From contig NZ_SPDV01000001.1 in NCBI RefSeq assembly GCF_004564275.1, positions 124,001-188,000 on the forward strand: a stretch of DNA of 64,000 nucleotides, written 5' to 3'. Source of the stretch: Sphingomonas parva (ex Maeng et al. 2020) (GTDB lineage: Bacteria > Pseudomonadota > Alphaproteobacteria > Sphingomonadales > Sphingomonadaceae). The notes below the pieces were generated by a model, which was given only the letters and a program-made list of their open reading frames with translations, did no database searches and had not been told where the DNA came from. Below are positions 1-64,000 of this stretch, piece after piece. A program made the position numbers and the translations under genes. How positions within the stretch are numbered: the first letter of the stretch is position 1; each line of letters begins with the position of its first letter.

Positions 1-241
1 GCTTCGCTCGCTCGCCAAGACCAACCGGATGGTCTGCGTCGAGGAGGGCTGGCCGGTCTGCTCGATCTCCTCGGAGATCATGGCGACCGCCATGGAGGAA
101 GGGTTCGACGATCTCGATGCCCCGGTGCTCCGCGTCACCGACGAGGACGTCCCGCTTCCTTACGCGGCCAATCTCGAGCGCATGGCGCTGATCGACGTCG
201 ACAAGGTCGTCGCGGCGGCGCGGAAGGTCTGCTACCGCTGA
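1..241 (+). CDS. pdhB: Pyruvate dehydrogenase E1 component subunit beta, C-terminal end (partial)
   Basis: Only the last 79 codons are in the window, read in the frame starting at base 2; the start lies upstream. The visible part carries the E1-beta C-terminal (transketolase C) signature: VCVEEGWPV near the beginning, [19 protein letters not shown], then [16 protein letters not shown] and a C-terminal helix. In the family this domain helps form the E1 heterotetramer and the thiamine diphosphate site of the pyruvate dehydrogenase complex, which feeds acetyl-CoA to the TCA cycle. The usual partner pdhA would lie to the left. The next gene starts 49 bases after the stop. Confidence 0.93.
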
Positions 242-290
242 GAATGCCCGTTCGAAGCTGAACGGGCTTACCGGACGAAGGGGCGGCGCG

Positions 291-986
291 ATGCGTCGCC
301 CCGACGTCTTTCTGGCGTCGGAACGGACCATGGCTGACCTCGACCGCGACCGGCTGCTTGCGCTGAGCTACATCGCCCTGCCGGAGCGGCTGGCGGTCGA
401 GGCGCTGTGGCGGCTCGATCTGGCCCTGGGCGCTGTGCTGGCTGGCGGCCGCGATGCGATGCTGAGCCGGATCAAGCTCGCCTGGTGGCGGGAATCGCTC
501 GAAAGGCTCGACCGCGAGCCTCCACCGGCCGAGCCGGCGCTCCAGGCTGCCGCGGAGCATCTCCTCCCGCGCGGCCTCAGCGGCGCCGAGCTCTCCGCGA
601 TGGAGGGCGGGTGGGCTGCGCTGCTCGACCCGGAGGTGCTGGGGGACGAGGAGATCGAACTTTATGCCGCCGAGCGCGGCGGACGGCTGTTCGGCTACAG
701 CGCCCGCCTGCTCGGCGTCGGGGATTGGCAGGCCGCCCAGATTGCGGGCGAAGCCTGGGCGCTGGTCGATCTCGCGCGGCACAGCGCCAATCAGCCGGAC
801 GCCGAGACCGCGCTCGCCGCCGCCAGAACGCGGTTCACCGCCGAGCGCTGGCCATCGCGCCTGCGCCCGCTCGGAATGCTTGCTGCGCTCGCCCGCCGCG
901 ACGCGGAGGCGGAGCGGCGCTGGGAAGAGCCGGGCGCGCCGCGCCGGATGATGCGCATGCTGCGCCATCGCCTCACCGGGCGCTGA
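291..986 (+). CDS. Squalene/phytoene synthase family-like protein (short form)
   Basis: The 231-residue protein resembles squalene/phytoene synthase (trans-isoprenyl diphosphate synthase HH) proteins: an early LALSYIALPERLAVEALW segment, a WWRESLERLD motif, and the pattern AAERGGRLFGYSARLLG in the middle. It is shorter than true phytoene synthases (about 280-300 aa) and I do not see two clear DxxxD motifs, so catalysis is doubtful. It may be the NDUFAF6-like branch of the fold, which has non-enzymatic relatives. An alternative ATG at 330 (MADLDRDRL) fits the family N-terminus as well; the start at 291 has GAAGGGG upstream. It follows pdhB and precedes the EF-hand gene. Confidence 0.7.
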   Translation: MRRPDVFLASERTMADLDRDRLLALSYIALPERLAVEALWRLDLALGAVLAGGRDAMLSRIKLAWWRESLERLDREPPPAEPALQAAAEHLLPRGLSGAELSAMEGGWAALLDPEVLGDEEIELYAAERGGRLFGYSARLLGVGDWQAAQIAGEAWALVDLARHSANQPDAETALAAARTRFTAERWPSRLRPLGMLAALARRDAEAERRWEEPGAPRRMMRMLRHRLTGR

Positions 987-1112
987 GCCGCGCACGAAGA
1001 CGTGCGACCGAAATTGGTTTATCCTCGCGACTGAAGACGGACCTTTCGGGGTCCCATGCCGCTGCGGACGGGCGCCCGAGCCCTCCGATGCGGCCTCGGG
1101 CGGGAGAAATCC

Positions 1113-1571
1113 ATGCTTCGCTTCGTCGTCGTTGCCGCGTCCGCACTTCTCTTCGTCCTCGCCGGCTTCTTTCTGTGGAAGGGCCGTGCGCAAGGTGACG
1201 ATCCGATCCCCCGGCCGCCCGAAGCCGCCGCCGCCGCCGCGGCGTCTCCAGCCAAGGACGAGGAAGCGGCGCCATCCGGCAGCCCGCCGGCCGCGGCGGA
1301 GAAGAGCAGGGAGGAGAAGAGGTTCGGCCGTGCCGACAAGGACAAGAACGGCCGCATCACGCTCGAGGAATTGTATCAGCCGCGCCGCAAGGCGTTCGCG
1401 AAGCTCGACGCCAACCGCGACGGGCGGCTGAGCTTCGAGGAATGGGCGACGAGCACGTCGGAGAAATTTGCCAAGGCGGATTCGGATCGCTCCGCCTGGC
1501 TCAGCCCTGCCGAATTCGCCTCCACCAAGCCGAAGACCAAGGCGCGGCCGAAGCCGGCCTGCAGCTGCTGA
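1113..1571 (+). CDS. Membrane-anchored EF-hand calcium-binding protein
   Basis: This 152-residue protein begins with an uncleaved-type signal or transmembrane helix (about residues 4-22, FVVVAASALLFVLAGFFLW). A Pro/Ala/Glu-rich linker follows. Then come two canonical EF-hand loops, DKDKNGRITLEE and DANRDGRLSFEE, and a third degenerate loop beginning DSDRSAWLS. It ends in a basic tail with CSC. The ATG at 1113 is preferred over an upstream in-frame one because GGGAGAAA sits just before it and the signal segment starts there. Such proteins are common in sphingomonads and are presumed periplasmic calcium binders. The specific role is unknown. Confidence 0.8.
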   Translation: MLRFVVVAASALLFVLAGFFLWKGRAQGDDPIPRPPEAAAAAAASPAKDEEAAPSGSPPAAAEKSREEKRFGRADKDKNGRITLEELYQPRRKAFAKLDANRDGRLSFEEWATSTSEKFAKADSDRSAWLSPAEFASTKPKTKARPKPACSC

Positions 1572-1589
1572 AGGCGCAGCCTCCAGCAG

Positions 1590-2033
1590 TCATTCCGGTG
1601 GGTCGGTGCCGTCCAGGCCGCGCGTATCCGGGCGGAAGCGATCGTGCCGCGGCAAATCGTCGCCGGGATCGAACCAGCCGATCCGGCTGGCCCAGAAGAT
1701 GTGGAAGCCGGGCGCTACCGCCTCGGGCCGATCGAGAGTGGCGACGCTGAAATCGACCGTCTCGGGTTGATGGTCGACCTCCATGGTGAACGGGGTGCCG
1801 CACGCGCCGCAGAAACGGCGATAGCCGAAGCTGCTCGAGGCGAAGCGGCGCACGTTGTCTGCGCCCTGGGTGAAGACGAAATCCCCGTGCGGTACGCTGG
1901 CGAAGACCATGGCCGGCGCCCCGGAGTTCAGCTGGCAGGTGCGGCAATGGCACCAGCCCGTGTCGAATGGTGCGCTGGTCAGTTGGTATCGCACGGCGCC
2001 GCAGGCGCATCGTCCGGTCAGGGGCTCGGCCAT
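1590..2033 (-). CDS. GFA (CENP-V/glutathione-dependent formaldehyde-activating enzyme-like) family protein
   Basis: The 147-residue protein has the GFA fold's zinc ligands: CACGAV near the N-terminus (residues 8-11), CHCRTCQ around 28-33, and CGACGTPF near 75. The structural family binds zinc through these cysteines. Some members act on S-hydroxymethylglutathione, but most are uncharacterised and formaldehyde chemistry should not be assumed. It is a single-domain, full-length gene convergent with the EF-hand gene (18-bp gap) and divergent from secA. The 143-bp region between it and secA must hold promoters for both. Confidence 0.85.
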   Translation of the reverse strand: MAEPLTGRCACGAVRYQLTSAPFDTGWCHCRTCQLNSGAPAMVFASVPHGDFVFTQGADNVRRFASSSFGYRRFCGACGTPFTMEVDHQPETVDFSVATLDRPEAVAPGFHIFWASRIGWFDPGDDLPRHDRFRPDTRGLDGTDPPE

Positions 2034-2176
2034 GTCCCTGGCTAGGCCGCACGCGCGACCCGCGTCAATTGACTTGGTCTGGGGCCAACCCTACATCGCC
2101 AGCGAAGTTGCAAGGGGGGCGGCGAGCAGGCCGCGACTTGCGCCTGGTTCGCATTCAAGAAGATTAGGATCGCCCC

Positions 2177-4915
2177 ATGTTTGGCGGATTTGCCAAAGCC
2201 ATTTTCGGATCGTCCAACGACCGCTACGTTCGCTCGCTGCGCAAGATCGTCGACCGCATCAACGGCTTCGAGCCGACCATCTCCGCGATGACCGACGAGG
2301 AGCTGCGCAGCCAGACGGCGATCTTCCGCCAACGGCTCGCCGACGGCCAGGAGCTGGACGAACTGCTCCCGGAGGCGTTCGCGACCGTCCGCGAAGCCGC
2401 CAAGCGCGTGCTCGGCCAGCGGCATTACGACGTCCAGATGATCGGCGGCATCGTGCTCCATCGCGGCGAGATCGCCGAGATGCGGACCGGCGAGGGCAAA
2501 ACGCTGGTGGCGACCCTCGCCACCTACCTCAACGCTCTCGAAGGGAAGGGCGTCCACGTCGTCACCGTGAACGACTATCTCGCCCGCCGCGATGCGGACT
2601 GGATGGGTCAGGTCTACCGCTTCCTCGGCATGACCGTCGGCGTGATCGTTCCCAACCTGACCGACCATCAGCGCCGGATGGCCTATGCCTCGGACATCAC
2701 CTACGCCACGAACAACGAGCTCGGCTTCGACTATCTGCGCGACAACATGAAGTACGAGCGCACGGCGATGGTCCAGCGCCCCTTCAACTTCGCGATCGTC
2801 GACGAGGTCGATTCGATCCTGATCGACGAGGCGCGGACCCCGCTGATCATCTCGGGCCCTACCGACGACAAGTCCGAGCTCTATCTCTCCGTCGATGCTC
2901 TGGTGAAGACGCTCGATCCGGTAGATTACGAGGTCGATCAGAAGCAGCGCTCGGTCGTGCTCACCGAGGACGGTACCGAGAAAGCCGAGCGCATGCTTGA
3001 GGAAGCGGGCCTGCTCGTCGGCTCGAACCTCTACGATTTCGAGAACACGCTCGTCGTCCACCATCTGAACCAGGCGCTGCGCGCCAACGTCATGTTCAAG
3101 CGCGATACCGATTATATCGTGCAGGACGGCAAGGTGGTGATCATCGACGAGTTCACCGGCCGCAAGATGGAAGGGCGCCGCTGGTCCGAGGGCCTGCACC
3201 AGGCCGTCGAGGCCAAGGAAGGGGTCAACATCGAGCCCGAGAACCAGACGCTCGCCTCGATCACCTTCCAGAACTATTTCCGCCTCTACCCCAAGCTCGG
3301 CGGCATGACCGGTACCGCGGCCACCGAGGCGGCAGAATTCTACGACATCTACAAGATGAACGTCGTCACCATCCCGACCCATGTGCCGGTCCAGCGCGTC
3401 GACGACGACGAGTTCTACAAGAACCAGAACGACAAGTTCGCCGCGATCACCAAGGCGATCAAGGAGAAGCAGGCGACCGGCCAGCCGGTCCTCGTCGGCA
3501 CCGTCTCGATCGAGAAATCGGAGCTGCTCGCCAAATACCTCCAGCAGGAAGGCGTGCCGCACGAGATCCTGAACGCCCTCTATCACGAGCGCGAGGCCCA
3601 TATCGTCGCCCAGGCGGGCCGGCTCGGCGCCGTCACCATCGCCACCAACATGGCCGGCCGCGGGACCGACATCCAGCTCGGCGGCAACGTCGAGTTCCGG
3701 GTCAATGACGAGCTCGCCGAGATGGAGGAAGGGCCGGAGCGGGACGCCGCGATCGAGCGGATCACCCGCGAGGTCGCCGAGGAGAAGGAGCGGGTGCTCG
3801 CCGCCGGCGGCCTGTTCGTGCTCGGCACCGAGCGCCACGAGAGCCGCCGCATCGACAACCAGCTACGCGGCCGCTCGGGCCGCCAGGGCGATCCGGGCCT
3901 CAGCCGCTTCTACCTCTCGCTCGACGATGATCTGCTGCGCATCTTCGGGCCGCAGACGATGTTCGCGCGCCTGATGAACAAGAACCTGGAGGACGGCGAG
4001 GCGATCGTCAGCCCCTGGATCTCGAAGGCCATCGAGACCGCGCAGAAGAAGGTCGAGGCGCGCAATTACGACATCCGCAAGCAGGTCGTCGAATATGACG
4101 ACGTGATGAACGATCAGCGCAAGGTGATCTACGAGCAGCGCGCCGACATTATGGACGCCGAGACGATCGGCGACGTGGTCGAGGACATGCGGGCCGAGAC
4201 GGTCAACGCGATCGTCGGCGAGGCCTGCCCGCCGAACACCTATCCCGAGCAATGGGACATCGCGCACCTCAAGACCCGGCTCGCCGACGTCTTCGGTCTG
4301 GAGCCGCCGGTCGAGGCGTGGATGGAGGAAGAGGCGGTCGATCCGGAGACCTTCGTGCAGCGCGTCCAAGCACTCGCCGACGCCCAGATCGAGGAGAAGA
4401 AGGGGCAGATCCCGCCGGAGAGCTTCATCCAGGTCGAGAAGTCGATCCTGCTCCAGTCGCTCGATCATCACTGGAAAGAGCATCTCGCGATGCTCGACGC
4501 GCTACGCCAGGTTATCCACCTGCGGGCTTATGCGCAGAAGAAGCCGATCGACGAGTATAAGCGCGAGGCTTTCCAGCAGTTCGAGCGCATGCTGATCGCC
4601 ATTCGCGAGGACGTCACCCGCACGCTCGCGCTGGCGACCTTCACGATGCAGCAGCCCGAGCCGCCGGCCTATCCGGAGTTCCCGGACCTGCCCGACTTCA
4701 TCACCCATCATATCGATCCGCTGACCGGCGACGACGATACGGCGGACCTGGACGCTGCCAGCGGCAACGTGCTGTCGCGCCTGCCGCCGCTGCAGATCGA
4801 GCGGTCTGCGCTTCCGCAAGGCGTCGATGTGGCGGAGGCGCCGGTCAGCCGCAATGCGCCGTGCCCGTGCGGATCGGGGCTCAAGTTCAAACACTGTCAC
4901 GGCCAGCTCGCCTGA
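2177..4915 (+). CDS. secA: Protein translocase ATPase subunit SecA
   Basis: SecA drives post-translational export of unfolded preproteins through SecYEG by ATP hydrolysis. The 912-residue product is of normal length. It has the NBD1 Walker A MRTGEGKT (about 102-109) and the Walker B/DEAD-type segment [16 protein letters not shown]. The preprotein-binding insert and NBD2 follow, the latter with [14 protein letters not shown] and the arginine-finger region [16 protein letters not shown]. The helical scaffold comes next, and a C-terminal zinc-binding SEC-C tail, [14 protein letters not shown]. The Cys-Cys-Cys-His tail is intact, as in forms that bind SecB. It is monocistronic; a strong hairpin follows the stop. 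Confidence 0.99.
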
Positions 4916-4940
4916 GCCGAGCCTCCGGGCCAAGAAAAGG

Positions 4941-4970
4941 GGCCGGTGCGGACTGCCGCACCGGCCCTTC
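4941..4970. terminator. Bidirectional Rho-independent terminator between secA and the hemerythrin gene
   Basis: An 11-bp perfect GC-rich stem (4941-4951 with 4956-4966, loop ACTG) lies between two convergent genes. CTTCTT follows on the plus strand and A-rich sequence precedes it, so it can terminate secA on plus and the downstream-facing minus gene. Confidence 0.8.
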
Positions 4971-4990
4971 TTCGTGGCGCCAGGCGCCGA

Positions 4991-5626
4991 TCAGGCGACC
5001 TTGAAGCCTTCCTTGTTCATCATCGCCGAGAGCTTGGAATTCTGCTCGTCCGAGAGGATGTTGCGGAACGCCGGGAAGACCTCGTTTTCCTCCATCCGCA
5101 TGTGCTCCTCGAGCATCGAGCGGAAGTCGCGCACCCGCGCGAGCCATTCCGCGCTGTTCTTGGGCATGTTCTCGAGCTCGTAGAGGTAGGTCTTCACGTA
5201 GCCATGCTCGGCGGTGAGGGCGTCGGCGTCGTGGGCGCTGTTGGCCTGGCGCAGCGCCGGATAGATCACGTTCTCTTCCTCGATCGCATGCTTGGTGAGC
5301 GCGTATTTCAGCTTCATCAGCAGGTGCGAGCGCATCATCGTCTGGTTGTCGGCGGTCGCTTCGATCTTGTCGAAGATCGCCAGCGTCAGCGCGTGCTCCG
5401 TCTTCAGCGCGTCGAGCCAGTCGCCGGTCGCGCCGCTGCTCATCTGGACGAACAATTTGCGCCCGACGTTGGCGGCGATGCCGACCGCGGCGCCGGCCAT
5501 GGCCGCGCCCACCAGCACGCCGGTATTGCCGCTGCCCCAACCGAAGGCGTTCTGATTTTCACCGCTGCTCCCGCGGCTCGACGACCGCGATTTGCTGCTG
5601 CCCTTTGTCTCGCTCTTGCTTGCCAT
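4991..5626 (-). CDS. Hemerythrin (HHE cation-binding) domain protein
   Basis: The 211-residue protein has three parts. A Ser/Lys-rich N-terminal segment is followed by a Gly/Ala-rich hydrophobic stretch (about 33-52), possibly membrane-associated. The rest is an HHE hemerythrin-like four-helix domain. Putative di-iron ligands are visible as His in KTEHAL, HLLMKLKYALTKHAIEEE, TAEHGYV and LEEHMRMEENE. Family members bind O2 or act in iron, redox or nitrosative stress. The ATG at 5626 is chosen because AGGAGGACC lies immediately upstream; the frame is open for a further 100 codons, but without such a site. Confidence 0.85.
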   Translation of the reverse strand: MASKSETKGSSKSRSSSRGSSGENQNAFGWGSGNTGVLVGAAMAGAAVGIAANVGRKLFVQMSSGATGDWLDALKTEHALTLAIFDKIEATADNQTMMRSHLLMKLKYALTKHAIEEENVIYPALRQANSAHDADALTAEHGYVKTYLYELENMPKNSAEWLARVRDFRSMLEEHMRMEENEVFPAFRNILSDEQNSKLSAMMNKEGFKVA

Positions 5627-5942
5627 TTGGTCCTCCTGGTGGATGTCCCGGCTGGAACCCGCAGCGCGCGGACAATGTTCCGGCTCCGGATCGTGATCGG
5701 GAAACCGGCAAGCGCCTGAAAGCGGGGCGAATTCGCGGAGGCGGGCAGGGAAGGCGGGGTGGGTCTGCGGCAGGCCGTTCGAGGCGAGCGCCCGTCCGGC
5801 GTCGGCGGCCTCGTCGCGCGCCCAGAGACGCCGCTGCGGTCTCCGGCCACGGTCCCCGTGCGACTTCACGCCGTGTTTGTGCAGGAACAAAAAAGCCCCG
5901 GAAAACCGGGGCGATTTCGAAAACACGGGGCTGAGTGCCTGG
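5627..5942. other. Intergenic region between the hemerythrin gene and tRNA-Asn
   Basis: 316 bp without a supported gene. It contains the hemerythrin gene's Shine-Dalgarno and presumably its promoter, and the tRNA-Asn terminator at 5889-5912. Open frames across it are not supported by start signals or recognisable protein sequence. Confidence 0.6.
5889..5912 (-). terminator. Rho-independent terminator of tRNA-Asn
   Basis: On the minus strand a GCCCCGG/CCGGGGC stem with a TTTT loop is followed by a run of six T (5894-5889). It lies 30 bp downstream of the tRNA 3' end. Confidence 0.85.
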
Positions 5943-6017
5943 TGGCTCCGGCGGTAGGATTCGAACCTACGACCAACGGATTAACAGTCCGCTGCGCTAC
6001 CGCTGCGCCACGCCGGA
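5943..6017 (-). tRNA. tRNA-Asn (GTT)
   Basis: The minus-strand 75-mer begins TCCGGCG and ends CGCCGGA-G-CCA, so a 7-bp acceptor stem forms and CCA is encoded. The T arm GTAGGTTCGAATCCTAC is perfect. The anticodon stem GCGGA/TCCGT encloses the loop CTGTTAA, giving anticodon GTT (Asn). Confidence 0.97.
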
Positions 6018-6093
6018 ATGACCAAGCCTCAGCCCGTGGCGGGGCCTATGCCGCAACTTTTCCAGACGCGCAAGCGTCCCGGCCCCGGTTTTT

Positions 6094-6873
6094 TCAAGCG
6101 ATGAACTGCTCCATCGTGATCCGTTCGTCGAGCGCATGGTCGGGATCGAACAGCAGGGTGAGCTCGATGCTGCGATCGACCGACACCGCCACCGTCTCCA
6201 CCTCGCGCACCTCCAGCTGGTCGGCGACCGCCGAGACGGGACGCTTGGTCGGGTCGATCGCGCGGAACAGGATGCTGAATTCGTCGGGGATCAGCGCGCC
6301 GTGCCAGCGGCGGGGGCGGAACGGGCTGATCGGGGTCAGCGCGACGAGGTTAGAGCCGAGCGGCAGGATCGGGCCCTGGGCGGACAGATTGTAGGCGGTC
6401 GATCCTGCCGGTGTCGCCACCAGGACGCCGTCACAGACCAGTTGCGGGAGCACGACGCGATCGTTCACCGAAATCTCGATCCAGGCGGTCTGGCGCGTCT
6501 CGCGCAGCAGCGAGACCTCGTTGATCGCGGGGTGGACGATGCGCTCGCCATCGACGGTCACGGCTTCCATCCTGAGCGGCGCCACCTTGAAGGCGCGGGC
6601 GGCATCGACCCGCTCGCGCAGTCCTTCCACCTGCCATTCGTTCATCAGGAAGCCGACCGTGCCGAGATTCATGCCGAAGATCGGCAGGATGCGCCGACCC
6701 TTCAGCATGCCGTGCAGCGTGTGGAGCAGGAAACCGTCGCCGCCCAGGGCGATGATCTGCTCGGCCTCGGCCAGGGGCACGAAATTGTAGCTCCGGCGAA
6801 GCTCGGCCTCCGCCTGCTGCGCAGCCTCGGTATCCGAGGCGAGAAGGGCGGTGGGTCTTTCCGCGGCTGTCAT
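6094..6873 (-). CDS. nadK: NAD kinase
   Basis: This enzyme phosphorylates NAD to NADP with ATP in the cytoplasm. The 259-residue protein has the catalytic GGDG motif at 44-47, the GMNLGTVGFLMN segment, NE(V) in HPAINEVSLL, and the CDGVLVATPAGSTAYNLSA substrate-binding segment. These are all diagnostic of the bacterial NAD kinase fold. Length is in the normal range, with the compact N-terminus typical of alphaproteobacterial forms. It lies between tRNA-Asn and the divergent EAL-domain gene. Confidence 0.97.
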   Translation of the reverse strand: MTAAERPTALLASDTEAAQQAEAELRRSYNFVPLAEAEQIIALGGDGFLLHTLHGMLKGRRILPIFGMNLGTVGFLMNEWQVEGLRERVDAARAFKVAPLRMEAVTVDGERIVHPAINEVSLLRETRQTAWIEISVNDRVVLPQLVCDGVLVATPAGSTAYNLSAQGPILPLGSNLVALTPISPFRPRRWHGALIPDEFSILFRAIDPTKRPVSAVADQLEVREVETVAVSVDRSIELTLLFDPDHALDERITMEQFIA

Positions 6874-7012
6874 CGCCCGTCTTGCTAGTGGGTGCGCCCT
6901 GCCACGGCAAGCCAGGTGTCCCAGAACGAATCGCCCGATCTAAACCGATTGTTGAGGGCCCGAGCCGAGAGTAGAGCAAGGCCCGATGGATCGGGGGGAC
7001 AGGAGGTTGGGA

Positions 7013-9055
7013 ATGCGGGCTGCGGGCGGTTCTGCGCCGCTGTACATCCTGTCCTTCCGCCACCGCGACGAGCTCACGGCCACCGCCGAACGCGCGGGCT
7101 GGCAGCCGATCGCCGCGCGGCGCGCCGACAATGCCGAGAGCCGCTTCATCTCCTCCGGCTCGGCGGTCTGCGTCGTCGATGCCCGCGGCGCGCTCGCCGA
7201 AGGCCAGGATGCGGTGCGTTCGCTCGCAGATCCGGTCGAAGCCAATGCCGCCGCCTTGCTCGTCCTCCTGTCGCGAACCGACGAGGACGCGCTCGAGGAC
7301 CTGTTCGCGCGCGGCGCCACCCACTTCCTGGTCAGCCCGTTCAGCGAGCAGCAGTTCCTCCAGGCGGTCCAGTTCGCCCAGCGCCATGCCGAGCGGGTCG
7401 GCGGCGGCCGCCGCGGGCGTCGCCGCGACGCCGTTTCGGCGGACGGGGCGTCCTGGCGCTGGCAGCCCGGCTCCTCGACCGTCGAGCTCAGCCCGGCGCT
7501 TGCCCGCCGGGCCGGCCTGGGCGAGGAGCAGGGGCAGCGGATCAGCCTGATGGAGCTGTTCCGCAAGCTCGACGCCGACGGCCGCCGCGCGGCGCGGGGC
7601 GCGGTCGATCGCCTGCTCGCCACCGGCCAGTCGACGGCGTTCGCCCATTCCGACCTGGCGGCCGAGAGCGCAGGGGGCGGCACCCGGCTCGCGCATCATA
7701 TGCGGGTGGACGATGCCGGCGTGGTCGGGCGGACCGAGGCCATTCTCGCGCCCGAGGGCGCCGCGGCGGCCTCGGGGCGCGATCCGCTGACCGGGCTGAG
7801 GAGCGCGCGCGAGGCGCGGAGCTGGATCGAGCGGCAGCTCGCGTCCGGCGCCGAGGGCCCGCAGCCGTCGCTCATCCTGCTGCTGCTCAGCGTCAGCCGG
7901 TTCGACGCGATCAACGCCGCCTTCGGGCGGGCGATCGGGGACGACGTGCTGCAGGCCGCCGCCCGCCGGATCGAGCGGTCGGTCGATCCGGATGGGCGGA
8001 CCCGCCTGGTCGCCCGCATCGCCGGGGCGGAGTTCGCGGTGCTGCTCGGGGCGCCCGCCGGCCTCGCCGAGGGACGCTTCCTCGCCGGCCAATTGGTCGA
8101 GGCGACGGCGCGTCCGTTCATGTCGGGCGATCACGTCGTGACGCTCGGCAGCCGGATCGGCGTGGTTGCGGCCGAGCCGGGCGACGACGCCGCGAGCCTC
8201 CTCCGCCGCGGCAGCGCCGCCCTCGCCGAAGCCAAGGCGGCGGAGGCCGCGCCGATCCGCGTGCTCGATTCGGATGCCGCGAACGACAGCGCGCGCGGCG
8301 ACCGGCTCGAGATCGACCTGCGGCGCGCGCTCGACCAGGACGAAATCGAGATCCTGTTCCAGCCGCAGATCGCGATCGCGACCGGACGCGTGGTCGGCGC
8401 CGAGGCCCTGGCCCGCTGGCGCCACCCGCAATTCGGCGAGCTCGGCGCCGTCACCCTGTTCAGCGTCGCCGAACGCTCCGATTACCTCGTCCAGCTCTCC
8501 GATCACGTCCAGCGCAAGGCGATCGCCTCCGCCGCCGCTTGGCCGGACGCGCTCTCCGCGCTTCGCCTCGCGGTCAACATCACCGCCGCCGACATCGTCC
8601 GCCCGAATTTCGCCGATCAGTTCGTTCGTCTCGTGACCGAGACGGGCTTTCCTGCCGAGCGGTTGACGGTCGAGGTGACCGAAGGGGGGCTGATCGAGGA
8701 TCTCGGCGCCGCCGGCAATCTGCTCGCGGGCCTGCGCCAGCACGGCTTCCGGGTCGCGATCGACGATTTCGGCACCGGCTATTCGAGCCTCGCCTATCTC
8801 AAGGCCCTGCCGCTCGATTATCTCAAGATCGACAAGAAGCTGGTCGAGGACATCAGCGGCTCGCCGCGGGACCGCATCGTCGTGCGCAGCGTCATCGACA
8901 TGGCGCGTTCACTCGGCCTCGGCGTCGTCGCCGAAGGGGTCGAAACCGAGGAGCAGCTCGCGCTGCTCGCGCGCGAAGGCTGCAACCTCTACCAGGGCTT
9001 CCTCTGCTCGCCGCCGGTCGACGTGGAATCCCTGGCGATGCTGGCGCGTCCCTGA
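7013..9055 (+). CDS. EAL-domain c-di-GMP phosphodiesterase with degenerate GGDEF and receiver-like N-terminus
   Basis: The 680-residue predicted cytoplasmic protein has three modules. Residues about 5-125 look like a receiver fold (VVDARG, LLVLLSRTDED, GATHFLVSPFSEQQF). Residues about 250-400 are a GGDEF domain whose signature is AGAEF near 337, so cyclase activity is unlikely. Residues about 425-675 are an EAL domain with EALARWRHP, VNIT, EVTEG, DDFGTGYSSLAYLK, LKIDKKLV, AEGVET and YQGF, so metal and catalytic residues look intact. It should hydrolyse c-di-GMP to pGpG. The ATG at 7013 is chosen because AGGAGG ends 6 bases before it; another ATG at 6986 has none. The stop overlaps the next start (TGATG). 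Confidence 0.92.
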   Translation: MRAAGGSAPLYILSFRHRDELTATAERAGWQPIAARRADNAESRFISSGSAVCVVDARGALAEGQDAVRSLADPVEANAAALLVLLSRTDEDALEDLFARGATHFLVSPFSEQQFLQAVQFAQRHAERVGGGRRGRRRDAVSADGASWRWQPGSSTVELSPALARRAGLGEEQGQRISLMELFRKLDADGRRAARGAVDRLLATGQSTAFAHSDLAAESAGGGTRLAHHMRVDDAGVVGRTEAILAPEGAAAASGRDPLTGLRSAREARSWIERQLASGAEGPQPSLILLLLSVSRFDAINAAFGRAIGDDVLQAAARRIERSVDPDGRTRLVARIAGAEFAVLLGAPAGLAEGRFLAGQLVEATARPFMSGDHVVTLGSRIGVVAAEPGDDAASLLRRGSAALAEAKAAEAAPIRVLDSDAANDSARGDRLEIDLRRALDQDEIEILFQPQIAIATGRVVGAEALARWRHPQFGELGAVTLFSVAERSDYLVQLSDHVQRKAIASAAAWPDALSALRLAVNITAADIVRPNFADQFVRLVTETGFPAERLTVEVTEGGLIEDLGAAGNLLAGLRQHGFRVAIDDFGTGYSSLAYLKALPLDYLKIDKKLVEDISGSPRDRIVVRSVIDMARSLGLGVVAEGVETEEQLALLAREGCNLYQGFLCSPPVDVESLAMLARP

Positions 9056-9453
9056 TGGCCGATGGGCCGCTCAACCTCAGCGGTCTGTGGATGGGGCGCT
9101 TTGCCTATCCTGCTGGAGCCGGGCCGACGACGCCGTTCCTCGCGCGGATCGAGGATGACGGCGGCGCGCTCTCCGGCACGATCATCGAGCCCAACACGAT
9201 GGGCCTGTCGAGCGACAGTCTGGAGGCGGTGCTCCGCGGCAGCCGCACCGGAACTGTCATCGATTTCATCAAGGTCTATGACGGCGCGAGCGATGCCGCC
9301 CACGCCGTCGATTACGTCGGCCGCGTCTCGGGAGACGGCAATACGGTCAGCGGCGTATGGAGTCTCGTGCAGCTCGACGGCACCTTCGAGATGCACCGCG
9401 AGGCGGTGTGGGAAGAGCAGGAGGGGCAGGAAGCCGAGGTGGTGAGTCTCTAG
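9055..9453 (+). CDS. Hypothetical protein, translationally coupled to the EAL gene
   Basis: The 132-residue protein is not one I can assign. Its start ATG shares two bases with the stop of the phosphodiesterase gene (TGATG), so it is probably translated by coupling. The sequence is rich in alternating beta-type segments (LSGLWMGRF, GALSGTIIEPN, VDYVGRVSGDGN, TVSGVWSLVQLDG), consistent with a small beta-barrel or lipocalin-like fold. There is no signal peptide or membrane segment. The context suggests a soluble partner or accessory of the c-di-GMP protein, but that is inference from gene order alone. Confidence 0.75.
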   Translation: MADGPLNLSGLWMGRFAYPAGAGPTTPFLARIEDDGGALSGTIIEPNTMGLSSDSLEAVLRGSRTGTVIDFIKVYDGASDAAHAVDYVGRVSGDGNTVSGVWSLVQLDGTFEMHREAVWEEQEGQEAEVVSL

Positions 9454-9465
9454 ACCCGAGTGCAA

Positions 9466-9481
9466 TGATGATATAACATCA
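9466..9481. promoter_or_regulatory. Candidate operator/-10 palindrome upstream of the membrane protein gene
   Basis: An imperfect palindrome, TGATG-ATATAA-CATCA, ends 4 bases before the ATG at 9486 in an otherwise GC-rich region. It resembles metal-regulator-style operators only in being AT-centred and symmetric. No specific regulator can be named. Confidence 0.3.
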
Positions 9482-9485
9482 CTGT

Positions 9486-10034
9486 ATGCGCTTGACCGTC
9501 GGTGAACATGTTGCCTCGGGTTACGGCGCCTTGTTCGGGCTTCTCCTCCTCTGGGTCGCCATGACGATGGCACTCAATGCAGGGCAATGGTGCCCGTACA
9601 GGGAGTGTCGTGGCTTCTTGCCGAGCGGAGGTGCGTCGATCCGGGTGATACCCATCTCCCAATGGAAGCCCTTCGTGGACGATCCCGGCGAGTTCCCGGT
9701 CCCGGCGGCCGCGGAACCACACTGCCCATCGCCCGCAGTCGGAAGCTCCGTCGTACTCGCCGAGGCGCCGCTGCCAGAAGGCTTCGACCCGACAGCCGAC
9801 CAGGGGCGGCCGCTATTCGCCTGCGTGCGCCTCTCCGAGAGCGGCAGGGTGATCGAGGCGCGTCTGCTTGGCAGTACCAATATGCCAGGCGTGGACAAGC
9901 GCCTGACCAAGGGGATCAAGCGCACGTGGCGCTTCCGCGCAGATAATTCGCCCATCGACAGCGCGCGCTGGCATCGGGTGCGTCTCAACAAGGGCCCGGT
10001 CGGCGGCAGCTTCCCGGCGTTCTACCTCGAATGA
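9486..10034 (+). CDS. Membrane-anchored protein with TonB C-terminal-like domain
   Basis: The 182-residue protein has one transmembrane helix near the N-terminus (about 12-31, GYGALFGLLLLWVAMTMALN) and a mostly periplasmic remainder. Residues about 110-175 (ACVRLSESGRVIEARLLGS, then VDKRLTKGIKRTWRFRA) look like the TonB_C/energy-transducer fold. In that fold a beta strand, a short helix ending in a Trp-rich strand, and a final strand follow one another. It lacks the Pro-rich spacer of true TonB. Its stop abuts the stop of mfd (convergent). The function is unknown. Confidence 0.65.
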   Translation: MRLTVGEHVASGYGALFGLLLLWVAMTMALNAGQWCPYRECRGFLPSGGASIRVIPISQWKPFVDDPGEFPVPAAAEPHCPSPAVGSSVVLAEAPLPEGFDPTADQGRPLFACVRLSESGRVIEARLLGSTNMPGVDKRLTKGIKRTWRFRADNSPIDSARWHRVRLNKGPVGGSFPAFYLE

Positions 10035-13486
<3,452 letters not shown>

Positions 13487-13490
<4 letters not shown>

Positions 13491-13753
13491 TTAGCGTGCT
13501 TTATATAATTCACGTTCTGAAGACGGCGCATCATTTCCCCATCGAAGGCAGGCGGCGGCGGCGCCGTGCCGATCGCCCAGGCCATGATGTCGACGTCCTG
13601 TTCCTCGAGCAGGGCCTCGAACCAGGCGATCTCGCTCTCGTCCCAGCTTGCAGAGCAGGCGTCGAAGAAACCGCCGATCAGCAGGTCCGCTTCCTTGGTG
13701 CCGCGGTGCCAGGCACGAAAGCGGAGACGTTTCAGGCGGGGTTCGCGATCCAT
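13487..13753 (-). CDS. sdhE: FAD assembly factor SdhE (succinate dehydrogenase assembly factor 2 family)
   Basis: The family promotes covalent FAD attachment to the succinate dehydrogenase flavoprotein. The 88-residue product has the characteristic N-terminal RxKRLRFRAWHRGTKEAD with the RGxxE-type motif (here HRGTKEADLL), then the acidic helical bundle ESEIAWFEALLEEQDVDIMAW. The ATG at 13753 (MDREPRLKRL) is preferred over an upstream ATG because GGAG lies 4 bases before it and it matches family length. It overlaps mfd by 4 bases. Divergent from recG. Confidence 0.92.
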
Positions 13754-13826
13754 GGAGCTCCACAGGAGATGGGCCCGCACGGGCTTTGCGAACCCGGCCG
13801 GCATTGGCTACGACGCCCATCTAGTT

Positions 13827-15884
13827 ATGCGCCCCGACATACTCAATCCGCTGTTCGCCGAGGTCGAGGCGTTGAAGGGCGTCGGCCCGGGCCTGGCGAA
13901 GCCGCTCAAGCGGCTCGAGCTCGCCCGCGTCGTCGACGTGCTGTTCCACCTGCCGGTCAGCTGGATCGAGCGGAAGCGGGTGGAGCGGCTCGACATCGAG
14001 GACGCCGGGCGGATCGTGACGATCGCCGTCACGCCGGTGGAATACCGGCAGAGTGGGGGCAGGGGGCCGTTCAAGGTCCACGCCGTCGATGCCGCCGGCA
14101 CACGGCTGACGCTCACCTATTTCAACAATCCCGGCTGCGGGCGCAAGCAGCTCCCGCTGGGCGAGACGAAAATCGTCTCGGGCCGGCTCGACACCTACGG
14201 GCAGGAGCTGCAGATGGTCCATCCGGACCACGTGCTTCCTCCCGAGGAAGCGGCCGATCTGCCCGAGCGGGAGCCTGTCTATCCTCTGTCCGAGGGGCTC
14301 ACCAACCGGCGGCTCGGCGATTTCGCGGCGCAGGCCGTGGCGCGGGCGCCGGAGCTCGCCGAGTGGGTCGAGCCGAGCCTGCTCGCGCGGCACGGCTGGC
14401 CGGCCTGGACCGAGGCGCTGCGGCGCGCTCACAAGGATCCCGCCGAAGCCAAGGCGCGCGAGCGCCTTGCCTATGACGAGATCTTCGCCAACCAGCTCGC
14501 CCTGATGCTGGTCCGCGCGTCGTCGCGCAGGCGCAAGGGCCAGCCGCTGCAGGGCGACGGCAGGCTGCGGGCCGCGCTGAAGCTGCCTTACCGCCCGACC
14601 GGGGCGCAGAGCCGCGCTATCGCCGAGATCGAGGGCGACCTCGCGCAGCAGGTGCCGATGCTGCGGCTGCTCCAGGGGGACGTCGGATCCGGCAAGACGC
14701 TGGTCGCCGTGATGGCCATGCTTGCGGCCGTCGAGGCCGGGGCGCAGGCGGCGCTGCTGGCGCCGACGGAGATTCTCGCCCGCCAGCATTTCGAGACGAT
14801 CTCGCGCCAGCTCGCCGGGCTGCCGGTCACGGTTGCGATCCTCACCGGACGCGACAAGGGCAAGGCCCGCGAATCGACGCTGATGGGCCTGGCGGACGGC
14901 TCGATCGACATCCTGGTCGGGACGCACGCCATCTTCCAGCAGGCGGTGAGCTATCGCCGCCTCGGCCTTGCCGTGATCGACGAGCAGCACCGCTTCGGCG
15001 TGGCGCAGCGAATGATGCTCGCCGAGAAAGCGGAGCGACCGCCGCATCTGCTGGTGATGACGGCGACGCCGATCCCGCGGACGCTGACGCTCACCCATTA
15101 TGGCGAGATGGACGTCAGCCCGCTCGACGAGATGCCGCCCGGTCGCCAGCCGATCGAGACGCGCGTGATGAGCGTCGATCGCCTGCCGGAGATCGTCGAT
15201 GCGCTCGGACGCCATGTCGTCGGCGGAGGACAGGCCTATTGGGTCTGCCCGCTGGTCGAGGAGAGCGAAGCGTCCGATCAGGCGGCGGCCGAGGATCGCG
15301 CCGAGGCGCTCGGCCGGATCTTTCCCGGCCGCGTCGGCCTCGTCCATGGCCGCATGAAGGGGCCGGAGAAGGACGCGGTGATGGCGGCCTTCCAGCGCGC
15401 GGAGCTCGCCGTGCTGGTGGCGACCACGGTGATCGAGGTCGGCGTCGACGTGCCGAACGCCACCCTGATGATCGTCGAGGGCGCCGAGCGCTTCGGGCTT
15501 GCCCAGCTCCACCAGCTTCGCGGCCGGGTCGGGCGGGGGGAGGGGCGCTCCGTCTGTCTGCTGCTGCGCGGGAACGCGCTGAGCGAGACCGGCCGTGCCC
15601 GCCTGGCGCTGATGCGCGAGACCAACGACGGCTTCCGCATCGCCGAGGAGGATTTGCGGCTGCGCGGCGCCGGCGAGATCCTCGGCACCCGCCAGTCCGG
15701 AGAGGCGCAGTTCCGCCTCGCCTCGCCCGAGCAGATCCAGGCGCTGGTACCGATCGCGAGCGACGACGCCCGCCTCCTCGTCGACCGCGACGGCGGCCTC
15801 GAGGGGCCCCGCGGGCAGGCGGCGCGGGTGCTTCTCTATCTGATGGAGCGCGACGCCGCGGTGGGGCTGCTCAGGAGCGGTTAG
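13827..15884 (+). CDS. recG: ATP-dependent DNA helicase RecG
   Basis: RecG remodels stalled forks and branched DNA. The 685-residue protein has the N-terminal wedge/OB domain ([14 protein letters not shown] region). Helicase domain 1 carries Walker [10 protein letters not shown] at about 283 and a DEQH box in [16 protein letters not shown] near 385. Motif III is TATPIPRT, and motif VI is [12 protein letters not shown]. The length is normal. The ATG at 13827 is the start matching family N-termini ([21 protein letters not shown]). It overlaps the convergent tyrS by 4 bases at the stop. Confidence 0.97.
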
Positions 15885-17098
15885 GCCGCCGCCACCATGC
15901 CGTGCTTCTTGCGGCCGAAGCTCACCTTGTCGCCGGGCTTCACGACATAGGTCGGGTCGCGAACCTCCTCGTCGTTGACCCGGATCGCGCCCTCGTCGAG
16001 CTTGCGCCGCACTTCCTTGTTGGACGCCGCAAAGCCGAGCGCCGTATTCGCCTGGACGATCGTGATTCCTTCGGCGGGAATTTTGATCGTCGGCAGACTC
16101 TCGCCCGCAGCCCCTTCCTCGAAGGTCCGGCGTGCGGTCTCCGCGGCGTCGCGTGCCGCGGCTTCGCCATGCGCCATGGCGGTGGCGGCGTCGGCGAGCA
16201 CCTTCTTGGCGTCGTTGATCTCGCTGCCTTCGAGGCGCTCGAGCCGGGCGATCTCGTCGAGCGGCAGATCGGTGAACAGGCGCAGGAAACGACCGACGTC
16301 GGCATCCTGGGTGTTCCGCCAGAACTGCCAGTAATCATAGGGGCTGAGCTGGTCCGGGTTGAGCCACACGGCGCCGCTCGTCGTCTTGCCCATCTTGCCG
16401 CCGTCGGCGGTGGTGATCAGCGGCGTCGTCAGGCCGAATACCTGGGTCGAATCGACCCGGCGGGTGAGCTCGATGCCGTTGACGATATTGCCCCATTGGT
16501 CGGAGCCGCCGAGCTGCAGCCGGCAAGCGGCGCGCCGCGACAGCTCCAGGAAGTCGTAGCCCTGGAGAATCATGTAGTTGAACTCGAGGAAGCTCAGCGA
16601 CTGCTCGCGGTCGAGGCGAAGCTTGACGCTGTCGAAGCTGAGCATCCGGTTGACCGAGAAGTGCTGGCCGATCTCCCGCAGGAACGGGATGTACTCGAGC
16701 TTGTCGAGCCACTCGGCATTGTCGACCATCACCGCGTCGCTCGGGCCATCGCCGAAGGTGAGGAAATGCTCGAACACGCGCTTGATCGACGCGATGTTGG
16801 CGTTGATCGTCTCGGCGGTGAGCAGCTTGCGGGCTTCGTCCTTGAAGCTCGGATCACCGATCTTGGACGTGCCGCCGCCCATCAGCACGATCGGCTTGTG
16901 GCCGGCCTGCTGGAGACGCCGAAGCATCATGATTTGGACGAGCGATCCGACGTGCAGCGACGGCGCCGTGGCGTCGAAGCCGATATAGCCCGGCACGACC
17001 TCCTTCGCGGCGAGGGCGTCGAGGCCCTCCGCATCGGTCACCTGATGGATATAGCCGCGCTCGTCGAGCAGGCGAAGAAGATCGGATCGGTAGGTCAT
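15881..17098 (-). CDS. tyrS: Tyrosyl-tRNA synthetase
   Basis: The enzyme charges tRNA-Tyr with tyrosine. The 405-residue class I synthetase has the HIGH-like motif in [10 protein letters not shown] near residue 49, tyrosine-pocket residues in DFLELSRR and GGSDQWGNI, and a KMSKS-type signature KMGKTTSG near 234. A C-terminal S4 RNA-binding domain follows (about 340-400, IRVNDEEV...[11 protein letters not shown]). It is full length. Its stop overlaps the recG stop by 4 bases. Confidence 0.98.
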
Positions 17099-17215
17099 GG
17101 CCGGCGCCGGTTAGCATGGGTGCGCCGCAACAGGAAAGCGCCGGAATGGGGCGCTCGGACGGACCTGGGCGACGGGCCGCTTGCCCCCGGTGGCCGCTTT
17201 TCCTACGCCGCGCAC

Positions 17216-17860
17216 ATGGTGCAGCGTCTTCAGCTCCGATGTCATCCGGACACACCGAGCGGCGCGTTCGATGCGGTAATGGTCGACGTGCGGCGAAACG
17301 GCGGCAGGCAAGGCGCGCGGCGGCTCTCCGTCCGTTACGTCCTGTCGGGAAATCTGCGGGCCCTGAAGGCGCCGCAACACGTCACGCAGAAGGCCCGGGC
17401 CGACGATCTCTGGCGCCATACCTGCTTCGAGGCGTTCGTCAGGGTCGGCGCGAGCCGGACCTATCACGAGTTCAACCTGGCGCCGTCCGGTGCCTGGTCC
17501 TGTTACCGTTTCGACGACTATCGCAGCGGCATGCAGTCGGAGAAATATGTCGGTTCGCCCGCCATCGGCACCTTCATCCACAACGATTCCGTGGATGCCG
17601 AGCGCGCCGAGGAGCTCGCCCGCATCGGCCTCGACGGCCTCGAGAACGTGCCCGCACCCTTCTTTCTGCTCACCGCGACGCTCGACATGGAGGAAACCCG
17701 GCTGCCGCTCGACGAGCCCTGGCATCTCGGCCTCTCCGCGGTGATCGAGGAACGGAACGGCACGATCTCCTACTGGGCGCTGAACCATCCACCCGGAGAC
17801 CCGGATTTCCACCATCCGGATTGCTTTGCGCTCGAACTTGCCCCAGCGAGGCCCGCATGA
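17216..17860 (+). CDS. DOMON-like domain protein
   Basis: The 214-residue protein resembles the DOMON-like proteins common in sphingomonads: LSVRYVLSGNL, a central DLWRHTCFEAFVRVG..TYHEFNLAPSGAWSCYRFDDYRSGM segment, and the C-terminal ISYWALNHPPGDPDFHHPDCF strand pair. DOMON folds bind haem or sugars; which applies here is not visible from sequence. There is no signal peptide. Its stop overlaps the start of the NamZ/DUF1343 gene (ATGA), suggesting a two-gene operon and a shared role, perhaps cell-wall sugar handling. An earlier start is possible in the same open frame, but the ATG at 17216 fits the family length. Confidence 0.8.
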   Translation: MVQRLQLRCHPDTPSGAFDAVMVDVRRNGGRQGARRLSVRYVLSGNLRALKAPQHVTQKARADDLWRHTCFEAFVRVGASRTYHEFNLAPSGAWSCYRFDDYRSGMQSEKYVGSPAIGTFIHNDSVDAERAEELARIGLDGLENVPAPFFLLTATLDMEETRLPLDEPWHLGLSAVIEERNGTISYWALNHPPGDPDFHHPDCFALELAPARPA

Positions 17861-19056
17861 AATTCGGAATCGACCGCCTTCTCGCCGACCCTGCGCTGCG
17901 TGCGCCTCTCGAGGGGCGCCGCGTCGCGCTTGTCGCGCACCCGGCATCCGTCACCGAGGATCTTCGCCACAGCCTCGATGCGCTCGCCGCCTGCGACGGC
18001 ATCAAGCTCAGTGCCGCTTTCGGCCCGCAGCACGGCCTGCGCGGCGACAAGCAGGACAACATGGTCGAATCGCCGGACTTCAACGATCCGGTTCACGACA
18101 TCCCCGTCTTCAGCCTCTATGGCGAGGTTCGCCGTCCCACCGGCCAATCGATGGGCACGTTCGACGTGGTGCTGGTCGATCTCCAGGACCTCGGCTGCCG
18201 GATTTACACCTTCATCACCACCCTGCTCTACATCCTGGAGGCGGCCGCCCAGCACAAGAAGGCGGTATGGGTGCTCGATCGTCCCAACCCGGCGGGGAGG
18301 CCGATCGAGGGAACGACGCTGAAGAGCGGCTGGGAGAGCTTCGTCGGCGCCGGGCCGATGCCGATGCGCCACGGCCTGACCCTGGGCGAGCTCGGCCGCT
18401 GGTTCATCGACACGATGAAGCTCGACGTCGACTATCGGGTCATCGAGATGGAGGATTATCGCCCCGACGAGGCGCCGGGCTTCGGCTGGCCGACCGACCG
18501 TGTGTGGATCAATCCCAGTCCGAACGCGCCCAACCTCTCCATGGCCCGGTCCTACGCCGGCACCGTCATGCTCGAGGGCGCCACATTGTCCGAGGGGCGG
18601 GGCACCACGCGCCCGCTCGAGATCTTCGGCGCGCCGGATATCGACGCGCGGGCCGTGCTCGCCGAGATGCGTCGCTTCGCCCCGCAATGGCTCGCGGGCT
18701 GCGCCTTGCGCGACATCTGGTTCGAACCGACTTTTCACAAGCATGTCGGACAGTTGTGCAGCGGCGTTCACATCCATCCCGAAGGTCGCTTCTACGATCA
18801 CGAGGCGTTCCGCCCGTGGCGGCTGCAGGCCCTCGGCTTCAAGGCGATCCGCCGCCTGCAGCCGGATTATCCGCTGTGGCGCGACTTCCCGTACGAATAT
18901 GAGTTCGGGAAGCTCGCCATCGACGTGATCAACGGCGGCACCGGCCTGCGCGAATGGGTCGACGATCCGGCCTCGACGCCGGCCGACCTCGAGGCGCTCG
19001 CCGGCCCCGACGAGCAGGCCTGGGCGGAAGAGCGTGCGCGCTACCTCCTCTACTGA
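17857..19056 (+). CDS. DUF1343 / exo-beta-N-acetylmuramidase NamZ family protein
   Basis: The 399-residue protein belongs to DUF1343, whose founding characterised members (NamZ) remove terminal MurNAc from peptidoglycan chains. Family features are GRRVALVAHPASV, FGPQHGLRGDKQDNM, FSLYGEVRRPT, LVDLQDLGCRIYTF, WVLDRPNPAGR, and WINPSPNAPNL followed by ARSYAGTVMLEGA.LSEGRGTTRP. No export signal is visible (MKFGIDRLLAD...), so this copy is probably cytoplasmic and may act in MurNAc recycling, unlike secreted homologues. It is coupled to the upstream DOMON-like gene by a 4-bp overlap. Confidence 0.88.
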   Translation: MKFGIDRLLADPALRAPLEGRRVALVAHPASVTEDLRHSLDALAACDGIKLSAAFGPQHGLRGDKQDNMVESPDFNDPVHDIPVFSLYGEVRRPTGQSMGTFDVVLVDLQDLGCRIYTFITTLLYILEAAAQHKKAVWVLDRPNPAGRPIEGTTLKSGWESFVGAGPMPMRHGLTLGELGRWFIDTMKLDVDYRVIEMEDYRPDEAPGFGWPTDRVWINPSPNAPNLSMARSYAGTVMLEGATLSEGRGTTRPLEIFGAPDIDARAVLAEMRRFAPQWLAGCALRDIWFEPTFHKHVGQLCSGVHIHPEGRFYDHEAFRPWRLQALGFKAIRRLQPDYPLWRDFPYEYEFGKLAIDVINGGTGLREWVDDPASTPADLEALAGPDEQAWAEERARYLLY

Positions 19057-19066
19057 GGCACGCCGG

Positions 19067-19095
19067 TTGTGCGGAAGGCGGGAACAGGGTAATTT
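19067..19095 (+). promoter_or_regulatory. Weak promoter candidate for the 51-aa peptide gene
   Basis: TTGTGC (19067-19072) and TAATTT (19090-19095) are separated by 17 bases, and the ATG is 29 bases further on. Each box matches the sigma-70 consensus at only three of six positions, so this is suggestive only. Confidence 0.25.
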
Positions 19096-19124
19096 GCGCC
19101 GCCTGGCAAGACGAGGAGGCGAGC

Positions 19125-19280
19125 ATGAGCGAACCGACACCCTCTGCGGACCGCGAAGAGCCCACCCCCGTACCGAGCGAACGAGCGCCCTGGCAGCCGC
19201 TGGGCTATGACAAGATCGCCGCCGCTGACGCCGAAAACAGCGCTTCCTCGGGCAGTCCCGACGGTACCACCTACTCCTGA
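19125..19280 (+). CDS. 51-aa peptide, candidate RiPP-type precursor of the adjacent modification genes
   Basis: This small gene has a strong Shine-Dalgarno (GAGGAGG, 6-7 bases before ATG). The N-terminal half is Pro/Glu-rich. Residues 21-31 (APWQPLGYDKI) resemble the short W/Y-x-P-L type leader motif bound by PqqD-like recognition domains. The C-terminal part is small-residue-rich (AAADAENSASSGSPDG) and ends T-T-Y-S, with a C-terminal serine. HprK-like kinases in paeninodin-type lasso clusters phosphorylate the precursor's C-terminal Ser, and an HprK-like kinase and a PqqD protein lie just downstream. The precursor role is inferred from context and motif; no homologue is recognised. Its stop overlaps the convergent oxygenase gene by 10 bp. 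Confidence 0.65.
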   Translation: MSEPTPSADREEPTPVPSERAPWQPLGYDKIAAADAENSASSGSPDGTTYS

Positions 19281-20533
19281 TCGGTGAGCCCCGCTGCCCG
19301 GAGCAGCGCGGGATCGAGGTCGCGCGGACGCGATTCGCGGGTCGGCTTGACGTCGAACGTCACGACCACCCGATCTCCGGGTGCGTTCGTCGCATGGACG
19401 TGATGGTAGAAATAGCCGGGAAAGAGCAGGAGCAGGCCAGGCTCGGGCTTCAGCGTCAGGACCGGCCAGATGTCGCTGCCGCTCGGGAGCTTGCGCCCTG
19501 GCGGAGCGAACTCGACGCAGCCCTCCTTGCCCACCATGCCCTTCGGAACATCGACGTAATAGACCCCGCTCAGCCAGGTGCAGGCATGGGTGTGCGGCGC
19601 GACATAGCCTTGGCGGGGCGTGATCACCGTCTCGCTGTGCAGCCATGTGCCGCTCGGCTTGCTGCGCCGCTGGAGGATTTCGCCGGAGGCGGCGAGCCAT
19701 TGCTCGTAATCGGCTTGCTGCGCATCGAACGTGCGGAGCAGGGCAGCGCTCGCCGGCGCGCCGGCCTCGCCGCGGGCTGCGATCGCGCCTTGCAGGCCTC
19801 CCGGCAGCCGGAAGGCGCCATGGACGACGTCGGCCGCGGCGATCCGGCTCGGCACGGCGCCGAGCGATTCCTGCTCCGCGCGAAGCGCCGCGTGAAAGCT
19901 GTCCAGCGAGTCGAAGCCCTCGGGAGCTTCAGGGTGGACGCGCCTCAGCAGGCGATCGTAATCGAGCAACGTTGCGAGCGTGCGCCGGCGGCCGAGCAGG
20001 GCAAGTGCGATCGTGTACTGGGCGAACAGCCAACCGCTCGGCGCCATTCGTTCCAGGGCCGCTTCGCAATGGCGCGCAAGGGCGGCGCCGTCGCCGCGGC
20101 GGATCAGCGCCTGGCCTACCCCTCGGGTGAGATAGGGGCTGGTGGGATCGAGCGCGAAGCCGCGTTCGAAGACCGCATCGGCGCGCTCTTGCTCTCCCCG
20201 CGTGCGCAGCGCGAATCCGAGCGCCGCGTGCACGGCGGCGTCGTCCGGGGCCAGCGCGAGCGCCTGCTCGCCGGCGGCGACCGCGCCGTCGACATCCCCG
20301 ATCTCGAGCAGGGACGTGGCGAACGCCGCCCAGGCGGTCGCATCGTCGGGTGCGGCGGCGACCACGTTGCGCCACGCGCCCGGTGCCCGCTGTCGGTTGT
20401 TGCTGCGCATGCAGGCCTGGGCGAAGCGGCGCGCCGCGGTCAGGTCGTCCGGTGCGGCAGCGGCGGCCCCAGCGAGCAGCTCCAGGACCGCGCTTTGTGC
20501 GCGGGTGCGCTCAACCTCGGCGAGATAGGTCAT
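19271..20533 (-). CDS. TPR-containing putative 2OG-Fe(II) oxygenase
   Basis: The 420-residue protein starts with TPR-like helices (about 25-180; repeats such as AWAAFATSLLEIGDVDGAVAAGEQALALAPDDA). It ends in a 2OG-Fe(II) oxygenase fold (about 285-400). Likely iron ligands are in APHTHACTWLSGVYYVDVP and FPGYFYHHVHA, with an Arg for 2-oxoglutarate in GDRVVVTFDV. This matches the Oxy_5 type often fused to TPRs. The ATG at 20533 is preferred because GGGGAG lies 7 bases upstream. It is divergent from the kinase gene (67-bp gap) and tail-to-tail with the 51-aa peptide gene. Peptide hydroxylation is a plausible role, not demonstrated. Confidence 0.85.
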   Translation of the reverse strand: MTYLAEVERTRAQSAVLELLAGAAAAAPDDLTAARRFAQACMRSNNRQRAPGAWRNVVAAAPDDATAWAAFATSLLEIGDVDGAVAAGEQALALAPDDAAVHAALGFALRTRGEQERADAVFERGFALDPTSPYLTRGVGQALIRRGDGAALARHCEAALERMAPSGWLFAQYTIALALLGRRRTLATLLDYDRLLRRVHPEAPEGFDSLDSFHAALRAEQESLGAVPSRIAAADVVHGAFRLPGGLQGAIAARGEAGAPASAALLRTFDAQQADYEQWLAASGEILQRRSKPSGTWLHSETVITPRQGYVAPHTHACTWLSGVYYVDVPKGMVGKEGCVEFAPPGRKLPSGSDIWPVLTLKPEPGLLLLFPGYFYHHVHATNAPGDRVVVTFDVKPTRESRPRDLDPALLRAAGLTDQE

Positions 20534-20600
20534 CGGTAGCTCCCCCGCGGGCACCGTCCGGCGCTTGTGATGGACCGGAGGCGAGGATATTCTTCGCGCC

Positions 20601-21584
20601 GTGGACTGCCAAGGCCCGGTTCTCGATCGGGGCACTCACCCGGCTTCCGGCACCTGGCGCTACCGCGCCTTCGGCCTCACCATCGCGTCGCAGGTCCCGC
20701 TTCCGCAACTGGCGGCGTGCGCGACCGGTGGCACGGCCGACCTCGTCGTTGCGCTGGGGCAGGTCGAGCCTGGCTTCGAGTCACGCCCAGGCTACCGGCG
20801 CGGCCGGATCTACGACCAATTCCGCTACGAGGCGGTCGACGGGGTTCGGATCGTGGTCGAGCCTCTCCCCGGCTCCTCGCCCTCGAACATCGCCGACGGG
20901 CTGATGAGCCGGGTTCTCACCGCCGCGCTCTATCAGCGCGGGCTGCTGCCGCTGCACGCGAGCGCGGTAGTCCTCTCGGAAGGGGCAATCGCCGTGGCCG
21001 GGCCGTCGGGGGCCGGCAAGTCGACGCTGGCCGCGATGCTCGCCCGGCAGGGCGGCCGCGTCCTCGCCGACGACATGCTGGTGCTTGCCGACGATGTCGA
21101 TCCGCGGTGTGCCTGGGGCGGGGCAGGGGGGCTGAAGCTCACCACCGGCTCGCTGGGGACGATCGGACGGGGCAGCGAGGGCCTCGCCCTGGCCAATACC
21201 GCCGAAGGAAAATACTTCCTGCCGATGGCGGCGGAGGCATCGGCGCAGCCGGTGCCGATCACCACGTTGATCTGCCTTCGCGAAGGGCCGCCGGCGCTCG
21301 AAACCGTGCCGCCGTTTCGCGCGCTCGCCGAGTGGAAGCATCGCGTGAAGATGCCGGAGCTGATCGAGAATGCGCCCTGTGCGCAGACGCTCTTTCGTCG
21401 ATGGCTCGATTTCGTCGGGGCGGCGCGGGTCGTGATGGTGTCGCACGGCAGGGACATGGCGGCGCTCGCAGCCATTGCGCAGCGTCTCCCGGGCGAGTGC
21501 GGTCGACACGGCGAACATCCGGAAGGGGGAGGAGAAGACGATGGACCAATTCTCCAGCGACATGGAAGTCCAGCGCAGGCCTGA
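20601..21584 (+). CDS. HPr kinase/phosphorylase C-terminal domain-like kinase
   Basis: The 327-residue protein, GTG start, has an N-terminal small domain (YRAFGLTIASQVPLPQL) and an HprK-C-like P-loop kinase domain. This has LPLHASAVV near 118, Walker A GPSGAGKST near 133, and the conserved Asp pair in VLADDMLVL near 155. It lacks the full N-terminal regulatory domain of true HPr kinases and there is no HPr/PTS gene nearby. This kinase type is found next to PqqD-like and lasso/RiPP genes, where a member (paeninodin cluster) phosphorylates the peptide's C-terminal Ser. No good ribosome site lies close to the GTG. The 3' end overlaps the PqqD gene by 44 bp. Confidence 0.82.
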   Translation: MDCQGPVLDRGTHPASGTWRYRAFGLTIASQVPLPQLAACATGGTADLVVALGQVEPGFESRPGYRRGRIYDQFRYEAVDGVRIVVEPLPGSSPSNIADGLMSRVLTAALYQRGLLPLHASAVVLSEGAIAVAGPSGAGKSTLAAMLARQGGRVLADDMLVLADDVDPRCAWGGAGGLKLTTGSLGTIGRGSEGLALANTAEGKYFLPMAAEASAQPVPITTLICLREGPPALETVPPFRALAEWKHRVKMPELIENAPCAQTLFRRWLDFVGAARVVMVSHGRDMAALAAIAQRLPGECGRHGEHPEGGGEDDGPILQRHGSPAQA

Positions 21585-21828
21585 GATCCTGCACTCGCGG
21601 GTCGACGACGCGGTCTACGCGCTCGACACGGCCTCGGGCGCCTGCTTCGCCTTCCATGGGCCGAGTGCGCGGCTGTGGGAGCTGCTCGGGGAGCCGATCA
21701 CCCCGGCCGCAGCCGCCCGGCGCCTGGTCGAGCAGTACCAGATCGACGAGGAGAGCTGCAGGCGGGAGGTCGCCGATCATTTCACCAGCCTTCATGGGGA
21801 AGGGCTGATCGTCGCGACCGGCCGCTGA
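21541..21828 (+). CDS. PqqD-family peptide chaperone / RiPP recognition element
   Basis: The 95-residue protein matches PqqD-type RRE proteins: a beta N-terminus (DDAVYALDTASGACFAFHGPSARLWELLG, residues 23-50), then a helical half with EQYQIDEESCRREVADHFTSLHGEGLIV. PqqD-like proteins bind leader peptides and deliver them to modifying enzymes. The start at 21541 follows GGAGGAGAAGACG. It sits inside the tail of the kinase gene and 8 bp before the GT8 gene, so kinase, PqqD and transferase form one operon. Confidence 0.85.
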   Translation: MDQFSSDMEVQRRPEILHSRVDDAVYALDTASGACFAFHGPSARLWELLGEPITPAAAARRLVEQYQIDEESCRREVADHFTSLHGEGLIVATGR

Positions 21829-21836
21829 CTCGAGCG

Positions 21837-23132
21837 ATGGCGGGCCCGATCGACGTCGCTTTCTGCTTCGACGACCACCTCGCGCTTCCCGGCGCGATCG
21901 CGATCCTGTCCTTGCTCGAGAGCCGACGGGAAGACGTTCGGCTGCACGTGCTGACCGACCCCCGCCTGGCGGCCGCACCATTGCTGCGTACGATTGCCGG
22001 TCGCCATGGCGTCTCGCTCAGGATCATCGACGCCGCACCGGAAAGCCGCGAAACGCTCGACGCGACCAGCGCCTACGGCCTGCCCTCGCTCGCGACCTAC
22101 CGGCGGATATTCCTCGGCGAGTTGCTGCCGGATCTCGACCGCATCCTCTATCTCGACGCGGACGTGCTGGTGCGGCGCTGCCTGTCAGCCCTCTGGACGC
22201 TTCCGCTCGACGGCAGGACGCTGGCGGCGGTACCCGATCCCTGGATGATCACCTTGCCCGCGGTGCGGGCGGAATTCCCCGACGGCTATTTCAACGCCGG
22301 GGTTCTTCTCCTCGATCTCGAGCGCTGCCGGACGGAGCGGCTGTCGGCGCGATGCCTGGGCGAGATCCGGCGGCGGCAGGAAGAGGCGGCGGCGCGCGGC
22401 GCGACGGCCTTGTCGTACAGCAACGAGCAGACGCCGCTCAACGCCTGCCTGCGCGACGACTGGAAGGCGCTTCCCCCCTTGTGGAACTTCACCGGATTGC
22501 ACGGCCCGCGCCTGGCCGGACTGCTCGGCATCCCTGGTGGCGAGCTCGCCGCAATTTCGGCCGATCCGGCGGTCGTGCATTTCCTCGGTGCATACAAGCC
22601 GTGGCTCGACGGGGTCGAGGGCCTGAGCCCGTGGCATGTCGCCTACCAGGCGTGGCGGGATCGGCTAGAGCGGGAATATGGCACCGGTGGCCTGGCCTGG
22701 CCGGGCGCGTTCACCAACGGCGCCGCCGCGGTGCGGGCGCGGCGGCTGATGGCGCTGAGGCTGGTGCACGCCGCGCGGACGCGCGGCATGGCGCATCCCG
22801 CCGTCGTGCTCACCGGCCTGCTCGGGCGCGAGATCGCGATCGTCGCGGCCGAGCAGGGGCTGAGCCTTTCGTGCTTCGCCAGCGATAATCCGCTGTTCTC
22901 GGGCGGCAGTCTCGACGGCATCCCGATCGTCTCGATCGCCGAGGCGGTCGCAGCCGGCTGTTCGGAGTTCATCCTCGGGGACTACCGGCGGCTCGACTGG
23001 AGCAAGGCGGGCGTGCGCGCCGCCGCCCGGGACGCGCCAGGGCTGCTGCACATGGTCGCGCTGGACGGCGAGAGCCGGTTCAGACCTTGCGGGTCAGCGT
23101 CCGCATCGCCTGGTCCAGCCCTTCCAGCGTGA
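21837..23132 (+). CDS. GT8-type glycosyltransferase with extra C-terminal domain
   Basis: The 431-residue protein has a GT8 (LgtC-like) fold: AFCFDDHLALPGAIAILSL at the start, DxD in LYLDADVLVRR near 105, PDGYFNAGVLLLDLERC, SNEQTPLNA near 196 and HFLGAYKPW near 248. These are the usual metal, sugar and nucleotide elements for a retaining UDP-sugar transferase. Residues about 300-415 form a second alpha/beta segment (HPAVVLTGLLGREIAIVA..., DGIPIVSIAEA, CSEFILGD) resembling a Rossmann-type nucleotide-binding unit. In this operon a peptide or phosphopeptide acceptor is possible; an LPS role is the alternative. The 3' end overlaps the convergent VWA gene by 53 bp. Confidence 0.83.
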   Translation: MAGPIDVAFCFDDHLALPGAIAILSLLESRREDVRLHVLTDPRLAAAPLLRTIAGRHGVSLRIIDAAPESRETLDATSAYGLPSLATYRRIFLGELLPDLDRILYLDADVLVRRCLSALWTLPLDGRTLAAVPDPWMITLPAVRAEFPDGYFNAGVLLLDLERCRTERLSARCLGEIRRRQEEAAARGATALSYSNEQTPLNACLRDDWKALPPLWNFTGLHGPRLAGLLGIPGGELAAISADPAVVHFLGAYKPWLDGVEGLSPWHVAYQAWRDRLEREYGTGGLAWPGAFTNGAAAVRARRLMALRLVHAARTRGMAHPAVVLTGLLGREIAIVAAEQGLSLSCFASDNPLFSGGSLDGIPIVSIAEAVAAGCSEFILGDYRRLDWSKAGVRAAARDAPGLLHMVALDGESRFRPCGSASASPGPALPA

Positions 23133-24258
23133 GCGGATACATCCGGTCCTGCATCAGCTGGCGAATCATCTGGGTGGACTGGGAATAGCCCCAATATTGC
23201 TCCGCCGTCGGGTTGAGCCACACGGCCGAGGGGTAGGTGGTCACCATTCGCTGCAGCCAGGTCGCGCCCGCTTCCTCGTTATAATGCTCGACGGATCCGC
23301 CGGCGTGGCTGATCTCGTACGGGCTCATCGCCGCATCGCCGACGAACACGAGCTTGTAGTCGTGGCCGAACTTGTGGAGCACGTCCCAAGTCGGTGTCCG
23401 CTCGCTGAACCGCCGCCGGTTGTCCTTCCACAGGCTCTCGTAAACGCAATTGTGGAAGTAGAAGAACGCGAGGTTCTTGAACTCGGACGTGGCGGCCGAG
23501 AACAATTCCTCGCAGAGCGCGATGTGGGGATCCATCGATCCGCCGACGTCGAGGAAGAGCAGGAGCTTCACGGCATTGTGGCGTTCCGGGCGCATCTGGA
23601 TGTCGAGCCAGCCGCGCCGGGCGGTGCCGTCGATCGTGCCCTCGAGGTCGAGCTCCTCGGCCGCGCCTTCGCGGGCGAAGCGGCGTAACCGGCGCAGCGC
23701 GACCTTGATGTTGCGCGTGCCGAGCTCGCGCGCATTGTCGAGGTTCCGGAACTCGCGCTTGTCCCACACCTTGAGCGCGCGGCCGTGCCGGCCCTCGCCG
23801 CCGATCCGCACGCCCTCCGGAGTGTAGCCGCCGTGGCCGAACGGGGAGGTGCCGCCGGTGCCGATCCACTTGCTGCCGCCCTGGTGGCGCTCCTTCTGCT
23901 CCTCCAGCCGCTTCTTCAGCGCCTCCATGATCTCTTCCCACGAGCCGAGCGACTTCACTTCCTCCATCTGCTCGGGCGTCAGATAGAGCTCGGCCAGCTT
24001 GCGCAGCCATTCCTCCGGTATCGGCACCGCGTCCGGCCCGTAGTCCGCTTCGATGCCCTTGAAGACCTTGGCGAACACCTGGTCGAAGCGATCGAGCAGC
24101 GCCTCGTCCTTCACGAAGGTCGCGCGGGCGAGGTAATAGAATTCCTCCGGCCGGGTGGAGATCACCTCGGCGTCGAGCGCCTCGAGCAGGGTGAGATGCT
24201 CCTTGAGGGACGCCGGGATGCCGGCGCTGCGGAGCTCATCGACGAACGAGAAGAACAT
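23080..24258 (-). CDS. CoxE-like von Willebrand factor A domain protein
   Basis: The 392-residue protein matches the COG3552/CoxE-type VWA family: an all-helical N-terminal half (FVDELRSAGIPASLKEHL...) and a central linker with SPFGHGGYTPEGVRIGG. A VWA domain follows with a MIDAS-type DVGGSMDPH (D-x-G-x-S in place of D-x-S-x-S) and later VFVGDAAMSPYEI. Such proteins usually work with a MoxR AAA+ ATPase in cofactor or metal insertion; no MoxR gene is adjacent here. The C-terminus overlaps the glycosyltransferase gene tail by 53 bp. Confidence 0.88.
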   Translation of the reverse strand: MFFSFVDELRSAGIPASLKEHLTLLEALDAEVISTRPEEFYYLARATFVKDEALLDRFDQVFAKVFKGIEADYGPDAVPIPEEWLRKLAELYLTPEQMEEVKSLGSWEEIMEALKKRLEEQKERHQGGSKWIGTGGTSPFGHGGYTPEGVRIGGEGRHGRALKVWDKREFRNLDNARELGTRNIKVALRRLRRFAREGAAEELDLEGTIDGTARRGWLDIQMRPERHNAVKLLLFLDVGGSMDPHIALCEELFSAATSEFKNLAFFYFHNCVYESLWKDNRRRFSERTPTWDVLHKFGHDYKLVFVGDAAMSPYEISHAGGSVEHYNEEAGATWLQRMVTTYPSAVWLNPTAEQYWGYSQSTQMIRQLMQDRMYPLTLEGLDQAMRTLTRKV

Positions 24259-24372
24259 CCCCTTGACCTAACCACTTGCCGCCGGTGGTACCAGCGGGCG
24301 GCGCGCACGGCTGGTTAACGGCCTTTCAACACTTCATCCCTAGCGTGCGCGCGAACCAATCCAGGGGGATGT

Positions 24373-25812
24373 GTGGCAAGTTCAGCGATCGAGGCACCGG
24401 ACGGCAACGCGATCAGCACCGTCGCACGCAATTGCGGCTCGCTGGCGATCGAGTGCAGCGACGTCTCCGGCTATGTGGCGGGCGTCTCGGAGCGCATCTC
24501 GTCCAATCTGAAGATGCTCGACAGCCTCGAGGACGTCACCAGCCGGCTGTTGCTCGATCAGGCGCGGGTCGCCGAATCGACCGACGAGGCGCGGATCCTC
24601 GCCGAGCAGGCGCGCGACAAATTGGGTCAGGGCAGGGCGGCGATCGAGGATACCATCTCGATCTTCAGCGGCCTCACCGAACTGGTCGTCCAGCTCGGCG
24701 AAAGAATGGCCGGCTTCGCCGAGGCGATGAGCCAGGTCCAGAAGGTCTCGAGCACGATCGAGGGCATTGCCTACAAGACCAACATGCTGGCGCTGAACGC
24801 GACGATCGAGGCGGCGCGCGCCGGAGAGTCCGGACGCAGCTTCGCCGTCGTCGCGGCCGAGGTGAAGAAGCTTGCCCATGATACGCGCGCGGCGACCAGC
24901 GAGATCGCCGCGACGGTCGCGTCCCTCACCCATGAAGCCGAGGCCGTGACCAGCGAGATCGAGACCGGAGTCAGTCGCAGCCGCGAGGCGCAGAGCGGCT
25001 TCGCCGCGATCACCACCACCGTCCGTGACGTCGCCGACATCGTCGCAATGGTCGATCGCCAGACCGATGGCATCGCCCAGTCGACCAGCCTGATCCAGCA
25101 GAGCGTCGATCGGGTCAAATCGGGCCTCTCCAGCTTCGCGGTCGACGCACGGGAGAACGGCGGGGAGCTCCATACCGTCCACGACCGGCTCAACCGGCTC
25201 GAGCGCCTCTCGGGCGACATGCTCGATCGTCTCGCCAGTTGCGGCGTCAGGATCGACGACACCGTCTTCATCGAGCGGTCGCAGCAGGTGACCGGCGAGA
25301 TCGCGTCGTTGATCGAAGCGGGCGTGGCCCGCGGCGAGGTCACGCTCGAGGACGTGTTCGACACCGATTACGTGCCCATGCCGGGAACCGATCCGGTCCA
25401 GTACACCACCCGTTTCTGCGAATGGGCGGACACCCACATCCGCGCCGTCCTCGATCGGGTCAGCGCCGAGGATCCGCGCTACATCGGCTGCGTGATGAGC
25501 GACATGAACGGCTATTTGCCGACCCATGTGACCGCCCGTTCCCAGCCGCAGAGCTCCGATCCGGCATGGAACGCCAAGAACTGCCGCAACCGCCGCAACA
25601 TGATCGACGACGCCACCCGTCGGGCGATCGAGAGCGACAAGGAGGCGATGCTCGTCACCTACCGCATCAACCTCGGCGAAGGACAGTTCCTGCCGGTCAA
25701 GAACGTCTTCGTGCCGCTCTACATCGGCGGCCGGCGCTGGGGCAATTTCGAGCTCGCCTATCGCGACGAGGAGATGCGCCTCGACGCCCGCCGGGGCGAA
25801 TCCTCGATCTGA
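24373..25812 (+). CDS. Soluble methyl-accepting chemotaxis-like protein with C-terminal sensor domain
   Basis: The 479-residue protein has no transmembrane helix. Residues about 30-300 form a coiled-coil signalling domain with the MCP hairpin tip [40 protein letters not shown]. Residues about 310-470 form a C-terminal globular domain ([11 protein letters not shown]..., [47 protein letters not shown]) resembling a Cache/PAS-like sensor. Sensor-after-signalling order and lack of membrane anchors suggest an intracellular signal. The GTG start at 24373 has GGGGG 4 bases before it. No che genes are nearby. Confidence 0.87.
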
Positions 25813-25834
25813 GCGCCCCCGGCCTCACGGCAAG

Positions 25835-26839
25835 TCAGGCGAAGAGGCGCGTCACGGCGTAAGTGATCGCGGCGATCACCGCCGCCGCCGGCAGGGTGAG
25901 CACCCAGGCGACGACGATGTTGCCGGCCACGCCCCAGCGCACCGCCGAGGCCCGCCGCGCCGCACCGACGCCCATGATCGCGCCGGTGATCGTGTGGGTG
26001 GTCGACACCGGAACGCCGAGCGACGTCGCCGAAAACAGCATGATCGCGCCGCCCGTTTCGGCGCAGAAGCCCTGGTGGGGAGTGAGGCGCGTGATCTTCG
26101 ATCCCATCGTATGGACGATCCGCCAGCCGCCCATCAGGGTGCCGAGACCCATCGCCGCCTGCGCCGACAGCACCACCCACAAGGGCACGTGGAACTCCCC
26201 GCCCAGATAGCCCTGCGAATAGAGCAGCACGGCGATGATCCCCATCGTCTTCTGCGCATCGTTGGCACCGTGGCCGAGCGAATAGAGCGCGGCGGAGACC
26301 AATTGCAGCCGCCGGAACGCCTTGTCCGCAGCCTTGGCGGGGGCGGGGCGCGCCACCCAGGAGGTCAGCGCCACCAGCAGGATCGCGACGATCATGCCGA
26401 GGATCGGCGACAGGAAGATCGCCACGGTTGTCTTGATCACGCCCGAGGCGACGACGACTCCGACCCCCGCCTTGGTGACTCCCGCCCCGAGCAGGCCGCC
26501 GATCAGCGCGTGGCTGGAGGAGGAGGGGATGCCGAGCGTCCAGGTGATCACGTTCCAGGCGATCGCGCCGGTCAGCGCGGCGAAGATCACCGCCGGATCG
26601 ATGATGCTCGCATCGACGATGCCCTTGCCGATCGTCTCGGCGACATGGAGGCCGAAGAACAGGAAGGCGATGAAGTTGAAGAAGGCCGCCCAGACGACGG
26701 CGAGCTGCGGCGAGAGCACGCGCGTCGAGACGACCGTGGCGATCGAGTTCGCCGCGTCGTGCAGGCCGTTGATGAAATCGAAGGCGAGGGCGATGCCGAT
26801 CAGCGCGATCACCAGCGGCAGTGCGAGCGTGGGTTCCAT
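25835..26839 (-). CDS. pit: Low-affinity inorganic phosphate transporter, Pit family
   Basis: The 334-residue membrane protein has about ten hydrophobic segments and the two Pit/PHO4 signature repeats: GLHDAANSIATVVSTRVLSP near the N-terminus and GHGANDAQKTMGII in the second half. TLGIPSSSSHALIGGLLG and GVPVSTTHTITGAIMGVG are also present. It imports metal-phosphate with protons. It lies 7 bp downstream of a DUF47/PhoU-like gene, the standard Pit regulator pairing. Confidence 0.95.
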   Translation of the reverse strand: MEPTLALPLVIALIGIALAFDFINGLHDAANSIATVVSTRVLSPQLAVVWAAFFNFIAFLFFGLHVAETIGKGIVDASIIDPAVIFAALTGAIAWNVITWTLGIPSSSSHALIGGLLGAGVTKAGVGVVVASGVIKTTVAIFLSPILGMIVAILLVALTSWVARPAPAKAADKAFRRLQLVSAALYSLGHGANDAQKTMGIIAVLLYSQGYLGGEFHVPLWVVLSAQAAMGLGTLMGGWRIVHTMGSKITRLTPHQGFCAETGGAIMLFSATSLGVPVSTTHTITGAIMGVGAARRASAVRWGVAGNIVVAWVLTLPAAAVIAAITYAVTRLFA

Positions 26840-26846
26840 CGGCCGT

Positions 26847-27491
26847 TCAGGCGTGATCGATCACGATGCCCTGGATCTCGTCGGCCACGTCCTCCAGCCT
26901 GTCGAGCACGCGCTCGAGATGGCTGTAGACCTCGCGGCCGACGAAGAAGGCCATGGGCTTCGTCGTCGCATTCGTCTGGAAGAGCGTCTTCAGGCCCTCC
27001 TCGTGCAGGTCGTCGGCGCGGCCTTCGAGGTGGACGATCTGCTCGGTCAGCTCGTGGAGCTGGGTCGCATTCTTGCCGATGTTGCGGAGCAGCGGCACCG
27101 CCTGGGCGACGAGCCGCGCGGCCTCCGCGGCGAGGCTGGCGATCTCGTGCATCTGCGGCTCGAAATCGGAGACCTCGTAGAGCGTGATCGCCTTCGCGGT
27201 CTGCCACATCTCGTCCACGGCATCGTCCATCGACGAGATCAGGCCGGTGATCGCGCTGCGATCGAACGGCGTGATGAACGAGCGTCGGACGGCGAGCAGC
27301 ACCTCACGCGTGACGTCGTCCGCCTCGTTCTCGTGCGTGCCGATGGCCTTGCAGCTTTCGGCGATCGGCGTTTCCCGGGCGAACATCCGGACCATCGCGT
27401 CGGCGCCGCCGACCATCGTCGCCGCGTGACGGGCGAACAGGTCGAAGAAGCGTTCTTCCTTGGGCATCAGCCGCTGGAATGCTTTGAGCAT
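26847..27491 (-). CDS. DUF47 / PhoU-like Pit accessory protein
   Basis: The 214-residue all-helical protein belongs to DUF47 (YkaA-type), which is encoded with Pit transporters and is thought to control them. Signature features are MPKEERFFDLFARHAATMV, HENEADDVTREVL, TPFDRSAITGLISSMDDAVDEM, and the acidic metal-cluster-type E/D positions of PhoU proteins. The ATG at 27491 is chosen because AGGGGG lies 6 bases upstream; a TTG directly before it is in frame. It is operonic with pit. Confidence 0.92.
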   Translation of the reverse strand: MLKAFQRLMPKEERFFDLFARHAATMVGGADAMVRMFARETPIAESCKAIGTHENEADDVTREVLLAVRRSFITPFDRSAITGLISSMDDAVDEMWQTAKAITLYEVSDFEPQMHEIASLAAEAARLVAQAVPLLRNIGKNATQLHELTEQIVHLEGRADDLHEEGLKTLFQTNATTKPMAFFVGREVYSHLERVLDRLEDVADEIQGIVIDHA

Positions 27492-27538
27492 CAATTACCC
27501 CCTGGTGATCGAGCGCGCGCCTAGCAGAGTAGGTACGC

Positions 27539-27967
27539 TTAGCAAAGCGGGGCTTCCACGCCCCGCAGCAGGAGCTTGAGGTCGGCCTCGTGAACGGCGT
27601 CGGCCGCCTCGTCGGGAGCGAACCAGCGGCGCTCGCGCTGGTTCCGCTCCGGCCACGAGTCCAACTCTTCCTCGACCATCATCGTGAACAGCCGCACCTC
27701 GGTGGGAACCACCACGCCGCTCCGCTTTCTCTTGTCGTAGCGATAGCTGCCGAGCGGCGGCGAACGGACCGAACCGCGAACGCCGGCCTCCTCGAACGCT
27801 TCCTGGGCCGCCGTCTGCTCCGGGGAGAGATTGGGGATCGGATTGCCGCGTGGCACGACCCAGCGCCGGGTATCGCGCGAGGTGACGAGCAGGATCCGGA
27901 CCTCGCCCTCGGCGATCCGGACCGGAACCACTCCGAACTGAACGGCCACGCACTCTCCTTCCGACAC
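27539..27967 (-). CDS. NUDIX hydrolase
   Basis: The 142-residue protein (GTG start) resembles diphosphoinositol-polyphosphate-type Nudix proteins: GVVPVRIAEGEVRILLVTS, WVVPRGNPIPNLSPEQTAAQEAFEEAGVRG, then SYRYDKRKRSG. The Nudix box is slightly relaxed: the Gly-to-Glu spacing is longer than canonical, while EAFEEAGV is kept. Pyrophosphohydrolase activity on a nucleoside- or inositol-type diphosphate is likely, but the substrate is not predictable. It lies between the DUF47 gene and a terminator. Confidence 0.88.
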   Translation of the reverse strand: MSEGECVAVQFGVVPVRIAEGEVRILLVTSRDTRRWVVPRGNPIPNLSPEQTAAQEAFEEAGVRGSVRSPPLGSYRYDKRKRSGVVVPTEVRLFTMMVEEELDSWPERNQRERRWFAPDEAADAVHEADLKLLLRGVEAPLC

Positions 27968-27981
27968 TCTCTGGATGCAAC

Positions 27982-28010
27982 AAAAAGGGCGGCGGAACGA
28001 TCCGCCGCCC
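27982..28010 (-). terminator. Rho-independent terminator of the DoxX gene
   Basis: On the minus strand a perfect 10-bp stem (28010-28001 with 27996-27987, loop TCGT) is followed by five T (27986-27982). It starts 20 bp after the DoxX stop and so separates that gene from the Nudix gene. Confidence 0.85.
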
Positions 28011-28030
28011 TTCCTAGCCCGATCCGGAGC

Positions 28031-28462
28031 TCAGGCGGTAGCCGGATCGCTCGCCGCGTGCCTGGCCTTCGCATCATCGAGCGCGTAAGCGCCGGCGCCG
28101 AGCAAGGCCTGGACGAGCAGCAGGATCGTCCAGAAGACCGGGAATTCCCAGCCACCGCCGGGGCTGCTGAACAGCCAGCCGTTGCCGACATGCTGCAGCG
28201 CGGCCCCGATCATCAGCGGCACGAAGGCGAGGCTGACGACGCGGACCTGCACGCCGGCGATCAGCGTCAGGCCGCCGGCGATCTCAGCGGCAATCGTCGC
28301 ATAGCCCAGGAAGCCCGGGTAGCCGATCGACTCGAAATAGGCGGCGGTCCCGGCCGGCGTGAAGGTCAGCACCTTCAGCACGAAGCCGTGGGCGAGGAAG
28401 AGCAGGCCCATCGAGACCCTCAGGACGAGGGCGGCGATGTCGGAAAGAGCTGTCTGGTTCAT
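28031..28462 (-). CDS. DoxX family membrane protein
   Basis: The 143-residue protein has four hydrophobic segments and the DoxX signature: LVLRVSMGLLFLAHGFVLKV, then TAAYFESIGYPGFLGYATIAAEIAGGLTLI, followed by a third helix with PLMIGAALQHVGNGW and FSSPGGGWEFPVFW. DoxX proteins occur in redox and thiol-stress contexts. It lies downstream of a LysR regulator on the same strand and may be co-transcribed with it or separately. A terminator follows. Confidence 0.9.
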   Translation of the reverse strand: MNQTALSDIAALVLRVSMGLLFLAHGFVLKVLTFTPAGTAAYFESIGYPGFLGYATIAAEIAGGLTLIAGVQVRVVSLAFVPLMIGAALQHVGNGWLFSSPGGGWEFPVFWTILLLVQALLGAGAYALDDAKARHAASDPATA

Positions 28463-28578
28463 GGCGTGTCCTCATGCTGGCGCGCCAGATCGGCGGCATG
28501 GCCGCGATCTAGGCTGTCGAACCAAGCACAGGAATTCGCGAGTTGCGAAATGCGGGCTTGCAATGATGCACAGCCCGG

Positions 28579-29466
28579 TCAGCGTGCCTCGATCATCGCC
28601 CTCGAGCGGCCGATCGCCTCCGACACGAAGTCGAGGAAGACGCGCACCCGGGCGGTGCGGCGAAGGTCCTCATGCACGAGCAGCCACAGATCGGTGGAAA
28701 CTTCGGCAAGCGGCGCGCCGACGCGCTGCAGTCCGCTTTCCTCGCCGAGATAGCAGGGGAGGACCGCGAGCCCGAGGCCGACACGCGCGGCGTCGACCAG
28801 GGCAACGAACGAGCTCGCCCGAAAGCCGATCCGCTCTCTCGGCACGTTGTCGGCGATCCAGCGATAGGCGCCCAGGTGCGAGAGGCTGTCGTCGAGGCCG
28901 CAGAACTGGTGCGTGCGATCGAGATCCGGCCCGCCGGTCGCGGCCAGATAGGACGGGGCGCCGTAGACCGCGAAGGCGATGGTGGCGAGGCGGCGGCCGT
29001 GCAGGGTCTCGGGCGGCTTGGCCGAGGGGCGGAGCGCGACGTCGGCATCGCGGCGGGTCAGGTTGAGAAACTCGTTGCCGGTGACGAGCTCGACACAGAT
29101 TTCCGGATAGGCGCGCCGGAAATCGGCGCAGATCGGTATCACGGTCGAGATCATCGTGTCGGTGGTGGTGAAGCGGACGGTTCCGCTCGGCCGCAGATCC
29201 TCGCCCGCCAGCCGGCGTTCGAGGGCGATGACGTCGTCGTCGAGCCGGCCGGCGAGCGCGATCACCTCCTCGCCCGCGGCCGTGGGCGCATAGCCGTCGC
29301 GGCGCCGGTCGAAGAGCCGCACGCCGAGCTGCTCCTCGATCGCGGCGATACGCCGGAAGACGGTCGAATGGTTCACCCGCAATGTCCGTGCCGCGCCGGA
29401 GAGGGAGCCGGTGCGGCCGACGCTCAGCACGTAGAGGAGATCGTCCCAAGCCAGCCGCCTGTGCAT
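28579..29466 (-). CDS. LysR-family transcriptional regulator
   Basis: The 295-residue protein has an N-terminal winged helix-turn-helix (WDDLLYVLSVGRTGSLSGAARTLRVNHSTVFRRIAAIEE) and a C-terminal type-2 periplasmic-binding-fold effector domain (GTVRFTTTDTMISTVIP, DADVALRPSAKPP, GLGLAVLPCYLGEESGL). It is divergent from the GST gene, with 108 bp between them, so regulation of that gene (and perhaps DoxX) is the natural guess. An 8-bp palindrome GAATATTC at 29495-29502 in that gap could be part of its binding site. Confidence 0.92.
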   Translation of the reverse strand: MHRRLAWDDLLYVLSVGRTGSLSGAARTLRVNHSTVFRRIAAIEEQLGVRLFDRRRDGYAPTAAGEEVIALAGRLDDDVIALERRLAGEDLRPSGTVRFTTTDTMISTVIPICADFRRAYPEICVELVTGNEFLNLTRRDADVALRPSAKPPETLHGRRLATIAFAVYGAPSYLAATGGPDLDRTHQFCGLDDSLSHLGAYRWIADNVPRERIGFRASSFVALVDAARVGLGLAVLPCYLGEESGLQRVGAPLAEVSTDLWLLVHEDLRRTARVRVFLDFVSEAIGRSRAMIEAR

Positions 29467-29562
29467 AGGTGCAAAGCTCCGTTGCCGAAAATGCGAATAT
29501 TCTGGCGGAGGCTAACAGGCGAAAAACGGTGGCGGAAGAGCGCGAGGCTCTTCGATCGCCTC

Positions 29563-29568
29563 AGGAGG
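29563..29568 (+). promoter_or_regulatory. Shine-Dalgarno deciding the GST start
   Basis: A perfect AGGAGG touches an in-frame ATG at 29569 but is 6 bases before a second ATG at 29575, so the latter is the likely start. Confidence 0.8.
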
Positions 29569-29574
29569 ATGATT

Positions 29575-30195
29575 ATGCGTCTCTACTACACGCCCGGCAC
29601 CTGCTCGCTCGCGCCGCACATCGTCGCCAGGGAAGCGGGGCTCCCGCTCGATCTGGTGAAGGTCGATCTCGCCACCAAGCGCGCCGAGGACGGCGGAGAC
29701 TATCTCGCGGTCAATCCAAAGGGGCCGGTGCCGGCCCTCGTCCTCGACGACGGCTTCGTGCTGACCGAGGCTGCGGTGGTCATTCAGTATCTTGCCGATC
29801 TCGCGCCGCAGAGCGGGCTTCTCCCGCCGGCGGGGACCCGCGCGCGCTATGTCGCGCAGCAATGGCTGAACTATGTCGCGACCGAGCTGCACAAGGGCTT
29901 CGGGCCGCTCTGGCACAAGGAAACGCCGGCCGAGATGCGGGCGATCGTTCGCGCCCAGCTCGCCGATCGCTTCGCCTTTCTCGACCGCGAGCTTGCCGCA
30001 CGCCCCTATCTGACCGGCAATGCCTTCGCCGCGCCGGACGCTTACGCCTTCACCGTGCTGAGCTGGGGTCGGTATCTCTCGATCGATCTGGCGCGCTGGC
30101 CGAACGTCGCCGCTTATGTCGATCGCATCGCCGCCCGGTCGAGAGTGCGCGAGGCGCTGATCGCCGAGGGCCTGATCGAAGCCGAGGCAGCCTGA
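29575..30195 (+). CDS. Beta-class glutathione S-transferase
   Basis: The 206-residue protein is a beta-class GST: MRLYYTPGTCSLAPHIVAREAG with Cys10 as the expected catalytic/glutathione-contacting cysteine. The thioredoxin-fold segment VNPKGPVPALVLDDGFVLTEAAVVIQYLADL follows, then an all-helical C-terminal domain ending in AYVDRIAARSRVREAL. It conjugates or binds glutathione in detoxification. It is divergent from a LysR regulator and convergent with the CoA-transferase gene. Confidence 0.95.
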   Translation: MRLYYTPGTCSLAPHIVAREAGLPLDLVKVDLATKRAEDGGDYLAVNPKGPVPALVLDDGFVLTEAAVVIQYLADLAPQSGLLPPAGTRARYVAQQWLNYVATELHKGFGPLWHKETPAEMRAIVRAQLADRFAFLDRELAARPYLTGNAFAAPDAYAFTVLSWGRYLSIDLARWPNVAAYVDRIAARSRVREALIAEGLIEAEAA

Positions 30196-30213
30196 GGCAG
30201 GGGGAGGGGGCGA

Positions 30214-31344
30214 TCAGCGGTCGCCGAGAACCTCCTCCCGATCGCCGTCGAGTGCGGGGCTCGGCCGGCCGGCGACCTGGCGTTTGCCGTCGATCACGAT
30301 CGGCGAGGCGACCGACGGGATGCCGCCCAGGTCGAGCCGCAGCCCGCGCGCCACGACCTGCGGATCGGCGAAAACCTCGGCCACCGAATTGATCGGCCCG
30401 GCGGGCACGCCGGCTGCGGCGAGGGCGGCGAGCAATTCGTCCTTGTCGTGCTGGAGCAGAAGCGGTGCGAGCGTCGCCGCCAGCGTATCGCGGTGGCCGA
30501 CCCGCGCGGCGTTGTTGAGGAAGCGCGGGTCGTCGGCGATCCCGCCGCGGCCGAGCAGGGCGCAGAGCTTGCGGAACTGCCCGTCGTTGCCGACGGCGAT
30601 GATCACCCAGCCGGCGCGGACCGCGAACGTCTGGTACGGTGCGATGTTGGGATGGGCGTTGCCAAGCCGGCGCGGGCTGTCGCCGGAGACGAGATAGTTC
30701 ATCGCCTGGTTGGCGAGCACCGAGACCTGGGTGTCAAGCAGGGCCATGTCGATATGGCAGCCGCGGCCGCTGGCGGCGCGGCCGTGCAGCGCGGCGAGGA
30801 TCGCGTTCGAGGCATAAACCCCGGTGAAGATGTCGGCGAAAGCCACCCCGATCTTCTGCGGCTCGCCGGCCGGATCACCAGTCAGGTCCATGATCCCGCC
30901 CATGCCCTGGATCATGAAGTCGTAGCCCGCTCGCGGCGCATAGGGGCCGTCCTGGCCGAAGCCGGTGATCGAGCAATAGATGATCCGCGGGTTCACCGCC
31001 GCCACCGACGCATAGTCCAGGCCGTATTTGGCGAGGCCGCCGACCTTGAAATTCTCGATCAATATGTCGGAGGCGGCGGCGAGGGTACGGATCTGCGCCC
31101 GGCCTTCCTCGCTCTCGAAGTCGATCGCCACCGATCGCTTGCCGCGGTTGCAGCTGTGGAAATAGGCCGCGCTGCCGTCTTGCTCGACGAACGGCGGCCC
31201 CCAGCCGCGCGTATCGTCGCCAGCGCCCGGACGCTCGACCTTGATCACCTCGGCGCCGAGATCGGCGAGCAATTGCCCGGCCCAGGGCCCGGCGAGAATC
31301 CGGGCGAGCTCGAGCACGCGGACGCCGGCGAGCGGCCTATCCAT
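30214..31344 (-). CDS. CaiB/BaiF CoA-transferase, probably succinyl-CoA:glutarate CoA-transferase
   Basis: The 376-residue class III CoA-transferase has GVRVLELARILAGPWAGQLLADLGAEVIKVERP, FHSCNRGKRSVAIDFES, LIENFKVGGLAKYGLDY, ITGFGQDGPYAPRAGYDFMIQGMGGIM (with the catalytic Asp of the family) and GVPAGPINSVAEVFADPQV. Class III enzymes move CoA between carboxylic acids. The adjacent glutaryl-CoA dehydrogenase gene (13 bp upstream in the operon) makes glutarate the most likely acceptor. The substrate is inferred from neighbourhood. Confidence 0.9.
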   Translation of the reverse strand: MDRPLAGVRVLELARILAGPWAGQLLADLGAEVIKVERPGAGDDTRGWGPPFVEQDGSAAYFHSCNRGKRSVAIDFESEEGRAQIRTLAAASDILIENFKVGGLAKYGLDYASVAAVNPRIIYCSITGFGQDGPYAPRAGYDFMIQGMGGIMDLTGDPAGEPQKIGVAFADIFTGVYASNAILAALHGRAASGRGCHIDMALLDTQVSVLANQAMNYLVSGDSPRRLGNAHPNIAPYQTFAVRAGWVIIAVGNDGQFRKLCALLGRGGIADDPRFLNNAARVGHRDTLAATLAPLLLQHDKDELLAALAAAGVPAGPINSVAEVFADPQVVARGLRLDLGGIPSVASPIVIDGKRQVAGRPSPALDGDREEVLGDR

Positions 31345-31356
31345 CGCGGCGGCCCA

Positions 31357-32547
<1,191 letters not shown>

Positions 32548-32620
32548 GCGCATTCCTCGAAGGGAGAGATTGCCGCACCCCTTCGCGTTTCCGACGCGCG
32601 ATGTCCAGCCGAGCGCGCGG

Positions 32621-34138
32621 TCAGCGGGTTCCTGCGCCGTCCGCTTCCGTCGGCGCCGCGACCTCCGCGGGAGCCGTATTCTTGTTTCGCGCCCGCTGGA
32701 GCAGCACGCCCGCCGCTGCGGCGAGGCCTTCATTATGAGGGTTGGACGCCAGCGGCAGCAGCAGGGTCTCCGCTTCGTCGAACCGCTTGCGTGCGATCAA
32801 CAGGCTTGCGGTGTTCATCGTCACCTCGTCCACCTGCGGCGCGAGGTCGTGGGCGAGGAGGAGAATGTTCAGCGTATTGTCGGAGTCGAACCGTGCGTCG
32901 GTGCGCAGGCTCTCGGCGTAGCGCACGAGCGTCGGAAAATGGTCCTTGTCGGCCTTGTGCGCTCGGGCGAACCAGATCCGGGCTTGCTTGAACGACGGCT
33001 CCGGATCGTCGGCCTTCCGGCCGGCGACGAGATGACGCATGCCCTTCAGGTAAAGCAGCTCCGCATCCTTTGGCGTCTTGGCGAGCAGCGCGTCGAGCAG
33101 GGCATCGCCCTTGGCGCCGTCGCCGAGAAGCACTTCGGCCCTGGCGAGCACTCGCTGGGCATAAGGCTCCGACGAATGTCTTGCCGCCGCTCTGCGAACC
33201 CTCTCCAGCAGCGCCGGCGCCTCCTTGTCCCCGACCCCGATCTGCATCGTCGCCTCCGCGAGAAGGAGGTCCTCGGCCGCGCGGGGGAGAAGGGTCACCG
33301 TCATGGCCGGTGCCGCGGCGGCGCTGGCCCGCTTGCGCGAGGTGAAGGTCATGCCCTTGCGGGCATAGGCCTGCAACGCCCTGTCGAAGGCGCGTATCTC
33401 CCCGAAGGCATCGGTGAATGCCTTCCGGTTCTCGACGCCGTCGACCCGCGCCCTGATGTAGGACTTGAATTTGTTTCCCAGCGCCGGATCGCGCATCACA
33501 TAATGGGCGAGGAGCCAGCTCTGCGCATAGAAAAGCGCCATCTGCGGTCCACGTCGCGGCGGGAGCGAGAACAGGACCTCCTCGATGGGGAGCCACTGCA
33601 CGTTGCGCAGCCACGAGGTGCGGTTGTCGCTGGGCAGGCCGAATTCGATCGCATTCGGCTTGAACCGCGCGGTGGCGACATATTCCGCGAAGCCTTCGAC
33701 GAACCACGGCGGATAAGCGGTGGGGCGATACTGCATCATGAAATGGTGGGCGATCTCGTGGAGCAGGATCTCGTCGCCGTCGAGGCCGCTGGACCGTGCC
33801 TGGGCGAAAGCCCCGATGCCGCCGGAATTCGCGGTATAGAAGCCGGCGACGCTGCTTCCGACGTCGCGCACCGTCTCGAGCTGGCGGTGGTTGCGCAGGA
33901 TATACACGGGCAGCTTGTTCGGCGACGGCGGCTCGTTCACGCCCGTCAGGCTCCGCAGGAAGTCGTGATAGTCCTCGAGAAGCGCGACCTGCTCGCGCAG
34001 CTTCGGCTCGCTCTCCTCCGAATAGACGATGAAGTTCGCGCTCTCCGCGCGTCGCCACTCCGCCGCCGCCGGCGCAGTGCCGGCGAAGGCCGCTGCCAGA
34101 GCGCCCGCCACCAGGCGCGCCGTTTTCCACGAAGCCAT
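32621..34138 (-). CDS. Secreted HExxH metallopeptidase-like protein with TPR repeats
   Basis: The 505-residue protein starts with a cleavable signal peptide (about 1-26, cleavage near APAAAE). Residues about 28-130 resemble DUF1570-type peptidase-MA domains. The zinc motif [10 protein letters not shown] lies near 124-130, followed by [14 protein letters not shown], in which the downstream Glu would be the third zinc ligand (gluzincin arrangement). Residues about 260-490 are TPR-like helices. The protein is probably periplasmic. The substrate is unknown. Its Shine-Dalgarno lies in a perfect hairpin (34146-34170), which may control translation. Confidence 0.8.
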
Positions 34139-34145
34139 TTTTGCC

Positions 34146-34170
34146 CCTCCTCAATGACTTGGCGAGGAGG
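34146..34170 (-). promoter_or_regulatory. Hairpin pairing the Shine-Dalgarno of the HExxH/TPR gene
   Basis: On the minus strand CCTCCTC (34170-34164) and GAGGAGG (34152-34146) form a perfect 7-bp stem with an 11-nt loop. The second arm is the gene's Shine-Dalgarno, 7 bases before the ATG. If transcribed together, the site would be masked unless the stem opens. Confidence 0.5.
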
Positions 34171-34208
34171 CTAGCGAGGCGCCGCGGTCCGGGCAAGGTA
34201 GATGCGGC

Positions 34209-34298
34209 TGGCGGATGGGGTGGGATTCGAACCCACGGTGGGCTTCCACCCACGGCGGTTTTCAAGACCGCTGCCTTAAACCACTCGGCCACCCATCC
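34209..34298 (-). tRNA. tRNA-Ser (TGA)
   Basis: The minus-strand 90-mer begins GGATGGGTGGCCGAGTGG and ends CCCATCC-G-CCA (encoded). It has a long variable arm (GTGGGTGGAAGCCCAC) as expected for class II serine tRNA, and T arm GTGGGTTCGAATCCCAC. The anticodon stem GCGGT/ACCGC encloses CTTGAAA, giving anticodon TGA (Ser). Confidence 0.96.
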
Positions 34299-34380
34299 GC
34301 GCCGGCGCTGCTGTAGAGGCAGAGCGCGCAACGGAGCAAGATGATTGGCGTTCGTACAAATCCTAACGCGCCTTTAACTC

Positions 34381-34386
34381 TATAAT
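34381..34386 (+). promoter_or_regulatory. Candidate -10 box for the transglycosylase gene
   Basis: A perfect TATAAT sits in an AT-richer patch about 95 bases before the start at 34480. No good -35 box is visible at 16-18 bases, so confidence is limited. Confidence 0.4.
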
Positions 34387-34479
34387 GCGGCATGGGGCCG
34401 CTCGTGCTCGTCGCAAGGCGAGCGGAGTTTCGAAGCGCCAGCGGCTGTGGCATCAGGTCGGCGAAGCGGAGGCAAGTTC

Positions 34480-35541
34480 ATGCGTATTCTCGTTCACTCG
34501 GCCATTGCGGCAGCCGCCCTGACGTTCGCGCTCCCCGGCTGCGGCAACGCCGCCACCACGGTCGCGACGCAGGAGACCGGCTACACCGCGTCCGGCTTCC
34601 AGGCCTATCTTCCGGAGCTCCGCGCCCTGGCGCTCTCGCAGGGTGTCAGCCGGGCGACGATCGACCAGGTCTTCCCGACGCTCGAGTTCAGCGCCCGCAC
34701 GATCCAGCTCGATCAGGCCCAGCCCGGCGGCACGTCGGGATCGACCGCGACGCCGCCGTTCGCGCCGTATCGGGAGCGCCACGTCAATCCGACGCTGATC
34801 AGCGGCGGGGCGCGGCGCTACCAGCAGAATTACTCGCGGCTGCAGGACATCGGCCGGCGCTACGGCGTCACGCCGTCGGTCCTGGTCGCGATCTGGGGCC
34901 ATGAGACGAGCTACGGCGCCGTCACCGGCAATTTCGACCTGCTCAACTCGCTCGCCACCCTCGCCTACGAGGGGCGCCGCCGCGAGCTCTTCGCCAGCGA
35001 GTTCGTCGCCGCGCTGAAGATGATCGATCGCGGCGTCTCGCGCAGCCAGTTGAAGGGCAGCTGGGCAGGGGCGACCGGCTATCCGCAGTTCCTGCCCTCG
35101 GTCTACCTGCGGGTCGCGGCCGACGGAGACGGCGACGGCCGCAAGGACATCTGGAACAATCAGGCCGACGCGCTGGCCTCGATCGCCAATTATCTCAGCA
35201 ACGCCGGCTGGAAGCCGAACACGCCCTGGGGCGTCGCCGTCCGGGTGCCGGCGGGCTTCGATCGTTCCGGCCTGCGCGCCCGCGTCACCGCGCCGCGCTG
35301 CCAGCGCGTCCACGAGCGCCACAGCCGCTGGCTGACCGTCGGCGAGTGGCGCCGAATGGGTCTCATCCTCGAAGGATCGCGCTGGCCGCGCGACAGCGAA
35401 CTCGCCTCGCTGCTCGAGCCGGACGGCCCCGGCCAGACCGCCTATCTGCTGACCACCAACTATCGCACGATTCTCGACTACAATTGCTCGAACTTCTATG
35501 CGCTATCGGTCGGCCTGCTCGCCGACGCGGTCGCGCGCTGA
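34480..35541 (+). CDS. Lytic murein transglycosylase, MltB/SLT_2 family
   Basis: The enzyme cleaves the MurNAc-GlcNAc bond of peptidoglycan to give 1,6-anhydroMurNAc. The 353-residue protein has a signal segment ending LPGCGNA, a possible lipobox (LPGC). The MltB-type core follows: YGVTPSVLVAIWGHETSYGAVTGNFD (catalytic Glu in GHETSYG, near 147), FASEFVAALKMIDRG, GSWAGATGYPQFLPSVY, and the calcium-like DGDGDGRKDIWNNQADALASIANYL. The ATG at 34480 follows GGAGGCAAGTTC. dacA follows 75 bp downstream. Confidence 0.94.
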   Translation: MRILVHSAIAAAALTFALPGCGNAATTVATQETGYTASGFQAYLPELRALALSQGVSRATIDQVFPTLEFSARTIQLDQAQPGGTSGSTATPPFAPYRERHVNPTLISGGARRYQQNYSRLQDIGRRYGVTPSVLVAIWGHETSYGAVTGNFDLLNSLATLAYEGRRRELFASEFVAALKMIDRGVSRSQLKGSWAGATGYPQFLPSVYLRVAADGDGDGRKDIWNNQADALASIANYLSNAGWKPNTPWGVAVRVPAGFDRSGLRARVTAPRCQRVHERHSRWLTVGEWRRMGLILEGSRWPRDSELASLLEPDGPGQTAYLLTTNYRTILDYNCSNFYALSVGLLADAVAR

Positions 35542-35616
35542 GCCTCTGGCGAAGCCGAAGCCGAGCGTCTAAGAATGCTTAACGACGCCAGTCATACCGG
35601 GGAACATATCTAAGCC

Positions 35617-36792
35617 ATGAAGCGCAATGCTCTGATTCTGCTCGCTTTCGGTGCCACGACCGCCCTTCCGGCGTCGGCTGCCGCGCCGCCCTTCGAAACC
35701 CTCGCACCCGTCGCCTACATGGTCGATCTGTCCTCGGGGGCGGTGCTCTACGCCAAGGACGCCGACCGGCGGATGCCGCCGGCCTCGATGGCCAAGATGA
35801 TGACCACCCACGTCGCCTTCAACCTGCTGAAGAAGGGCGAGAAGAAGCCGACCGACATGTGCACGGTGCGCCCGGAGACGTGGCAGCGCTGGCACGGCCC
35901 GGCAGCCGGATCGACCATGTTCCTGTCGCCCGGCGAGCAGGTGAGCATCGAGAACCTCCTCCACGGCATCGTCACCCTCTCGGGCAACGACGCCTCCGTG
36001 GTGCTCGCCGAATGCATCGCCGGCACCGAGCCGGCCTTCGTCGCGCTGATGAATGCCGAGGCCAAGCGCCTGGGCATGAACAATTCGAACTTCGGCAATT
36101 CGAACGGCTGGCCGGACGAGGGCGTCACCTACACGACGGCGCGCGACCTCGGCACGCTGGCCAAGGCGACGATCGAGCAGACGCCGGATCTCTACAAGGC
36201 CTATTATCAGAAGCGGGATTTCACCTGGGGCAAGACGCTCGGTTCGGGCCAGGCGATCACCCAGGGCAACCGCAATCCGATCCTCGGCCGCATCCAGGGC
36301 GCCGACGGGCTCAAGACCGGCCATACCGAAGAGGCCGGCTACGGCTTCACCGGCTCGGCCGAGCAGAACGGCCGCCGCATCATCATGGTGGTTGCCGGCC
36401 TCGGCAGCTTCAACCAGCGCATCGAGGAATCGGTGAAGTTCATGGACTGGGGCTTCCGCGCCTGGAAGGCCCAGCCGCTGTTCCAGGCCGGCGAGAAGGT
36501 CGCCGATGCCCAGGTCCAGCTCGGCGATTCCGGGACGGTCGGACTGGTCGCGCCGCGCAACCTCGCCGTCACGCTGCCGGCCGGCCTTTCGCCGAGCGGT
36601 GCGGTCAAGGTCCGCGTCGTCTATGACGGGCCGATCAAGGCGCCCTTCAAGAAGGGCCAGCAGATCGCCCAACTCGTCGTGCAGAGCGGCGACACGCCGC
36701 CGCAGGTGATGCCGCTGGTCGCAGAGAAGGACGTCGAACAGGCCGGCTTCTTCGGGCGGATCTGGGCGGGGCTCGCCTCGCTTTTCGCCTGA
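35617..36792 (+). CDS. dacA: D-alanyl-D-alanine carboxypeptidase (PBP5/6 type)
   Basis: The 391-residue protein has a signal peptide (about 1-21, ASAAAP). The three penicillin-binding motifs are SMAK (in PPASMAKMMTTHV), SGN (LSGNDASVVLAE) and KTG (GLKTGHTEEAGYGFTG). A PBP5_C beta domain and a C-terminal amphipathic helix complete it. It trims the terminal D-Ala of peptidoglycan stem peptides at the outer face of the inner membrane. It lies upstream of tmk with only 5 bp between. Confidence 0.97.
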   Translation: MKRNALILLAFGATTALPASAAAPPFETLAPVAYMVDLSSGAVLYAKDADRRMPPASMAKMMTTHVAFNLLKKGEKKPTDMCTVRPETWQRWHGPAAGSTMFLSPGEQVSIENLLHGIVTLSGNDASVVLAECIAGTEPAFVALMNAEAKRLGMNNSNFGNSNGWPDEGVTYTTARDLGTLAKATIEQTPDLYKAYYQKRDFTWGKTLGSGQAITQGNRNPILGRIQGADGLKTGHTEEAGYGFTGSAEQNGRRIIMVVAGLGSFNQRIEESVKFMDWGFRAWKAQPLFQAGEKVADAQVQLGDSGTVGLVAPRNLAVTLPAGLSPSGAVKVRVVYDGPIKAPFKKGQQIAQLVVQSGDTPPQVMPLVAEKDVEQAGFFGRIWAGLASLFA

Positions 36793-36797
36793 CCGGG

Positions 36798-37421
36798 GTG
36801 ACCGGACGCTTCATCTCGCTCGAGGGCGGGGAAGGAGTCGGCAAGTCGACCCAGCTGCGTCGGCTCGCCGAAGCGTTGCGCGGCCGCGGGCTCGAGGTCG
36901 TCGAGACCCGCGAGCCGGGCGGCAGCCCCGGCGCCGAGGCGATTCGCCGGCTGCTGCTCGAGGGCGCGGACGAGCGCTGGACCGCGGAGGCGGAAGCCCT
37001 GTTGTTCGCCGCCGCCCGAGCCGATCACGTCGCGCGGACGATCCGCCCGGCGCTGGCGCGGGGCGCCTGGGTGCTGTGCGACCGCTTCCTCGATTCCTCG
37101 CTCGCCTATCAGGGCGGGGCCGGCGGGCTCGGCGGCGAGGCGATCCGCAGCCTGCATGAGGTCGGAAGCCACGGTTTCCTTCCGGACCGCACCCTACTGC
37201 TCGAGCTTTCGCCGGAGCGCGCCGCGGCGCGGCTGGCCGTGCGCGACGCCGCCGGATCGGACCGGATCGGCGGCCGCGGCGCCGATTATCATGCCGGCGT
37301 CGCCGCCGCCTTCGTCGCGCTCGCCGAGGCGGATCCCGCCCGATTCCGCCGCATCGATGCGAGCGGCGATGCCGATGCGGTCACGGCGCGGCTGCTCTCT
37401 GCGATCGAGGACCTGTCATGA
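36798..37421 (+). CDS. tmk: Thymidylate kinase
   Basis: The enzyme phosphorylates dTMP to dTDP. The 207-residue protein (GTG start, 5 bp after dacA) has P-loop EGGEGVGKSTQ, the DR(Y/F)xxS motif in CDRFLDSSLAYQGG, and EPGGSPGAEAIR near the nucleotide site, plus the LID Arg region RIGGRGADYHAGV. Length is normal. It sits in a block with holB, metG, tatD and the MBL gene, an order common in bacteria. Confidence 0.97.
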   Translation: MTGRFISLEGGEGVGKSTQLRRLAEALRGRGLEVVETREPGGSPGAEAIRRLLLEGADERWTAEAEALLFAAARADHVARTIRPALARGAWVLCDRFLDSSLAYQGGAGGLGGEAIRSLHEVGSHGFLPDRTLLLELSPERAAARLAVRDAAGSDRIGGRGADYHAGVAAAFVALAEADPARFRRIDASGDADAVTARLLSAIEDLS

Positions 37422-37452
37422 GCCGCTCGGCGCAGCGGCCTGGGATCGGGCG

Positions 37453-38445
37453 GTGAGCACTCCGCTGTACGGCCATGACGAGGCTATCGCCTTCTTCCGC
37501 GACAGCCTCGACGGCGGGCGCCTCCATCATGCCTGGCTGCTCTCCGGGCCGGAGGGGATCGGCAAGGCGCTGTTCGCCGCCAAGGCCGCGCTCCGCGTGC
37601 TCGCCGGAGGCCAGGGCCGGGTCGATGCTCCGGGGCTGGACGTGCCGGACAGCCATCCTGCGGCGAAGCTGGTGGCGGCGGGCTCCCATCCCGACCTGAT
37701 GACGCTGGAGCGCCTGCCCAAGGAGAACAGCAGCAGCGGCGAGCTCGCGCGCTCGATCACCGTCGACCAGGTCCGCGGCCTGCAGCGGCTGTTCGCGACG
37801 ACCGCCTCGCTCTCGCCGTGGCGGGTGGTGATCATCGATTCGATCGACGATCTCGAGCGCAACGCCGCCAACGCTCTGCTCAAGAATCTGGAGGAGCCGC
37901 CGCCGCACAGCCTCTTCCTGCTGGTCAGCCACGCCTCGGAGCGGCTGCTGCCGACGATCCGCTCGCGCTGCCGGCAGCTGCGGCTGTCCTTGCTCGACGA
38001 CGACGCCATGACGTCAGCCCTGCAGGCGGCGCTACCCGAGGCCGAGCCGGCGGAAATCGCGGAATTGAGGATCGCGGGGCACGGCTCGCCCGGCCGCGCT
38101 CTGGCGTTCCGCGGGCTCGACATCGCGGCGCTCGAGCAGGCGATGGAGGCGATCGCCCGGGAGGGGGATCCGACCAACGCGCGCCGGGTCGCTCTGGCCC
38201 AGGGACTCACGGCCAAGTCCGCCCAGCCGCGCTACGAGGCCTTCCTCGCCCGCGCGCCCTCGCTCGTCGCCGCGATCGCGAAGGAGAGGCGGGGAGAGGC
38301 GCTCGCCGAGGCCTTGCGCATCTGGGAGAAGACGCAGGCGCTGGCGTCGAGCGCGCGCGGCCTCTCGCTCGACGTGGAGAGCGTCGTCTTCGAGATCGGC
38401 GGGCTGCTCGCCGGCCTGGCGACGAGCAGCGCGCCGCGGCGCTGA
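37453..38445 (+). CDS. holB: DNA polymerase III subunit delta'
   Basis: The subunit is part of the clamp loader that places the beta clamp on DNA. The 330-residue protein (GTG start at 37453) has LYGHDEAIAFFRDSL, HHAWLLSGPEGIGKALFAAKAAL (P-loop remnant ending K-A instead of K-S/T, as expected for the non-ATPase delta'), VIIDSIDDLERNAANALLKNLEEPP and LVSHASERLLPTIRSRCRQL. The cysteine zinc module of some homologues is not evident. It lies 31 bp after tmk. Confidence 0.95.
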   Translation: MSTPLYGHDEAIAFFRDSLDGGRLHHAWLLSGPEGIGKALFAAKAALRVLAGGQGRVDAPGLDVPDSHPAAKLVAAGSHPDLMTLERLPKENSSSGELARSITVDQVRGLQRLFATTASLSPWRVVIIDSIDDLERNAANALLKNLEEPPPHSLFLLVSHASERLLPTIRSRCRQLRLSLLDDDAMTSALQAALPEAEPAEIAELRIAGHGSPGRALAFRGLDIAALEQAMEAIAREGDPTNARRVALAQGLTAKSAQPRYEAFLARAPSLVAAIAKERRGEALAEALRIWEKTQALASSARGLSLDVESVVFEIGGLLAGLATSSAPRR

Positions 38446-38515
38446 GCAGCCTGCGGCGCGACGCCTCACATCTGTGTCTACTCAGGGGGGCGGTCAGCCG
38501 CTAAAGCCCCGATTC

Positions 38516-40072
38516 ATGGCCGACCCTTTCTACATCACCACTGCGATCAGCTACCCCAACGGACCGCCGCACATCGGCCATGCCTATGAGGCGATCGCCG
38601 CCGACGCCGTCGCACGTTTCCAGCGCCTCGCCGGTCGCGACGTCTTCTTCCTCACAGGGACCGACGAGCACGGCCTGAAGATGGCCCAGACGGCGCGCGA
38701 CCGCGGCCTCACGCCGCATGCGCTTGCCGACGAAATGTCGTCTCTTTTCAGAGCGATGGATGAGAAACTTAACGTCTCGTTCGATCGCTTCATTCGCACC
38801 ACCGAGCCCGCCCACCACCGCGCCAGCCAGGCGATCTGGCAGGCGATGGTCGAACGCGGCGATCTCTATCTCGGCCGCTACGAAGGCTGGTACTCGGTTC
38901 GGGACGAAGCCTTTTACGACGAGAAGGAGCTCGTCGCAGGGGAGGGGGGCGAGAGATTGTCGCCCCAGGGGACGCCGGTCGAGTGGACGGTCGAGGAGAG
39001 CTGGTTCTTCCGCCTGTCCGCCTACCAGGAGACGCTGCTCCAGCATTATCGCGACAATCCGTCCTTCATCCGCCCGGAGGCGCGGCGCAACGAGGTGATG
39101 CGCTTCGTCGAGGGCGGTCTCTCGGACCTCTCGGTCTCGCGAACCAGCTTCGATTGGGGCGTGAAGGTGCCGGGCTCCGACGCGCATGTGATGTACGTCT
39201 GGGTCGACGCGCTCACCAACTATCTCACTGGCGTTGGATATCCCGACAATTCAGATACTTATGAGAAGTTCTGGCCGGCCGATCTGCACATTATCGGCAA
39301 GGACATCGTGCGCTTTCACACGGTCTACTGGCCGGCCTTCCTGATGTCGGCCGGCCTGCCGCTGCCGCGCCAGGTCTTCGGGCACGGCTTCCTGCTCCAC
39401 CGCGGCGAGAAGATGTCGAAATCGCTTGGCAACGTCGTCGATCCCAACGAGCTGGCGGAGGCGTTCGGAGTGGATCCGCTGCGCTACTTCCTGCTGCGCG
39501 ACGTGACCTTCGGCCAGGACGGGAGCTACAGCGCCGAGGCGATTGTGACCCGGGTCAATGCGGATCTGTCGAACAGCTTCGGCAATCTCGCCCAGCGAAC
39601 CTTGTCGTTCATCGCCAAGAATTGCGAGGGGCAGCTGCCGCAGGGCGGGCGAGGGGAGGCGGCCGACGAGGATCTGCTCGCGCTGGTGCGCCGCACCGTC
39701 GCGGAGGAGGTGCCCGCCGCCTTCGCCGATCTGGCCCTGTCGCAGGGCATCGAGGCGTGGCTGCGGGCGGTGTTCGCCTGCAACCAATATATCGATGCCC
39801 AGGCCCCGTGGAGCCTGCGCAAGACCGATCCCGAGCGAATGCTTGCGGTGCTCGCCACGCTCTATCAGGCCATCGCGGATCTCGCCGTCGCGATTTCCCC
39901 GATCATTCCGGCGTCGGCGGCGAAGCTCCTCGACCAGATGGGCGTTGCGGAAGAGGCGCGCACGTTCGCCGCGCTGGCCGATCCGGATCGTTACGCCCGT
40001 CTCGCCGCGTCCGGCTTCACCCTCCAGCCTCCGACGCCGATCTTCCCGCGGCTCGAGGCGCCGGCAGATTGA
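38516..40072 (+). CDS. metG: Methionyl-tRNA synthetase
   Basis: The enzyme charges initiator and elongator tRNA-Met. The 518-residue class I synthetase has the HIGH-type PNGPPHIGHAYE near 18-25, the connective-peptide region GWYSVRDEAFYDEKEL without a zinc-knuckle cysteine pattern, and GEKMSKSLGN. An anticodon-binding helical domain follows. It lacks the C-terminal EMAP/tRNA-binding domain, consistent with the shorter alphaproteobacterial form. The ATG at 38516 (MADPFYITTAISYPNG) matches family starts. Confidence 0.97.
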   Translation: MADPFYITTAISYPNGPPHIGHAYEAIAADAVARFQRLAGRDVFFLTGTDEHGLKMAQTARDRGLTPHALADEMSSLFRAMDEKLNVSFDRFIRTTEPAHHRASQAIWQAMVERGDLYLGRYEGWYSVRDEAFYDEKELVAGEGGERLSPQGTPVEWTVEESWFFRLSAYQETLLQHYRDNPSFIRPEARRNEVMRFVEGGLSDLSVSRTSFDWGVKVPGSDAHVMYVWVDALTNYLTGVGYPDNSDTYEKFWPADLHIIGKDIVRFHTVYWPAFLMSAGLPLPRQVFGHGFLLHRGEKMSKSLGNVVDPNELAEAFGVDPLRYFLLRDVTFGQDGSYSAEAIVTRVNADLSNSFGNLAQRTLSFIAKNCEGQLPQGGRGEAADEDLLALVRRTVAEEVPAAFADLALSQGIEAWLRAVFACNQYIDAQAPWSLRKTDPERMLAVLATLYQAIADLAVAISPIIPASAAKLLDQMGVAEEARTFAALADPDRYARLAASGFTLQPPTPIFPRLEAPAD

Positions 40073-40073
40073 T

Positions 40074-40847
40074 ATGTACGTCGATAGCCATTGCCACCTG
40101 AACTACGAAGGCCTCGTCGAAACGCAGGGCGCGGTGCTCGAGCGCGCCCGCGCCGCCGGCGTCGAGACGATGCTCAACATCTCCACCCGCCGCTCCGAAT
40201 GGGATGCGGTGATCGGAGTCGCCGAGCGCGAGCGCGACGTCTGGGCCTCGGTCGGCATCCATCCGCACGAGGCGGATGCTCATCCCGACGTCGACACGGC
40301 GCTGCTGGTCGAGCGTGCCGGCCATGCCCGGGTCGTCGGCATTGGCGAGAGCGGCCTCGATTATTATTACGACCATTCGGACCGCGCCCGGCAGCAGGCA
40401 AGCTTCCGCGCCCATATCGCGGCGGCGCGCGAGACCGGCCTGCCGATCATCGTCCACACCCGCGACGCGGAGGCGGACACCTATGCGATCATGGCCGAGG
40501 AAATGGGGAAGGGGGCCTATACCGGCGTCATCCACTGCTTCACGGCCAGCGCCGATTTCGCCGCCAAGGCGCTCGGCCTCGGCCTCTACATCTCGATCTC
40601 CGGGATCGTCACGTTCAAGAACGCCAGGGACCTGCAGGTGACGGCGAAGGAAATTCCGGGCGAACGGCTGCTGATCGAGACCGATTCCCCGTTCCTCGCC
40701 CCGGTCCCGCACCGCGGCCGGCCGTGCGAACCGGCGTTCGTGGCCGACACCGCCCGTTTCCTCGCGGCGCTGCGCGAGGAGCCGCTCGAGGCGCTCGCGG
40801 AGCGCACCAGCGCGAACTTCCGCGCGCTCTTCACGAAAGCGGCCTGA
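40074..40847 (+). CDS. tatD: TatD-family metal-dependent deoxyribonuclease
   Basis: The 257-residue TIM-barrel hydrolase has MYVDSHCHLNYE (metal-binding HxH), GIHPHEA, GIGESGLDYYYD, LPIIVHTRDAEAD, HCFTAS and LLIETDSPFLAPVPHRGRPCEP. All metal ligands of the TatD/YcfH family are present. Members act as 3'-5' exonucleases. It starts 1 base after the metG stop and overlaps the MBL gene by 1 base, so this is one operon. Confidence 0.95.
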   Translation: MYVDSHCHLNYEGLVETQGAVLERARAAGVETMLNISTRRSEWDAVIGVAERERDVWASVGIHPHEADAHPDVDTALLVERAGHARVVGIGESGLDYYYDHSDRARQQASFRAHIAAARETGLPIIVHTRDAEADTYAIMAEEMGKGAYTGVIHCFTASADFAAKALGLGLYISISGIVTFKNARDLQVTAKEIPGERLLIETDSPFLAPVPHRGRPCEPAFVADTARFLAALREEPLEALAERTSANFRALFTKAA

Positions 40848-41611
40848 TGGACGTTCGAATCCTCGGCTGCGGCACCTCGTCCGGCGTGCCGCGCGTCGGC
40901 AACGACTGGGGCACCTGCAATCCCGCCCAGCCGCGCAACCGGCGGCGCCGCGTCTCGATCCTGGTGCGTCACGAGCGCGCCTCGATCCTCGTCGACACCG
41001 GTCCCGATCTTCGCGAGCAATTGCTCGATGCGCAGGTCTCTGCGGTCGACGCGGTGATCTGGACGCATGATCACGCCGATCATTGCCACGGCATCGACGA
41101 TCTGCGGCAGCTGTTCCACGCCCGCGGCCGGCCGGTGACCGGCTATGCGCGCGAGGACACCCTCGAGGTGATCCAGAGCCGGTTCGCTTACGCCTTCGAC
41201 GGGAAGGGCGGATATCCGGCCGTCGTCGAAGGCAATGTCCTGCCCGATCATCTCAACGTCAACGGCATCTCGGTCCAGACCGTGGACCTGCCGCACGGCA
41301 GTATCTCGAGCGCCGGCCTGCGCTTCGACGCGGGTGGAAGAACCATCGTCTATACCACTGACTTCAATGAGTTGACCGACCAGATGGCCTATCGCCTCGA
41401 AGAGGCGGATCTGTGGATCGTCGACGCATTGCGCCATCGGCCGCACCCGACTCATCCGCATCTCGACCAGGTGCTCGCCTGGGTCCGCCAGGTGCGACCG
41501 AAGCGAACCCTGCTGACCCACATGGACAATACCATGGACTACGATACGCTGGTCGCCGAGCTGCCGGAGGGGGTCGAGCCGGCCTATGACGGCATGGAGG
41601 TCGCCTTTTGA
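40847..41611 (+). CDS. PhnP-like MBL-fold metal-dependent hydrolase
   Basis: The 254-residue protein has a metallo-beta-lactamase fold with ILGCGTSSGVPRVGNDWG (the PhnP/RNase Z-like N-terminus), the HxHxDH motif in WTHDHADHCHGIDDLRQ, TVDLPHGSISS, and YTTDFNELTDQM with DALRHRPHPTHPH and LLTHMDNTMDY. PhnP homologues hydrolyse cyclic phosphodiesters. Because it is next to tatD and not phn genes, the specific substrate is open. Stop and start overlap tatD (TGATG). Confidence 0.92.
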   Translation: MDVRILGCGTSSGVPRVGNDWGTCNPAQPRNRRRRVSILVRHERASILVDTGPDLREQLLDAQVSAVDAVIWTHDHADHCHGIDDLRQLFHARGRPVTGYAREDTLEVIQSRFAYAFDGKGGYPAVVEGNVLPDHLNVNGISVQTVDLPHGSISSAGLRFDAGGRTIVYTTDFNELTDQMAYRLEEADLWIVDALRHRPHPTHPHLDQVLAWVRQVRPKRTLLTHMDNTMDYDTLVAELPEGVEPAYDGMEVAF

Positions 41612-42210
41612 CGGGCAACGGGGACGACGCAGCCAGCTTCCTCTATCTTCTGGGCTGCCTCGTTCTGGTCGCCAGCGCTTTCCTGGCGCGCCGCATCCCG
41701 ATCGCGCAGGGACTGAAGTTGGCGCTGGCCTGGGTGCTGATCTTCGGCGCCGCGTTCGTGGCGTTCACGCTCAAGGACGATTTCGCGGCGCTCGGCCGCC
41801 GCGTGATCGGCGAGAGCGCAAGCCAGGGGCAAACCAACGGGCCGGGCCAGGCGCTTCGCATCCGCAAGTCGGAGGACGGACATTTCTGGGCGATCGCGAC
41901 GATCGACGGTACGCCGGTGCGGTTCCTGATCGACAGCGGCGCCACCGTCACGAGCCTGTCGGCCGAGACCGCGCGCCGCGCCGGCATCGAGCCGTCCGGC
42001 GGGATGCCCACGCTCGTCGAGACCGCGAACGGCATCGTCCACGCCGAACGCGCCCGGATCGCCGAGCTCGCGGTCGGCGACATCCGGCGGCGCGATCTGC
42101 CGGTCCACATCTCCGAGGCGTTCGGCCGCACCAACGTGCTCGGCATGAACTTCCTGTCATCGCTGTCGAGCTGGGGCGTCGAGGGCGAATGGCTGATCCT
42201 CGAGCCGTGA
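41608..42210 (+). CDS. Membrane-anchored retroviral-type aspartic protease (TIGR02281-like)
   Basis: The 200-residue protein starts at a TTG overlapping the previous stop (TTGA). Two transmembrane helices follow (about 10-25 and 34-53). A clan AA single-domain aspartic protease comes next: ATIDGTPVRFLIDSGATVTSLSAETARR (catalytic D in IDSGAT), then NVLGMNFLSSLSSWGVEGEWLIL (the flap/psi-loop partner). Such proteins must dimerise to form the active site. The domain faces the periplasm by prediction. Substrate unknown. Confidence 0.88.
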   Translation: MTGNGDDAASFLYLLGCLVLVASAFLARRIPIAQGLKLALAWVLIFGAAFVAFTLKDDFAALGRRVIGESASQGQTNGPGQALRIRKSEDGHFWAIATIDGTPVRFLIDSGATVTSLSAETARRAGIEPSGGMPTLVETANGIVHAERARIAELAVGDIRRRDLPVHISEAFGRTNVLGMNFLSSLSSWGVEGEWLILEP

Positions 42211-42255
42211 CCGCGGCAGGGCGCCCAGGGAAGCGCCGAGAGTGCCAAGAGCCCT

Positions 42256-42310
42256 AAGGTAACGTTCACCATCAGCGTCATTTTACATAATGTATATTAT
42301 CGCACTTTCA
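42256..42310. other. AT-rich intergenic patch between two convergent genes
   Basis: Within the 163-bp gap (42211-42373) this 55-bp stretch is markedly AT-rich for the window (TTTTACATAATGTATATTATCG). It includes the short inverted repeat ATAAT/ATTAT. Both neighbouring genes end here, so it is not an obvious promoter; it may be a weak terminator or a relic. Confidence 0.4.
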
Positions 42311-42373
42311 GAGATGAGAAGCGGCGCGGGCCTCCGGGTCCCTCGCGTCGATAATCGTCCGCCGAACGCACTC

Positions 42374-43303
42374 TCAGCGCGCACGGCGGTCCTGCACCGT
42401 GACATACGAATGCTGGTCGCCGGCGAGGATCGCCTCTTCCTCCGCGCGGAACAGCCGGTGCTGCTTCATCACCAGGTCTTCCGAGCGCCAGTCGCGCTCG
42501 CGCAGCTTGTCGGCCAGGTCGCGATCGACGACGACGTAGCGCGCGAAGACGCCGCGCGGCAGCAGCTCGAGCACGCGCAGCCGATCCTTGGCCTTGAGGT
42601 TCGTCGCGTCGAGCACGGTGAACACGCCGGCCTCCAGCCGCGCCCGGATGATTCCGTGCGCAAGCTTCCAGACCCGCGCCAGCGCCTCCGGCGCATGTCC
42701 GAGGTCGCCGTAGAGCTGGATGCGGAGCGCGTCCGTCGAGACGATCTCGTGCGGCTGGTAGGTCGCCGCCGCGAAAGTCGACTTGCCCGCCGCGCACGGA
42801 CCGACCAGCATGTGGAGCAGAGTCTGTCCGGCATAAGCGCTCGAGGCCGGCTCGTCCGGCGCGCATTGCAGCGTTGTGATGCCGTGTTCGCGCCACATCC
42901 GCACCACCTGCGGCCGATCGTCGATCACCAGCACGGGTTCGTAGCCGTCGTCGAGGATGCGCTGCAGCATCTCCGCCTTGACCAGATGGTCGGCGCGGAT
43001 GTCGCCCTCGGGACGCATGTAGATCGCGTCATAAGGAATGTCGTGGAGCGCCAGCCAGTCCAGCGTCGTGCGGCGCCAGTCCTCGCGATCGGGCCTGGCG
43101 GTGACGATCAGCACCGCGTCGATGTCCCGCCGCGCCTCGGCATTGTGGCGGAGCATGCGGGCGAGCCGCGCGATCGGCTCGACCGGCGCATCGTCGGCCA
43201 TGGCCTTGAAGAAGGCGTTCCAGTCCTTCTCTCCGTCGAGATGGTGCAGCCGGTGGGAGACGTCGGCGAGCGTCCCGTCGATGTCGAAAATCACGGCACG
43301 CAC
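42374..43303 (-). CDS. HAD phosphatase / P-loop polynucleotide kinase fusion (Pnkp-like end-healing enzyme)
   Basis: The 309-residue protein has two halves. Residues 1-150 are a HAD phosphatase with DIDGT (D7, D9), VTAR (T68), K109 and the VIDDR pair (D128/D129). Residues 160-309 are a P-loop kinase with GPCAAGKST (168-176), STDALR (D191), and VLDATNLKAKDR. This is the 3'-phosphatase plus 5'-kinase pairing of polynucleotide kinase-phosphatases, in phosphatase-first order (reverse of T4 Pnkp). GTG start with AAGGAGG 7 bases upstream. It overlaps the RNA ligase gene by 13 bp, so the pair would heal and seal RNA ends. Substrate is inferred. Confidence 0.85.
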   Translation of the reverse strand: MRAVIFDIDGTLADVSHRLHHLDGEKDWNAFFKAMADDAPVEPIARLARMLRHNAEARRDIDAVLIVTARPDREDWRRTTLDWLALHDIPYDAIYMRPEGDIRADHLVKAEMLQRILDDGYEPVLVIDDRPQVVRMWREHGITTLQCAPDEPASSAYAGQTLLHMLVGPCAAGKSTFAAATYQPHEIVSTDALRIQLYGDLGHAPEALARVWKLAHGIIRARLEAGVFTVLDATNLKAKDRLRVLELLPRGVFARYVVVDRDLADKLRERDWRSEDLVMKQHRLFRAEEEAILAGDQHSYVTVQDRRAR

Positions 43304-43983
43304 GACACACCCTCCTTCAATTCGTTGGGCACCACCGGGCCCTCCATCCAGTGGCTGTCGGTGGCGACGTGATCGCGGCGGACGTACTTCGCAACGGATG
43401 TGAAGAAGCGTCCCGCGTTGCCCGGCCCCTCGGGATAGGGAATGGGATCTGCCACGCGGACGACGAAGCCTTCCTGGCGCTGCGGGTCGATCGCCGCTGC
43501 GAGCCGATCGATCAGGCCGTCTTCATACGGGCCGTCATGAAGCACCGGCACCGGCATTATGTCTAGCAGATCGAACATCTCCAGGGTCTCGTCCCAGCCG
43601 AGAAGCCGGTTCACCGGATCCCACACGCCGAAGCCGAGGAAATAGCTCGGCAGGGCGTTGCCTAGCGCCTGCGTGTAGGCGAGCGAGTGGCGCGCGTAGA
43701 GATACTCGCCCGAGATCCGCCAGCCCGACGGTATGTCGTGCGCCTTGCGCGCATGATAGGCCTTGATCCAGTCGCGCGACGAATGCGAGCGTCCGTCCGG
43801 CGAGCGCGGATAGGTCTTGATCGGGGTGAGCGTCGTCCCCTCCCCATCCATCTTTTCCGTCACGATCACCCTGCGGCCGACGAACGGCGCCATGCTCGGC
43901 AGGCGCTTGTCGTCGCTTTGCAGGCCCGGCGAGCATGGCAGATGATAGGTGCGCGGATATTTGAGATCGTGCGACGCGGACAT
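43291..43983 (-). CDS. RNA ligase (ATP-dependent, Rnl2-related family)
   Basis: The 230-residue protein shows all five covalent nucleotidyltransferase motifs: motif I EKMDG (adenylated Lys44), III SGEYLYARHS (92-100), IIIa FLGFGVWD (115-122), IV EGFVVRV (171-177), V VAKYVRRD (Lys199). It lacks the OB domain of DNA ligases and the size fits the PF09414-type RNA ligases. It seals 3'-OH/5'-phosphate RNA ends. The ATG at 43983 has GGGAG 4 bases upstream. It is the first gene of an operon with the HAD-kinase, divergent from mazG by 128 bp. Confidence 0.88.
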   Translation of the reverse strand: MSASHDLKYPRTYHLPCSPGLQSDDKRLPSMAPFVGRRVIVTEKMDGEGTTLTPIKTYPRSPDGRSHSSRDWIKAYHARKAHDIPSGWRISGEYLYARHSLAYTQALGNALPSYFLGFGVWDPVNRLLGWDETLEMFDLLDIMPVPVLHDGPYEDGLIDRLAAAIDPQRQEGFVVRVADPIPYPEGPGNAGRFFTSVAKYVRRDHVATDSHWMEGPVVPNELKEGVSCVP

Positions 43984-44111
43984 GATCTCCCAGCTTAATG
44001 CGCTTCCCTGCTGATTGGCAAAGCGGCGCCGCGACGCCACGCGCGAAGGGGATGGCGCCGCCTCCGCATCGCTGTAGAGCCTGTCGACCACCCCGTCATG
44101 GAGACCGCCGC

Positions 44112-44873
44112 GTGACAGACCTCGCCCCCCGCCCTTCCCCGCTCGGCGAGCTGGTTGCGATCATGCGCAGGCTGCGCGATCCCGAGAATGGCTGCGCCTG
44201 GGATCGCGAGCAGACGTTCGAGACGATCGCGCCCTACACGATCGAGGAGGCCTATGAGGTCGCCGACGCGATCGCTCGCGGCGACATGGCCGATCTCAGG
44301 GACGAGCTCGGCGATCTTCAGCTCCAGGTCGTCTATCACAGCCGCATCGCCGAGGAGCGCGGCGCCTTCTCGATCGATGACGTCATCGCCGGAATCTGCG
44401 CCAAGATGATCCGCCGTCACCCGCACATCTTCGGCGACGCCGGCGAATCGCCGGGCTGGGAGGCGCTGAAGGCGGCCGAGCGCGGCGTGCGCGAGGACCG
44501 TAGCGCCCTTGCCCATGTGGCGCGCGCCCTCCCCGCCCTGAAACGGGCCGAGAAGATCCAGGCCCGGGCTGCCCGGGTCGGCTTCGACTGGCCCGACGTC
44601 TCGGGCCCGCGCGCCAAGATCGACGAGGAAATCGCCGAGATCGAGGCGGCCGCGTCCGACGCCGAACGCGAGGCGGAGCTGGGAGATCTGCTCTTCTCGG
44701 TCGTGAACTACGCCCGACACCTCGGCATCGACCCGGAAGCCGCCCTCCGCGGCGCCACCGACCGCTTCGAGCAGCGCTTCAGAAAGGTTGAAGAAATCGC
44801 TGACAAGTCATTGAAGGAAATGGACTTGGAAGGTCTTGAAGCGCTCTGGCAGCAGGCCAAGAAGGCGCTTTGA
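44112..44873 (+). CDS. mazG: Nucleoside triphosphate pyrophosphohydrolase MazG
   Basis: The enzyme hydrolyses NTPs and dNTPs to monophosphate and PPi, and limits (p)ppGpp/aberrant nucleotide signals. The 253-residue tandem-domain protein has domain 1 CAWDREQTFETIAPYTIEEAYEVADAI with LRDELGDLQLQVVYHS, and domain 2 KIDEEIAEIEAA..EREAELGDLLFSVVNYAR. The repeated EExxE...ExxD metal motifs are present in both. GTG start at 44112. Full length. Divergent from the RNA ligase/kinase operon. Confidence 0.95.
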   Translation: MTDLAPRPSPLGELVAIMRRLRDPENGCAWDREQTFETIAPYTIEEAYEVADAIARGDMADLRDELGDLQLQVVYHSRIAEERGAFSIDDVIAGICAKMIRRHPHIFGDAGESPGWEALKAAERGVREDRSALAHVARALPALKRAEKIQARAARVGFDWPDVSGPRAKIDEEIAEIEAAASDAEREAELGDLLFSVVNYARHLGIDPEAALRGATDRFEQRFRKVEEIADKSLKEMDLEGLEALWQQAKKAL

Positions 44874-45221
44874 TGCGGGCGGGCCGAGCCATTTAGCGCA
44901 GCGGCGCCGAGCGACGCCACCTGCCCTTGCCCCGGCGCCGTACGCACGCCGAACGACGGCCTGGGCCTGGGACCTGCGGTGCGCCGCGACTCGCCCGTCT
45001 TCGAGTCGCCGTGCCGGAAACAACCCTGCAAAGCCGCCGCGCTCGCGGTCTCGCATCGGCCAGTGATGCAAGAGTCATTCAACAGCCCGCTGCAGTGGAT
45101 TGAAGCAGGCGGGTTCTTCCGCCGCGACAATGGCCTGTCCCAGGTCGGGATTGGAAAGTCTATTGACCCGCCTTCTTTGGTGCTAATTTGCGGACACTCT
45201 TTGGATGAGGAGGTCTTTGAC
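44874..45221. other. Intergenic region with a hairpin, between mazG and the secreted protein gene
   Basis: 348 bp with no supported gene. A perfect 8-bp inverted repeat (44986-44993 and 45002-45009, 8-nt loop) lies 113 bp after mazG, without a T-run. A shorter GGCGG/CCGCC hairpin spans 45108-45123. The last 60 bp hold a promoter candidate and a GAGGAGG Shine-Dalgarno for the next gene. Confidence 0.55.
45163..45189 (+). promoter_or_regulatory. Candidate promoter of the secreted protein gene
   Basis: TTGACC (45163-45168) is followed after 15 bases by TAATTT (45184-45189). The Shine-Dalgarno GAGGAGG is at 45207-45213 and the ATG at 45222. The spacer is short, so this is tentative. Confidence 0.35.
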
Positions 45222-45704
45222 ATGCGCAAGATGTATGCAGGGCTCTTGGGACTGGTGCTGATTGCCACGCCGGGGTTGGCGGCGAAGAAAGGGGACGTCC
45301 GCGTTTCGGGCCAGGGCACGATCGAAGACGGCCGCACCTTCTCCGTCAGCGCGGTCCTCTACCAGGACGGAACCGCCCGCGGTCAGGCGACTCTGATCAA
45401 CCGCAATTTCAGCGGCGACAGCGGCAAGGGCCCGTACAAGCTCCACATCGACATCTCCTGCGCCAAGCAGCTCGACGACGGTACGGTGACGATCGGCGGC
45501 TTCACCCGCCGCACCAACGATTCCAGTCTGGTCGACGCGGTCTTCTTCACCGTCGAGGACAACGGCAAGGATGACCTGCTGAGCCGCGCCTTCTTCTGGG
45601 ACGGCGATCCCAACACCACCGGCGATCCCGCCGCGTGCCAGCTGGTCAACAACGGCGACTTCCCGATGGAAGAGGTGATCCGAGGCAACATCAACGTTCA
45701 CTGA
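45222..45704 (+). CDS. Hypothetical secreted protein
   Basis: The 160-residue protein has a signal peptide (MRKMYAGLLGLVLIATPGLAA, cleavage near 21). The mature part is beta-rich (GDVRVSGQGTIEDGRTFSVSAVLYQDG, TRGQATLINRNF, LHIDISCAKQLDDGTVTIGGF) with two cysteines (in ISCAK and PAACQ) that could form a disulfide. I do not recognise the family. GAGGAGG lies 8 bases before the ATG. The next gene starts 19 bp after its stop and encodes an outer-membrane-receptor-like protein. Confidence 0.75.
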   Translation: MRKMYAGLLGLVLIATPGLAAKKGDVRVSGQGTIEDGRTFSVSAVLYQDGTARGQATLINRNFSGDSGKGPYKLHIDISCAKQLDDGTVTIGGFTRRTNDSSLVDAVFFTVEDNGKDDLLSRAFFWDGDPNTTGDPAACQLVNNGDFPMEEVIRGNINVH

Positions 45705-45723
45705 TCGCGCGGATGCCGGCGGG

Positions 45724-48042
45724 GTGGTCGGACGTCTGCCCCGCCGGCTCGGCTCCGCACTGACCCGGGCTGCGGCGTGCCTGCTCGCGCTGGCGTGCAT
45801 CGCTCCGGCGCGTGCCGAGCCGGTGCTCGCCGATGCGAACCTGTCCGACGCGGCGCCTCCCCTCCCGGCCCAGGAACAACCCGAGATCGTCGTCACCGGC
45901 TGGCTGCCGCCGTCGTGGCGCCTGCCCGATCGGACGCTGGAGAGCGCCGAGGTCGAGGCCTATGGCCTGAGCTCGATCGGCGAGGTCATTGCCGAGATCG
46001 CCGCCGAAGAGGGCGAAACGGCGGGCGACGCCGCCTTTCTGGTCAACGGACGGAGGGTCGCGGGACTCGCCGGAGTGTCCGACCTCCCCGCCGAAGCAAT
46101 CGCCCGGATCGACGTGCTGCCGGTCGGCAGCGGCGTCGGGGTCGGCGCGAGCGCACGCCAGCGAGTCTACGACATCCGGCTGAAGCGCGCGCTGGACCTC
46201 GTCGTCGCGCGCGCCGCGACGCGCGTGCCGATCGGCGGCGGCTGGAGCGCGCGGAACGCCGACCTGACCTACAGCCATCTGCGCGGCGAGCGCCGCATAG
46301 CCATCGTCGCGAAGGGCCGCGACGAGGACATGCTGCTCGAGAGCGAGCGCGACATCGTCCAGCCGATCGGGGCCGTCGCCCGCGCCGGCGCCTATCGCAG
46401 CCTGCTGCCCGCCATGGACAGGGTCGACCTCTCGCTGTCCGCGGTCGACCGGCTGACCTCGTGGCTGTCCGGCTCCCTCGTCTCCAAGGCCTCGCTCTCC
46501 CACCGGGACGCCAGGCTCGGTCCGTGGCTGGGCGACGCCGGCGTGGCGCCGCTCGACCAGCATGGCAGGATTCTGTCGGCGAGCGTCAACCTCAGCCTCG
46601 ATGCCCAGGCCGGTGCGTGGCAGCTCGGCCTGTTCGGCGCTTATGGATCGGTCCACGGAAGTACGGCGACCGAGCACCTGCCGCCAGCGACGGCACGACC
46701 GCGGGTGGTCCGCACCGGATCGACGGTGACGACGCTGTCTGGCCAGCTCAGCGCCTTTGGTCCGCTCGCCGATCTCCCCGCCGGACCGATGGTGCTCAAC
46801 CTCGGCGCAGGGGCGTCGCGCGACACGATCGTTGCGCGGCGCGATCCTCCGGCCTCGCCCCGGCCTCCGCCCACGATCCTGACCGCCACTACCCTCAGCG
46901 CCGCGGTCGAAGTGCCGATCGCCAGCCGCGCGGCCAACGTGCTGGCAGGGATTGGGGACCTCTCGGCGAGCGCGGAATTCGTCCGTCAGCATGCCTCGGA
47001 CTTCGGCAACTTCACCAATTACACGCTCTCGCTGCAATGGCGGCCCGACTCCTGGGTCGGTCTCACCGGATCGGTCAGCCGGAGCGGCACCGCGCCGCCG
47101 GTGACCAGCCTCGACGAGCCGCCGATCGAGACTCCCGGCGTGCGCCTCTTCGATCCGGCGCGCGGCGAGACCAGCGACGTCGTCTGGATCACCGGCGGCA
47201 GCCCCGGGCTGCGCCGGCAGAGCGACGAGACCAGGCGTTTCGCCGCCAATCTGAAGCCCCTGCGCGCGGTCGCGCTGCGGCTCAACGCCGAATATGTCGA
47301 GACACGAAGCCGCAACTTCCTGTCCGAACTGCCTTCGCCGAGCCTGGCGACGATGCAGGCCTTCCCCGAGCGCTTCGTCCGGGACGTCGGCGGGCGACTC
47401 GTCACCGTCGACGCGCGGCCGGTCTCGCTGGCGAGGAGGACCGATCGCCAGCTGCGCACCGGAATCGTGCTCACGCTCCCGCTCGGACGGCGGGCGGCGC
47501 GCGACACTCGGCTGGCCGAGGACGAGGAGGAGGCATCCCGCCCGGGCGCCAATGTGGCCAGTGTCCGGCCTCGGCTGCAGCTCAGCGCATCTCACCTCTG
47601 GCTGCTCGACAGTGCGCTGACGATTCGGGCGGGCGGTCCGCCGATCGACCTGCTCTCGTCCGACGCGATCGGCTTCGGCAACCTCGGTCAGCCCCGCCAC
47701 CGCTTCGACGCCAGCCTCGGCTATGCCGAGCGTGGGCTCGGCGTCCGCGCCTCGGTCCAGTCACGCGGTGCCAGCCTGATCGAGGCGAGCGGCAGCATCG
47801 CCAACACGCTCCGCTTCTACCCGCTGACCGTGTTCAGCTTCCGAGGCTGGATCCAGGGCGAGCGGCTGGCGCCCCGCTCGAGCTGGCTGAAGGGCACGCG
47901 TCTCAGCCTGACCCTGCTCAACCTCACCGCCGCGCGCGAGCGGGTGGAGGACCGCTTCGCCGTCACCCCGCTCAGCTACCAACCCGGCTATCGGGACCCG
48001 GTGGGCCGCAGCCTCGAGTTCGAGCTCAGGAAGAAATTCTAG
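45724..48042 (+). CDS. TonB-dependent receptor-like outer membrane protein
   Basis: The 772-residue protein (GTG start) has a signal peptide (about 1-31, cleavage after ARA) and a TonB-box-like PEIVVTGW near 53. A plug-like segment follows (SAEVEAYGLSSIGEVIAEI, AFLVNGRRVAGLAGVSDLPAEAIARIDVLP). The long remainder alternates amphipathic beta strands as in a barrel and ends SLEFELRKKF, with a terminal Phe as expected for BAM recognition. It is shorter than many SusC/FhuA-type receptors. Substrate unknown. The short secreted protein upstream may be co-transcribed. Confidence 0.75.
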   Translation: MVGRLPRRLGSALTRAAACLLALACIAPARAEPVLADANLSDAAPPLPAQEQPEIVVTGWLPPSWRLPDRTLESAEVEAYGLSSIGEVIAEIAAEEGETAGDAAFLVNGRRVAGLAGVSDLPAEAIARIDVLPVGSGVGVGASARQRVYDIRLKRALDLVVARAATRVPIGGGWSARNADLTYSHLRGERRIAIVAKGRDEDMLLESERDIVQPIGAVARAGAYRSLLPAMDRVDLSLSAVDRLTSWLSGSLVSKASLSHRDARLGPWLGDAGVAPLDQHGRILSASVNLSLDAQAGAWQLGLFGAYGSVHGSTATEHLPPATARPRVVRTGSTVTTLSGQLSAFGPLADLPAGPMVLNLGAGASRDTIVARRDPPASPRPPPTILTATTLSAAVEVPIASRAANVLAGIGDLSASAEFVRQHASDFGNFTNYTLSLQWRPDSWVGLTGSVSRSGTAPPVTSLDEPPIETPGVRLFDPARGETSDVVWITGGSPGLRRQSDETRRFAANLKPLRAVALRLNAEYVETRSRNFLSELPSPSLATMQAFPERFVRDVGGRLVTVDARPVSLARRTDRQLRTGIVLTLPLGRRAARDTRLAEDEEEASRPGANVASVRPRLQLSASHLWLLDSALTIRAGGPPIDLLSSDAIGFGNLGQPRHRFDASLGYAERGLGVRASVQSRGASLIEASGSIANTLRFYPLTVFSFRGWIQGERLAPRSSWLKGTRLSLTLLNLTAARERVEDRFAVTPLSYQPGYRDPVGRSLEFELRKKF

Positions 48043-48072
48043 CGCGCGGGACCTGGCTTCGTGAACCCTTCG

Positions 48073-49329
48073 TCAGCCCGCAGCTTGCCGCGCCTGGAAG
48101 CGCGCCCAATCGGCGTCGGAGAGACGGACTTCATATTCGGTCTGAAGTCCCTCGCTCCGCTGGCCGACCACCTCGCCATTGGCATACAGCCACGCGATCC
48201 CTTCCCCGTCGGTCGCGTCGAGGACGATCTGGCGAACCTTGGCGCCCTTGCGCAGGCAGCCGCCGGCGCAGTCGAGCAGCCCGGCGACGCCATCGCCGGT
48301 CAGGGCCGAGATCACGACCACGTCCTCGCGGCGCGCGGCCTCCGCCCGCACCCGGGCGGCGTCCTCCTCGCCGAGCGTGTCGATCTTGGTCCACGCCTCG
48401 ATCAGCGGCGCGCCCCCTTCCCTGCGGGCGCCGATCTCGGTCAGCACCGCCTCGACGTCCTCGCGCTGCGCATCGCTGTCGGGGTGGGAGATGTCCCGCA
48501 CGTGGATGATCAGATCGGCCGAGATCACCTCCTCCAACGTCGCCCGGAAAGCGGCGACGAGCTGGGTGGGAAGCTCCGAGATGAAGCCGACCGTGTCGCT
48601 GAGGATCGCCTTGTCGAAGCCGGGCAGCGGGATTTCGCGCATCGTCGGGTCGAGCGTCGCGAACAGCAGGTTCTCGGCCATCACGTCGGCATTGGTGACC
48701 CGGTTGAACAGGGTCGACTTGCCGGCGTTGGTGTAGCCGACCAGCGCGATCACCGGCCAGGGCGCCCGCTGCCGCCGGGCGCGGTGCAGGCTGCGCGTTC
48801 GCGTCACCTGCTCGAGCTCCTTCTTGAGCTTGGCCATGCGATCGCGGATCAGGCGGCGGTCCGCCTCGATCTGCGTCTCGCCGGGGCCGCCGAGAAAGCC
48901 GAAGCCGCCGCGCTGGCGCTCGAGGTGGGTCCAGCTCCGCACCAGCCGTCCCGCCTGATAGTCGAGATGGGCGAGCTCGACCTGCAGCCGCCCCTCGGCG
49001 GTCGCCGCGCGCTCCCCGAAGATCTCGAGGATCAGTCCGGTGCGGTCGATCACCTTGGCCTTGGTGCCGGTCTCGAGGTTCTTCTGCTGGATCGGCGTGA
49101 TCGGCGCGTCGACGATCAGCAGCTCGGCGCCCTCGCTCTCCAGCACGCCGGCGATGCGCTCGACCTGGCCCTTGCCGAACAACGTGGCCGGGCGGGCGCC
49201 GCGGATCTTGAAGTGCAGCTTGTCGACGACATCGATGCCGATCGCCTCGGCCAGGCCCGCCGCCTCGTCGAGACGCGCCTCGACGTCGCGCGGATTGTCA
49301 TGTCCGCCAAGGTCCGGGAGCGCGACCAC
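48073..49329 (-). CDS. hflX: GTPase HflX
   Basis: HflX splits or rescues stalled ribosomes. The 418-residue protein has the N-terminal nucleotide-binding domain (KLHFKIRGARPATLFGKGQVERIAG), a helical linker with LDYQAGRLVRSWTHLERQRGGFGFLGGPGETQIE, and a G domain: G1 GYTNAGKST near 197, G3 DTVGFISELP, G4-type TKID. GTG start at 49329 by convention. The frame is open and reads conserved-looking residues (FNRDADADYARGARA) up to the hfq stop, with a CTG at 49383 preceded by GAGGAG. True translation may start there. Confidence 0.95.
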   Translation of the reverse strand: MVALPDLGGHDNPRDVEARLDEAAGLAEAIGIDVVDKLHFKIRGARPATLFGKGQVERIAGVLESEGAELLIVDAPITPIQQKNLETGTKAKVIDRTGLILEIFGERAATAEGRLQVELAHLDYQAGRLVRSWTHLERQRGGFGFLGGPGETQIEADRRLIRDRMAKLKKELEQVTRTRSLHRARRQRAPWPVIALVGYTNAGKSTLFNRVTNADVMAENLLFATLDPTMREIPLPGFDKAILSDTVGFISELPTQLVAAFRATLEEVISADLIIHVRDISHPDSDAQREDVEAVLTEIGARREGGAPLIEAWTKIDTLGEEDAARVRAEAARREDVVVISALTGDGVAGLLDCAGGCLRKGAKVRQIVLDATDGEGIAWLYANGEVVGQRSEGLQTEYEVRLSDADWARFQARQAAG

Positions 49330-49379
49330 GGCCCGGGCGCCGCGCGCATAATCGGCGTCGGCATCACGATTGAAGACGC

Positions 49380-49877
49380 TCAGGCTGCCGACTCCTCGTC
49401 TTCCTGGTCGATGAAGCTCACCGGACGCTCGGGCTGAACCGTGGATACGGCGTGCTTGTAGACGAGCTGGCTCAGTCCGTCCCGCTGGAGGAGCATGCAG
49501 AACAGGTCGAAGGCGACGATCTCGCCCTGGAGCATGACGCCGTTCACCAGGAACATGGTCACCGGCTCGCGGGCGCGCCGGACGGCGCCGAGGAAGACCT
49601 CCTGGAGCAGCGTCGGCTTGCGGCGCTCCGCCTGCTCGTCGAACGCCCGCTCGATCTCCGAAAGGTCGAGCTGATGCGACGGCATGATCGTCGAGATCGC
49701 GTGCTTGTAGACGAGCTGCGCCTGGCCGTCGCGACGGAGCAGCACCGAGAAATTGTCGAACCAGGTGATGATGCCCTGGAGCTTCACGCCCTTCACCAGG
49801 AACATGGTGACGGGCGTCTTCGAGCGCCTGAGGCTGTTGAGGAACATGTCCTGGAGGTTATTGACCTTCTCGGCCAT
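49380..49877 (-). CDS. hfq: RNA chaperone Hfq, tandem two-domain form
   Basis: Hfq rings pair small RNAs with mRNAs. This 165-residue protein contains two complete Sm/Hfq domains in one chain: residues about 6-68 ([10 protein letters not shown]...[21 protein letters not shown]...[12 protein letters not shown]) and about 90-150 ([10 protein letters not shown]...[21 protein letters not shown]...[12 protein letters not shown]). They are joined by an acidic helix linker. Proximal-face Gln9/Gln92 and the YKHA signatures (57-60, 140-143) are kept in both. Usual Hfq is about 80 aa with one domain, so the ring is presumably a trimer of doublets. The hflX gene follows directly, as usual. Confidence 0.95.
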
Positions 49878-49996
49878 TACCCACTCTCCTTATTGGCGGG
49901 ACGAGCCCGCGGGCGGCGCCGGCTGGCGGCGTCTGTCTAACTGGGGCTGGAAGCGTCCCTGTCAATATCACGGGCGGGCTTCGGCAGCCACAATCC

Positions 49997-51385
49997 TCAA
50001 TCGTTCTCCTCGCCGCGCGTGTCGGCGATGCCCAGCGCCTTCAGCTTGCGGTGCAGGGCCGAGCGCTCCATGCCGATGAACGTGGCGGTGCGCGAGATGT
50101 TGCCGGAGAAGCGGCGGATCTGCACCTTCAGATATTCGCGCTCGAACGTCTCGCGGGCCTCGCGCAGCGGCGTTCCCATGATCGCCTTCACCGCCTCGCC
50201 GGGGCTGAGGCTCGCCTGCTCGTTGAGGATCTCGGGCGGCAGCATGTCGATCTCGATCGAGCCGACCCGCGCACCCGGCGCGAGGATGATCGTCCGCTCG
50301 ATCACGTTGCGCAGCTGGCGGACGTTGCCCGGCCAGTCATAGGCCTGGAGCGCCGCGATCGCGTCCGCCGAAAGGTTCGGCGTCTGCAGCCGCTGCTCGG
50401 CGGCGTAGCGTGCAGCGAAATGGCCGACCAGCTCCGGAATGTCCTCGCGCCGTTCGGCCAGCGCGGGAAGGTGCACCGGCACGACGTTCAGCCGATAGAA
50501 GAGGTCCTCGCGGAAACGGCCGGCGGCGATCTCCTCGGAAAGGTTGCGCGCGGTCGAGGAGACTACCCGCATGTCGACCTTGACCATCCGCTGCCCGCTG
50601 ACCCGGGTGAAGCTCTGATCGGTCAGCACGCGCAGGATCTTGGCCTGCGCGGGAAGCGGCATGTCGGCGATTTCGTCGAGGAACAAGGTCCCGCCATGCG
50701 CCTGCTCGAGCAGGCCCGGCCGCGCCAGCTCGCCCCCTTCCTCGACCCCGAACAACTCCTCCTCGACCCGCTCCGGGGTCATCCGCGCCGCGCTGACGAC
50801 GATGAAGGGGCCCTGGGCGCGGTTACTCCAGGCGTGGAGCAGCCGGGCGGCGACTTCCTTGCCGACGCCGGCGGGCCCGGTGATCAGCACCCTGCTGCCG
50901 GTCCCCGCCACCCTTTTCAGGGTCGCACGCACGGCATTGATCGCGATGCTCGATCCGGTCAGCTCGGTCTCCTGGCCAATCTGGGCACGCAGTGTCGCAT
51001 TCTCGCGGCGCAGGCGGTCGGTCTCGGTCGCCCGCGCGACGAGGTGGAGCAGATGGCCGGCCTCGAACGGCTTTTCGATGAAATCGACCGCACCCTGGCG
51101 GATCGCGGCGACCGCGGTGTCGAGATTGCCGTGCCCGGAGATCATCAGCACCGGAAGCGTCGGATCGCGGCGCTTGATCTCCTCGAGCAATTGCAGTCCG
51201 TCGAGCTTCGAGCCCTGCAGCCAGACGTCGAGCAGCACCAGCGACGGGCGCCGCTCGGCGAGGGCTGCAAGCGCCTCGCTGCTGTTCGCGGCGGTGCGCG
51301 CCGCATAGCCTTCGTCCTCCAGAACCCCGGAGACGAGATCCCTGATATCCTGTTCGTCGTCGACTACGAGTATGTCGAGGGCCAT
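49997..51385 (-). CDS. ntrX: NtrX-type response regulator (AAA+ sigma-54 activator family, GAFTGA-less)
   Basis: The 462-residue regulator has a receiver domain (LVVDDEQDIRDL; phosphoacceptor D53 in LVLLDVWLQ), an AAA+ domain with GPAGVGKEV and GGTLFLDEIADMP, and a C-terminal Fis-type helix-turn-helix (NISRTATFIGMERSALHRKLKALGI). The GAFTGA loop that contacts sigma-54 is missing: EEELFGVEEGGELARPGLLEQA replaces it. This is seen in other alphaproteobacterial NtrX proteins, which can act on sigma-70 promoters. It is downstream of ntrY with 4 bp between and upstream of hfq. Confidence 0.96.
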   Translation of the reverse strand: MALDILVVDDEQDIRDLVSGVLEDEGYAARTAANSSEALAALAERRPSLVLLDVWLQGSKLDGLQLLEEIKRRDPTLPVLMISGHGNLDTAVAAIRQGAVDFIEKPFEAGHLLHLVARATETDRLRRENATLRAQIGQETELTGSSIAINAVRATLKRVAGTGSRVLITGPAGVGKEVAARLLHAWSNRAQGPFIVVSAARMTPERVEEELFGVEEGGELARPGLLEQAHGGTLFLDEIADMPLPAQAKILRVLTDQSFTRVSGQRMVKVDMRVVSSTARNLSEEIAAGRFREDLFYRLNVVPVHLPALAERREDIPELVGHFAARYAAEQRLQTPNLSADAIAALQAYDWPGNVRQLRNVIERTIILAPGARVGSIEIDMLPPEILNEQASLSPGEAVKAIMGTPLREARETFEREYLKVQIRRFSGNISRTATFIGMERSALHRKLKALGIADTRGEEND

Positions 51386-51389
51386 TTCT

Positions 51390-53645
51390 CTAACCGTTCA
51401 CCGCTTTGTCTCTGATGTCGTCGCTAATGTCCGTCCCGTCCAGCCGGGCGAGCGTCTCGGAGTCGAAGACCAGGCGGACGAGCGTGCCGCCGCCGGGAGC
51501 ATCCTCGAAGGAGATGCTTCCGAAATGTTCCTCGACGATCTTCTTGACGATGGCGAGGCCGAGGCCGGTCCCTTTCACCCGCGTCGTCATATACGGCTCG
51601 GTCAGGCGGCCGCGCTCGGCGGGCAGGCCGACGCCGGTGTCGCGAACGTCCAGGCAGAGGCGCGCCGCCTCGGTCCGGATGATCATCTCGATGGCGTCGT
51701 CCTCGTCCTTGCGTCCTTCCTCGCGCTTCTGCTGGATGGCCTCGACGGCATTCTTGACGATGTTGGTCAGCGCCTGGCCGAGCTGGCGGCGATCGCAGAC
51801 GAGCAGCGGCGAAGGCTCGGGCGCATCGAGGGTGAAGCGGATGTCGGGATGCGCCACCTCGTGCAGGAACAGCGCGTGGCGGGCGATCTCGGTCACCGCT
51901 TCCTCGCGGAAGACCGGCTTGGGCATGCGCGCGAAGGACGAGAATTCGTCGACCATCCGCCGCAGGTCGCCGACCTGCCGGACGATGGTTCCGGTCAGCT
52001 GCTGGAACGTCGCCGGGTCGGAGGTCACCTCGCTGCCGTAGCGCCGCTGCAGGCGCTCGGCGGCGAGCTGGATCGGGGTCAGCGGGTTCTTGATCTCATG
52101 GGCGATGCGCCGCGCCACGTCCGACCAGGCGGCACGCCTCTGGTCGAGCAGCTGCTCGGTGATGTCGTCAAAGGTCAGCACGTGGCCATCGCCGACGCGC
52201 ACCGTCTTCACCGCCAGCGTCCGCGGCTCGCCCCCGCTGGCGAACTGGATGATGTCCTCGCGGCCGTCGCTGTCGAGATGCCGGTCCAGCTCCGGGGCGA
52301 GATCGGCGAGCCGGCGGCCGACCGCGTCTTCCTTGCGGATCTTGAGCAACGCCTCGGCCGAGCTGTTGATCAGCTGGACCACGCGATGCTGGTCGATCGA
52401 GAGGATGCCGGCGCTGACCCCCGAGAGCACCGCTTCGATCAGCAGTCGGCGGCTGTCGAGCTGCTGGTTGGCGGCGACCAGGGCGCCGGTCTGCTCCTCG
52501 AGGCGCCGGGTCATCCGGTTGAACGCATTGCCGAGCGTACCGACCTCGTCGCGCACGGCCGCCACTGGGACCCGCGCGGAAAGATCGCCGGCGGTGATGC
52601 GCCGGGCCGCGTCGACCAGCTGCCCGACCGGCCGCACCAGGCGATCGGCCAGCGTCAGCGCGATCCAGATCGATACGGCGACGATCAGCAGCGAGACGAG
52701 CAGCATCAGCGCGTTGAATCGGAACTGCAGCGTCGGGGCGCGGGTGAGCGTCCGCTGATATTCGCTCGCGGCAGTCCGAGCTTCCTGGATCTGGCGCAGC
52801 GCCGACGGATTCACCCGGCGCGAGACGTAAAGATAGACCTCCGCCTGCGGATCCAGTCGGATCACCGCCTCGACCCGGTCCCCGGCATCGCTGATCACCT
52901 GGGCCTCGCCCTCGCGCAGCGAGCTCAGCACCCTCGCCGTGACCCGTTTGTCGAGCGGCCGGGCGTCGAGGTTGACGCTGGCGATCATGTTGAGCCGGCC
53001 CTGCCCGCCCACGTTGATGATCGCCGCTTCCGTGAGGTCGCGAAAGACGACCTGCTGGAAAAGGAACTCCGCGAACAACGGGCTCTCGAGCCCCACCTCG
53101 TTGACGGTGGCGACGACGTCGGGGCCCATTGCGGTGACGTCCCGCTCGATCCGCTCCTTGTTTTCCTGGGCGTAGATCTGGGCGACGCGATCGGCGTTCT
53201 CGAGGACGGTCTTGGCACGGTCCGAAAACCAGAACTGCACGCCAAGCTGGAAGAGCAACGAGGCGAAGACGACCACCATGAGCGTCGTCACTGCGGCGAT
53301 CAGGGAGAAGATCGCGACGAGGCGGACGTGGAGCCGTCCCCTCCCCCCGATTGGAGACCGCGCCGCACGGCGCATCGCGACTCGCCGCGCGACCAGCACC
53401 ATCAGCGCCATCGCCGGCACCAGATTTGCGACCAGCAGGCCGGCGACCAGCGGCGGCGTCAGGAACGCCTGCGGCCGCCCGCTTTCCGTGACGATGAAGT
53501 AGCTGATCGTCGCGATGCCGATCAGCGCGATGACGGTGAGCAGCTCGACGAGGGGAAGGATGCGGCGGTTCAGCGTGACCGACAGGCGGCGGCGCCAACG
53601 AGGCCTCGTCTCGATCGCAACTGGCGCTTCGGCGTTCACCCGCAA
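51390..53645 (-). CDS. ntrY: Sensor histidine kinase NtrY
   Basis: The 751-residue kinase has several N-terminal transmembrane helices (about 30-125), a periplasmic region, and another helix near 300. HAMP follows (ALTLADRLVRPVGQLVDAARRITAGDLSARVPV), then PAS (LLIEAVLSGVSAGILSIDQHRVVQLIN). HisKA carries the phosphoacceptor in RRIAHEIKNPLTPIQ, and HATPase_c has NIVKNAVEAI, DTGVGLP and GTGLGLAIVKKI. It phosphorylates NtrX in response to nitrogen/redox state. The start is a TTG at 53645 (or GTG at 53639) without a clear Shine-Dalgarno. Confidence 0.96.
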   Translation of the reverse strand: MRVNAEAPVAIETRPRWRRRLSVTLNRRILPLVELLTVIALIGIATISYFIVTESGRPQAFLTPPLVAGLLVANLVPAMALMVLVARRVAMRRAARSPIGGRGRLHVRLVAIFSLIAAVTTLMVVVFASLLFQLGVQFWFSDRAKTVLENADRVAQIYAQENKERIERDVTAMGPDVVATVNEVGLESPLFAEFLFQQVVFRDLTEAAIINVGGQGRLNMIASVNLDARPLDKRVTARVLSSLREGEAQVISDAGDRVEAVIRLDPQAEVYLYVSRRVNPSALRQIQEARTAASEYQRTLTRAPTLQFRFNALMLLVSLLIVAVSIWIALTLADRLVRPVGQLVDAARRITAGDLSARVPVAAVRDEVGTLGNAFNRMTRRLEEQTGALVAANQQLDSRRLLIEAVLSGVSAGILSIDQHRVVQLINSSAEALLKIRKEDAVGRRLADLAPELDRHLDSDGREDIIQFASGGEPRTLAVKTVRVGDGHVLTFDDITEQLLDQRRAAWSDVARRIAHEIKNPLTPIQLAAERLQRRYGSEVTSDPATFQQLTGTIVRQVGDLRRMVDEFSSFARMPKPVFREEAVTEIARHALFLHEVAHPDIRFTLDAPEPSPLLVCDRRQLGQALTNIVKNAVEAIQQKREEGRKDEDDAIEMIIRTEAARLCLDVRDTGVGLPAERGRLTEPYMTTRVKGTGLGLAIVKKIVEEHFGSISFEDAPGGGTLVRLVFDSETLARLDGTDISDDIRDKAVNG

Positions 53646-53739
53646 GGGCTAACACAACAATGTGGCAAAAAGAACACAGTATATGCGTGCTTCGGACTCG
53701 CTCCGCCGCGCCTGTGCACGCGTTGGCCGCTGCGGTCGG

Positions 53740-54738
53740 TCAGGCGGCCGCCTTGCTGAGCCAGGGCGCGTAGAATTCGCCGAGCATGGCCAGGGCCTTC
53801 TTCGGATCGGCCTCCTTGTTGAAGGCGTTCCGGAATTCGGCCGAACCGTGGAAGCCTCGCGTGTACCAGCCGATGTGCTTGCGCGCGACGTTGACGCCGA
53901 TCACCGGCCCGTAATGCTCCTGCATCTCGCGATACTGCTCGCAGATCACATCGAACTGCTCGTCGACCGACGGATCGGCGAGACGCTCCCCGGTCTCGAG
54001 CCAGTGCATCACCTGGCGGAGCAGCCACGGCCGCCCGTAGGTGCCGCGGCCGATCATCACCCCATCGGCGCCGGACAGCGCCAGCGCGCCCTCCACGTCC
54101 TCGACGGTGCAGATGTCGCCGTTGACGATCACCGGGAGCGAGACGGCATCCTTCACCCGGCGCACGAAGGCCCAATCCGCCGCGCCCTTGTAGAGCTGGT
54201 TGCGGGTTCGGCCGTGGACGGTGATCATCCTGACGCCGAGGTCCTCTGCGATGCGGGCGAGCTCGGGCGCGTTGAGGCTGGAATGATCCCACCCCATCCG
54301 CATCTTCAGCGTCACCGGCACCTTCACCGCCTTGACGGTCGCCTCGATGATCGACGCGGCAAGCTTCAAGTCGCGCATCAGCGCCGATCCGGCCTCGCCA
54401 TTGACCACCTTCTTGACCGGGCAGCCCATGTTGATGTCGATGATCGCGGCGCCGCGGTCCTCGTTGAGCTTCGCCGCTTCCGCCATCTCTGCCGGCGAGC
54501 AGCCGGCAAGCTGCATCGAGACCGGATCCTCGATCGGATCCCAGGCGGCCTTCTGCAGCGACTGGCGGGTCTCGCGGATCATCGCCTGGCTGGCGATCAT
54601 CTCGGTGACGGTGAGGCCGGCGCCGTAGCGCTTCACCATCTTGCGAAACGGCCGGTCGGTGACGCCCGTCAGGGGCGCCAGGATGACCGGCGTTTCGATC
54701 CGCACGGGACCGATCGAGATGGGCGACAGCTTCGGCAT
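53740..54738 (-). CDS. dusB: tRNA-dihydrouridine synthase DusB (NifR3)
   Basis: The enzyme reduces uridine to dihydrouridine in tRNA using FMN and NADPH. The 332-residue TIM-barrel protein has [31 protein letters not shown], the catalytic-Cys motif [48 protein letters not shown] and [15 protein letters not shown]. The ATG at 54738 is preferred; an upstream TTG is in frame. It heads the dusB-ntrY-ntrX block, a conserved alphaproteobacterial order, and is divergent from ispDF. Confidence 0.96.
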
Positions 54739-54803
54739 GGGAGCCCGCGAGATAGTGGCAAAGGCGCTGGCGGGCAAGGTTTGCCTCGGCTAGTCACCCG
54801 TCG

Positions 54804-55982
54804 ATGAGTTCTGGAACCGAGACGCCGCCGAGGATTGTCGCATTGCTGGTGGCGGCCGGAAGCGGGTCGCGCGCCGGCGGCGTCGTACCGAAGCAATATC
54901 GCAAGGTGGCGGGGAAGACGCTGCTCGCCCACGCCGTGGAGCGTATGCGCCACCCGCTGATCGGCGAGATCCGGGTAGTCATCGGGCCGGGACAGCGAGC
55001 CTTGTTCGAGGAAGCGGCCGGCGCGCTTGCGCTTCCGGCTCCGATCGAGGGCGGCGCCGAGCGGTACGTCTCGGTCCGCAACGGCCTTGAGGCGATCGCT
55101 GCCGAGGGCGGGTGCGAGATCGTCCTGATCCACGACGCGGCCCGCCCCTTCCTGCCGGCGCACATCATCGAAAGCGTCGCCGCCGCGGCCGATCGGTCGG
55201 GCGGCGCAGTGCCGGTGCTCCCCGTGGTCGACACGCTCGCGCGGGCGGACGCCTTTCTTGGAGAGACGGTCTCCCGCGACGGGCTGGTGCGGGTGCAGAC
55301 TCCCCAAGCCTTTCGCTTCTCCGATATTCTCGCTGCGCACCGCCGCTGGACCGGCGGCGCCGCCACCGACGATGCCCAGATCGCCCGCGCGGCCGGCGTC
55401 GCGATCGAAACGGTCCCCGGTGACCGGGCGCTCGAGAAGCTGACCTATGAGGAGGATTTCGTGCGGGCCGAAACCGGAAGCGCCCGGGCGATGGTCAGCC
55501 GGACCGGCCTGGGGTTCGACGTTCATGCCTTCGCCCCCGGCGATGGGATTTGGATGGGCGGAATCCGGATCCCGCACGGCAAGGCGCTGAAGGGCCATAG
55601 CGATGCCGACGTGGTCCTTCACGCGGTCACCGACGCGCTGCTCGGCGCGATCGGCGAGGGCGACATCGGTCAGCACTTTCCCCCGTCCGACCCGCAATGG
55701 CGCGGCGCGGCCTCGTCGCGCTTCGTCGAGCATGCCTGCGGCCTGGTCGCCGCGCGCGGCGGGCGGATCGACCATGTCGACGTCACGATCATCTGCGAGG
55801 CACCGAAGATCGGTCCCTGGCGCGACGCGATGCGCGCCTCGCTCGCAGCCTTGTTGCGGGTGCCGCTCGCGCGGACTAGCATCAAGGCCACGACGACCGA
55901 GCGGCTGGGCTTCACCGGACGGGGCGAAGGCATAGCGGCGCAGGCCGTCGCGACCGTGAGCCTGCCGGAGGAACTCTCTTGA
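54804..55982 (+). CDS. ispDF: Bifunctional IspD/IspF of the MEP isoprenoid pathway
   Basis: The N-terminal half (1-230) is 2-C-methyl-D-erythritol 4-phosphate cytidylyltransferase: LLVAAGSGSRAGGVVPKQYRKVAGKTLL, HDAARPFLP, QTPQAFRF, TDDAQIARAAG. The C-terminal half (235-392) is 2-C-methyl-D-erythritol 2,4-cyclodiphosphate synthase: GLGFDVHAFAPGDGIWMGGIRIPH, GHSDADVVLHAVTDALLGAIGEGDIGQHFPPSD, KATTTERLGFTGRGEGI. Fusion of the two is common in alphaproteobacteria. Together they carry out steps 3 and 5 toward IPP/DMAPP. The next gene starts on the overlapping TTGA. Confidence 0.98.
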   Translation: MSSGTETPPRIVALLVAAGSGSRAGGVVPKQYRKVAGKTLLAHAVERMRHPLIGEIRVVIGPGQRALFEEAAGALALPAPIEGGAERYVSVRNGLEAIAAEGGCEIVLIHDAARPFLPAHIIESVAAAADRSGGAVPVLPVVDTLARADAFLGETVSRDGLVRVQTPQAFRFSDILAAHRRWTGGAATDDAQIARAAGVAIETVPGDRALEKLTYEEDFVRAETGSARAMVSRTGLGFDVHAFAPGDGIWMGGIRIPHGKALKGHSDADVVLHAVTDALLGAIGEGDIGQHFPPSDPQWRGAASSRFVEHACGLVAARGGRIDHVDVTIICEAPKIGPWRDAMRASLAALLRVPLARTSIKATTTERLGFTGRGEGIAAQAVATVSLPEELS

Positions 55983-56485
55983 AGTCGATCATCGCTCTTG
56001 CACTGGTGGCCAATGCGACCACTGCCGCCGCCGCCGAGCCTCCGTGCGTGACGGACGCCGAGTTCAAGTCGATGGCGCTCTTCGTCCTCCCGTCCGTGGT
56101 CTACGGCGCCGCGGACCGCTGTGCCGCGCACCTGCCCTCCGATGCCTACCTCCTGAACGGCGCGCGGCGCATGGCGGACGGCGTCGCGCGTGACCGGGCG
56201 CGGCACGAGCCGACGGCGGTCGCGGCGCTTGCGCGCCTCAGCGGCACCAAGCTCCCGAAGGGCGTCAGCGGGGAGACGCTCGGCAGCATGCTCAACGACA
56301 TGCTCCGCGCGCAGCTCGTCACCAAGGTGACGCCGGGGGATTGCTCGCGGATCGACGAGGTCGCCTCCCTGCTCGCGCCGCTGCCGGCCGAGAACCTGGT
56401 CGGGCTGCTCGGCGTCCTGTTCCGGGAGGGAATGCGCCGCGGCAAGAAGCCGCCGTTCCAGATCTGTGCGGCCCAGGAGATATGA
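55979..56485 (+). CDS. Hypothetical secreted protein with four cysteines
   Basis: The 168-residue protein starts at a TTG overlapping the ispDF stop (TTGA), with GGAGGAA upstream. It has a signal peptide (MKSIIALALVANATTAAAA). The mature part is helical with four Cys (in EPPCVTD, ADRCAAH, GDCSRID, FQICAAQ), possibly two disulfides. I do not recognise the family. The stop overlaps the start of the cinA gene (ATGA), so it is translated within an ispDF-unknown-cinA operon. Confidence 0.75.
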   Translation: MKSIIALALVANATTAAAAEPPCVTDAEFKSMALFVLPSVVYGAADRCAAHLPSDAYLLNGARRMADGVARDRARHEPTAVAALARLSGTKLPKGVSGETLGSMLNDMLRAQLVTKVTPGDCSRIDEVASLLAPLPAENLVGLLGVLFREGMRRGKKPPFQICAAQEI

Positions 56486-57030
56486 GCGATCCCCAGGACT
56501 TCGTGTTGCCGCCGCAGCTGCTCGAGGCGGCGCGCAGGGTGATCGACGCCAATCGCGCCCGCGGCAAGCGCATCGCCCTCGCGGAGAGCTGCACCGGCGG
56601 CCTCGCCGCCGCCGCGCTGACCGAGATCCCGGGCGCCTCGGACGTCTTCGAGGCCGGTTTCGTCACCTATTCGAACGAAGCGAAGATGGACCTTCTCGGT
56701 GTCAGCGAGGACGTGCTCGACACGTTCGGAGCGGTGTCGATCGCCACCGCCTGGGCAATGGCGCAGGGCGCGCTCCAGCGCAGCCGGGCGGATTCCGCCG
56801 TCGCCATCACCGGCATCGCCGGCCCGGGCGGCGGAAGCGACCGCAAACCGGTCGGAACGGTGGTTTTCGCCCGTGCGCGGCGCGGTGCCGATCCCAAAGA
56901 GATCATCGCCGATACGCGGCAGTTCGGCGACCTCGGCCGCGGCGGCATCCGCCTTCAGGCGGCGCTCTGCGCGCTCGAGCTGCTGATGCCGGTCTCCCCG
57001 GCGGCCGATTCCTCTCCGCCCGCCCCGTAG
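56482..57030 (+). CDS. pncC: CinA C-terminal domain protein / NMN amidohydrolase
   Basis: The 182-residue protein is the stand-alone CinA C-terminal domain: RIALAESCTGGLAAAALTEIPGASDVFEAGFVTYSNEAKMDLLGV, then SAVAITGIAGPGGGSDRKPVGTVVFA. It hydrolyses the amide of nicotinamide mononucleotide in pyridine nucleotide recycling (PncC). The competence-related N-terminal domain is absent. Its 3' end overlaps the convergent coq10-like gene by 76 bp, which is unusually long. Confidence 0.93.
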   Translation: MSDPQDFVLPPQLLEAARRVIDANRARGKRIALAESCTGGLAAAALTEIPGASDVFEAGFVTYSNEAKMDLLGVSEDVLDTFGAVSIATAWAMAQGALQRSRADSAVAITGIAGPGGGSDRKPVGTVVFARARRGADPKEIIADTRQFGDLGRGGIRLQAALCALELLMPVSPAADSSPPAP

Positions 57031-57452
57031 AGATTGTGGGCGCGCTCCTCGAACGCGCCGATCATCCGCCGCAACGCCCGATCGAACATCTGACCGGCGA
57101 GGCTCTCGAAGAGCCGCGAGCGGAAGGCGAAATCGACGCAGAAGTCGATCTTCGTCCCGCCGTCCGCGTCCGGGGTGAAATGCCAGTTGTTGTGGAGGTA
57201 CTTCAGCGGACCCTCGACATAGTCGATCTTGATCTCGCTTGGGCGCTGCTTGTGGACGCGGGAGGTGAAGCTCTCCTTGATCGCCTTGAAGCCGACGACC
57301 AGGTCGGCGACCATCATCGTCTCGCTGTCGCTCCGGATCCGCGTCGCCGCGACCCAGGGCAGGAATTCGGGGTAGCGCTTCACGTCGGCCACCAGATCGA
57401 ACATCTGGTCCGGCCGATAGGGAAGGTGTCGGGTTTCGGTATGGCGCGGCAT
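56955..57452 (-). CDS. Coenzyme Q-binding protein COQ10 / RatA-like START-domain protein
   Basis: The 165-residue protein belongs to the polyketide-cyclase/START-type COQ10 family: MPRHTETRHLPYRPDQMFDLVADVKRYPEFLPWV, AIKESFTSRVHKQRPSEIKIDYVEGPLKYLHNNWHF, then DFAFRSRLFESLAGQMFDRALRRMIGAFEERA. Members bind ubiquinone or act as ribosome-associated toxin RatA; the alphaproteobacterial ones sit near lipA and are usually called COQ10. A Ser/Ala-rich tail overlaps the pncC 3' end. It lies 8 bp downstream of lipA. Confidence 0.9.
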   Translation of the reverse strand: MPRHTETRHLPYRPDQMFDLVADVKRYPEFLPWVAATRIRSDSETMMVADLVVGFKAIKESFTSRVHKQRPSEIKIDYVEGPLKYLHNNWHFTPDADGGTKIDFCVDFAFRSRLFESLAGQMFDRALRRMIGAFEERAHNLYGAGGEESAAGETGISSSSAQSAA

Positions 57453-57460
57453 CGCCGGGT

Positions 57461-58411
57461 TTAACGCCCCGCGGCCAGCTTTGCTTCGCGCGCCGCCTTC
57501 ATCTTCGCGAAGTCGTCGCCCGCATGATAGCTCGACCGGGTGAGCGGCGAAGCGGCGACCAGCAGGAAGCCCTTGGCGCGGGCGATGGCCGCATAGGCCG
57601 CGAACGCCTGGGGCGTGACGAACTCCTCCACCTTCGCATGGCGCGGGGTCGGCTGGAGATACTGGCCCATGGTCAGGAAATCGACATCGGCGGAGCGCAT
57701 GTCGTCCATCACCTGGTGCACCTCGAGCCTCTGCTCGCCCAGCCCCGTCATCAGCCCTGACTTGGTGAAGATCGTCGGATCGTGCCGCTTGACGCTCTCG
57801 AGCAGGCGCAGCGACGCGTAATAACGCGCGCCGGGGCGGATGGTCGGGTAGAGGCGCGGGACGGTCTCGAGATTGTGGTTGTAGACGTCCGGCCGCGCCG
57901 CGACGATCGCCTCGACCGAGGCCTCGGGCTTGTTGCGGAAATCGGGCGTCAGGATCTCGATCGTGGTCGACGGCGTATTTCGCCGGAGCGCCTCGATCAC
58001 CCGCACGAACTGCTTCGCGCCGCCGTCCGGAAGATCGTCGCGGTCGACCGAGGTGATGACGATGTGCTCGAGCCCGAGCTCGGCGGCCGCGGTGGCGACA
58101 TGCTCCGGCTCGAGCGGATCCACCGCCCGCGGCATGCCGGTCTTCACGTTGCAGAAGGCGCAGGCCCGCGTGCAGGTGTCGCCGAGGATCATCACCGTGG
58201 CGTGCTTCTTGGTCCAGCACTCGCCGATGTTCGGACAGGCCGCTTCCTCGCAGACGGTCGCGAGGTTGAGGCTGCGCATCAGCTTGCGCGTCTCGGAGAA
58301 GCCGACGCTGGTCGGCGCCTTCACCCGTATCCAGTCGGGCTTGCGCTGGCGGCCCTCGGCCTTCGGCGCGAGCGGCAAGGGGGAGGCGATGGGCGAGGCG
58401 GCGTCGGTCAT
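57461..58411 (-). CDS. lipA: Lipoyl synthase
   Basis: The radical SAM enzyme inserts two sulfurs into octanoyl-protein to make lipoate for PDH/OGDH. The 316-residue protein has the auxiliary cluster cysteines [12 protein letters not shown], the radical [11 protein letters not shown], the [11 protein letters not shown] region, and a C-terminal RSSYHAG motif whose Ser ligates the auxiliary cluster. Length is normal. Its neighbour coq10 is downstream. pdhB at the left end of the window is one of the lipoate-dependent complexes it serves. Confidence 0.98.
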
Positions 58412-58489
58412 GGCGCGCAGATAGCGAGTGCGACGGCCACTTGCCACCCCTTCCCTCCCCCGGCTAGTCGCGCGGCGAGAGGAGAGACC

Positions 58490-59128
58490 ATGACCGACTT
58501 CGACGCGCTGATCGATGGCTACAGGCGATTCCGGGGTACCGGCTGGAGTCGCGAACGCGACCGCTGGTCGGAGCTCGCCGTCGGCCAGAGCCCCAAGGTG
58601 ATGGTGATCGCCTGCTCCGACAGCCGGGTCGATCCCGCGCAGATCTTCGATGCGCGACCGGGCGAGATGTTCGTGGTCCGCAACGTCGCCGCCCTCGTCC
58701 CGCCGATGGAGCTGGGCGGCTGTCACCACGGCGTCTCGGCCGCGCTCGAGTTCGCCGTCACCCAGCTGCAGGTCGAGGAAGTGATCGTGATGGGTCACGG
58801 CTTCTGCGGCGGCTGCGCGGCGGCCCTCACCGGCCAGTTCGACGACGCCCCGCATGGCGCCGGCCATTATATCGCCGACTGGATCCAGCTCCTCGAGCCC
58901 GCCCGGGACCGGGTGCGGCAAGAGCACGGCGGCGAGCTCGACCGCAAGGCCTTCCAGGCGATGGAGATGGAAGGCGTGAAGGTGTCGCTCGACAATTTGC
59001 GCACCGTCCCTTGGGTCAGCGAGCGCGAGGCGGACGGCCGCCTGAAGCTGCGCGGCGCCTTCTTCGCGATCAGCGACGGCATCCTCTATCTGCTCGACGA
59101 GGAAAGCGGGCGCTTCTCCGCGGCCTGA
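58490..59128 (+). CDS. Beta-class carbonic anhydrase
   Basis: The enzyme interconverts CO2 and bicarbonate. The 212-residue protein has the zinc ligands CSDSR (Cys, with the Asp/Arg dyad), H in MGHGFCGG and C in GFCGGC, the type of arrangement used by beta carbonic anhydrases. RNVAALVPP and [24 protein letters not shown] are also typical. GGAGAGACC lies just before the ATG. It is convergent with the APC permease gene. Confidence 0.95.
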
Positions 59129-59144
59129 CCGCCTCGGCGACCCC

Positions 59145-60566
59145 TCACCGCGCCGGGGCGCCTGCCCCGGCGACACTCCTCCGGGCGCCGTAGAGCAGGT
59201 AGAAGACGATACCGCCGGCGTTCCAGAGCAGGAAATAGAGCTGGGTCTTCGCGGGGAGGCTCGCGAACAGGTACAGACATCCTCCGATCGCGCCGAGACC
59301 GACCACCCACGGCAGCGGCGTGCGGAACTTGCGCGGTGCGTCGGGCGCGCGCCTGCGCATGATCAGCATGCAGACCGAGACGGCGACGAATGCCGCCAGC
59401 GTCCCGGCGTTGGCCAGCGCGGCGATTTCGGCGAGCGGGAAGATGCCGGCGATCAGCCCGACGATCACCGCCGTGAACAGGGTGATCCGCACCGGCGTGC
59501 CGCGTTTCGAGACACGGGCAAGGCCGGCCGGCAGCAGCCGGTCGCGGGCCATCACGAAGAAGATCCGGCTCTGACCGTAGAAGAAGGCGAGGATCACGGT
59601 CGGCAGGGCGATCACCGCGGAGGCGGCGAGATAGCGCGCCGCCCCAATCTGGCCGAGCTCGCGCAGGATCAGCGCCAGCGGCTCGGGGCTGTTGGCGAAG
59701 CGGGTGTAGGAAATGGCGCCGATCGCGGCCGCGGCGACCGCCATGTAGATGAGCACGCACGCCAGCATTGAGCCGACGATGCCGATCGCGAGGTCTCGGC
59801 CCGGATTGCGCGCCTCCTCTGCCGCGGTCGCGATCGCGTCGAAGCCGTAGAAAGCGAAGAAGATGATCGCGGCAGCCGCCATCACGCCGCGCTCGACACC
59901 GTCGGGCGACACCTGCTTCGGGAAGCCGTGGGGCATGAACGGATCGAAATTGGCCGGATCGAAATACGGCAGGGTCACCGCGACGAAGACGATCAGGGCG
60001 ATGACCTTCACCACCACCAGCAGGGCATTGAGCGTCGCGCTCTCGCGCGTGCCGTAGATGAGCAGCCCGGCGACGACGGCGATGATGAACACGGCGGGGA
60101 GATTGACGAGGCCGCCGAGTTCGGGTCCGTTGGCGAGGACATCGGGGATGGCGAAGGCAGTTCCGGAGAGGAAGCCCGAGGCATAGCCGGACCAGCCGAC
60201 GGCGACCGCGCTCACCACCAGCGAATATTCGAGAATCAGGCTCCAGCCGACGATCCAGGCGATCAGCTCGCCAATCACGACGTAGGAATAGGTGTAGGCG
60301 CTGCCGGACGCCGGGATCATCGTCGCCATCTCGGCATAAGCGAGCGCGGCGCAGGCGCAGATCAGGCCCGCGATCGCGAAGGAGAGGATCACCGATGGAC
60401 CGGCCTTGTCGGCGCCCACGCCGATCAGGGTGAGAATGCCGGTGCCGACGATCGCCCCGACGCCGAGGGCGACGAGGTGCGGCCAGCCGAGGCTGCGCGT
60501 CAGGCGGTGCTCGGGCGCGAGCTCGTCATCGGCGAGCACCGCCTTTTTCGCGTTCCAGTTCTTCAC
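59145..60566 (-). CDS. APC-family amino acid permease
   Basis: The 473-residue membrane protein has about 12 hydrophobic segments. Family features are [69 protein letters not shown] and [28 protein letters not shown]. This is most like the cationic amino acid transporter (CAT/YfnA) branch of the APC superfamily. GTG start with GGAGAGGGAG upstream. Substrate is not predictable beyond amino acid. Confidence 0.93.
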
Positions 60567-60687
60567 CCCGCTCCCTCTCCCCTCATTCGTTGCGGCGACT
60601 CAACCACGGGCGCGTGCCTTTGTGAAGGTGCGGCGGTTGCAAAGCCGCGCCTTTGGGTGCCACAACGGCGCGATGGAGAGGACGACG

Positions 60688-61014
60688 ATGAAGCTGCCGG
60701 CGCTTCTGATGATGGCCGTTCTCGCGGGCTGCACGGCGCAGGTCACGCACCCGACGAAGAGCGTGGCGGAGATGCAGGTCGATATCGACCAGTGCACCGA
60801 TCACGCGAGCCGCAAATATTGGATGGATCCGGTCGCCGCCCTCTACAACGCCTACGATTGCCTCGAGGCGATGGGCTATCAGCGCAGCCACAAGGATCTA
60901 GCCGCACGAGTCGAGCAGGCGATCGAGGGCACCGGGCCGCGGACTGAGGCCGAGGCGCAGCCCAAGGCACCGCCGGGACCATGCCGGGTTCCCTGCACCA
61001 GGCCGCGCAGCTGA
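60688..61014 (+). CDS. Small hypothetical lipoprotein
   Basis: The 108-residue protein has a lipoprotein signal (MKLPALLMMAVLAGC, lipobox LAGC). The mature part has Cys in DQCTDHA and YDCLEAMGY and a Pro/Cys-rich tail (PPGPCRVPCTRPRS). The ATG at 60688 has GGAGAGG 6 bases before it, favoured over an in-frame ATG at 60673. No family recognised; such short Sphingomonas lipoproteins are usually unannotated. Confidence 0.72.
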   Translation: MKLPALLMMAVLAGCTAQVTHPTKSVAEMQVDIDQCTDHASRKYWMDPVAALYNAYDCLEAMGYQRSHKDLAARVEQAIEGTGPRTEAEAQPKAPPGPCRVPCTRPRS

Positions 61015-61087
61015 CACCCCGCACGGGCTCGCTCCCCCGCACGCCGGGCCTGGCCGAAATGCCTGTTCCGCGCCGCACGGCGCCGGG

Positions 61088-61747
61088 TCAGTAGATGTAG
61101 CCCTGACGCTCCAGGAACTCGCGCTCCTCACTGGGGGCGCTCCGCTGGGTCGGCCGTTTCGAACGGTGCGGCTTCGTCGCGGCCGAGCCGGTCTGCGCCG
61201 GGCGCTGCGTTGCACCGGCCGGCGGCAGTGCGACAGCTGCCGGCGCCTCGGCTACAGGCGCTGGCGCTTCGTTGCGCACGACCGCCGCAGGGGTGAAGAA
61301 GATCTCCTCCGCCTCGTCGGCGCCGAACCCGGGCGTCGGCGCGCCGATCTCCGCTGCGGCGGTCTGCACGGCCGCCTGCAAGGCGGGTGAGGCCTGCTTG
61401 CTGGGTCCGACGGTGACCAGCATTACGCCGCCGAGCACCGCCGCGGTCGCCCAGCCGGTCCAGCCGAAGATCCCGGTGTGGTGCTGGGCGATCTCCGCCG
61501 GTGCGTAGCGCGCGAGCAGCATTTCCTGCTGCCGCTCCCACTCCCGCCGGTCGTAGGCCGCGCGGCGCTCGGGCTCGCGAAGAGTCGCGAACGCGGCGTT
61601 GATCTCGGCGGCATCGGCGGCGTGATCCCCGCCTCCCTGGTCGGGATGGTACTTCTTCATCAGCGCGCGATAGGCTGCCTCGATCACCACCGGCTCGGCA
61701 TCGGGCGAGACGTTGAGGATGTTGTAGAGACTGCGGTGCGCGGCCAT
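61088..61747 (-). CDS. J-domain protein with transmembrane helix
   Basis: The 219-residue protein starts with a J domain (residues about 5-66: SLYNILNVSPDAEPVVIEAAYRALMKKYHPDQGGGDHA, HPD motif present), a short charged helix, one transmembrane helix (about 103-118, GWATAAVLGGVMLVTVG), and an Ala/Pro-rich tail. It should stimulate DnaK at the membrane; no client is evident. It is not DnaJ itself: there is no Gly/Phe or zinc-finger region. The ATG at 61747 (MAAHRSLYN) fits the domain start. Confidence 0.88.
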   Translation of the reverse strand: MAAHRSLYNILNVSPDAEPVVIEAAYRALMKKYHPDQGGGDHAADAAEINAAFATLREPERRAAYDRREWERQQEMLLARYAPAEIAQHHTGIFGWTGWATAAVLGGVMLVTVGPSKQASPALQAAVQTAAAEIGAPTPGFGADEAEEIFFTPAAVVRNEAPAPVAEAPAAVALPPAGATQRPAQTGSAATKPHRSKRPTQRSAPSEEREFLERQGYIY

Positions 61748-61835
61748 CAGTTCTTTCTGCCGCAGAATTCGGCCAAGTGCCAGCCTCTTGTGCGCACCGG
61801 CCAGCCTCCGTCGGGTGCCGGCCAAACCATGCCGG

Positions 61836-62357
61836 TCAATGACCCGCGGAGACGCCGCTTGCGCGACGCGAGACATATTTGCGAGTGAGGTCCGGCAGGC
61901 TGTCCTGGACCCAGGCCGCCATCGCGATCTCCTCCTGCAGCGTCTCGCGCAGCAGGGCCGTCGCGGTGGGGAAGGATCCGGCCTCGCCCAGCGCGATCAG
62001 CGAGGTGTAGCTCGCGATCTCGTAATTCTCGAAAGCGGCGTTGACGAAGTGGTTCTTGAGCACTTCGTCCGCCGCCATGACGTGCCCCATCGCGGCAAGA
62101 TTGCCGAGAAAGGACAAGGCCATGTCCTTCAGGCTCGATCCCTGCTCGCCGAGGGAAGCGAGGATGTCGTCGAGGCGTCGGATCTGACTCTCGGTTTCGA
62201 TCCGGTGCGCCCGCAGCCGCTCGGAGATCTCCGGGTAATGCACGAGCCGGTCGAGCTGGCGGTCGAGAAGCGAGAGCGCCTGCTGCTCGACGGCGTGAAC
62301 GTTCTGGAGCCCGGTGACGAAGATCATCCGGACGTGGCTGGAAGACGTGCTGGCCAT
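61836..62357 (-). CDS. Ferritin-like DUF892 (YciE/YciF type) protein
   Basis: The 173-residue all-helical protein resembles the DUF892/YciF family: FVTGLQNVHAVEQQALSLLDRQLDRLVHYPEISERLRAHRIETESQIRRLDDIL, AFENYEIASYTSLIALGEAG and LRETLQEEIAMAAWV. It carries Glu/His positions of a ferritin-type metal site (ENYE, EE). Members respond to stress; their function is unproven. The ATG at 62357 has GGAG 8 bases upstream. Confidence 0.87.
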   Translation of the reverse strand: MASTSSSHVRMIFVTGLQNVHAVEQQALSLLDRQLDRLVHYPEISERLRAHRIETESQIRRLDDILASLGEQGSSLKDMALSFLGNLAAMGHVMAADEVLKNHFVNAAFENYEIASYTSLIALGEAGSFPTATALLRETLQEEIAMAAWVQDSLPDLTRKYVSRRASGVSAGH

Positions 62358-62439
62358 GTCGACACTCCGCAAGATGCGTCGAGTTCAACACCGCCGGGAC
62401 GTTCCCGATCCCGCGACACGCACCGGGTGCGCAGCGGGC

Positions 62440-62462
62440 GGGGCACGCGATCGGCGTGCCCC
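62440..62462 (-). terminator. Possible terminator hairpin after ettA
   Basis: A perfect 9-bp stem GGGGCACGC/GCGTGCCCC with a 5-nt loop begins 8 bases after the ettA stop on the minus strand. No T-run follows, so termination efficiency is uncertain. Confidence 0.4.
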
Positions 62463-62470
62463 GGCCCGGC

Positions 62471-64000
<1,530 letters not shown>

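Follow-up and report, generated by a model that had tools for sequence, protein, structure and literature searches.

Five genes lie close together in the window, the 64-kb stretch of Sphingomonas parva DNA analysed here, and all five are at the positions where the earlier note had placed them. The first encodes a 51-aa precursor-like peptide with an ATG start (19125..19280, + strand), recognised by its reading frame, ribosome site and PSSM score. On the opposite strand follows a 420-aa TPR and 2OG-Fe(II)_Oxy_5 protein (19271..20533, − strand; PF13759 1.3e-16 and several TPR models), whose gene overlaps the peptide gene tail to tail by 10 nt. The remaining three genes are on the + strand and encode an HprK-like peptide kinase of 327 aa with a GTG start as listed (20601..21584), a discrete RRE, that is, a PqqD/B1-like leader-binding protein (21541..21828; PF05402 8.6e-10), and a GT8-family glycosyltransferase (21837..23132; PF01501 1.8e-32, residues 82-258) whose C-terminal part carries no domain assignment. 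These three had been described as an overlapping operon. The description is right for the kinase and PqqD genes, which overlap by 44 nt, but not for the last pair, since the GT8 gene starts 8 nt past the end of the PqqD gene. A scan for promoters and terminators gave nothing clearly above chance.

The two genes that border the insertion site are outside the cassette. On the left is NamZ, an exo-beta-N-acetylmuramidase (17848..19056, + strand; PF07075 2e-70, PF20732 1.4e-41), and on the right is a CoxE-type VWA protein (23080..24258, − strand; PF05762 6.6e-9), whose gene overlaps the GT8 gene tail to tail by 53 nt. NamZ and CoxE stand tail to tail, at most 5 kb apart, in 14 of the 20 other regions fetched from the genus, and CoxE is present in all 26 genus genomes searched, that of S. 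parva included. The junction between them is almost empty in three of the 20 other congeners examined (L198, L200 and L208), and therefore the cassette probably arrived as one unit. The G+C content of the cassette is exceeded by no 4-kb stretch of the window, and 3 of 240 stretches reach its value. The five genes look like a joint insertion between two ordinary genes, for phosphate and sugar tagging of a short peptide with the lasso knot absent. We propose a RiPP tailoring cassette of a cyclase-free kind, resembling that of the linear polyphosphorylated peptides (LPPs) of Bacillota (PMC13381572), which an alphaproteobacterium took up in one piece, and put the probability of this reading at about one half.

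The kinase is intact and of the lasso-cluster type. It keeps all eight residues of BsfK (H-G-G-G-K-S-D-D) with identical spacing, according to the residue list in PMC10368454, and a PEPCK/HprK fold is predicted for it. Its matches to TIGR04355 (2.7e-8), TIGR04352 (6.2e-8) and Pfam Hpr_kinase_C (6.8e-4) are all below the cut-offs of these models. As described in the same source, the Bsf lasso cluster of Bradymonas differs from the window cassette in having a cyclase, B2, a transporter and a nucleotidyltransferase, and in phosphorylating Ser3. In scans of genome contigs, a pattern search with the kinase gave 40 matches, none of them confirmed, and an alignment-based search had at least four distant kinases among the matches listed.

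Judged by its sequence, the PqqD protein is an RRE of the lasso type, with scores below the curated lasso PqqD cut-offs. It matches the lasso PqqD model NF033536 at 7.4e-9 (below cut-off) versus 0.0033 for TIGR04353, and among solved structures it matches TfuB1 (6jx3, 3.1e-5) and TbiB1 (5v1u, 3.4e-5). An assignment to the HPr-rel-A system (TIGR04352/04353) was rejected, with the kinase at 32.1 bits against a cut-off of 200 and the PqqD protein at 18.3 against 35. A lasso-type RRE beside a lasso-type peptide kinase, with no cyclase in the cassette, upholds the earlier view of the locus as a RiPP-like tailoring system.

The peptide gene has a strong ribosome site, AGGAGG, 5 nt ahead of its ATG. 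The leader reads WQPLGYDKIAAADAE and does not match the LPP motif YxxPxVLxHQxIxFETxxS. Its Trp is residue 23, and counted from this Trp as 1 there follow K8, I9, A11, A14 and E15; the core has D-G and the C-terminus is Y-S. The W-x-P-L motif to which attention had been drawn is not that of the relatives, which carry W-x-x-P, so that the Pro of the window peptide comes one residue early, a point against the LPP-like reading. With a PSSM built from 14 precursors, the window peptide not among them, and constructed after the resemblance had been noticed, the peptide ranked first of 952 frames in the window and 26th of 20,611 frames, scoring 12.5 bits with the first chance frame next at 10.3 bits; it owes this score to its last seven residues, the leader part contributing −0.6 bits. 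An HMM of seven genus precursors did not report the peptide at E 20, which, like the low leader score, counts against the LPP-like reading. In the 26 genus genomes, a peptide search gave weak matches outside the peptide's own locus, the best with an E of 0.024. The match with the longest identity (L083) was rejected, as no kinase or PqqD relative is nearby. Against a peptide from a Tistrella locus (L183) the ungapped identity is 10/29, which 296 of 100,000 shuffles reached, and the tails read DGTTYS in the window and DGTGYS in Tistrella. The spacing from W to AE, the D-G and the C-terminal Ser are the same as in the Tistrella peptides. Read by eye, Tyr and Ser likewise close the sequences of the peptides that accompany the two nearest kinases (NAYS in L190, AYDS in L194).

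The best solved match of the GT8 protein is the galactosyltransferase LgtC (1ss9, 1.6e-15, residues 6-167), an enzyme of LPS synthesis. DxD and HxxGxxKPW motifs could be read by eye. A structure predicted without alignment had a pLDDT of 39.9 and was discarded. No GT8 match was found in the 25 other genus genomes, and matches were found in 4 other genomes of the 397 family genomes searched (L099-L102, one near a contig end); these four were rejected as relatives of the cassette, the kinase and RRE being absent from the fetched stretch. As far as tested, no GT8 relative stands beside the other kinase loci, which also speaks against the LPP-like reading.

The likeness to LgtC is one reason to consider that the substrate of the kinase, PqqD protein and GT8 is an envelope polymer or a protein, with the small ORF being incidental. 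The HprK-related A/B models match weakly, the kinase stands alone in 15 of the 42 family loci outside the genus, and the G+C of the small ORF by codon position is atypical (0.63/0.65/0.75), unlike that of the four enzyme genes, a point that also weighs against the LPP-like reading. However, the PqqD protein fits lasso RREs much better than the PqqD of HPr-rel-A, the immediate neighbours NamZ and CoxE-VWA and the next gene (MCP) are not genes for LPS or EPS synthesis, and the peptide, with its strong ribosome site, lies within the inserted segment. Such a non-peptide pathway seems quite improbable.

HMM searches detected neither a lasso cyclase nor a B2 peptidase in the whole window. The absence of a cyclase noted earlier thus holds for the cassette and the window but not for the genome, which has a lasso-type cyclase on contig C17 and, on contig C35, a B2 that is its sole PF13471 match. 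Since both enzymes are present elsewhere, a lasso made in trans has to be considered, in which the window would supply precursor, RRE, kinase and GT8, and the C17 cyclase and C35 B2 would finish a phosphorylated, glycosylated ring via the Asp that lies some 8 residues from the beginning of the core. Precursors share an Asp at a similar distance whether or not a cyclase is linked to them, and the B2 is accompanied by an NTP_transf_5 protein, with a cut-off Asn_synthase fragment at the very start of its contig. In the tree, the nearest kinases are those of L190 and L194 (support 99/96, long branches), and both loci include a cyclase, which again counts against the LPP-like reading. On the other hand, the C17 cyclase is accompanied by an RRE and a W-x-x-P-leader precursor of its own, four Tistrella kinase and RRE loci are likewise without a linked cyclase, and no result indicates cross-talk. 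We regard a lasso made in trans as unlikely.

For comparison, 98 kinase loci were fetched and tallied as 13 + 42 + 39 + 5, with two loci counted twice; six of ten plasmid kinase matches were examined. Among the tallied loci, an RRE and kinase without cyclase or B2 were found only in the window and at the four Tistrella loci, L121 (the same place as L159), L166, L171 and L183. The L121 kinase is 34% identical to the window kinase over 238 columns. In the three examined (L121, L166 and L183), a GT41-like or GT2 enzyme adjoins the RRE and kinase, and Ser-ending peptides with W-x-x-P are beside the kinase. The Tistrella loci differ from the window in these glycosyltransferases, where the window has GT8, and in having methyltransferases or a pyruvyl-transferase-like protein where the window has the 2OG oxygenase. 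The check that the earlier note had suggested thus came out partly in its favour: the trio of kinase, PqqD and GT8 did not recur in the 25 other genus genomes or, within the fetched stretches around the GT8 matches, in the 397 family genomes searched, while a kinase and RRE with another glycosyltransferase and a W-x-x-P, Ser-ending peptide recurs in Tistrella. Our literature searches, which were not exhaustive, turned up no paper that describes a locus of this kind from Alphaproteobacteria and none on the Tistrella kinase-RRE loci.

Among the relatives, loci with a cyclase form the largest group (63 of 99 in the tally, where two loci count twice), as would be expected if the cassette were what remains of a decaying phosphorylated-lasso cluster after loss of its cyclase and B2. 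The fetched stretches of three genus loci, L072, L073 and L077, are also without a cyclase (short contigs in the case of L072 and L077), and the B2 of L073 is split across two frames. In the window, however, none of the five frames is broken and they are tightly packed, the kinase residues are conserved, and the four enzyme genes have the codon-position G+C of coding genes. A decaying remnant is very improbable.

Of the kinds described so far, the LPPs come closest to the cassette, which has the look of their counterpart in Alphaproteobacteria, GT8 taking the place of the NTP transferase. Both systems have a discrete RRE adjoining an HprK-like kinase and a small leader-bearing peptide, together with an enzyme that transfers a sugar or a nucleotide, and a macrolactam cyclase is missing from both clusters (PMC13381572). 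As described there, the LPP leader has Y-x-x-P whereas that of the window has W-x-P, and the LPP clusters contain the NTP transferase LppN instead of GT8, the SpI-type peptidase LppS and an MsbA-like exporter. By Pfam, neither a peptidase nor an exporter is among the five cassette genes, which counts against the LPP-like reading; an ABC-transporter-like ORF (62471-64000, − strand) that matches a transporter HMM lies about 40 kb from the cassette. Because the Bacillota LPP family works on the same principle (PMC13381572), the suggestion that the chemistry of the locus is distinct has lost ground. The authors, writing in 2026, called LPPs and paeninodins restricted to Bacillota (PMC13381572); related phosphorylated lasso precursors have been noted in Sphingomonadales (PMC10368454). 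With the paeninodin and pseudomycoidin type (PMC9266682), the cassette shares a lasso-type RRE, the same kinase superfamily and a C-terminal Ser, and differs in having no linked cyclase or B2 and in having GT8 where that type has the nucleotidyltransferase-like PsmN. There, the C-terminal Ser of linear precursors is phosphorylated and hexosylation comes afterwards by PsmN (PMC9266682), the order that we propose for the window cassette.

Under the LPP-like reading, the RRE (21541-21828) would hold the leader of the 51-aa peptide via its W-x-P segment and present the peptide to the kinase; in the Bsf system the RRE speeds the kinase (PMC10368454). The kinase would place a phosphate on a serine, most probably that at the C-terminus, and GT8 would then add a hexose, perhaps onto the phosphate. 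No ring would be made by the cassette and the product is plausibly linear; its leader would be cut off in trans, perhaps through the lone B2 on C35. A wider and more tentative proposal is that Alphaproteobacteria have their own class of RiPPs, linear phosphoglycopeptides that run parallel to the LPPs of Bacillota. An RRE-guided HprK-like kinase would form the phosphoserine and an exchangeable glycosyltransferase (GT8 here, GT2 or GT41-like in Tistrella) would add the sugar to it, giving a peptide-phosphate-sugar product without macrocycle and, in this cassette, hydroxylation. Should the proposal hold for the cassette and for its analogues in Tistrella, RRE and kinase pathways without a cyclase would be more widespread and would employ true glycosyltransferases. 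Sugar addition after the kinase (PsmN, LppN) would then be testable with well-known glycosyltransferase folds, and kinase and RRE clusters that lack a cyclase, which would be missed by cyclase-keyed searches, could be pathways of their own.

The 2OG oxygenase is a further difference from the LPPs as described in PMC13381572. Its sequence makes it a possible hydroxylase that may modify a residue of the peptide, and we infer that it belongs to the pathway solely from the shared insertion. Its gene, on the opposite strand, separates the peptide from the kinase, a point against the LPP-like reading. Oxygenases also occur in other kinase loci, with PF13640 matches in L194 (8e-11) and L119 (1.2e-4, below cut-off), and the L122 locus has a protein annotated as an Asp/Asn beta-hydroxylase, without a Pfam match.

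All five genes that the earlier note had described as a compact peptide-modification locus were located at their proposed positions: a 51-aa peptide (19125-19280, +) with an ATG start and an AGGAGG 5 nt upstream, an oxygenase with TPR and 2OG-FeII_Oxy_5 domains (19271-20533, -), and a kinase, a PqqD protein and a Glyco_transf_8 (GT8) protein (together 20601-23132, +). The kinase scored 19.7 bits against the Pfam model Hpr_kinase_C, below the cut-off of 33.3; its assignment was made from other lines of evidence. Apart from its own gene, the 14 best matches, from 13 genomes and contig C35 of the same genome, were 31-41% identical over the aligned part, and the residues H119, G134, G137, G139, K140, S141, D157 and D158 were conserved. 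The same eight residues, with identical spacing, are listed for BsfK of the Bradymonas lasso cluster (PMC10368454). The kinase model predicted from a five-sequence alignment (pLDDT 72.7, pTM 0.73) matched PEPCK (E from 1.2e-8) and HprK/P 1kkl (3.9e-5). The PqqD protein matched two NCBI lasso PqqD models at 7.4e-9 and 3.1e-6, both under the model cut-offs, and the HPr-rel-A PqqD model far more weakly (0.0033). Its PDB matches were TfuB1 and TbiB1, both lasso B1 proteins. By sequence, it is a lasso-type recognition element (RRE), with leader binding as its predicted role.

The precursors in related loci have in common W-x-x-P, an A-E or similar pair near positions 14-15 followed by Asp some 7-9 residues on, and a C-terminal Ser, and often carry a basic and an aliphatic residue at 7-8 positions after W. 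The conservation of Ser is biased upward because the precursor filter favoured S/T/G ends, and the peptides of loci L122 and L192 end in another residue. The window peptide matches these positions except the Pro, as it has W-x-P. It was not reported at E 20 by an HMM of 7 genus precursors. In a PSSM of 14 precursors, from which it was left out and one of which (in L113) adjoins an RRE and a cyclase rather than a kinase, it came 26th among 20,611 frames and had the highest rank of the 952 in the window. The 25 higher-ranking frames comprised the 14 training precursors, two duplicates and four siblings of them, and five further frames from kinase loci (L175, L181, L184, L157 and L165). The tail contributed 13.2 and the leader -0.6 to its 12.5 bits; the frame after it, at 10.3 bits, was a chance frame, and some likely precursors ranked below that. 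The ungapped identity with the L183 peptide, chosen after seeing the match, was 10/29, which was reached by 296 of 100,000 shuffles, and by 420 of 100,000 when the best match among four precursors of equal length was taken. Homology of the window peptide to these precursors is considered likely, though not proven.

Precedents are found in three papers. PadeK phosphorylates the C-terminal Ser of a precursor that is still linear, the Sphingobium kinase SyanK carries out this reaction repeatedly, PsmN of the pseudomycoidin type leads to hexoses after the phosphate, and the hydroxylase CanE is aided by the canucin B1 protein (PMC9266682). BsfK is accelerated by BsfB1 (PMC10368454), and in the linear polyphosphorylated peptides (LPPs) of Bacillota the same kit works without a cyclase (PMC13381572). 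By analogy, the RRE would bind the leader of the window peptide, the kinase would phosphorylate the peptide, GT8 would add a hexose, and the oxygenase would possibly hydroxylate it. BsfK and LppK act on core residue 3 rather than the C-terminus, which makes the choice of Ser in the window peptide uncertain. The cassette would be a variant of an already known kind of system, most like the LPPs in how it would work, but it was not classed as one, since the LPP precursor motif, peptidase, exporter and NTP transferase were all absent from it.

The five genes include neither a peptidase nor an exporter. Elsewhere in the genome, eight PF00733 (cyclase) matches were found, and an in-house cyclase HMM was run on the fetched stretches of contigs C17 and C35. 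C17 carries a lasso-type cyclase with an RRE and its own precursor (L113:7877-10390), and the match on C35 is fragmentary and lies where the contig begins. The single PF13471 match, the lasso leader peptidase B2, adjoins an NTP_transf_5 protein on C35 (L112:9155-10757), 28 kb beyond a kinase and an ABC transporter (L068:5840-8677). Lasso-type machinery is divided between two contigs in this genome. The C17 cyclase and the C35 B2 could both act in trans on the window product, which may be either linear or a lasso. The reading as RiPP-like tailoring was supported by the lasso-type RRE, the kinase residues and the predicted fold, and the linear form that the earlier note suggested as a possibility is plausible.

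One locus of the same genus, L080:7008-9045 (+), encodes a pair of paralogous 44-aa peptides together with a kinase, an RRE and B2, and the in-house HMM detected no cyclase in the 15 kb fetched. The last residues of the two W-x-x-P leaders are ...ETAQATA and ...ETAQVTAP, leaving practically no core. When 85,567 segments were scanned for the motif, both peptides were returned, each from two loci that overlap, along with four further matches. Cleavage behind Thr-Ala, the site presumed under the lasso Thr(-2) rule, would yield a tetra- and a pentapeptide whose third residue is Thr, and position 3 is where Bsf and LPP are phosphorylated; if the site is right, four or five residues are too short for a ring. 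This locus is a hint of linear products in the genus.

The survey comprised 98 kinase loci, drawn from the higher-scoring kinase matches, with duplicates counted once and L173, which carries a cyclase, added. The samples were 13 genus loci (L068-L080), 42 family loci (40 from matches in 111 of 397 genomes, plus L081 and L082), 39 of 40 class stretches from matches in 42 of 385 genomes (L173, belonging to the family, was omitted) and 5 plasmid loci, where L119 is the place of L155, L121 that of L159, and L120, whose kinase matches are two short fragments, was omitted. Stretches mostly covered 7-8 kb on each side of the kinase, shorter at contig ends, and the cyclase and B2 HMMs were built in-house from 9 proteins each. 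Within these stretches, a cyclase accompanied the kinase in 6/13 genus, 27/42 family, 26/39 class and 4/5 plasmid loci, and the kinase was alone in 3, 15, 8 and 0, respectively; absence counts for little in the genus loci on short contigs, of which there are several. Kinase, RRE and B2 without cyclase were found in four genus loci (L072, L073, L077 and L080), one class locus (L179, near a contig end) and no family or plasmid locus. Kinase and RRE without B2 or cyclase were found in four class loci and one plasmid locus, every one from Tistrella, and in no genus or family locus. In L068:3026-6760, L069:2665-9208, L070, L071 and L074, where RRE and B2 were not detected, the kinase lies near a conserved protein of 180-odd aa, with a cyclase and a W-x-x-P precursor in all except L068. 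A long ORF family lies near the kinase in the same loci except L071, which reaches a contig end; the L068 member matches trimeric-autotransporter models under their cut-offs.

The cassette lies between NamZ and a CoxE-type gene. CoxE was found in 26/26 genus genomes searched, the own genome included, and its 3' side was fetched for 20 of the 25 others. NamZ stood tail to tail with CoxE within 5 kb in 14 of these 20 regions, nearly touching it in three (L198, L200 and L208) and with other DNA between them in the rest. No tblastn match at 1e-8 to the window kinase, RRE, GT8 or oxygenase was found in any of the 20 regions, and the kinase, RRE, cyclase and B2 HMMs had no match among the frames of 13 gaps (11 NamZ-CoxE and 2 TyrRS-CoxE). 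The window has a gap of 4.0 kb, which contains the five cassette genes. Its G+C of 0.705 was exceeded by no 4-kb stretch of the window and reached by 3 of 240, against 0.683 and 0.665 in the 5-kb flanks. A tree of 65 kinase domains, in which branches are long, placed the window kinase outside the main clade of its genus, as it did those of L077 and L080, and grouped it with L190 and L194 (support 99/96). We infer that the cassette was one acquisition, with the peptide brought along with the enzymes. Across the genus, the junction (19057-23079 in the window; fetched loci L197-L216) is variable: its length lies between a few tens of bases and 4.5 kb, and its gene content differs between species.

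Glycosyltransferases were also observed beside three cyclase-free loci with RRE and kinase, with no enrichment over cyclase loci claimed: an annotated O-GlcNAc transferase in L121 (= L159), a GT41 match (2e-30) with CmcI- and TylF-type methyltransferases in L166, to which L171 is apparently syntenic by eye, and a GT2 match (9.9e-34) with a pyruvyl-transferase-like protein in L183. RRE and cyclase were not detected in kinase loci L185, L186 and L187. L185:5734-10930, from the Tistrella genus, has two kinases, two sulfotransferases and a GT17-like protein, and all three loci have W-x-R-P peptides ending in Cys-x-Ser.
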